Assembly (NCBI GenBank): GCA_025362115.1
Contig: JANYIK010000166.1
Coordinates: forward strand, 1-36,729
Reading direction: 5' to 3'
DNA from: Methylophilaceae bacterium
GTDB taxonomy: Bacteria > Pseudomonadota > Gammaproteobacteria > Burkholderiales > Methylophilaceae
DNA: 36,729 nt
Within the stretch, counting starts at the first letter, position 1. Each line of letters opens with the position of its first letter. Shown here piece after piece: positions 1 to 36,729 of the stretch. Made by a program: the position numbers and the translations under genes. The notes beneath the pieces are model-generated. The model was not told where the DNA came from, ran no database searches, and was given only the letters and a program-made list of their open reading frames with translations.

Positions 1-2
1 CC

Positions 3-1652
3 CTGACGGGTACGGTCGCCAATATCAACACACGTCTAGCAGCGGTCACCTACAACCCCACCGCCGACTACAACGGCAGCGATATGCTGACTATGCTCAC
101 CAGCGACAATGGCAATACAGGTGGAGGTACGCTGACGGACAGCGATACCGTTGCGATTACCGTCAACTCGGTAAACGATGCCCCCAGCGGTAACAACAAT
201 ACGCTGCTTACCCAAACGGTTACGACGATCGAAGATACGCCCCATACCTTCTCTGTCGCCGAGTTTGGGTTTACTGATCCCAAAGATACGCCAGCCAACA
301 ATTTTATTGCGGTAAAAATCACCACCTTGCCGGTGCTGGGTACGGTGACGCTGAATGGGGTGGCGGTGACAGCCGGGCAGTTTGTCACGGTGGTTGATAT
401 TGCCGCAGGCAAACTGGAATACAAACCGCTGCCATTTGATAATGGTGTCTCCTATACCACGTTTACCTTCCAAGTGCAGGATGACGGCGGCACGGCCTTG
501 GGCGGGGTTGATCTCGATCCCGTACCCAAGACCATCACGATCAATGTGGGGTCAATCAATAATGCGCCTGTGAATACGGTTCCAAGCGCGGGAACCACCA
601 ATGCCAACACTAGCCGAGCGATTGCCGGCTTGAGTATTGCCGACATAGATGCTTTGGGTGGCAGCATGACCGTGACTTTGGTGACTACCAACGGCACATT
701 AACGGTTTCAGGCGGCACGGCGGCGATTGTCGGCAGCGGTACTAATACGGTCACTCTGACGGGTATCTTGGGCGCTATTAACTCTACTTTGGCGGCTTCG
801 GTCAATTATGTACCTACCAGTGGCTTCAGCGGTAGCGCCGCCCTGACCATGACCACCAATGATAACGGTAATACCGGTGCTGGCGGCCCACTGGGTGATG
901 TGTCTACGGTGAATACGACGGTGAATACGGTTCCGCTGATCATCGTGGTGCCACCACCGTTACCGATAATCCCACCACCACCACCACCACCACCGCTGCC
1001 GATAGTGACACCGACGTCAACGTCAACGCCGACGCCGACGCCAGCGGCGCAATCTGGTGCCAGCGCGAATGCGCCAAGCAACGAAGTGGCCTTGGACAAC
1101 TCGCGTACGGAAGAGCCTACACCTGAACGTAAGGTGACCGTTATCAGTTTGGGGAATACTGCAACCTTGGCCTCTAACGTGGCTACGGTAGGGGTGCAAG
1201 CGCCCAAGGCGTTCTCCAACCCCAATCAAACCGCCAATGTGTTGAACCAGCAGCTACAGTTGCTGAATATCGGCATTTCCAAGCAAGCTAGCGGCAGTTT
1301 CGGCGCTCTTTTGAATGACCTCTCTACTGGTGGTGGCCGTATCCACATAGAAAGTGCCAACACAGCAACAGGCGTAGAAACGAGCCAAGAAAAAGAATTG
1401 CGATCTCTAATCTCATCGCTCACCGTGGAAAAGAAAGTACAGCTTACCAGCACGGCGGCTTCGGCGGGTTTGGTGGTTTGGGCGCTGAACTCTGGCGGGA
1501 TTTTATCTTCAGTGTTAGCCACGGCACCAACGTGGAAGAATCTCGACCCCATCTCTCTGCTTGATGACAATGCGGGCAATTTGCCGGATGAGGATGAGGA
1601 CGAAGCTGCAGACAGCTCTGAAGAGGGTGTGGCGGATATGTTGTCTCAATAA
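3..1652 (+). CDS. C-terminal part of a giant repetitive cadherin-like/Ig-like extracellular protein (5' truncated by window edge)
   Basis: Frame is open from base 3 upstream of the listed ATG. Two copies of an LTG..N..LAA.V.Y.PT..(Y/F).GS..LTM...DNGNTG.GG.L.D repeat separated by another Ig-like module (VND/INNAP spacers). Then a Pro/Thr-rich linker, a hydrophobic segment and an acidic tail. Confidence 0.85.
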   Translation: MTGTVANINTRLAAVTYNPTADYNGSDMLTMLTSDNGNTGGGTLTDSDTVAITVNSVNDAPSGNNNTLLTQTVTTIEDTPHTFSVAEFGFTDPKDTPANNFIAVKITTLPVLGTVTLNGVAVTAGQFVTVVDIAAGKLEYKPLPFDNGVSYTTFTFQVQDDGGTALGGVDLDPVPKTITINVGSINNAPVNTVPSAGTTNANTSRAIAGLSIADIDALGGSMTVTLVTTNGTLTVSGGTAAIVGSGTNTVTLTGILGAINSTLAASVNYVPTSGFSGSAALTMTTNDNGNTGAGGPLGDVSTVNTTVNTVPLIIVVPPPLPIIPPPPPPPPLPIVTPTSTSTPTPTPAAQSGASANAPSNEVALDNSRTEEPTPERKVTVISLGNTATLASNVATVGVQAPKAFSNPNQTANVLNQQLQLLNIGISKQASGSFGALLNDLSTGGGRIHIESANTATGVETSQEKELRSLISSLTVEKKVQLTSTAASAGLVVWALNSGGILSSVLATAPTWKNLDPISLLDDNAGNLPDEDEDEAADSSEEGVADMLSQ

Positions 1653-1722
1653 GTATTTGAGTTACGCAGGGTGGCGCGATTAGTATAAGCTTGCAAAACA
1701 AAGCCGTTTTCGACCCGATACT

Positions 1723-3336
1723 ATGAAACTACTTGGTCTTCGCATACCGTTCATGCGCTTGCCCAGCCTTGAAAAGCTAGGAATCAAGCTGCCTAAAGTC
1801 AAGATCAGCCCTGCGGTGCGGATTAGTTTTGGCTTGATTTCGCTCGTCATGGGCTGGATCTTGCTGCTGGACATGATGGTGGGTTTTTGGCCGGATACCG
1901 GTAAAGTCACGATTCAGTTGCGCGCCAAAACCAGCGAAATGCTGGCCATCCAATCCGCACAATACATCCAAGCCGGAGATTTCGTCGGCCTCAAAAAATC
2001 CTTAGAAAAAAGCGTACATGAGCAAACAGGGGTGCGCTCAGTGGCAATGCGCCATAAAAGTGGCAAAATCGTGCTGCAAGTAGGCGACCACGCACTTTAC
2101 TGGAAACCAAAAACTACCGCCTCCACACAAGATTTTGCACGTTTAGGCATTAGCGCAGGCAACCAGCCCTGGGGCGAAATTGAAATTGCATTTACACCTT
2201 CAACTCCTCAAACCCCCTTGGATTGGCTGAGGAAAAAAGCTGTCGTTTCCTTCTTGCTGCTGATAGTGGGCGGCTTTGTGATGTATGTGTTCTATCTGCG
2301 CGGTGTATTTTCTTATCTTGACCCTTCTACCGTCATCCCCGATCGCGTCAGTTCAGCCTTCGATGCGTTTAGCGAGGGCGTGATGATGGTGGATGTCGCT
2401 GGTAAGGTGATGATCGCCAATAAGATGTTCCGTAGCTGGGGCGAGGATATGGCGGGAAACCTGTTCGGCAAGCAGGCGAGTACGTTGTCGGTGGTTAAAA
2501 ATACTATGGGGGTAGACCCCAAAGCCTATCCTTGGACTAAATCCATGGAGGCTTTGCAATCGGTCAATGGCTGGCCGCTCAAGATTGCACTGCCCTCAAA
2601 AGAGAGTATCAAAGTCATCGTCAACTGCTCGGTGATTCAGGATGCCGCAAACACGGTACGTGGTTGTATGGTGACATTTGCTGACGTGACCGAGTTGGAC
2701 AACTTGAACCAGAACTTGAACGCAGCGATGGGTAAGCTGAAAAAATCGCAAGACGAATTGGAAGAAAAAAATGAAGAGCTTTACCGTTTGGCTACGCGCG
2801 ACCCGATGACGGGGGCTTTCAATCGGCGCGCCTTTTTTGCCGACGCCGAAAAGCTGCTGGTCGAGTACAGGGAGGGCAACCGTCCGATGTGCGTCGTCAT
2901 GTCGGATATTGACCACTTCAAGAAATTCAACGATGTCCACGGCCACGCCGTGGGAGATTTGGTGATTGTTGCTTTTTCCAAGTCATTGTCTGTACCTCTG
3001 CGTACCACGGACATGCTATGTCGCTACGGCGGCGAAGAATTCGTGGTGCTGTTGCCGGGAGCCAACAAAGAAGTGGCGATGGGCATCGCAGAGCGGCTGC
3101 GGCAAGAGGTTGAGCAGCGCGCAGGCCCCTCTATTCGCCATACTACGCCGCTTAACATTACCTCCAGCTTTGGCGTGGCGCAGTTGGAGCCTGACGTGAA
3201 AGACCTGACCATGTTCATAGACCGCGCTGACCAAGGGCTCTACGTGGCGAAGAAGAGCGGCAGAAATCGGGTGAAATTCTATGGTGAGCCGATAGAAGAA
3301 AACGCTCCACCGGAAGAGCCTCGGGATTTGCATTAG
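1723..3336 (+). CDS. membrane-anchored diguanylate cyclase (PAS-like region plus GGDEF domain)
   Basis: RYGGEEFVVLLPG active-site motif, RTTD (RxxD) I-site five residues upstream, two hydrophobic segments at N-terminus, coiled-coil linker before RDPMTGAFNRRAF. Confidence 0.92.
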   Translation: MKLLGLRIPFMRLPSLEKLGIKLPKVKISPAVRISFGLISLVMGWILLLDMMVGFWPDTGKVTIQLRAKTSEMLAIQSAQYIQAGDFVGLKKSLEKSVHEQTGVRSVAMRHKSGKIVLQVGDHALYWKPKTTASTQDFARLGISAGNQPWGEIEIAFTPSTPQTPLDWLRKKAVVSFLLLIVGGFVMYVFYLRGVFSYLDPSTVIPDRVSSAFDAFSEGVMMVDVAGKVMIANKMFRSWGEDMAGNLFGKQASTLSVVKNTMGVDPKAYPWTKSMEALQSVNGWPLKIALPSKESIKVIVNCSVIQDAANTVRGCMVTFADVTELDNLNQNLNAAMGKLKKSQDELEEKNEELYRLATRDPMTGAFNRRAFFADAEKLLVEYREGNRPMCVVMSDIDHFKKFNDVHGHAVGDLVIVAFSKSLSVPLRTTDMLCRYGGEEFVVLLPGANKEVAMGIAERLRQEVEQRAGPSIRHTTPLNITSSFGVAQLEPDVKDLTMFIDRADQGLYVAKKSGRNRVKFYGEPIEENAPPEEPRDLH

Positions 3337-3381
3337 AGCTTTCACCGTATGTCCGCGCCGGAATGATAAATAAAGCGCTGG

Positions 3382-6132
3382 TTAGTGCGAAGTAATGCGC
3401 CCAAACTCAGCCGCTATCTTGGTTGCGTATTTTTCAAAGTCATCGGCCACCAGCGGTTTACTGAACAAAAATCCTTGGATAATTTCACAGCCCAAATCTT
3501 TTAGATATATGTGCTGATGTTCAGCATCCACGCCTTCGGCAATCACCGCTTTTTCAAATGTGTGCGCCACGTCCACAATGACTGACACGATCTTTTCTGA
3601 GGGCTTGCCTATGCCCAGCACGAAGGAGCGGTCTACCTTGAGGATATCGAACGGTAGCAGTCCTAGGTAGCTCAAGCTGGAATAGCCAGTGCCAAAGTCG
3701 TCAATGGCGATGAGAAAGCCTTCTTTTTGCAGGTTACGCAGCACATCTACCACGCCGCCGGTGGCGTCTACAAACATACTCTCGGTAATTTCCAGCTCGA
3801 TATTGGCGGTGGAAACGCCATAGTGCTTGAGCGTGGCCAACACTTCCTCGGTGAAAGTGGCGCGGCGCAAATCCTGACTGGAAATGTTGACGGCGATACG
3901 CGGCGGAGCAATGCCTTTGGTTGTCCAATCCACGAATTGCTTGCACGCGATGTGGCGTATGGTGTCGCTCATTTTGATGATGATGCCGGTTTCTTCGGCG
4001 ATGCTGATGAATTCGCCCGGATTCACCAGTCCGCGCGTGGGGTGCTGCCAGCGTACCAGCGCTTCAACGCCAGCAATCGCGCCGCTACGTAAGTCAATTT
4101 GCGGCTGATACATCAGAAATATCTCGCCATCAGTATTCACCGCCTGACGCAGGTCGTGTTCCAATTTCAGGCGCTCCACTGCCTTGGAATTCATGTGTTC
4201 TTCGTAATACACGTATTGGGTCTGGCCGGACGCTTTAACCCGCGTCATCGCCATCTCGGCATAGTGGAACAGGTTGTCTATGCTCTCGCCATCTGTGGGG
4301 TAAATGCTGATACCCATCACCGCGCCTAGGTGCATGGTTTGGCTTTCATAAGAGAAATTGTCGCCAAACACGCTCACCAGTTTTTCTGCCACAAATCCGA
4401 TCTCGTTAGAGTTGTTGAGGTCAGGCAGCACCACCACAAATTCATCATTGCCAAAGCGCGACACCACGTCGGATTCACGTAATTTGCTGAGTAGCCGTTG
4501 CGCCACTTCATTCAGTACGTGGTCACCACCAGCATAGCCTAGGCTATCGTTGACTTTTTTGAAGCCCGCCAAGTTGATGTAGATAATGGCCACCAGCAAT
4601 TTTTTACGCCGTGCACGTGAGATTTCTTGTGACAGACGGTCGCGGCAGAAGGCGCGGTTGGGCAAGCCGGTTACTGGGTCAAAGTGCTCCTGCATGTAAA
4701 GTTCTTTGCCGCGCATCACCGAGGTCAGCGCCACGCCTAGTCGGTCTGCAAAGGCGCGCGCAAAATGGTGCTCACCTTCGGTGAGTGACTTGTCTTGCGC
4801 TAGGCCGAAATGCAGAATTGCAGACAGTTCTCCTTCTCGATATACCGGAAACAGGTGCAGTCTGGAGGCGCCGAATTCGATCAGTGGCTTGAGGAATTCC
4901 ACCTTATCGGGATGCTCTATAAGCACGCCATTAGGATCTCCGCTCAGACTTTCTTTGAACTTGCTCTGCAAAGGAGGCAGGCTGACGGCATGGGTTTCGT
5001 CTAAAGTATTCACCCAAGTGCTTTGCTGGTCTTGCTCCGGTGCAGTGTCGTCGAGATGCGTCACCGCCACCAGCACGCAGGGAATTACTTTTGGCACGTT
5101 GGTGAACACCAGTTCTATGATGTTGTTAAAATTGGCGTTGGAGAGGATGGCGCGGTCAAACTCGTCCATTGCCCGCACAATGTCTAAAGGGTGGGACACC
5201 ATGAGTTGCCCGCCGACGCCGTGCGGGGTGGCTCTGGCACGGCGCGGACGCAAGGTCACCAGCCAGGCCAAAAACAGCGCCAGCACGATGCTGGCGGCCA
5301 TCACTCCGTCTGAGGTATTGCCGGCAAACATAGCGCTCGGACTGGCGGCGATGATGTTCCAGTCGTTTGTTGCAAACTGATCGCGTAGCGGTAGCGCGAT
5401 ATAGCTGGCTTTGCCTCCGGCGTTGCCATCATTCCAGTGTAATTCCCCAGATTGCAGTCGGAGAGGTTTGCGTAGTGTTTGTATCAGTGCGTTGTCCGGC
5501 GTGCTGGATCTGTATAGCACCTGCTGGTCGCGCTGATTGAGGACGAGTAGAGGATTACCGCTTGGCGATTCGTTCTTCCACAGATAGGCGGGTGACAACT
5601 CCGCGCTGAGCAAGTCAAAGCTATTGCTTTCACTGCCGTCATTATCTTGCGCCACGCTACGCAGCAGGATGATTCTGGCGTTGCCAGTAGTGCTTGGTAG
5701 CGCGATGAGTGCAGACTCCCCATGTGATAGATGTATTTTTATAGCTTCGGTTTGATCGGCCAGAGTGAGTTGCGTACCCAGCAGAGCCGTAATATGGCCA
5801 GATTCGTCTACATAGTTGACGGCCTTGAAGTAGGGCGTAGAAATCTGTAACAAAGAAGACGAGTTGGGGTCGCGCGCCGCGCGCTCCAAGGCGTGGTCAG
5901 CGGTACGCAGGCGATCTTGCAGAGTTTGCTTGAAGCTGGTGGCTTCTTGCAGCAGTGTGGCTTGGTGCGTGCCTTGCAAGGTAGAATCGCCTTTAGAAAA
6001 GAAAATGAAGGCGATGCAGGTCACCAGTAGTGCCAGCACCAAGGGGATTCTTCTTTGCGTGAAGCCGAATTGTGTAGAATCAGAACGCATAGCTTCCATA
6101 ATACTTGCAGTTGCTTCAAACTGCATTACCAA
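3382..6132 (-). CDS. GGDEF-EAL dual-domain protein with N-terminal membrane/periplasmic sensor and GAF-like region
   Basis: FDPVTGLPNR, RFGNDEFVVVLPD (altered GGDEF), EALVRW, NISSQD, DDFGTGYSSLSYL, KVDRSFV, AEGV motifs. True start may be an internal Met (e.g. MRSDSTQ at about 6090). Confidence 0.92.
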   Translation of the reverse strand: MVMQFEATASIMEAMRSDSTQFGFTQRRIPLVLALLVTCIAFIFFSKGDSTLQGTHQATLLQEATSFKQTLQDRLRTADHALERAARDPNSSSLLQISTPYFKAVNYVDESGHITALLGTQLTLADQTEAIKIHLSHGESALIALPSTTGNARIILLRSVAQDNDGSESNSFDLLSAELSPAYLWKNESPSGNPLLVLNQRDQQVLYRSSTPDNALIQTLRKPLRLQSGELHWNDGNAGGKASYIALPLRDQFATNDWNIIAASPSAMFAGNTSDGVMAASIVLALFLAWLVTLRPRRARATPHGVGGQLMVSHPLDIVRAMDEFDRAILSNANFNNIIELVFTNVPKVIPCVLVAVTHLDDTAPEQDQQSTWVNTLDETHAVSLPPLQSKFKESLSGDPNGVLIEHPDKVEFLKPLIEFGASRLHLFPVYREGELSAILHFGLAQDKSLTEGEHHFARAFADRLGVALTSVMRGKELYMQEHFDPVTGLPNRAFCRDRLSQEISRARRKKLLVAIIYINLAGFKKVNDSLGYAGGDHVLNEVAQRLLSKLRESDVVSRFGNDEFVVVLPDLNNSNEIGFVAEKLVSVFGDNFSYESQTMHLGAVMGISIYPTDGESIDNLFHYAEMAMTRVKASGQTQYVYYEEHMNSKAVERLKLEHDLRQAVNTDGEIFLMYQPQIDLRSGAIAGVEALVRWQHPTRGLVNPGEFISIAEETGIIIKMSDTIRHIACKQFVDWTTKGIAPPRIAVNISSQDLRRATFTEEVLATLKHYGVSTANIELEITESMFVDATGGVVDVLRNLQKEGFLIAIDDFGTGYSSLSYLGLLPFDILKVDRSFVLGIGKPSEKIVSVIVDVAHTFEKAVIAEGVDAEHQHIYLKDLGCEIIQGFLFSKPLVADDFEKYATKIAAEFGRITSH

Positions 6133-6168
6133 ATAGCATAGCTTTAAGCTAAAAAAGTGAGATAACGA

Positions 6169-7542
6169 TTGAAAGCTGACGCAGAACTTATCTTAGAATT
6201 TCAGGCCACCTTGCTCTCGCATCCGCAGTTTGACGAGGCAGCTACGGCCTTCGCCACCGAGCTGGCGCTTAGGCTGGGCTTCGATCGCGTTGCCATAGGC
6301 TTGATTGAGCGCGGGCAGGTGGCGGTCAAGGCCATCTCGCATAGCGCGGATGTGCTGGCTAAATATGAGGCACATCGCGCTATCGCCAATGCTATGGACG
6401 AAGCCATAGAGCAAGCCGCGGTGCTGACTTCCACTGAAGTCGGAGGCAAAACGCCGAGAATTTTGCTGGCGCACAAAGCGCTCGCCAGATCCACTGGCAA
6501 TCAGATATGCACTATTCCGCTCGCCAATAACCATGAAATCTATGGCGCTATCGCCTTAGAGCGCGGCGGTGGTACGCCGCTGGTACAAGAAGATATAGAG
6601 GCCTGTGAAACCATCGTCAGCCTGCTGGGGCCGCTGCTGTTGCTCAGATGGAGCGAGGCGCGTCCTTGGTATATGCGCTTGATGAAGCTGGGCTTGGGCA
6701 GTATGAAGCGCGGTTATATGTTGCGTAGATTCCTGTTCAAAACGCTTTTATATTCAACTGTGGTGGTGTTCGCGCTGCTGTTGTTTTTCCCCGTCACCTA
6801 CAACGTCAGTGCGCCAGTGCGGCTGGAAGGCCTGATTCAACGAGCATTGGTGGCACCCGAAGCCGGATTCTTGGAGAAATCCTATGTACGGCCTGGCGAC
6901 CGGGTTAAAGCCGGTCAAGTGCTGGCCGAACTTTCTGATCAGGAGTTGCAACTGGACAAGCGCAAATGGGAAAGCGAGCTGGCACAGCATGAAAACGCTT
7001 ATGGCGCAGCGCTGGCACAGGCTGACCGTGTGCAACTGGTCATCAATCAAGCCAAAGCTGATGAGGCGCGCTCACAACTGGAGTTGACTGAACAGAAAAT
7101 TTCCCGTTCCAAATTGGTTGCACCGTTCGATGGCATCATTATCAAGGGCGACTTGCGGCAATTGCTAGGCACGCCAGTGCAACGCGGCGATGTGCTGCTC
7201 GCGGTGGCTCCGGTCAACGCTTACAGGTTGATGATAGAAGTGGACGAGCGCGACGTATCTTATGTGCAATCCGGCCAGACGGGTAGAGTGGCCTTGGTCT
7301 CTTTGCCCGACAAAACCTTGCCGTTCCAAGTCCTGCGTATCACGCCAGTCGCCGCTACCAAAGAGGGTCGCAACTTCTTTGATGTGGAAGCCACTTTGAC
7401 TACTGCATCACAAAGCGCCCTACGTCCGGGATTGGAAGGTGTCGCCAAGATCAACGCTGGCAACCGGCCATTCATTTGGATATGGACGCATCGTGGCTTG
7501 GATGCGGTACGTATGACCTTATGGAACTGGGGCATTTTCTAA
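6169..7542 (+). CDS. GAF domain fused to HlyD-type periplasmic adaptor (membrane fusion protein)
   Basis: N-terminal GAF-like region; single TM (TLLYSTVVVFALLLFFPV); then APEAGFLEKSYVRPGDRVKAGQVLAEL lipoyl-like hairpin, coiled-coil and SKLVAPFDGIIIKGDL second half. TTG start. Confidence 0.85.
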   Translation: MKADAELILEFQATLLSHPQFDEAATAFATELALRLGFDRVAIGLIERGQVAVKAISHSADVLAKYEAHRAIANAMDEAIEQAAVLTSTEVGGKTPRILLAHKALARSTGNQICTIPLANNHEIYGAIALERGGGTPLVQEDIEACETIVSLLGPLLLLRWSEARPWYMRLMKLGLGSMKRGYMLRRFLFKTLLYSTVVVFALLLFFPVTYNVSAPVRLEGLIQRALVAPEAGFLEKSYVRPGDRVKAGQVLAELSDQELQLDKRKWESELAQHENAYGAALAQADRVQLVINQAKADEARSQLELTEQKISRSKLVAPFDGIIIKGDLRQLLGTPVQRGDVLLAVAPVNAYRLMIEVDERDVSYVQSGQTGRVALVSLPDKTLPFQVLRITPVAATKEGRNFFDVEATLTTASQSALRPGLEGVAKINAGNRPFIWIWTHRGLDAVRMTLWNWGIF

Positions 7543-7554
7543 AGGGTTTCCTAG

Positions 7555-9702
7555 ATGCGTGAATCTCTATTCAGCCCGCTCTGGCATCGCTATTCGCAAC
7601 AGCGTCCGCAGTTGCGTTCCAATGTAACTGTTCAACAGCAGGAATACCGCAAAAAGATGTGGTATCTGCTCATCAACACCACCAACGGCAATCACTATCG
7701 CATCAACCATGTGGCTTATCAGTTTGTTGGGCGTTGTGATGGTCAGCACACGGTGCAGGTGGTGTGGGATAGCGTGTTGGAAAGCTTGCAGGACGACGCG
7801 CCGACGCAGGACGAAATCATTCGCCTGTTGACCGAGCTGGATCAGCGCGACTTGCTACGCTATGAGGCGCTGCCCAATATCAAAGGCATGTTCAGCCGCA
7901 AAAAAGAAAAGGTCAAAAAGCAGCGCCGCGCCACCATCAATCCTTTTGCTATGAAGCTTTCTTTATGGGATCCCAGTGCTTTTCTGGATAAATTGTATTG
8001 GCTACCGAGGCTGATTTTTAATCCGCTGACATTTCTGCTGTGGCTAGTCGCCGTGGGCTTTGCACTGATGTCGGCTTCTGCCAATTGGGACGAACTGACT
8101 ACACATTTCAGCAGCAACATGGCTACACCCAGATATTTATTGCTGACTTGGCTAAGCTTTCCCTTCATCAAGGCGCTACACGAGCTAGGCCACGCATTGG
8201 CGGTACGCAATTGGGGCGGGCAGGTGCATGAAACCGGCATCACCTTGTTTTTGATGACTCCCGCACCCTACGTGGATGCCTCTGCCGCCAGCGCTTTCCG
8301 CCGCACTTCCCATCGCGCCACCGTGGGGGCGATAGGCATCATGGTGGAGTTGTTACTGGCCTCCATCGCCATGCTGGTGTGGTTCAGCAGCCAACAGGGC
8401 ATCATTCACGACCTCGCCTTCGTCACCATGTTCATCTGCGGCGTTTCCACCTTGGTATTCAACGGCAATCCCCTGATGCGCTTCGATGCCTATTACATCT
8501 TGTGCGATGTCTTTGATTTGCCCAATCTTGCCACGCGTAGCAGGATGTATTGGGTCAATCTGCTCAAAAGACTGGTGCTGGGCGCTCGCAGTGTGGTGTC
8601 TATGGACAAAGCCGAAGGTGAAGGCAAGTGGCTGTTTTTTTATGCGCCATTATCGTTTGTGCTGTCGCTGACATTGATGAGTTACGCGGTGTTGTGGCTG
8701 GGCTCGCAGTCCTTGGTTGTTGGCGTGATTGGCGCGCTATTTGTGCTGATTTCTCTGGTATTGATGCCCTTGTACGGCCTGATTCGCGACATCGTGTCTT
8801 CCGCCGCCTTGGGGGCGACACGTGCACGTGCAAAAATGTTGATTACGTTGGGCTTGGGTTTGATTGTAGCTGTTCTGGTATGGGTTCCGGTGCCTTTCAG
8901 CTCAAGCGCGCAAGGCGTGATATGGATTCCCGACGAGGCTCGCATTCGCCCCGAAACCGAGGGCTTTATCAGGCAAATTCGCGCCAATCACGGTGATCCG
9001 GTTGAAATAGGCGAAGTGCTGTTTGTACTGGAAGATTCTAGCTTGCAGGCCAAATACGAGCAGTTGAAAACGCAGATTGCGGGCTTGCAGTCCGACCAGT
9101 TCAATGTGGTATTCAGTGACCCCAGCCGCGCCGTGGACATTTCTCAGAAGATTGTGAAGGTGGAGGCTGAATTGAAGCATGTAGAGGAAGATTTGGCGGG
9201 GCTGATGGTACGTAGCAAAGCCAAAGGCGTGCTGGTACTGCCACATCAGCAGGACATGCCTAACGTATTTGTGAAAAAGGGCGAGCAGCTCGGTTATGTG
9301 TTGGCGCAGGATGCTATCAAAGTCCGGGTCGCCGTGCCGGAACCCGATGCAGCGCTGCTGCGCGAACGTTTGCAGCGCGTGTTGGTGCGCACCGCCGATC
9401 ATCCTGATGAAGTGGTCGTGGCGCAGGTGGAATCGGATACCAACACCGTGACGCATACCTTACCTAGCCCGGCTCTGGGTTATAGCAACGGCGGCAGATA
9501 TGCCACCGACCCCGCAGATAAGGACGGCCTGACCGCCACCGAAGCCGTAGTGCTGTTAGACCTAAAGCTCCCCAGCGCCATGCTGGAACGCGCTGGTGTG
9601 CGCGCCAGTGTGCGCTTTGATCACGGCAACGAACCGATCGTTAAGCAGGTGTATCGCCGCTTGAACCAGCTCTTCCTGCGCTATTTTGCGGCTTCTGGTT
9701 AA
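7555..9702 (+). CDS. M50 (site-2-protease-like) polytopic membrane metallopeptidase with PqqD-like N-terminus and HlyD-like C-terminus
   Basis: HELGHAL zinc motif and NGNPLMRFDAYYILCD second motif in a multi-TM region. C-terminus has ARIRPETEGFIRQIRANHGDPVEIGEVLFVLED lipoyl-like segment. N-terminal about 100 aa resembles a PqqD-like winged helix. Confidence 0.85.
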   Translation: MRESLFSPLWHRYSQQRPQLRSNVTVQQQEYRKKMWYLLINTTNGNHYRINHVAYQFVGRCDGQHTVQVVWDSVLESLQDDAPTQDEIIRLLTELDQRDLLRYEALPNIKGMFSRKKEKVKKQRRATINPFAMKLSLWDPSAFLDKLYWLPRLIFNPLTFLLWLVAVGFALMSASANWDELTTHFSSNMATPRYLLLTWLSFPFIKALHELGHALAVRNWGGQVHETGITLFLMTPAPYVDASAASAFRRTSHRATVGAIGIMVELLLASIAMLVWFSSQQGIIHDLAFVTMFICGVSTLVFNGNPLMRFDAYYILCDVFDLPNLATRSRMYWVNLLKRLVLGARSVVSMDKAEGEGKWLFFYAPLSFVLSLTLMSYAVLWLGSQSLVVGVIGALFVLISLVLMPLYGLIRDIVSSAALGATRARAKMLITLGLGLIVAVLVWVPVPFSSSAQGVIWIPDEARIRPETEGFIRQIRANHGDPVEIGEVLFVLEDSSLQAKYEQLKTQIAGLQSDQFNVVFSDPSRAVDISQKIVKVEAELKHVEEDLAGLMVRSKAKGVLVLPHQQDMPNVFVKKGEQLGYVLAQDAIKVRVAVPEPDAALLRERLQRVLVRTADHPDEVVVAQVESDTNTVTHTLPSPALGYSNGGRYATDPADKDGLTATEAVVLLDLKLPSAMLERAGVRASVRFDHGNEPIVKQVYRRLNQLFLRYFAASG

Positions 9703-11675
9703 TGGCGAGCGGCATCAAAAACCCAGCCCCCGGCATTCTGCTGGGAAGTTACCCTGAGAAATTCGCTGAATCCCCTACCTTTTTTGCCGCCTTAAAGCGC
9801 AAATTACTCACACTTTATGCTGCGGTTGGTTGGCAGAACGCTAATTCTTATGCGCCACTTCTCAAAAAAATTGCCCAGCACGAGGCCACACTGGCGAATT
9901 TGACCCCATCACAAATGGCAGAAAAAGTACTGGCGTTGCGCCAACAGCTTTCAGTCCATGGCATGACCAATTCTCTCAAGATTGAGGCACTAGCTCTGGT
10001 GAAGCGCACCTGCCAGCGTGTACTTGGTGTAACGCCTTACGATACTCAAGTCACCGCGGCGCTCATCATGCTGGACGGCAAGCTGGCTGAGATGGCCACC
10101 GGCGAAGGTAAGACGCTGACCGCGGGGTTATGCGTGGCGGTTGCCGCATTGGCGGGCATTCCGGTGCATCTCATTACCTCCAATGATTACTTGGTGACAC
10201 GCGACGCAGAAAAGTCACGCCCGCTGTTTGCTGCGCTGGGCTTGAGCGTGGGCAGGGTGACACAGGCGATGGACATGAATGAGCGTCGCGCCGGATATGC
10301 TTGCGACATCACCTATTGCACCGCAAAAGAGTTGGTTTTTGATTATTTGCGCGACCTTGCCGTGGGCGGCAGGCCGCGTTCCGGCTATCACGCACGGGTG
10401 GCAAAGCTAGTGGGTGAGGCCTATCAGCCTGTATTGCGTGGCCTGTGTATGGCCATCATAGACGAGGCCGACAGCATACTCATAGACGAAGCACGGGTGC
10501 CGCTGATTTTGTCGCAAAGCGTCGTGGATCCCAAACAGGTAGATTATTATGGTCAGGCGCAACAATTAGCGGAGCAACTGGAAATAGGGAAAGACTACCA
10601 CCTTAATCGCCACGGCATGTCAGCCAGTCTTACCGATATTGGGCGAGAGAAATTGGAAGAAAAAGCCAAAAACCTAGGCGCTTTATGGCGTAACCGTATG
10701 CACCGTGAGGAGACCATCTGCCAGGCCTTGGCCGCGCAACATTTGTTTCTGCGGGACAGGCACTACCTAGTGCGTGACGACCAAGTACATATCATTGACG
10801 AAATCACTGGCAGACTTTCTCCCGGCAGGGTTTGGTCGCGCGGCCTGCATCAACTCATCGAAATCAAGGAGCAGTGCAAACCCAGTGGTGAAATGCTCAC
10901 CGCCGCACAGATTACCTTTCAGCGCTTTTTTCCGCGCTACCTTAAGCTGGGCGGAATGAGTGGAACGATTAAAGAATCTGCGGGTGAGCTATTTGGCGTG
11001 TTCGGACTGATGGTGGTCAAAGTGCCACTACACCAACCCAGCAAAAGAGTGGTTTACCCCAGTCGAATTTTTAGAAACAAGGCTACGCAGTGGAAAGTGG
11101 TAGTGGAACGTATCCGCCACATGCGCCAAACAGGCCGTCCGGTGCTGATAGGTACCGATTCTGTCAGCGATTCCGAAGCGCTTTCAGAGATGCTGCATAA
11201 GGCTAATTTAGCGCATGAAGTATTGAACGCCAGGCAAGACCAGCACGAAGCTGCCGTGGTGGCCAAGGCGGGTGAGCTAAACCAGATCACGGTCTCCACC
11301 AACATGGCCGGACGTGGTACGGATATTCCCTTGGGGGAAGGAGTGGAAGCTTTGGGCGGCCTGCACCTCATCATTTGTCAGCACAACACCTCGCGCCGTA
11401 TTGATCGCCAATTGTTAGGTCGCTGTGCCAGACAAGGCGACCCCGGCAGCGCAGAGACGCTGATTTCGTTTGAAAAGCCGCTGTTGACAAAGCTTTACCC
11501 TAAGTGGCTTAGCATGTTTGCCGGAGAGCAAGGGTTATCTCAGCCGCAATGGCTAGTCAGGTTGCTGGTATTGTTGCCACAGTGGTTGGAAGAAGCGCAT
11601 CAACGGGCGCAGCGTAAAGAGATGCTGGAGCAGGATGCAAGGCTGGAGCGGGAGTCGTTGACGGCTGGGGATTAG
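9702..11675 (+). CDS. SecA-like preprotein translocase ATPase paralog, C-terminally truncated
   Basis: MATGEGKTL (Walker A), AIIDEADSILIDEARVPLILS (DEAD), ITGRLSPGRVWSRGLHQLIEIKE, KLGGMSGT, STNMAGRGTDIPLGEGVEALGGLHLI. Only 657 aa, no C-terminal zinc finger. TAATG overlap with the upstream M50 gene. Confidence 0.92.
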   Translation: MASGIKNPAPGILLGSYPEKFAESPTFFAALKRKLLTLYAAVGWQNANSYAPLLKKIAQHEATLANLTPSQMAEKVLALRQQLSVHGMTNSLKIEALALVKRTCQRVLGVTPYDTQVTAALIMLDGKLAEMATGEGKTLTAGLCVAVAALAGIPVHLITSNDYLVTRDAEKSRPLFAALGLSVGRVTQAMDMNERRAGYACDITYCTAKELVFDYLRDLAVGGRPRSGYHARVAKLVGEAYQPVLRGLCMAIIDEADSILIDEARVPLILSQSVVDPKQVDYYGQAQQLAEQLEIGKDYHLNRHGMSASLTDIGREKLEEKAKNLGALWRNRMHREETICQALAAQHLFLRDRHYLVRDDQVHIIDEITGRLSPGRVWSRGLHQLIEIKEQCKPSGEMLTAAQITFQRFFPRYLKLGGMSGTIKESAGELFGVFGLMVVKVPLHQPSKRVVYPSRIFRNKATQWKVVVERIRHMRQTGRPVLIGTDSVSDSEALSEMLHKANLAHEVLNARQDQHEAAVVAKAGELNQITVSTNMAGRGTDIPLGEGVEALGGLHLIICQHNTSRRIDRQLLGRCARQGDPGSAETLISFEKPLLTKLYPKWLSMFAGEQGLSQPQWLVRLLVLLPQWLEEAHQRAQRKEMLEQDARLERESLTAGD

Positions 11676-12874
11676 ATTGCCGCTGTTGTTCCCCAGAACT
11701 TGGACATTTGCACGTTTACGCCCGCCATGTCTTTGTACACCTGTTTGACGATATTAAACTTGGAATCTTGGGTTTCGCGTACGATTATTTTTTCTGTGGA
11801 CATGCCGCTGGGGCTGATGGTGACCCGCACTGCCGCGGCACCGGGGGCAGTCCCTTGTTTCAGGACAATGCCAATCTCGCCGCTTTTGAGTAACACGGCG
11901 ATACCGGGTGGGTGGATACCAATCAGCTTGATGAAATGCGGGGCAAGTTGCGGTTTGAAGTGCGTCTGTTTTTCCAGAAACAAGGCGCTCACCGTGTCTG
12001 CAGGCAATGCAGGACGATGCTCACCACGCGAAGTGACTCGGGCGCAATAGCGCTCGGCGAAGCTAATGATATTGGCGTTGAGGGGAATTTCATCGCCTTT
12101 TTTCCCCGATGGGTAGCCGCTGCCGTCTTCATTTTCGTGGTGGTTGAGCACATAACTCAGCCATGCCTCGTTATTGATATCCACCTTCCTTAACATTTCT
12201 ACCCCCAGCACTGGATGCGCGCGCACGGCAGCCATTTCGGCTGGGGTAAGCGGGGTCGTCTTGTTACTCACCTTGAGTTGCAATTTCAACATGCCAATAT
12301 TGGCGGTGAGCGCAGCCGACAGGATGGTCATAATCTCTTCAGGGGTTTGCTCCAGGGCTTGTGCCATCAAGCCCGCGATGATGGCACAGTTGACAGGGTG
12401 GTGATGGGCGTAGCGCATAGCCCCCTGATTGAGAAAAATAGTGGCGATGGCAATTTCTGAATTGAGTTTTAGCGCGTCATAGATGAGCTGAGCGATGCCG
12501 GTGATACGCTCTTCCGCACTCTCTTCCTGTTCTTCCTCTGCTTCTTCCGGCGTTGGAGATGACGCTTCCGTTTCTTTTGCTTCTTCAGTTTTTTCTGTTA
12601 ACGGATTCTGTATGTCTGTGAGTGTTTCCCGCAATAGCTTGTTAGCTTGGTTTATCAAGCGCACCACGGAGGGAGCATTGTGCGGATTTTTTGCGGCGGC
12701 GAGAGCGTCTTCGTCATCGTAAAACAGCTTTTGTGCAGTCAGTTGCGCTAGCAATTGTTCGTTGGTGATGCACTCCCCGGTTTTTAGCGCCACACTGCCG
12801 TCCTCGCGATAGACGTTCCAGCGCATGGGTTTGCCAATGACGGTATTAGCTAGAGAGCAGGAGACTCGAGGCAT
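11672..12874 (-). CDS. HD-GYP-type protein with degenerate HD dyad
   Basis: HP..G.EML, HHENEDGSGYP, IPLNANIISFAERYCA, IGIHPPGIAVLLKSGEIGIVL match the HD-GYP family layout, but the HDIG position reads TANIG. Likely start is the internal MPRVSCSL at 12874 rather than the listed 13081. Confidence 0.82.
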   Translation of the reverse strand: MPRVSCSLANTVIGKPMRWNVYREDGSVALKTGECITNEQLLAQLTAQKLFYDDEDALAAAKNPHNAPSVVRLINQANKLLRETLTDIQNPLTEKTEEAKETEASSPTPEEAEEEQEESAEERITGIAQLIYDALKLNSEIAIATIFLNQGAMRYAHHHPVNCAIIAGLMAQALEQTPEEIMTILSAALTANIGMLKLQLKVSNKTTPLTPAEMAAVRAHPVLGVEMLRKVDINNEAWLSYVLNHHENEDGSGYPSGKKGDEIPLNANIISFAERYCARVTSRGEHRPALPADTVSALFLEKQTHFKPQLAPHFIKLIGIHPPGIAVLLKSGEIGIVLKQGTAPGAAAVRVTISPSGMSTEKIIVRETQDSKFNIVKQVYKDMAGVNVQMSKFWGTTAAI

Positions 12875-12964
12875 TGAAAATTCGTTATTTTGAGTTGTAT
12901 GTTGGCAAAGTGTTGAGATGAAGCTAATAGTATTATAGTGGGAGTTTATGGGTGATGTGAGTGA

Positions 12965-13693
12965 ATGCGGGTGCTTAGTCGAGTTTTTATTTTGATGTTG
13001 TTGAGTGGCCTCGCAGGCTGCGTCACCACGCCCCCCGCTGATGCCCCTGTCACCGATAAAGTACCGCACAAAACCGATCAATCTTCTTTTACTCAGCTCG
13101 GCAAGGGTGACCTAGATCGCATGGCGGATGTGGAGATGTCGGAGAATACGCAAAATTTGAAATTGCTGATGACCAAGCTGTACAAGCGAAATCCACATGA
13201 GTTGCACAAGAGCACCTCTGGCACGGTGGAGGAAATGGTGGCTTGGGTGTTTGGTGGTGCTCACGGCTGGAAATTCAAGAAATTAAACGAGGTGCAAGGC
13301 GTAGAGGCGATTCAGCTCGCTTTCAAACCGGATTATGAAGGCGACCGCGTATTACCTTTTATTGTTGGCCTGCAAACCATGCTGATCAAGGCGCACGGGG
13401 GTAAGACGGAATTTTATCTGACTGACAGCATAGAGCCGCAAAACGTTTATAACGCGGCGCGGAATGTGGAGATTGCGGTGTGGAAGCTTTCTACTGACCG
13501 CAGCGAGCAGGGCGAGCTTTATTTACTCAGCAATGAAATCAACGATTCCGAGCGCAACATAAGTTTCGAGCGCGAGTTTGGCAAGATCATCGGGCGGCTG
13601 GATTTGTACGCGGTGACGCTGGAGGAAAAGTCGCAGCGCCTGATTTCACGGGTAACGCAAGGTTTGGCTACAGCCTTGTTTTTGCCGTTTTGA
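12965..13693 (+). CDS. putative lipoprotein of unknown function
   Basis: Signal peptide with lipobox LLSGLAGC; no recognised domain. Confidence 0.75.
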   Translation: MRVLSRVFILMLLSGLAGCVTTPPADAPVTDKVPHKTDQSSFTQLGKGDLDRMADVEMSENTQNLKLLMTKLYKRNPHELHKSTSGTVEEMVAWVFGGAHGWKFKKLNEVQGVEAIQLAFKPDYEGDRVLPFIVGLQTMLIKAHGGKTEFYLTDSIEPQNVYNAARNVEIAVWKLSTDRSEQGELYLLSNEINDSERNISFEREFGKIIGRLDLYAVTLEEKSQRLISRVTQGLATALFLPF

Positions 13694-13716
13694 TAAGCGC
13701 CCGTTCACGCTGAGTG

Positions 13717-13804
13717 TTTTTCGTTCGCTTCCTTCGATACGCACTTCGTGCTACTCAGAGCCTGCCCCGTACTTGATACGGGGACGAACGAAAAATGTAT
13801 CGAA
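13717..13804. repeat. composite intergenic inverted-repeat structure
   Basis: TTTTTCGTTCG (13717-13727) / CGAACGAAAAA (13785-13795); TTCGATAC (13733-13740) / GTATCGAA (13797-13804); hairpin CCCCGTA-CTTGA-TACGGGG (13765-13783). Confidence 0.75.
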
Positions 13805-13809
13805 GCGTA

Positions 13810-14349
13810 CTAGCGTTTCCACAGCACGTCTGGCGTGCCTTGCAGCTTGTTGAGCACGCGCGACAGCACGAACAAAAAGTCGGATAGGCGATTCAGGTAT
13901 TGCCGCGATTCTGCACTGACATTCTCAGCTTTTCCCAAGGCCACCACGGTTCGCTCAGTGCGGCGGCACACGGTACGCGCCACATGGGCAAACGCCGCAG
14001 CGCGACTGCCACCGGGCAGGATGAATTCTTTCAGTGGTGACAGCGTGCTGTTGAGGCCTTCCACTATCTTTTCCAGCCACACCAGACGCTCTTCCTTAAT
14101 CGCCACATGCCCGGGAATACATAGCTCGCCGCCCATGTCGAACAAATCGTGCTGAATTTCGACAAGCGTGGCGCGCAGGTTATCCGGCAAGGTTTCTGTG
14201 AGCAACACGCCGAGTGTCGAGTTCAGCTCATCCACGTCGCCCAGTGCGGTGATACGCAGGCTGTCTTTGGAGGTGCGCGAACCGTCGCCCAGTCCCGTGG
14301 TGCCGTCGTCTCCGGTGCGCGTTACGATTTTGCTCAAGCGGTTGCCCAT
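13810..14349 (-). CDS. PduO-type cob(I)alamin adenosyltransferase
   Basis: MGNRLSKIVTRTGDDGTTGLGDGSR N-terminal nucleotide-binding signature; FILPGG, RTVCRRTER, YLNRLSDFLFVLSR. Confidence 0.92.
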   Translation of the reverse strand: MGNRLSKIVTRTGDDGTTGLGDGSRTSKDSLRITALGDVDELNSTLGVLLTETLPDNLRATLVEIQHDLFDMGGELCIPGHVAIKEERLVWLEKIVEGLNSTLSPLKEFILPGGSRAAAFAHVARTVCRRTERTVVALGKAENVSAESRQYLNRLSDFLFVLSRVLNKLQGTPDVLWKR

Positions 14350-14423
14350 AATTTTCTCATATCAAGTTTGGTTGGCTGTATTTTAAGCTAAACTGCGGCG
14401 GTTTAGACACGAGATGACGTGCT

Positions 14424-14972
14424 ATGGCGCTTAAAGCCACTATCTTCAAGGCCGATTTGCAGATTGCCGATATGGACAGGCACTATTATCACAGCCATGC
14501 CCTGACCATCGCACGCCATCCTTCCGAAACCGACGAGCGCATGATGGTGCGACTGTTGGCCTTCGCCCGTCACGCTGACGAGGCGCTAGTGTTTGCCAAA
14601 GGCTTGAGCGATACCGACGAACCTGACATCTGGCTGAAAGATTTAACCGGCAGCATCAAGCTGTGGATAGAAGTTGGCCAACCCGACGAAAAGCGCATCC
14701 TCAAGGCCTGTGGCCGTGCCGAGCGAGTGGTGATTTACGCTTATAGCGGCAATGGTGCGGGCATTTGGTGGAACCAGATCGCGCCCAGATTGCAACGCCT
14801 GAGCAACCTCACCGTCGTCAACATCATCCCGCCGACCAGCATAGAGCTTTCCAAATTGGCGCAACGCACCATGCAACTGCAATGCACCATACAGGATGGC
14901 GAGGTGTGGATGGCGGGCGACGAAGACAGGGTGCAGATTGAGTTCACGACGTTAAAAAGCCCGCAATCATGA
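14424..14972 (+). CDS. yaeQ: YaeQ family protein
   Basis: MALKATIFKADLQIADMDRHYYHSHALTIARHPSETDERMMVRLLAFA resembles the YaeQ family. Confidence 0.9.
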   Translation: MALKATIFKADLQIADMDRHYYHSHALTIARHPSETDERMMVRLLAFARHADEALVFAKGLSDTDEPDIWLKDLTGSIKLWIEVGQPDEKRILKACGRAERVVIYAYSGNGAGIWWNQIAPRLQRLSNLTVVNIIPPTSIELSKLAQRTMQLQCTIQDGEVWMAGDEDRVQIEFTTLKSPQS

Positions 14973-15754
14973 GCCGCGCACCTATTGGTGTATTTGATTC
15001 TGGAGTAGGCGGTATCTCGGTGCTGCGCCATATACGCACCGTATTGCCCAATGAAAACCTGCTGTATGTGGCAGATTCCAAATACGCACCGTATGGCAAC
15101 AAATCCCCGGAGTTCATCCGCGAACGTGCCGTTTTTCTGGCGGATTTCCTCATCGCACAAGGCGCAAAAGCGCTGGTGGTCGCCTGTAACACCGCTACTG
15201 CCGCCGCAGTTGAAACGCTGCGAGAGCGTTATGATCTGCCCATCATCGGTATGGAACCCGCGGTCAAACCAGCCGCCGCCGCCACTAAATCTGGCGTGGT
15301 CGGCATCCTGGCGACGGTGGGCACACTCAAGAGCGCGCAGTTCGCCGCGTTGCTGGAGAGTTACGGTCAAAGCGTGACGGTAGTGACTGAAGGCTGCCAC
15401 GGCCTGGTGGAATGCATAGAGCGCGGTGAACTGGCGACAAAAGAAACCAGGACGTTACTGGAAGGTTATCTCCAGCCATTGCTGGATGGGCGGGTGGACA
15501 CCATTGTGCTCGGCTGCACGCACTACCCGTTTGTGCGGCCTTTGATTGAAGAGATCGTGGGCAATGAAATCACCCTGATTGATACCGGTGCGGCGGTAGC
15601 ACGGCAATTGCAAAAGCGCTTGGCGGAGCAAGATTTGTTGGCAGACGCTGGAAAAGTGGCGAGCGTGGCGTTTTGGACGAACAACGAAGCGGTGGATGCA
15701 GAACAAGTGATAAAGCAGCTATGGGGTGATGAGGTCAAAATTCAGCAGTTGTAG
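14969..15754 (+). CDS. murI: glutamate racemase
   Basis: PIGVFDSGVGGISVLR, VVACNTATAAA, VLGCTHYPFVRPLI signatures; ATGA overlap with yaeQ. Confidence 0.95.
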   Translation: MSRAPIGVFDSGVGGISVLRHIRTVLPNENLLYVADSKYAPYGNKSPEFIRERAVFLADFLIAQGAKALVVACNTATAAAVETLRERYDLPIIGMEPAVKPAAAATKSGVVGILATVGTLKSAQFAALLESYGQSVTVVTEGCHGLVECIERGELATKETRTLLEGYLQPLLDGRVDTIVLGCTHYPFVRPLIEEIVGNEITLIDTGAAVARQLQKRLAEQDLLADAGKVASVAFWTNNEAVDAEQVIKQLWGDEVKIQQL

Positions 15755-15857
15755 GGTGCCAATAAGCCTGCCCTGAGCTTGTCGAAGGGCGGAGCGCATT
15801 GCACCGGATGAGAACTACACACATACGGCGCAATGCCTTTCAGTTATTGCGCCCTAC
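15751..15857. repeat. composite palindromic intergenic repeat downstream of murI
   Basis: Outer arms GTAGGGTGCCAATAA (15751-15765) and TTATTGCGCCCTAC (15844-15857), with an inner palindrome GCCCTGAGCTTGTCGAAGGGC (15770-15790). Confidence 0.7.
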
Positions 15858-15863
15858 GCGGGT

Positions 15864-16247
15864 TCAATCCGTAATATTGATTCGGCCCGTCATGATGGAA
15901 TGGACTAGGCAGTTATAAAACAATTGCGTCGGTGCATCGGCAGGTACGGTAAATGTAATTGTCCCCACCGCCGTGCCGTTGCCGGTGACACCATTGGTAT
16001 AGGCGTTGTCACTGCCGGCGCTTTGGATAGTCTTGATCCATAGCGGATGGCCGGGCGCGTTTACTTGAATGTCGTAGGTAATGCCGCGCTTCAGCGATAA
16101 ATCCGGGTTAAGTTGTTCATTGACCAAATACGCCGTACCGCGGGTGGTGAAAGTAATCGTCTCTGCGGCGCAAGCAGGCGTAGCGGCTATCAGTGCGGAT
16201 AGCACGATGAATGCGCGAAATTTTGATATCAATTGTTTGTTTTTCAT
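15864..16247 (-). CDS. small secreted cupredoxin-like protein
   Basis: Signal peptide (LIAATPACA); C-terminal NCLVHSIMTGRI gives CxxHxxM, with an upstream GHPLWI His, consistent with type-1 copper ligands. Confidence 0.6.
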   Translation of the reverse strand: MKNKQLISKFRAFIVLSALIAATPACAAETITFTTRGTAYLVNEQLNPDLSLKRGITYDIQVNAPGHPLWIKTIQSAGSDNAYTNGVTGNGTAVGTITFTVPADAPTQLFYNCLVHSIMTGRINITD

Positions 16248-16315
16248 GGCTGCTCCGTATATGGCTACTCCGTATAAAGACGCGTCAGACGGTTAATGCA
16301 ACAAAATAGTAGAAT

Positions 16316-16507
16316 CTAATGATGTTGCAGCACTTCACCCGCTTTTAGCCGGTATTTCGTCCCGCAATATGGGCACATCGCATTGCCGCTATCGGCAATA
16401 TCCAGGAATACACGCGGATGCGAAGCCCATAGCGCTACCTCTTTGGTGGGGCAGTGTAGCGGCAGGTCTTTCGCTGTGACTTCGATCTCGCGGGTGTCTT
16501 GTGCCAT
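16316..16507 (-). CDS. zf-CHCC-type zinc-finger protein
   Basis: 63 aa with LHCPTKE...HPRVFLDI...MCPYCGTKYRL; next to ilvE on the same strand. Confidence 0.85.
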   Translation of the reverse strand: MAQDTREIEVTAKDLPLHCPTKEVALWASHPRVFLDIADSGNAMCPYCGTKYRLKAGEVLQHH

Positions 16508-16525
16508 TTTTCTTAATCCCTCTCC

Positions 16526-17446
16526 TTAAACCAGGGTCAGCCAGCTTTGGTGGCGCGGCGATTTTCCGGTCACTGCGTCAAAGAACAGGCCTTGCAGCTT
16601 TTCCGTGATCGGGCCGCGCGTGCCTTTGCCTATGGCGCGGTTATCCAACTCGCGGATAGGGGTGACCTCAGCCGCAGTGCCGGTAAAAAAGGCTTCGTCG
16701 GCAGAATACACCTCGTCGCGCGTGATGCGTTTCTCGATAACAGACAGGTTGAGTTCGCCCGCCAGTTGGACGATGGTGTCGCGGGTGATGCCTTCCAGCG
16801 CACTGGTTAGGTCTGGCGTGTAGAGCTTGCCGTTACGGATGATGAAGATGTTTTCTCCAGCACCTTCCGCCACGAAGCCATCCACATCCAGCAACAGCGC
16901 CTCGTCATAGCCATCCTGAGCGGCTTCTTGATGGGCGAGAATGCTGTTCATGTAATTGCCGTTGGCCTTGGCCTTGCACATGGTGACGTTGACATGGTGC
17001 CGTGCGAATGATGACGTTTTGACGCGGATGCCGTTCTCCAGCGCTTCTTTGCCCAGATAAGTACCCCAGCTCCAAGCGGCGACGATGACGTGTACCGATA
17101 AGGTTTTGGCAGCGATACCCATGGCTTCAGAGCCGTAGAATGCCATCGGGCGCAGATAGCCTGAATCCAGCTTGTTCTCGCGCACGGCAGCTTTTTGTGC
17201 TTCCATCAGAGTCTTTTTATCGTACGGAATCTTCATGCCGAGGATGTGCGCGGAGCGCAGCAGGCGATCGGTATGTTCCTGCAATCTAAATATCGCAGTG
17301 CCCTTTTCTGTCTTGTAAGCGCGCACGCCTTCAAACACGCCCATGCCGTAGTGCAGGGTGTGGGTGAGTACGTGGGTGGTGGCATCGCGCCAAGGCACCA
17401 TTTTGCCGTCATACCAAATGAGACCATCACGGTCGGCCATAGACAT
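16526..17446 (-). CDS. ilvE: branched-chain amino acid aminotransferase
   Basis: IWYDGKMVPWRDATTHVLTHTLHYGMGVFEGVRAY, EGAGENIFI, FFTGTAAEVTPIRE. Confidence 0.95.
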   Translation of the reverse strand: MSMADRDGLIWYDGKMVPWRDATTHVLTHTLHYGMGVFEGVRAYKTEKGTAIFRLQEHTDRLLRSAHILGMKIPYDKKTLMEAQKAAVRENKLDSGYLRPMAFYGSEAMGIAAKTLSVHVIVAAWSWGTYLGKEALENGIRVKTSSFARHHVNVTMCKAKANGNYMNSILAHQEAAQDGYDEALLLDVDGFVAEGAGENIFIIRNGKLYTPDLTSALEGITRDTIVQLAGELNLSVIEKRITRDEVYSADEAFFTGTAAEVTPIRELDNRAIGKGTRGPITEKLQGLFFDAVTGKSPRHQSWLTLV

Positions 17447-17564
17447 CTTGAAGTTCCCTGTCGAGTGAATTGCTAAAGCGTAATTGTAACCTTTGAAGCC
17501 TGAATACAGGAAGTGGCTTAAAATCCTGCTTGTCTTCCATTTTTTGATATGCTAAATTTCGCCC

Positions 17565-17591
17565 ACTGCGACAGTTAGTCGCAGTTTTTTT
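17565..17591 (+). terminator. intrinsic terminator-like hairpin in the ilvE/coxB intergenic region
   Basis: ACTGCGAC-AGTTA-GTCGCAGT perfect 8-bp stem followed by TTTTTT. Confidence 0.65.
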
Positions 17592-17592
17592 G

Positions 17593-17660
17593 GTTGGTAA
17601 ATGTCCTGATTGAAGGGGGTAGCACAATAACCCCCACCCGACATTGCGCTGCTAACCAAC
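17593..17660 (+). promoter_or_regulatory. structured 5' leader of the cox operon (nested stems)
   Basis: GTTGGT (17593) pairs ACCAAC (17655); AATGTC (17600) pairs GACATT (17640); GGGGGT (17615) pairs ACCCCC (17630). Confidence 0.45.
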
Positions 17661-17759
17661 AAATTAAAAGTGCGGTTTTTCTGTTGGGTGCCAGCTTTGG
17701 TGCCGGGTGGATGTGCCGTCGGTGGATGACAAACTATTTACAATGGGGTGGGTTTAGTT

Positions 17760-18899
17760 ATGAATAAGAGAACCATTCTCTCTTTTTGCGCAGTGTTTTT
17801 ATCTTTCCTTGCTAGTAGCAGTGTGCAAGCGGAATATGCACTGAATCTTAGGGCTCCGGTTACCGAAATCGCTACTCAGATTTACGATTTGCACATGCTG
17901 ATTATGTATGTGTGTATCGCAATTTTTATCGTAGTGTTCAGTATCATGTTTTATTCCCTGTACAAGCATCGCAAATCAGTGGGTCATAAGGCAGTTCAGT
18001 TCCATGAGCATCATATGCTCGAAGTAGTGTGGACTATCATCCCTGCGCTGATTCTGATTGGCATGGCCATTCCCGCAACCAAAACCATTCTCGCCATGAA
18101 GGACACCCGCGAAGCCGACATGAGCATCAAGGCTACGGGACATCAATGGAAATGGGAATATGAGTATTTAGGCAAAGACGTGCGTTTTATTAGCACGTTG
18201 GCCACGCCGCAAGAACAAATTCATGGCACAGCACCAAAAAGCGAACACTATTTGCTGGAAGTTGATAATCCTGTAGTAGTGCCTACCGGTAAAAAGGTGC
18301 GTGTGCTGCTGACCGCTGAGGACGTGATTCACGCTTGGTGGGTGCCATCATTCGGTGTCAAGCAAGACGCTATCCCTGGCTTCATCAAAGAAGTCTGGTT
18401 CAGGGTAGAAAAAGAAGGGACTTACCGCGGCCAGTGCGCCGAGCTTTGTGGTAAGGATCACGGATTTATGCCTATCGTGGTAGAAGCCGTTTCTGAAGAA
18501 AAATTCAATGCGTGGATTGCATCCAAGAAAGCTGCTGCTGCTGAAGCTGCCGCCAGTGGCGACAAGGAATGGAGCAAGGACGACCTGATTGCTAATGGTA
18601 AAACGGTTTATGAGAAGAACTGCGCGGCTTGTCACCAAGCTAGCGGCGCGGGTCTGCCACCGGCATTCCCGGCCTTGACTGGAAGCAAGATTGCTACCGG
18701 GCCGATTTTTGGTGCAGATGGAAAAATGCTCAAAGACGGCCACCTCGATCGGGTGCTTAACGGAGTGCGCGTGATGCCATCATGGAAAGCGCTGTTGAAT
18801 GACGTGGAAATTGCTTCCGTTATTACCTACGAGCGTAATGGCCTTGGTAACTCGACCGGCGACGTGCTGCAACCAGCCCAAGTCAAGGCTGCACGCTAA
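17760..18899 (+). CDS. coxB: cytochrome c oxidase subunit II with C-terminal cytochrome c domain
   Basis: CuA motif CAELCGKDHGFM, CAACH heme-binding motif, two N-terminal TMs. ATG at 17760 preferred over the GTG at 17748. Confidence 0.95.
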   Translation: MNKRTILSFCAVFLSFLASSSVQAEYALNLRAPVTEIATQIYDLHMLIMYVCIAIFIVVFSIMFYSLYKHRKSVGHKAVQFHEHHMLEVVWTIIPALILIGMAIPATKTILAMKDTREADMSIKATGHQWKWEYEYLGKDVRFISTLATPQEQIHGTAPKSEHYLLEVDNPVVVPTGKKVRVLLTAEDVIHAWWVPSFGVKQDAIPGFIKEVWFRVEKEGTYRGQCAELCGKDHGFMPIVVEAVSEEKFNAWIASKKAAAAEAAASGDKEWSKDDLIANGKTVYEKNCAACHQASGAGLPPAFPALTGSKIATGPIFGADGKMLKDGHLDRVLNGVRVMPSWKALLNDVEIASVITYERNGLGNSTGDVLQPAQVKAAR

Positions 18900-18947
18900 G
18901 ACACTTACTATTAGATTTGAACAAGCTGTAGTTTTAAGGAGAAATTG

Positions 18948-20537
18948 ATGAGTACCGCAACCGCAAAACATCACGACGATCATGGACACGATAGCCATGG
19001 TCACCCTACCGGGCTAATGCGTTGGGTTAAATCCACCAACCATAAAGACATTGGCACCATGTACCTGTGGTTCGCTTTTACCATGTTCCTGTTCGCAGGC
19101 GCTATGGCCATGGGTATCCGCGCTGAATTGTTTCAGCCCGGGTTACAGTTTTTTCAACCGCAAGTGTTCAATCAGCTTACCACTTTGCATGGGCTGATTA
19201 TGATTTTCGGTGCCATCATGCCGGCCTTTGTGGGCTTTGCTAATTGGCAGGTGCCGTTGATGATAGGTGCGCCGGATATGGCCTTCCCGCGGCTCAATAA
19301 TATGAGTTTCTGGTTGCTGATCCCTGCGGCACTGTTGTTGGTGACCTCGATTTTCGTTCCCGGTGGTGCGGTTGCCGGTGGCTGGACGATGTATCCGCCA
19401 CTGGCGATTCAGGGCGGCTTGTCTATGGATATGAGCATTTTTGCGCTGCATATATTGGGCGTGTCATCCATTGTCGGCTCCATCAACATCATTACCACCA
19501 TCTTTAACATGCGTGCCCCCGGCATGACCTTGATGAAAATGCCGATGTTTGTTTGGACATGGCTGATCACCGCATATCTGCTGATTGCGGCGATGCCGGT
19601 GTTGGCTGGTGCATTGACCATGATGATTACCGACCGTCACTTCGGTACTCACTTCTTCAACGCTGCCGGTGGTGGTGATCCTGTGTTGTTCCAGCATGTG
19701 TTCTGGTTCTTCGGACATCCCGAGGTGTACATCATGATTCTGCCGGCTTTCGGCATTCTGTCCACCATTATCCCCACCTTCGCACGCAAGCCACTGTTTG
19801 GTTATACTTCCATGGTGTACGCCACCACCGCGATTGCGGTGCTGTCCTTCGTCGTATGGGCGCACCACATGTTCACCACCGGTATGCCAGTCGCTGGTCA
19901 GCTGTTCTTCATGTACAGCACCATGCTGATTTCTGTGCCAACCGGGGTGAAAGTGTTCAACTGGGTGGCGACCATGTGGAAGGGTTCCATTACTTTCGAG
20001 ACACCGATGCTGTTTGCGGTGGCCGTGGTATTCCTGTTCACCATTGGTGGATTGAGTGGCCTGGTACTGGCGATTTTGCCGGTGGATATCCAATTGCAGG
20101 ACACTTATTACGTGGTAGCTCACTTCCACTACGTGCTGTTCTCCGGTGCTGCTATGTCTATCATGGGTGGTGTTTATTACTGGATACCCAAATGGACCGG
20201 CCATATGTATGACGAAACCTTGGGTAAGTGGCATTTCTGGTTGACTACCATTGCTTTCAACGTCACCTTCTTCCCGATGCACTTTACTGGATTGGCTGGT
20301 ATGCCACGCCGTATTCCTGACTATTCGCAACAGTTTGCCGAGTTTAATATGATCTCCTCATATGGTGCATTTGTTCTGGGTCTCAGCCAACTGCTGTTCC
20401 TGTATGTGGTGATTAAGTGCATTAAGGGAGGTGCAAAAGCGTCAGCTAGTCCATGGGAAGGCGCACATGGCTTGGAGTGGACTGTGCCTTCACCTGCACC
20501 GTTCCATACTTTTGAAACCCCGCCGGTTGTGAAGTAA
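18948..20537 (+). CDS. ctaD: cytochrome c oxidase subunit I
   Basis: [55 protein letters not shown]; preceded by AAGGAGA. Confidence 0.97.
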
Positions 20538-20564
20538 GCTTAAGCAAACTAATTAGGAGCAAAC

Positions 20565-21392
20565 ATGAGACAGAGTACAAAAAATTATTATCTGCCAGCC
20601 CCATCTTTCTGGCCGGCTATTGCGGCAACCGCTTTGTTCTTGATGTTCGGCGGTTTTGCCATGGCCTTAAATCAGATTGGGCTGGGTAAACCGGTGATGA
20701 TCGCTGGCGGACTGGTTTTTGTCTACTTGCTGCGAGGCTGGTTCAGTGAGGTGATTAAGGAAAGCATCAGTAAGGTCTATAACACGCAGGTTGATCATTC
20801 CTTTCGTTGGGGCATGGGCTGGTTCATTTTTTCCGAAGTCATGTTCTTCTTCGGTTTCTTCGGTGCTTTGTTCTATGCGCGTAACGTGTCTTTGCATTGG
20901 CTGGCTGATGCTCAATTACTGTGGCCCGGCTTTGTAGCTACGTGGCCTAGCGCTGGCCCTAAGCTGGTGCTGGAAGGGCACATGGCACCTTGGGGTCTAC
21001 CTGCCATTAACACTTTGTTGCTGCTTACTTCTGGTGCAACCTTGACTTGGGCGCACTGGGGCTTGATGAAGAACAATCGTAATCAACTCACGATTGGCTT
21101 GGTTCTGACCATTGCTTTGGGTGTTGCCTTTTTGACTCTGCAAGCGCATGAATATGCCGAAGCGGCCTTCACTATCAAGTCTGGCATCTATGGGGCTACC
21201 TTCTATATGTTGACTGGCTTCCACGGCTTGCATGTGACGATGGGCGCCATCATGTTGACCATCATTCTGCTACGTGTCAGGAGTGGTCACTTTGATGCGC
21301 ACAACCACTTTGGATTTGAAGCGGTGGCTTGGTACTGGCACTTTGTGGACGTGGTGTGGTTGTTCCTGTTCATATTCGTTTATTGGTTGTAG
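20565..21392 (+). CDS. ctaE: cytochrome c oxidase subunit III
   Basis: FRWGMGWFIFSEVMFFFGFFGALFYAR, GFHGLHVTMG, WYWHFVDVVWLFLFIFVYW. Confidence 0.96.
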   Translation: MRQSTKNYYLPAPSFWPAIAATALFLMFGGFAMALNQIGLGKPVMIAGGLVFVYLLRGWFSEVIKESISKVYNTQVDHSFRWGMGWFIFSEVMFFFGFFGALFYARNVSLHWLADAQLLWPGFVATWPSAGPKLVLEGHMAPWGLPAINTLLLLTSGATLTWAHWGLMKNNRNQLTIGLVLTIALGVAFLTLQAHEYAEAAFTIKSGIYGATFYMLTGFHGLHVTMGAIMLTIILLRVRSGHFDAHNHFGFEAVAWYWHFVDVVWLFLFIFVYWL

Positions 21393-21411
21393 GTATTAGT
21401 TAGATTCACCT

Positions 21412-21447
21412 AACGCCACAGGGTGTTTCCTGTGGCGTTTTGTTTTT
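21412..21447 (+). terminator. intrinsic terminator after cox subunit III
   Basis: AACGCCACAGG-GTGTTT-CCTGTGGCGTT, an 11-bp perfect stem followed by TTGTTTTT. Confidence 0.88.
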
Positions 21448-21469
21448 AAGCTTCCGAATCGGGGGGGCT

Positions 21470-21946
21470 ATGACCTTATCTGTGGTAGATGCCAGCACCA
21501 GCTACAAAGCCATCTCAAAGCCTAATAGCTCTTTAAGTTCCTCAGGCAAGATTAGGGTGGTATTGTTGCTGACGGTGATTCCATGTTGTATTGCGGTAGG
21601 ATTCGCCTTGTTAGGTGCTTGGTTGGTGTTGCCTTTTGTGGGGCTGGAAATTTTTGCGCTAGGCTTTGCGTTTTATCACGTCAACAGTCACGCAGAGGAC
21701 TATGAAAGTATTAGCATAGACGGCGACAGCCTAGTGGTGGAGCGGCGTACTAGGCGGCAGTTTAGCCAATTTGTACTCAGTCCGTATTGGGCAAAACTGG
21801 TTCGCCATGAGTTGCCGAATGGAGAATTGCGTTTAGGCCTACTTTCGCACGGCAAGGAATTTGAAATTGGGCGTTATTTAACTAAAAAGCAACGTGAACT
21901 TTTGGCAAGACAGATATACAACCATATCGGTACGCCATACAAATAG
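21470..21946 (+). CDS. DUF2244-like membrane protein
   Basis: Two TMs then SISIDGDSLVVERR...FVLSPYWAKLVRHE...LRLGLLSHGKEFEIGRYLTKKQRELLARQI. Internal ATG at 21470 preferred over 21440. Confidence 0.75.
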   Translation: MTLSVVDASTSYKAISKPNSSLSSSGKIRVVLLLTVIPCCIAVGFALLGAWLVLPFVGLEIFALGFAFYHVNSHAEDYESISIDGDSLVVERRTRRQFSQFVLSPYWAKLVRHELPNGELRLGLLSHGKEFEIGRYLTKKQRELLARQIYNHIGTPYK

Positions 21947-21954
21947 AGAAAAAT

Positions 21955-22068
21955 ATGGAACAAGACAATCAGAAAAAACGCCGTAGAAATTTGCTGATAG
22001 GCTGGTCAATAGGCATATTGGCAGTGGTTTTGTACTTCACTTCTATCTTCTACGGCATGGGTAAATGA
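21955..22068 (+). CDS. 37-aa single-TM cytochrome oxidase small assembly-type protein
   Basis: MEQDNQKKRRRNLLIGWSIGILAVVLYFTSIFYGMGK read directly; ATGA overlap with ctaG at 22065. Absent from the supplied ORF track because it is below 60 aa. Confidence 0.8.
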   Translation: MEQDNQKKRRRNLLIGWSIGILAVVLYFTSIFYGMGK

Positions 22069-22625
22069 AGTTGCAAGTAGTAGCTTTAAATAAACGTTTA
22101 GCTTGGAAGTTGAGTCTGATCGTGCTCGCAGGGCTATTATTCGGCTTCGCCATCGCGCCCATTTATGACGTGATGTGCAAAAAATTCGCCTTGAATGGTC
22201 GCGCGGATAGCAACGCCACCTTGATGGCTAGCGGACAAAAAATAGACAAAACGCGCTGGGTCACGGTTATTTTTACTGGTAATACCATGCCTGGCTTGGA
22301 CTGGAGCTTTCATCCCAAGCAAGACACTATGCGTGTGCATCCTGGCGAGATGAATCTCACCAGTTATGTGGCCAAAAATAACGCAGGAGCAGGGGTCATG
22401 GGGGTTGCGGTGCCTAGCATTACGCCAGAATTGGCCGCGCTTTACTTCAAAAAAATCGAATGTTTTTGTTTTAAGCAGCAAACCCTGAAAGCGGGCGAAA
22501 GCCGAGAAATGCCAGTGATGTTTTACGTCAAGACCGATCTGCCCGAGGACGTGCATACCTTGACGTTGTCATATGCGTTTTACAATGGTACGGCCAATAA
22601 CGTAAAGCAGACAGCGACCAACTAG
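22065..22625 (+). CDS. ctaG: cytochrome c oxidase assembly protein CtaG (Cox11)
   Basis: APIYDVMCKKFALNGR, YFKKIECFCFKQQ copper-binding CFCF, PVMFYVKTDL. Confidence 0.95.
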   Translation: MKLQVVALNKRLAWKLSLIVLAGLLFGFAIAPIYDVMCKKFALNGRADSNATLMASGQKIDKTRWVTVIFTGNTMPGLDWSFHPKQDTMRVHPGEMNLTSYVAKNNAGAGVMGVAVPSITPELAALYFKKIECFCFKQQTLKAGESREMPVMFYVKTDLPEDVHTLTLSYAFYNGTANNVKQTATN

Positions 22626-22828
22626 AGCGGCGTGGGGTTGGGATGGCCGATGACACCGAGATAAAAGCCTAACATCAGCAACAGGAACAACCCCAGAGAC
22701 AAGGAAATACGCCAAGTGAGCGCCTTGACGGTTTTTTCGCTGTTGTCGCCCTTCATCAAATAGTACAAAGCGGAAAATAGACTGCCAGCGATGAGCAGCA
22801 GCATGATGACAATGAGAAGTTTAACCAT
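22622..22828 (-). CDS. DUF2909-like twin transmembrane protein
   Basis: About 68 aa with two TM segments (LLIVIMLLLIAGSLFSALYYLMKG / WRISLSLGLFLLLMLGFYLGVI) in the position usual for this family in cox loci. Confidence 0.75.
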   Translation of the reverse strand: MVKLLIVIMLLLIAGSLFSALYYLMKGDNSEKTVKALTWRISLSLGLFLLLMLGFYLGVIGHPNPTPL

Positions 22829-22894
22829 GACCAATCCTAGTTGGGCGTATGCGGATGATTATGCGGGGTCAGTCGCCAGATTGCAATCCATAAT

Positions 22895-23608
22895 ATGATG
22901 GTGAAGTTTCGTCCTAGTCTATTCATGACTATCGCCATGTTGCTAACAGCCACGCTGTGCGTCAAAGCCGGGTTGTGGCAATACGGCAAGGCGCAAGCCA
23001 AACAGGCGTTGCAAGCGCAGCTCGAACTGAGTCTGAAGCAAGCCCCAGTGGCACTGCCGCAGAAGATTGTAGATATGGATCGCTGGCGTTATCGTCGCGT
23101 CAAGTTCGCTGGGTTTTACCAGCCGCGTTACCAAATTCTGCTGGATAACCAGGTGGAAAACACCATGGTTGGTTACCATGTGTTGACACCGATGCAAGTG
23201 GAAGGTGGTGCGGTAGTGTTGGTTAATCGGGGTTGGATTCAAGGTTCGACAGATAGGCGAGTGCCAGTGATAGATACGCCGTCTGGCAAGCAGGAGTTGG
23301 AAGGTGACATTGTGTTTCCCTCGGCAAAGTTTTTCACGCTGGAAGCGCCGCCTACTAAAAATGCAAGCTGGCAGCCAGTTTGGCAAAATCTGGATATGAT
23401 GCGCTATCTCAAAACCGTGCCGTTTGTCGTGCAGCCTTTTGTGGTGCGTTTGGATGCCCAAAGTGAGGCAGGAGGTTTTGTGCGAAACTGGCCGCCGCCC
23501 GGCAACAACATCGCCATGCACTTGGGCTATGCTTATCAATGGTTTGGCTTCGCGTTGACCTTGTTAGTGATTTATATCGTATTGAATATTAAGAAAGTGG
23601 AGTCTTGA
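22895..23608 (+). CDS. SURF1 family cytochrome oxidase assembly protein
   Basis: LGLWQ-like KAGLWQYGKAQAKQ, VLVNRGWIQ, NIAMHLGYAYQWFGFALTLLVIYI. Confidence 0.9.
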   Translation: MMVKFRPSLFMTIAMLLTATLCVKAGLWQYGKAQAKQALQAQLELSLKQAPVALPQKIVDMDRWRYRRVKFAGFYQPRYQILLDNQVENTMVGYHVLTPMQVEGGAVVLVNRGWIQGSTDRRVPVIDTPSGKQELEGDIVFPSAKFFTLEAPPTKNASWQPVWQNLDMMRYLKTVPFVVQPFVVRLDAQSEAGGFVRNWPPPGNNIAMHLGYAYQWFGFALTLLVIYIVLNIKKVES

Positions 23609-23609
23609 A

Positions 23610-24173
23610 ATGCAGTCTAGTTCTGGTAGAAAAACCTTACTCATTCTTGCGCTGGTGTTTTTAATGCCCTTCACCTTGGCAGCCACCTTGCATTTAGTGG
23701 GTTGGCGGGCAAATGTGCATAGTTATGGTGAGTTAGTACAGCCACCACAGAGCTTGCGATTCCGCGATTTACAGGATGTTCAAGGTAAGCCATTCAGTGC
23801 CAATCAATGGGCAAAGAAGTGGACCATAGTAATAGTGGCGAACGAGTGTGAAGCCAGTTGCCAAGAACAACTGCAAATACTGCAGAATCTGCGCATTTCC
23901 TTAAATAAAGACGCAAACCGTGTCCAGCAAGTTTTGCTGCTCACCGCCGAAAGTAAAATCCTTCCGCCGCAAAATGTCATCGTGCTGAAGGGTGCTGGAA
24001 TTGATGATTTTTCTAGACAGTTCAAAGTAGCAAACCAGCCCACACCGCAAGCGGGGCGCGTCTATCTGGTGGATCCATTGGGAAATTTGATGATGAGCTA
24101 TGCACCGAGTTTCGAACCTAAAGGCGTGCGCCATGACTTGGAGCGCCTGTTAAAAAATTCGTGGGCAGGTTGA
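23610..24173 (+). CDS. membrane-anchored SCO/thioredoxin-like protein of the cox locus
   Basis: N-terminal TM then thioredoxin-like WTIVIVANECEASCQEQLQILQ (CxxxC) and RVYLVDPLGNLMMSY. Confidence 0.65.
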   Translation: MQSSSGRKTLLILALVFLMPFTLAATLHLVGWRANVHSYGELVQPPQSLRFRDLQDVQGKPFSANQWAKKWTIVIVANECEASCQEQLQILQNLRISLNKDANRVQQVLLLTAESKILPPQNVIVLKGAGIDDFSRQFKVANQPTPQAGRVYLVDPLGNLMMSYAPSFEPKGVRHDLERLLKNSWAG

Positions 24174-24177
24174 GCAT

Positions 24178-25125
24178 ATGTTCAAAAAAATAGTATTGGT
24201 CGCCACTGTGCTGGCTTTATGTGTGGTGGTTTTGGGTGCCTATGTGCGCTTATCGGATGCTGGATTGGGCTGTCCGGACTGGCCAGGATGCTATGGTCAT
24301 ATTACGGTGCCGCACACCAGTGACGCTGTGACGGCTTTTCCTGACAAGCCATTGGAAACACACAAGGCGTGGAAAGAGATGGCACATCGCTATTTTGCGG
24401 GCACTTTGGGCTTGTTGATTTTGGCAGTTTTTGTCACGGCATGGCGCAATCGTCGCGTCGCCTCTCCCGCATTGCCAAGCGCCTTGCTGATATTGGTGAT
24501 ATTCCAAGCGGCGCTGGGTATGTGGACGGTAACTTTGCTGTTGAAGCCGGTGATTGTGAGTTTACATTTGATCGGAGGCATGACCACGTTGGGCTTGTTG
24601 ACCTGGCTCGCCAGCCGTCGTTTGGCAACGGTTTCGCATCCCGCCATACGGCCTTGGGCGCTGTTGGCGCTGCTGGTGTTGGCCTGTCAAATAATATTAG
24701 GTGGTTGGACTAGTACCAATTATGCCGCGCTGGCTTGCCCTGATTTTCCCGCATGCCAAGGCATGTTGTTGCCGCCTACCGATTTTGCCAACGCCTTTCA
24801 TCTGGTGCGTGAATTGGGAGTGAATGCTGACGGTAGTCAGCTGTCGCTGGCCTCGCTCACCGCCATTCACCTTATGCACAGGCTGGGTGCGCTGATCACC
24901 TTCCTTTATCTGGGGTGGTTTGGCAGCAAATTGCTGAAAATTCCCGGCTTGAGTTTTTTGGGCAAAGTGCTGTTGACCGCGCTATTGGCGCAAGTTGCCT
25001 TGGGCATCAGCAATGTGGTGTTTAGCCTGCCATTAGCTGTGGCGGTGGGGCATAATGCGGGTGCCGCAATACTATTGATGGTGCTGGTAGTGATAAACTC
25101 AAATTTGACTCCCAAAGATAAATAA
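24178..25125 (+). CDS. ctaA: heme A synthase (COX15/CtaA)
   Basis: [46 protein letters not shown]. Confidence 0.95.
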
Positions 25126-25127
25126 GC

Positions 25128-26036
25128 ATGACAACGGCAAGCAAAATGATGAACCACATAAGTTTTGGAGATAGTTGCCGAAACTTTTTGACCATGTGTA
25201 AGCCGCGCGTGACCGGCTTGATCGTATTTACCGCGATTATTGGTATGTTTCTCGCCACGCCTGGCATGGTGCCACTGAATATCCTATTGGCGGCAAGTAT
25301 AGGTATAGGTTTGGCTTCGGGGGCAGCAGCAGCATTTAATTGCCTGATAGAGCAAAAAATTGATGCACGGATGGCGCGCACTCGTGCACGACCATTGCCT
25401 ACAGGGCAAGTGACTTCCAGTCAGACCTTTATTTTTGCTAGTGTAGTTGGTTCTAGTGGCTTGGGCATCCTGTACTTTTTAGTCAATCCGCTGACTATGT
25501 GGCTCACTTTCGCGACCTTTCTAGGTTACGCGGTCATCTATACTGTTTTTCTCAAGCCTGCCACCCCTATGAATATTGTCATCGGAGGTTTCTCTGGAGC
25601 TATGCCTCCGGCATTAGGATGGGCGGCGGTGACTGGGACAGTTTCGCCAGAAGCGTGGATTTTGGTGCTAATCATCTTTGCCTGGACCCCACCACATTTC
25701 TGGGCGCTCGCACTCTATCGTCGTGAAGAGTATGCGGCTTCTGGTTTGCCTATGTTGCCAGTGACGCACGGCGAGGAATACACGCGCTTGCAGATTCTGC
25801 TCTACACCATCATCTTGGTCGCAGTGACTTTGATGCCTTTAGCGCTGGGTATGAGTGGTTGGGTTTTTGTGCTGGGTTCTGCGGTACTTAATACCATGTT
25901 CATGCGTTATGCCATTGCTATATATAGGGTGTATAGCGACGAACTCGCCAAGCGCACTTTCCGCTTTTCTATCTGGTACTTGATGTGGATGTTCGCTGTA
26001 TTGCTAGTAGATCACTATTTCTTCTACCCTATTTAA
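25128..26036 (+). CDS. ctaB: protoheme IX farnesyltransferase (heme O synthase)
   Basis: [69 protein letters not shown]. Confidence 0.95.
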
Positions 26037-26038
26037 TC

Positions 26039-26623
26039 ATGCGCCGCATTTTGTGTTTGCTATTGTTGATGAGTTTGGCTGGATGCTCTAAGAGCCCATC
26101 TGCTGGTACTCCCCAATTTGTTGGTTCGGACATGACAGATGTCACTCTGACTAGCGATTTCGTGTTGCCGGACCACAACGGCACGCCTCGTAAATTGACG
26201 GATTTTCATGGCAAGGTTGTGGCTTTATTTTTTGGCTATACCCATTGCCCGGACGTGTGTCCCACTACCATGACTGATCTGGCTGGCGCACTCAAGCTCA
26301 TGGGAGAGAAAGCCAAAGACGTACAGGTATTGTTTATCTCGCTAGACCCGGAACGCGATAGCGCTGAGGTGCTGAAGAAGTTCGTACCCTCGTTTAATCC
26401 TACTTTTTTAGGCTTGCGCGGCGATCAAGCGCAAACCGTCAAAGTCACGCAAGACTTCAAAGTGTATTTCGCCAAACAGGAATCCAACTCCAAAGCGGGC
26501 TACACCATAGACCATAGTGCGGGCGTGTATGTGTTCGATAAAACCGGCACGCTGCGCGTGATCATGAAGGCTGGCCAAAGCCAAAAAGACATCGCCCACG
26601 ATTTAGGTTGCTGCTTTAATTGA
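26039..26623 (+). CDS. SCO1/SenC family copper chaperone
   Basis: Lipobox [38 protein letters not shown]. Internal ATG at 26039 preferred. Confidence 0.93.
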
Positions 26624-26624
26624 A

Positions 26625-26724
26625 CTCCCTCCCTCTCGCAGGGGGAGGGTTGGGGTGGGGGTTGCACGTGGAAATTTTGAACCATCTAACCCCCATCCTA
26701 CCCTTCCCCCTGAAAAGGGGAAGG
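26625..26724. repeat. pair of inverted GC-rich intergenic repeat units
   Basis: CTCCCTCCCTCTCGCAGGGGGAGGGTTGGGGTGGGGGTT and the inverted AACCCCCATCCTACCCTTCCCCCTGAAAAGGGGAAGG. Confidence 0.8.
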
Positions 26725-26744
26725 AATCTGCCGGTAATCATCAG

Positions 26745-27677
26745 ATGAGTAAATATTTAACTGCTGCGTTGTATAAATTCGTCACTTTGCCTGACTTTAC
26801 CGAGTTGAAAGCGCCTCTACTGGCTTGCTGTGAGGCGCATCAAGTCAAAGGGACTATCTTGTTGGCAGAAGAGGGTATCAACGGTACCATTTCCGGCCTG
26901 TCAGCTAATATCAATGCGGTGCTCACCTATTTACGTAGTGACACACGTTTAAGCGATTTGGTGCACAAAGAATCCTATGCCGATAAGCAACCTTTCTACC
27001 GCATGAAGGTGCGTTTGAAGAAGGAAATCGTGACTATGGGTGTACCCCATGTGAAGCCCAGTGAAATGGCGGGCCAGTATGTTAAACCAGAAGACTGGAA
27101 CGCGCTCATCAGTGACCCGGATGTAATTCTGGTGGATACACGCAACGACTACGAAGTGGCGATAGGCACGTTTCAGGGTGCAATTAACCCCAAAACCAAC
27201 AATTTTCGTGAATTGCCAAAGTGGGTGAAAAACACTCCGGAATTACGCGCAAAACCTAAGGTCGCCATGTTCTGCACCGGCGGCATCAGGTGCGAAAAAT
27301 CTACTGCTTATCTGCGTAGCCAAGGGTTTGAAGAGGTGTACCACTTACAAGGTGGGATTCTGAAATACCTAGAAACCGTACCCAAGGACGAGTCTTTATG
27401 GAAAGGTGAATGTTTTGTGTTTGATGAGCGCGTTTCGGTAGATCACGATCTCAAACCCGGCCAATTCCAGATGTGCCGCGCTTGTCGGCATCCGCTGGGG
27501 CATGATGATCTAGCCTCGGAACATTACGAGTTGGGCGTGAGTTGTCCGCATTGCTACGATAGAAAAACAGAAGAACGCAAGCAGGCTTACGCAGAACGTC
27601 AGCGGCAGGTGGAGCTGGCTGAAAAACGCCAGCAGGCGCATATCGGCGCGAAGTTCACGCCTAAAAACTCGGGTTAA
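26745..27677 (+). CDS. trhO: tRNA uridine(34) hydroxylase / rhodanese-related sulfurtransferase
   Basis: [63 protein letters not shown]. Listed ORF start lies in the repeat; ATG at 26745 preferred. Confidence 0.93.
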
Positions 27678-27678
27678 A

Positions 27679-28257
27679 TTACTCTTCCAGCCCGTAAAGC
27701 AGTGTCAATTGCGGCTGCACATACTCCATAGGTTTACGCTTGAAGCCGCTCTTGGCGAACTGATGCCAACGCCCCGCCACGTAGCACAGCAATAAGTTGG
27801 CTTGGGCTTCGGGGTCTAGCTTACGCTTGCTTTGTGTCTCGGCGATGCGTAAGGACTGTTTTAGCGTAGATTCCACACGGTCAAATAGCTGGTTGATGCG
27901 TAGTTGCAGTTTGGCATCTTCATTCACTAGCGCATCGCCAATCAGCACACGTGTCATGCCTGGGTTCTTCTCCGCGAACAACAGCAGAATGGTGATGATA
28001 CGGCGCACTTGCTTGAGGCCATCTGTTTCCTCAGTGGTGATTTTGTTGATTAGTGTAAACAGTGATTGCTCGATAAACTCAATCAAGCCTTCAAACATCT
28101 GCGCTTTGCCGGAAAAGTGCCGGTAGAGCGCTGCCTCGCTCACGTCCAGTTTGGCGGCAAGCCTAGCGGTAGTGATTTTCTCATGCTTGGGCATCTCCAG
28201 CATCTTTGCCAAGGTTTGCAGGATTTGTTGCTTACGTTCACCAGGTTTTGTAGCCAT
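27679..28257 (-). CDS. slmA: TetR-family nucleoid occlusion factor SlmA
   Basis: RKQQILQTLAKMLEMPKHEKITTARLAAKLDVSEAALYRHFSGKAQMFEGLIEFIE; WHQFAKSGFKRKP C-terminus. Confidence 0.93.
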   Translation of the reverse strand: MATKPGERKQQILQTLAKMLEMPKHEKITTARLAAKLDVSEAALYRHFSGKAQMFEGLIEFIEQSLFTLINKITTEETDGLKQVRRIITILLLFAEKNPGMTRVLIGDALVNEDAKLQLRINQLFDRVESTLKQSLRIAETQSKRKLDPEAQANLLLCYVAGRWHQFAKSGFKRKPMEYVQPQLTLLYGLEE

Positions 28258-28299
28258 GATTTCAGTCCTTATTTAAGTTGCTACAAGTTCAAGTTCGTT

Positions 28300-28336
28300 C
28301 CTTCCCCTTTTTAGGGGGAAGGACAGGATGGGGGGT
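28300..28336. repeat. third copy of the GC-rich intergenic repeat unit, abutting the argB stop
   Basis: CCTTCCCCTTTTTAGGGGGAAGGACAGGATGGGGGGT is nearly identical to the reverse complement of the right unit at 26688-26724. Confidence 0.8.
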
Positions 28337-29257
<921 letters not shown>

Positions 29258-29369
29258 TTACTCGAATGTGTGGTTCTGGTGTCATGTGCATCAAGAGATT
29301 GCATGCGAAACTGGGGCAATATAGAGTGGGCTTTGTTAAGATGGAGTCGTCGCGTATCAAGGAGCCGCT

Positions 29370-31034
29370 ATGCTGAGTGATATAGAGATTTCGCAACAAA
29401 CGCCCATCAAGAAAATAACTGAGGTTGCCAAAACACTTAGACTCAATGTTGATAGCTTAATCCCTTATGGGCATTACAAAGCCAAGATTGATTTAGCCGC
29501 TCTTGATCTGGCAATTAAGCCGGACGGCAAGCTGATACTGGTTACAGCTATTTCGCCGACCCCACCCGGAGAAGGCAAGACGACCACTAGCGTGGGGCTG
29601 GGCGATGCCTTGAATCACATCGGCAAGCAAGCTGCCATCTGCCTGCGTGAACCTTCGATGGGTCCGGTGTTCGGCATGAAGGGTGGCGCTACGGGTGGCG
29701 GCTATGCGCAAATTGTGCCGATGGAAGACATCAATCTGCACTTCACTGGCGATTTCTCTGCCATCGCGCTTGCACACAACCTGCTGTCAGCGTTAATAGA
29801 CAACCATATCCACCAAGGCAACGCATTGGGGATAGACCCGCGCCAGATCACCTGGAAGCGTGTAATGGATATGAACGACCGTGCGCTGCGACAAATTGTG
29901 GTGGGACTGGGCGGCAAGGTGAATGGACAAACGCGCGAAGATGGATTTGATATCGTAGTGGCTTCTGAAGTGATGGCAATCTTTTGTCTGGCAGAATCGC
30001 TCAAAGACTTGAAACAACGCCTAGGCAATATCGTGATTGGATATGGTTTTGACGGGCACGCCATTCATGCGCGAGAACTCAAGGCTCATGGGGCTATGGC
30101 GGTGCTGTTGAAAGATGCCATCAAACCGAATCTGGTGCAAAGTCTGGAAGGCACGCCAGCCTTGATTCACGGTGGGCCATTTGCCAATATCGCGCATGGA
30201 TGCAATTCTGTTATTGCCACCAAACTGGCGCTCAAGCTTGCGGATTATGTGGTCACCGAAGCGGGTTTTGGCGCGGATTTGGGGGCGGAAAAATTCATAG
30301 ACATCAAATGCCGTAAGTCTGGCCTGCAGCCTTCTGCCTGTGTCATCGTGGCGACCATACGTGCACTCAAGTACCACGGCGGGGTGGAGGTGAAAGATTT
30401 GAATGTTGAAGATGTCTCGGCGTTGAAATCCGGTCTGGTGAATCTGCAAAAGCATGTACAAAATGTCACCCAGCACTACGGTTTGCCTTGCGTGGTGGCG
30501 ATTAACCGGTTTACTTCGGATAGCCACGCGGAGATCGCGCTGGTCGAACAAAGCATGGCGGCACTGGGAGTAAAAGTAGTGCTGGCTGAACATTGGGCAA
30601 AAGGCGGAGTGGGTGCGGAAGCCTTAGCGCATGAAGTGGTGCGGTTGGCGGATGCCAAGCCTACGATGAAATTCGTATATGAGGATGGCGACGCTTTGTG
30701 GGAAAAGATGCGGAAAATCGCCATCAATATCTATGGTGCCGCCGACATCGCTGCCTCACGTCGTATCCGTGCACTGATTGATGAGTTGCAAAAGGATTAC
30801 GGCCATTATCCTATCTGCGTGGCCAAGACGCAGTCATCGTTTTCAACCGATGCTACCCTCAAAGGCGCACCTACAGGCCACACTGTAACGATACGAGAAG
30901 TGCGTTTGTGTGCTGGAGCCGAGTTTATCGTGATGTTGTGCGACGACATCATGACTATGCCTGGCTTACCCAAAGAGCCTTGTGCCACGCACATAGATAT
31001 TAGTGATGATGGCATCGTGTCGGGTTTGTATTAG
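29370..31034 (+). CDS. fhs: formate--tetrahydrofolate ligase
   Basis: [56 protein letters not shown]. Confidence 0.97.
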
Positions 31035-31037
31035 CGC

Positions 31038-32492
31038 ATGTTGCCATCTGTTTTATTGACAGGGTTGCGCCGCTTCTTGCCCAAGGCCAGCTTGTTGACC
31101 AAGCCTGAGCAACTTGTTCCTTACGAGTGCGATGCGCTTTCGGCATATCGGCAAATGCCGGCTGCGGTAGCGCTGCCGGAAGACGAAATCCAAATAGCCA
31201 AAATCTTGCGACTTTGTCATCAATGTAATGTGCCAGTGGTAGCGCGCGGCCATGGTACTGGATTGTCGGGTGGTGCATTGCCGCTCAAGAATGCCTTACT
31301 GCTCTCATTGGCAAAGCTAAATAAGATTATTCATATTGACCCGCTCTCACGCATTGCCAAGGTTCAGCCCGGTGTGCGTAACCTCGCTATTTCTCAAGCC
31401 GCTGCACCTCATGGTTTGTACTACGCGCCTGATCCTTCTTCGCAAATCGCGTGCAGCATAGGCGGAAATGTGGCTGAAAACTCCGGCGGCATCCATTGTC
31501 TGAAATATGGCCTCACTGTGCATAATGTGCTCGAAGTGCGTGTGGTGACGATGGATGGCGAACTGCTCACGTTGGGGAGCCAAGCGCTGGATAGCCCGGG
31601 CTACGACCTGTTAGCGCTTATCAATGGCTCTGAGGGCATGTTGGGCGTGATTACCGAAATTACCGTCAAGTTGTTGGCCAAGCCAGAGCGTGCGCAAGTC
31701 ATGTTGGCAGCGTTTGATAGTGTGGAAAAAGCCGGCCACGCGGTGGGCGAAATCATTGCTGCCGGCATCATACCTGCGGGGCTGGAGATGATGGACAAGT
31801 TGGCGATACGGGCGGCAGAAGCCTATGTTCATGCTGGTTACCCTGATAATGCCGAAGCTTTGTTGCTAATAGAGATTGACGGAGTAAATGAAGAGGTATC
31901 GGATGGTATCCATGTGGTGCATGATGTGGTGCAGCGCTGCGGTGCAATAGAGATACGCACCGCCACGGATGATGCGGAACGCGCTACTCTGTGGGCAGGT
32001 CGCAAGGCTGCTTTTCCTGCAGTGGGTCGCATCTCGCCCGATTACTACTGTATGGATGGCACCATCCCGCGCAGCAAGCTCCCTGAAGTTCTGCGGCGTA
32101 TAGCGGAGCTTTCCAAGGAATACGGCCTACCTGTGGCTAATGTGTTCCACGCCGGCGATGGTAATCTGCACCCGCTGATTCTGTACGATGCTAACAAGGC
32201 GGGTGAGTTGACCAAAACCGAAGAGATGGGGGGCAAAATTTTAGAGCTATGCATCGCTGTGGGGGGCACGATTACAGGCGAACACGGCGTAGGAATAGAG
32301 AAAATCAACCAGATGTGCAGTCAGTTTGCCACGCCAGAGTTAGAGATTTTTCATGCATTGAAAGCCGCGTTTGACCCCTTGGGCTTGCTCAATCCCGGCA
32401 AGGCCGTGCCTAGCCTCTATCGCTGCGCCGAGCTGGGAGCGATGCATGTGCATCATGGGCAATTGCCGCACCCTGAGTTACCGAGATTTTGA
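31038..32492 (+). CDS. glcD: glycolate oxidase subunit GlcD (FAD-linked)
   Basis: VVARGHGTGLSGGALP, YYAPDPSSQIACSIGGNVAENSGG, VFHAGDGNLHPLI, GGTITGEHGVG. Confidence 0.94.
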   Translation: MLPSVLLTGLRRFLPKASLLTKPEQLVPYECDALSAYRQMPAAVALPEDEIQIAKILRLCHQCNVPVVARGHGTGLSGGALPLKNALLLSLAKLNKIIHIDPLSRIAKVQPGVRNLAISQAAAPHGLYYAPDPSSQIACSIGGNVAENSGGIHCLKYGLTVHNVLEVRVVTMDGELLTLGSQALDSPGYDLLALINGSEGMLGVITEITVKLLAKPERAQVMLAAFDSVEKAGHAVGEIIAAGIIPAGLEMMDKLAIRAAEAYVHAGYPDNAEALLLIEIDGVNEEVSDGIHVVHDVVQRCGAIEIRTATDDAERATLWAGRKAAFPAVGRISPDYYCMDGTIPRSKLPEVLRRIAELSKEYGLPVANVFHAGDGNLHPLILYDANKAGELTKTEEMGGKILELCIAVGGTITGEHGVGIEKINQMCSQFATPELEIFHALKAAFDPLGLLNPGKAVPSLYRCAELGAMHVHHGQLPHPELPRF

Positions 32493-33508
32493 TGGATATT
32501 GCTGTTCGAATTCAACAAGCTATCGCCGAAAAAAAAACGCTGACCATACGCGGCAGCGGTAGCAAAGCGTTTTACGGCAATGCTCCCACAGGTGAATTGC
32601 TTTCCACTCAAGGGTTGACAGGGATTGTGGCCTACGACCCGCGCGAACTTACCATAACTGCGCGGGCTGGTACTACGCTCAAAGAAATTGAAGCGGCACT
32701 TGGGAAAAATAAGCAAATGCTGCCGTTTGAACCACCGTATTTTGGCGATGGTGCAACTTTAGGGGGCAGTATTGCGACTGGCCTTTCCGGCCCGCGGCGA
32801 CCTTACGCCGGGGCGGTGCGTGATGCAGTATTGGGGGTAGAGTTGATTGATGGGCGTGGTCAGCATTTGCGTTTTGGTGGGAGGGTGATTAAAAATGTGG
32901 CAGGTTATGACGTGTCGCGTTTGGTGGTGGGGTCACTGGGGAGCTTGGGCGTGTTGACTGAGGTCACGATTAAACTATTGCCACAGCCCTCCTGTGAGCG
33001 CACGCTTTCGCTGGAGATGAATGAAATAAAGGCCATTGAAATCATGAATCAATGGGCGGCTAGACCGTTGCCGTTGTCTGCAAGTGCATGGATAGCTGGG
33101 CGTTTGGTCGTAAGACTTTCCGGTGCCGAGAGCGCGGTCAATGCAGCAGTGGGAAAATTAGGGGGAGAAGATATTGCCGATGGCGCAGTTTTTTGGGCTG
33201 CGCTGAAAGAGCAAACCTTGCCGATATTTGAAACATCGTCTTTGTGGCGACTCAGTGTGCCCTCCACCACGCCGCCGATAGCGGGAACACGATGTGTCGA
33301 ATGGGGCGGTGCGGTGCGGTGGGTGGTGGATAGCAGCGATGCGCCGCGACATCAGGCATTAGCGGCGGGGGGGCATGCCACTCTGTTCCGTGGAATCGGC
33401 TACCCGGCTTTTGCGCCGCTGTCAGCGCCGATGGCAGATCTGCACCAACGCATCCGCCAGATTTTTGACCCGCATGGCGTGTTCGACGCGGGAAGACTGT
33501 ACGCTTAA
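32492..33508 (+). CDS. glcE: glycolate oxidase subunit GlcE
   Basis: LTIRGSGSKAFYG, MLPFEPPYFGDGATLGGSIATGLSGPRRPYAGAVRDAVLGV, GGRVIKNVAGYDVSRL. Confidence 0.94.
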   Translation: MDIAVRIQQAIAEKKTLTIRGSGSKAFYGNAPTGELLSTQGLTGIVAYDPRELTITARAGTTLKEIEAALGKNKQMLPFEPPYFGDGATLGGSIATGLSGPRRPYAGAVRDAVLGVELIDGRGQHLRFGGRVIKNVAGYDVSRLVVGSLGSLGVLTEVTIKLLPQPSCERTLSLEMNEIKAIEIMNQWAARPLPLSASAWIAGRLVVRLSGAESAVNAAVGKLGGEDIADGAVFWAALKEQTLPIFETSSLWRLSVPSTTPPIAGTRCVEWGGAVRWVVDSSDAPRHQALAAGGHATLFRGIGYPAFAPLSAPMADLHQRIRQIFDPHGVFDAGRLYA

Positions 33509-33514
33509 GCCAAC

Positions 33515-34714
33515 ATGCAAACCCAACTTTCCCCTGAATTCATCAATACCACGCAAGGACTTGAGGCCAATGCGATCTTGCGCAAGTGTGTGCATTGCGG
33601 TTTTTGCAACGCCACTTGTCCGACTTATCAGGTGAAAGGCGATGAATTGGATGGCCCAAGAGGGCGTATTTACCTGATCAAGCAGATGTTGGAAGGTGCG
33701 CCAAGCGGTGGCACTATCCATACCCATTTGGATCGCTGCCTGACTTGTCGCAACTGCGAAACCACCTGTCCGTCAGGTGTGGAATACGGGGAATTACTGG
33801 AGATCGGTCGTGAAATCGCTGAGAGCACGATCAAGCGCCCATGGCACCAAGAGTTCAGCAGATGGTTACTGTGCAAGGTGCTGACACAGCCCAAGCTATT
33901 TTCAGCGGCGTTGAAAGTGGCGCGCTGGCTCAAACCAGTATTGCCCACAATACTTCAAGACAAAATCCCCGCGCAACAGCAAGCCCAACCTTGGCCACCC
34001 ACCCAACACCTGCGCCAGATGTTGATATTAGAAGGCTGCGTACAACCCCAGCTCGCCCCCAACATCAACGCCACTGCCGCGCGAGTGCTGGATAAATTAA
34101 GCATCAGCTTGATTCGTGCGGAGCAGGCTGGTTGCTGTGGCGCACTCCCCCAGCACTTGTCTGCGCCAGAACATGCCAAAGCGCTGATGAGGCGCAACAT
34201 TGATGCTTGGTGGCCGCATATTGAAGCGGGAGTAGAGGCCATCGTGATGACGGCGAGTGGCTGCGGGGTGCAGGTGAAAGACTATGGTCGCTTGCTCAAA
34301 GACGATATGGCTTACGCGGTAAAAGCTGCGCGTATCGCAGCGTTAACCAAAGACATCGCCGAAGTTTTGATTCATGAAAACCTGTCAAACATCACCAGTG
34401 CCCCGCGCAAAATCGCTTACCATCCCCCATGCACCTTGCAGCATGGGCAAAAACTACCGGGTTTGGTCGAGGGGATACTGCTCAAACTAGGACATCAACT
34501 CACGAAAGTTGAAGATGCGCATCTGTGCTGCGGTTCGGCAGGGACTTATTCATTGCTGCAAAACAAGATTGCGGGTGAACTGCGAGCCAATAAGCTGGCA
34601 GCGCTGAATGCGGGGAAACCGGAATTGATTGCTACTGCCAACATTGGCTGCATGTGTCATTTGCAAAGCGGAGTCGATAAACCCGTGATGCACTGGCTGG
34701 AGTTGCTGGAATAG
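33515..34714 (+). CDS. glcF: glycolate oxidase iron-sulfur subunit GlcF
   Basis: CVHCGFCNATCPTY, CLTCRNCETTCPSGVEYG, and CCG motifs (GCCGALPQH; CCGSAGTYS). Confidence 0.95.
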   Translation: MQTQLSPEFINTTQGLEANAILRKCVHCGFCNATCPTYQVKGDELDGPRGRIYLIKQMLEGAPSGGTIHTHLDRCLTCRNCETTCPSGVEYGELLEIGREIAESTIKRPWHQEFSRWLLCKVLTQPKLFSAALKVARWLKPVLPTILQDKIPAQQQAQPWPPTQHLRQMLILEGCVQPQLAPNINATAARVLDKLSISLIRAEQAGCCGALPQHLSAPEHAKALMRRNIDAWWPHIEAGVEAIVMTASGCGVQVKDYGRLLKDDMAYAVKAARIAALTKDIAEVLIHENLSNITSAPRKIAYHPPCTLQHGQKLPGLVEGILLKLGHQLTKVEDAHLCCGSAGTYSLLQNKIAGELRANKLAALNAGKPELIATANIGCMCHLQSGVDKPVMHWLELLE

Positions 34715-34778
34715 TGAGCTTGCCCCTGTTTTTCGGATACCTAACATAGCACCTAAATGAACAATTGCTTTCCGTGAC

Positions 34779-35996
34779 ATGAAAAAAACTCCCCTGATTA
34801 ACCGCGCTTTTGCCGAGCTGTTGGCCTTTCGCATTCTCATTGTGTTGTCTTACCAAATGGTGGCGGTGATTGTGGGCTGGCATATTTACGAGCTCACGCA
34901 CGATCCGCTGGCGCTGGGTTTATTAGGCTTAGCCGAGGCGATTCCTTATTTTTGCTGTGCTTTGTTTGCGGGCTATGCGGTCGATCACCATTCGCGGCGG
35001 ATGTTCGCGGTGATGGCCTGCGTATTGTTAGTGATAAATTCTGCGGCTTTAGTGGCGGTGTCTATGGGGCTGTTGCCGGGTGATGCTACGCACTGGATTT
35101 ACGCTTCTATAATGCTCAATGGTGCTGCCCGCGCCTTTATCGGACCCTCCTACAATGCTTTGTTTGCGTTGATTCTTCCACGCGCGCAATACGCACGAGC
35201 ATCGGGGGTTAGCAGCTCAGTATTCCAGATTGGCTTGGTGCTTGGCCCTGCGCTGGGCGGCGTGCTGGTGGGCGTGACAGGCAAAACGGTGGCTTATAGC
35301 GTGGCGACGGTGTTTGCCATTATCGCCGCCATTGCGCTGTTGTTATTACGGGTAAAAGAACCTCCTTCTGCGGCGGGCATCCCTGTATTCACAAGCATCT
35401 ACGAAGGATTGCGTTTTGTGTTCAGCAATCCGTTGATGCTGAGTGCGATGTCGCTAGATATGTTCGCTGTGCTGTTTGGTGGGGCGGTTTCTATGTTACC
35501 CGTGTTTATCCACGAGATTTACCACTATGGCGCGGAAGGTCTGGGTGTTCTGCGCGCCTCTCCTGCTGTAGGTGCCATGCTCGTAGGTTTGGTGCTGGCC
35601 AAACACCCCGTCAATCGCCACGCGGGACGATGGTTGCTGGGTTCAGTCGCTGGTTTTGGTGTGTGCATTATTGGCTTTGGCTTGAGCCAGAACTTCTGGT
35701 TGGCAGGCTTGCTGCTCATGCTCTCCGGCGTGTTCGACGGTATCTCTGTGGTGATGCGAACCACTATTTACCAACTCATCACCCCAGACAGTATGCGCGG
35801 CCGTATCTCCGCCATCAACGGTATTTTCATCGGCTCGTCTAATGAACTGGGCGCGTTTGAATCCGGCGTAATGGCGCGGTTGATGGGCTTGACGCCATCA
35901 GTGGTGTTTGGTGGTGTGATGACTTTGCTGGTAGTGGGCGTAGTGGCGAAGGTGTCGCCCAGGTTAAGACGCTTGGAGTTGCGGGAGTTGCATTAA
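34779..35996 (+). CDS. MFS transporter (EntS-like layout)
   Basis: About 12 hydrophobic segments; GWHIYELTHDPLALGLLGLAEAIP, GYAVDHHSRR, TPDSMRGRISAINGIFIGSSNELGAFESG. Confidence 0.88.
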   Translation: MKKTPLINRAFAELLAFRILIVLSYQMVAVIVGWHIYELTHDPLALGLLGLAEAIPYFCCALFAGYAVDHHSRRMFAVMACVLLVINSAALVAVSMGLLPGDATHWIYASIMLNGAARAFIGPSYNALFALILPRAQYARASGVSSSVFQIGLVLGPALGGVLVGVTGKTVAYSVATVFAIIAAIALLLLRVKEPPSAAGIPVFTSIYEGLRFVFSNPLMLSAMSLDMFAVLFGGAVSMLPVFIHEIYHYGAEGLGVLRASPAVGAMLVGLVLAKHPVNRHAGRWLLGSVAGFGVCIIGFGLSQNFWLAGLLLMLSGVFDGISVVMRTTIYQLITPDSMRGRISAINGIFIGSSNELGAFESGVMARLMGLTPSVVFGGVMTLLVVGVVAKVSPRLRRLELRELH

Positions 35997-36005
35997 ATCA
36001 CCGCT

Positions 36006-36138
36006 GTCATTCCGGCGGAGGCCGGAATCCAGCCAAACGTCAATATAGTCGCCGTGCGAACCCATGTCGCCCAAGCCACCTGAACTGGATTCCCACTGCA
36101 GCCTGCCCTCGAATGCTTTAGTCGGGGGCGGGAATGAC
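36006..36138. repeat. inverted pair of REP-like units
   Basis: GTCATTCCGGCGGAGGCCGGAATCCAG (36006-36032) and inverted CTGGATTCCCACTGC...GGGCGGGAATGAC (36085-36138). Confidence 0.8.
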
Positions 36139-36729
36139 TTAGGAGTTAGATGTTTGGTGTTTTGCTGGCACCGCTAACAGATTATTTTTCATGGGTGTGG
36201 CGTGCTTTTTGTCGGCCTGTAAGCGATAGCTGACGGGTACATTTGTCTGCAATTCTGGTGCAACAGCGGGCACGTTCTTGCTATTGATCAAGGTTTCGGC
36301 CAAGCCATCCACCCCTAGCGTTTTGCACACGTGCATGGCCAGCGTATCAAACGCTGCGGGTAGATCATCACTTCTGCCAGAATAAGCAATCTCGCCGCTT
36401 AAGCGCATTTCTATTTGGTTGGCGATGGCGATGACGATGATTTCCGCATCAAAGACACCTAAACCATCCGTGCCGATTAAAGGCATAAACAGCCAGGCAT
36501 TAAAGTCTTCACCGCGCTGGGTATAAGCACGGACTCTGGTTTCTACAGCGCTGTCTTTACCGCCCAGCATATGTTCCATCACGCTCACTGCGGCTGGCAC
36601 ATCGCTGGCATGTTGCATCCCGTGGCTATACAGCGTGTGCAACATTCCAGCGAGTACGATTTCCAGCTTGAAGCCATAACGTATCAGTATGCTGGCAGTG
36701 CCGACTAGATGGTTCACAAATGGCCTGCC
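36139..36729 (-). CDS. hypothetical HD-like protein, possibly DUF6817-related (5' truncated by window edge)
   Basis: Frame stays open through 36729 (GRPFVNHLVGTASILIRYGFKLEIVLAGMLHTLYSHG); the listed GTG start is probably internal. Confidence 0.5.
   Translation of the reverse strand, partial: GRPFVNHLVGTASILIRYGFKLEIVLAGMLHTLYSHGMQHASDVPAAVSVMEHMLGGKDSAVETRVRAYTQRGEDFNAWLFMPLIGTDGLGVFDAEIIVIAIANQIEMRLSGEIAYSGRSDDLPAAFDTLAMHVCKTLGVDGLAETLINSKNVPAVAPELQTNVPVSYRLQADKKHATPMKNNLLAVPAKHQTSNS

Follow-up and report, generated by a model that had tools for sequence, protein, structure and literature searches.

Gene content of the locus

The window analysed here comprises 36,729 nucleotides of a Methylophilaceae genome (contig JANYIK010000166.1, assembly GCA_025362115.1), and the genes of interest lie toward its left end (Table 1). 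An operon encoding a GAF-HlyD adaptor, an M50 metalloprotease and a SecA-like ATPase is preceded by the C-terminal part of a giant gene and by two genes for GGDEF and GGDEF-EAL proteins. The latter two are neighbours of the module in the sister species too, and their membership in the system is uncertain. No ABC transporter was found among the ORFs around the operon or among the conserved neighbours of the module, and neither RND nor MFS transporters were seen in the module.

The initial annotation had read the SecA-like gene as a truncated SecA paralog, translationally coupled to the M50 gene through a TAATG overlap. This overlap is present: the M50 stop codon TAA (9700–9702) ends in the A that opens the SecA-like ATG at 9702. 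With start codons assigned by rule, 39 of 68 M50/SecA-like gene pairs overlap, most commonly by 8 or 4 nt. The initial annotation included neither the earlier description of such modules from 2015 (see Discussion) nor a link to the giant protein at the left edge of the window.

Table 1. Features of the module and its surroundings in the window
Feature	Position	Strand	Evidence
Giant cadherin-like protein, C-terminal part, gene truncated at the contig edge; predicted substrate	3..1652	+	Cadherin_4; gene also present at the corresponding position in G001 (L033:17756-19999)
Conserved hydrophobic C-terminal motif of the giant (SAGLVVWALNSGGILSSVLATAPTWKNLDPISLL)	1440..1571	+	Motif search
GGDEF protein between the giant gene and the module	1723..3336	+	Same place in the sister species (L033 16151-17719, 522 aa)
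GGDEF-EAL protein	3382..6132	-	Same place in the sister species (L033 13373-16114, 913 aa)
GAF-HlyD membrane-fusion-type adaptor, 457 aa	6169..7542	+	Domain match; neighbour conservation
PqqD-like (RRE) N-terminus, M50 intramembrane metalloprotease (HELGH) and periplasmic HlyD/MexA-like domain, 715 aa	7555..9702	+	Domain matches; HExxH in 80/80 relatives
SecA-like ATPase, 657 aa; motor and PPXD, ending in the first scaffold helix	9702..11675	+	Pfam, alignment, model

Structure of the SecA-like protein

The motor motifs GEGKT (134–138), DEAD (254–257) and NMAGRGTD are unbroken in the SecA-like ORF, as the initial annotation had stated. Pfam recognises SecA_DEAD, SecA_PP_bind and P-loop_SecA in the protein and matches neither SecA_SW nor SEC-C. 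Alignment with B. subtilis SecA places the C-terminal end at about residue 600 of 841. The wing, the two-helix finger and the zinc tail are absent and the chain stops after the first 40 residues of the scaffold helix, in agreement with the earlier reading that most of the scaffold/wing region and the zinc finger are missing. After the QGDPG motif the protein continues for 75 residues; for housekeeping SecA the median is 321. Downstream of the gene in the window there is no remnant of the missing part.

An AlphaFold2 model based on 41 family sequences has a mean pLDDT of 89 and a pTM of 0.84. In this confident model the chain finishes with a single 40-residue helix, which is the first stretch of the scaffold helix of SecA. 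A Foldseek search with the model matches SecA structures, with the SecY-engaged structure 6itc at the top (query TM-score 0.77). The N68 fragment of E. coli SecA (PDB 5k9t) is also among the matches. N68 likewise consists of the motor and PPXD without the C-domain, but it is an artificial truncation, whereas the window protein is natural and carries a conserved extra helix and tail. The protein shares NBD1/NBD2, PPXD and the motor motifs with canonical SecA (SecA1), with 35% identity over 666 aligned columns. It differs in lacking the second part of the scaffold along with finger, wing and zinc tail, in its separate clade and in the unlinked position of its gene.

A conserved family distinct from housekeeping SecA

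As a comparison set we used 80 GTDB loci retrieved via the neighbouring M50 protein, and a SecA-like gene lies beside the M50 gene in 73 of them. Among the owners of these loci are Alpha-, Beta- and Gammaproteobacteria, Thermodesulfobacteriota and Rokubacteria. Uncut SecA-like genes (n = 68) encode proteins with a median length of 663 aa, the majority between 650 and 673 aa, and the relatives have a common C-terminal tail, L-L-x-x-D-x-x-L-x-x-x-L-A-F-S-G-x-x-E; 66 relatives match the window protein in both length and tail. The Walker A motif reads GEGKS in three relatives. Because length and tail are conserved and a downstream remnant is absent, a frameshift is rejected: the gene is intact, and its shortness is shared by the family as a whole.

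A housekeeping secA is present on another contig of the same genome (G000:C177:3659-5506), where the contig end cuts the gene. In a phylogenetic tree all 21 SecA-like rows, including L218, the SecA-like protein of G197, fall on one side of a branch with 100/97 support, and the SecA1 proteins, that of the window's genome among them, lie outside. The score against the NCBIfam secA equivalog TIGR00963 is 530 bits, below the cut-off of 800. These results rule out identity with housekeeping SecA and bear out the proposal of the initial annotation, which had suggested both the genome search and the phylogeny, that the protein is more likely a specialised SecA-like ATPase. A housekeeping SecA shortened by frameshift or assembly error, for which the sole point is a length below that of canonical SecA, is refuted by the separate secA, the separate clade, the length and tail kept in 66 relatives and the missing remnant, and retains practically no probability.

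Like SecA2 of accessory Sec systems, the protein is a second SecA beside SecA1. However, its scores against the NCBIfam SecA2 models are far below the cut-offs (488/1085, 461/930, 411/725 and 384/1100, score/cut-off), it is much shorter, and its partners are different. SecA2 is represented in our tree by two rows, one with a very long branch. Ten of eleven module genomes examined have one SecY each, and in the remaining one none was found; a SecA2-SecY2 accessory Sec system is ruled out by the absence of SecY2 from these genomes.

The M50 and HlyD partners

The M50 protein begins with a PqqD-like domain, which is followed by about seven long helices in a hydrophobic region that carries the HELGH site, and its periplasmic adaptor domain matches MexA and AcrA. 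In the window the active site consists of HELGH and D311. The distal Asp motif (NxNP...D) is kept in 79 of 80 relatives and, because this aspartate and the HExxH motif are near-invariant, M50 catalysis is probably needed.

Of 81 loci, 79 have the HlyD adaptor gene immediately upstream of the M50 gene. In other genomes the module is often followed or joined by a third HlyD gene; in the window's own genome, an HlyD gene stands on contig C104 directly before the start of a protein with the N-terminal LEPR-XLL region described below. The sister species has the same order, an HlyD gene and then a LEPR/DUF4347-type giant, of which a longer stretch is available than in the window's genome. TolC-type outer-membrane proteins (OEP) are present in the window's genome, unlinked to the module.

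Dependence on M50 and variants that lack the SecA-like protein

We examined the distribution of the module in a sample of 276 genomes of the same class, 22 with a close M50 protein and 254 others. The SecA-like protein occurs in 17 of the 22 close-M50 genomes. It is absent from all 18 genomes with a distant M50 protein and from the remainder of the sample. Because its occurrence is confined to close-M50 genomes, the SecA-like protein depends on its M50 partner, and M50-type loci can exist without it.

The distant M50 loci consist of a TolC-type (OEP) gene, two HlyD genes and the M50-HlyD gene, with a giant alongside in two cases, and the distant-M50 genomes examined for SecA have housekeeping SecA only. 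Since the SecA-like protein is absent from five of the 22 close-M50 genomes and from all 18 distant ones, yet some of these contain LEPR giants, such genomes either do without the motor or have something else in its place.

Giant proteins as candidate substrates

Module genomes encode giants of 2,000–14,000 aa with cadherin- or Ig-type domains and an N-terminal LEPR-XLL region (NCBIfam NF012209), in some followed by DUF4347. By inspection of the sequences, the LEPR N-termini are unlike Sec signal peptides. Proteins matching LEPR-XLL, for which the HMM matches are short, occur in 19 of the 22 close-M50 genomes and in 12 of the 254 others (Fisher p = 2e-18). The same test in 149 closer relatives gives p = 1e-8, and strong matches to the hydrophobic C-terminal motif occur in 15 of the 276 genomes, all 15 of which have M50-HlyD (p = 2e-14); the sampled genomes are related, so that these p-values overstate independence and are indicative only. 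At least one of the two signatures is present in 21 of the 22 module genomes. Six of the 31 LEPR genomes have no M50 match, and several of them have weak LEPR matches or poor assemblies.

The association is also seen in gene order. A LEPR start lies less than 10 kb from the module in 21 of 80 loci, a count restricted to test-set loci, as some control loci had been picked by the same motifs. On complete plasmids the order is giant/(DUF3467/HlyD)/HlyD/M50/SecA-like, and the plasmid giants of Mesorhizobium ciceri (about 10,500 aa) and Alisedimentitalea scapharcae (about 8,100 aa) both have an N-terminal LEPR motif; in the latter the annotated start lies downstream of it. Because the MAG that contains the window is fragmented (203 contigs, 82% complete), its giant gene is discontinuous and the number of LEPR giants uncertain. 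Our literature searches found no functional paper on LEPR-XLL or DUF4347 and none on the export of LEPR-XLL giants; the proposal that these giants and the C-terminal motif mark a candidate substrate of the module, as the associations suggest, is new here.

Discussion

Secondary SecA_DEAD proteins that lack most or all of SecA_SW and are encoded next to GAF-HlyD, M50 and HlyD were described by Kamneva, Poudel & Ward in 2015 (PMC4452313). They suggested a role in type-I-like secretion, with SecA_DEAD as the ATPase and M50 as a possible pore, and related the secondary SecA_DEAD proteins to actinobacterial SecA2; they call the biological role of the module completely unknown and propose no substrate. 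Judged by the presence of a second SecA_DEAD protein, the lack of a SecA_SW match and the adjacent GAF-HlyD and M50 genes, the window gene belongs to this kind, and it likewise has its own SecA clade and a predicted secretion role. The further HlyD of this genome sits on another contig, before a LEPR start. We found no later paper on the SecA-like/M50/HlyD module in our literature searches. Relative to the 2015 description, we add the tie to LEPR-XLL giants and the C-terminal motif, the invariance of the M50 active site and the variant that lacks SecA and contains TolC. M50 may serve as the pore suggested by Kamneva et al., but its invariant catalytic residues speak for a protease activity in addition.

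We consider it fairly probable that the SecA-like protein works in the cytoplasm as the ATP-driven motor of an exporter that spans the envelope and is dedicated to giant surface proteins. In support of this reading, the operon is conserved, the key residues of motor and protease are intact, the protein has a clade of its own, and the module occurs together with proteins that carry LEPR or the C-terminal motif. In such an exporter, a giant would be recognised through its N-terminal LEPR-XLL region while in the cytoplasm, and the PqqD-like domain of the M50 protein may be what recognises it. The SecA-like motor, which lacks the finger inserted into SecY by canonical SecA, would then push the unfolded giant into SecYEG or into a conduit made of the M50 membrane domain, and the HlyD domains of three adaptor proteins would lead it through the periplasm as far as a TolC-type channel. 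Finally, the M50 active site would cleave the substrate, possibly in the conserved hydrophobic C-terminal segment, and so finish or release the giant. All of these transport and cleavage steps we infer from sequence. The SecA parts lost here include, besides the two-helix finger, the region that restrains ATPase activity, and because of this loss the motor is probably controlled by a partner, for example the M50 protein. Against the exporter stand the facts that SecA forms no pore by itself and that we know of no precedent for an M50 protein serving as a conduit. Further points against it are the M50 genomes that have LEPR giants but no SecA-like protein, the LEPR genomes without an M50 match, the shortness of the LEPR HMM matches and, in the window, the incomplete giant gene and the two c-di-GMP genes that separate it from the operon.

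The main rival to a dedicated exporter is that the SecA-like protein works with ordinary SecYEG, to which it would hand over the giants or for which it would unfold them, and that M50 and HlyD act only after export, in processing and outer-membrane passage. The best TM-scores of the predicted structure are to SecY-engaged SecA (6itc, 5eul), and since SecY2 was not found and each of ten module genomes has a single SecY, any Sec-type partner would be the housekeeping SecY; Gram-positive SecA2-only systems operate in this way (PMC4452313). Nevertheless, we regard this alternative as unlikely: the parts with which canonical SecA works on SecY are gone (the two-helix finger, the wing domain and the C-terminal linker), the SecA-like genes are linked to M50/HlyD and not to sec genes, and the LEPR N-termini do not resemble Sec signal peptides.

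Module and giants might also co-occur merely as traits of large, adhesin-rich genomes of surface-attached bacteria, and not as machine and substrate. Several large-genome taxa do have many giants, and the presence of members on plasmids and over several phyla is consistent with horizontal transfer. However, both are also found in small genomes (G197, 1.9 Mb; G238, 2.0 Mb; the 1.8 Mb MAG studied here), the C-terminal motif never occurs without M50-HlyD, and many loci show direct linkage, which makes such an explanation quite improbable.

A PqqD-like domain combined with an M50 protease is an architecture known from RiPP pathways, and the module could accordingly process and export small modified peptides, with the giants as mere neighbours. 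Besides its PqqD-like N-terminus, the M50 protein has the daptide protease family as its top NCBIfam match and weaker matches to YydH/LiaK, but the matches are far under the cut-offs (143 versus 300 bits) and the module genes include no recognisable modifying enzyme, radical-SAM or other. Since LEPR giants and the C-terminal motif are, moreover, associated with the module genome-wide, this leaves a peptide pathway very little probability.

A dedicated exporter would resemble the type I secretion of large LapA-type adhesins, with which the module shares HlyD-type adaptors, a giant repeat adhesin, nearby c-di-GMP genes and, in the distant M50 variants only, a TolC-type channel. It differs in having a SecA-like ATPase and an M50 protease instead of an ABC transporter, and in the LEPR N-terminus of its giants. 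More tentatively, and with a little less than an even chance in our estimate, it may constitute a secretion system outside the numbered types, in which a SecA-family motor takes the place of the ABC transporter in a type-I-like tripartite apparatus and the protease-adaptor fusion is the membrane component. Its substrates would be LEPR-XLL giant surface proteins, the largest with about 14,000 residues, with an N-terminal mark and, in one subset, a hydrophobic C-terminus.

The tie to a definite substrate class makes the role of a module known since 2015 (PMC4452313) testable. If our reading is true, a SecA-type motor would have been recruited for export twice, working with SecY in one case and with a type-I-like conduit in the other. 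LEPR-XLL giants rank among the largest bacterial proteins, and this widespread class of giant surface proteins would gain its first candidate export machine.

Variants and decay of the module

A distant variant of the module consists of an OEP/TolC gene, two HlyD genes and an M50-HlyD gene (loci L047, L048 and L050; genomes G104, G050 and G120). No SecA-like gene was found in these three loci, and a giant protein adjoins the variant in two of them. In genome G027, the GAF-HlyD and M50 genes of locus L046 are fragmented, and the SecA-like gene lacks the Walker A motif and its 3' third. This genome, which hosts the decayed copy, contains no LEPR protein above the cut-off.

On two contigs of the Methylophilaceae genome itself (L163 on C118 and L164 on C104), a near-identical HlyD C-terminus is followed by a LEPR start; the pair represents either two HlyD-LEPR loci or strain variation within the MAG.

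The LEPR motif of the Alisedimentitalea scapharcae plasmid giant QEZ52_RS00715 (NZ_CP123586.1, L283) lies upstream of the annotated start, and mis-starts of this kind could conceal LEPR motifs in databases. Some plasmid matches to the SecA-like protein are overlain by genes labelled 'prepilin peptidase' or 'DEAD/DEAH box helicase'.

Genes accompanying the module

Two further genes are candidate accessory components: a DUF3467 gene, which in about 15 loci stands immediately ahead of the HlyD genes, and a gene of the SapC family, present in the vicinity of the module in about 16 loci.

Coordinates of module-associated features
Feature	Sequence	Positions	Remark
GGDEF gene	window	1723-3336	c-di-GMP-type, flanks operon
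GGDEF-EAL gene	window	3382-6132	c-di-GMP-type, flanks operon
HD domain gene	window	11672-13081	c-di-GMP-type, flanks operon
Decayed module copy	L046 (G027:C79)	8060-11995	
DUF3467/SapC-family observation	L059	1924-2238	
DUF3467/SapC-family observation	L280	6479-6784	

The position of the GGDEF and GGDEF-EAL genes is kept in the sister species (G001). Through the three genes flanking the operon, display of the giant proteins may be coupled to c-di-GMP.
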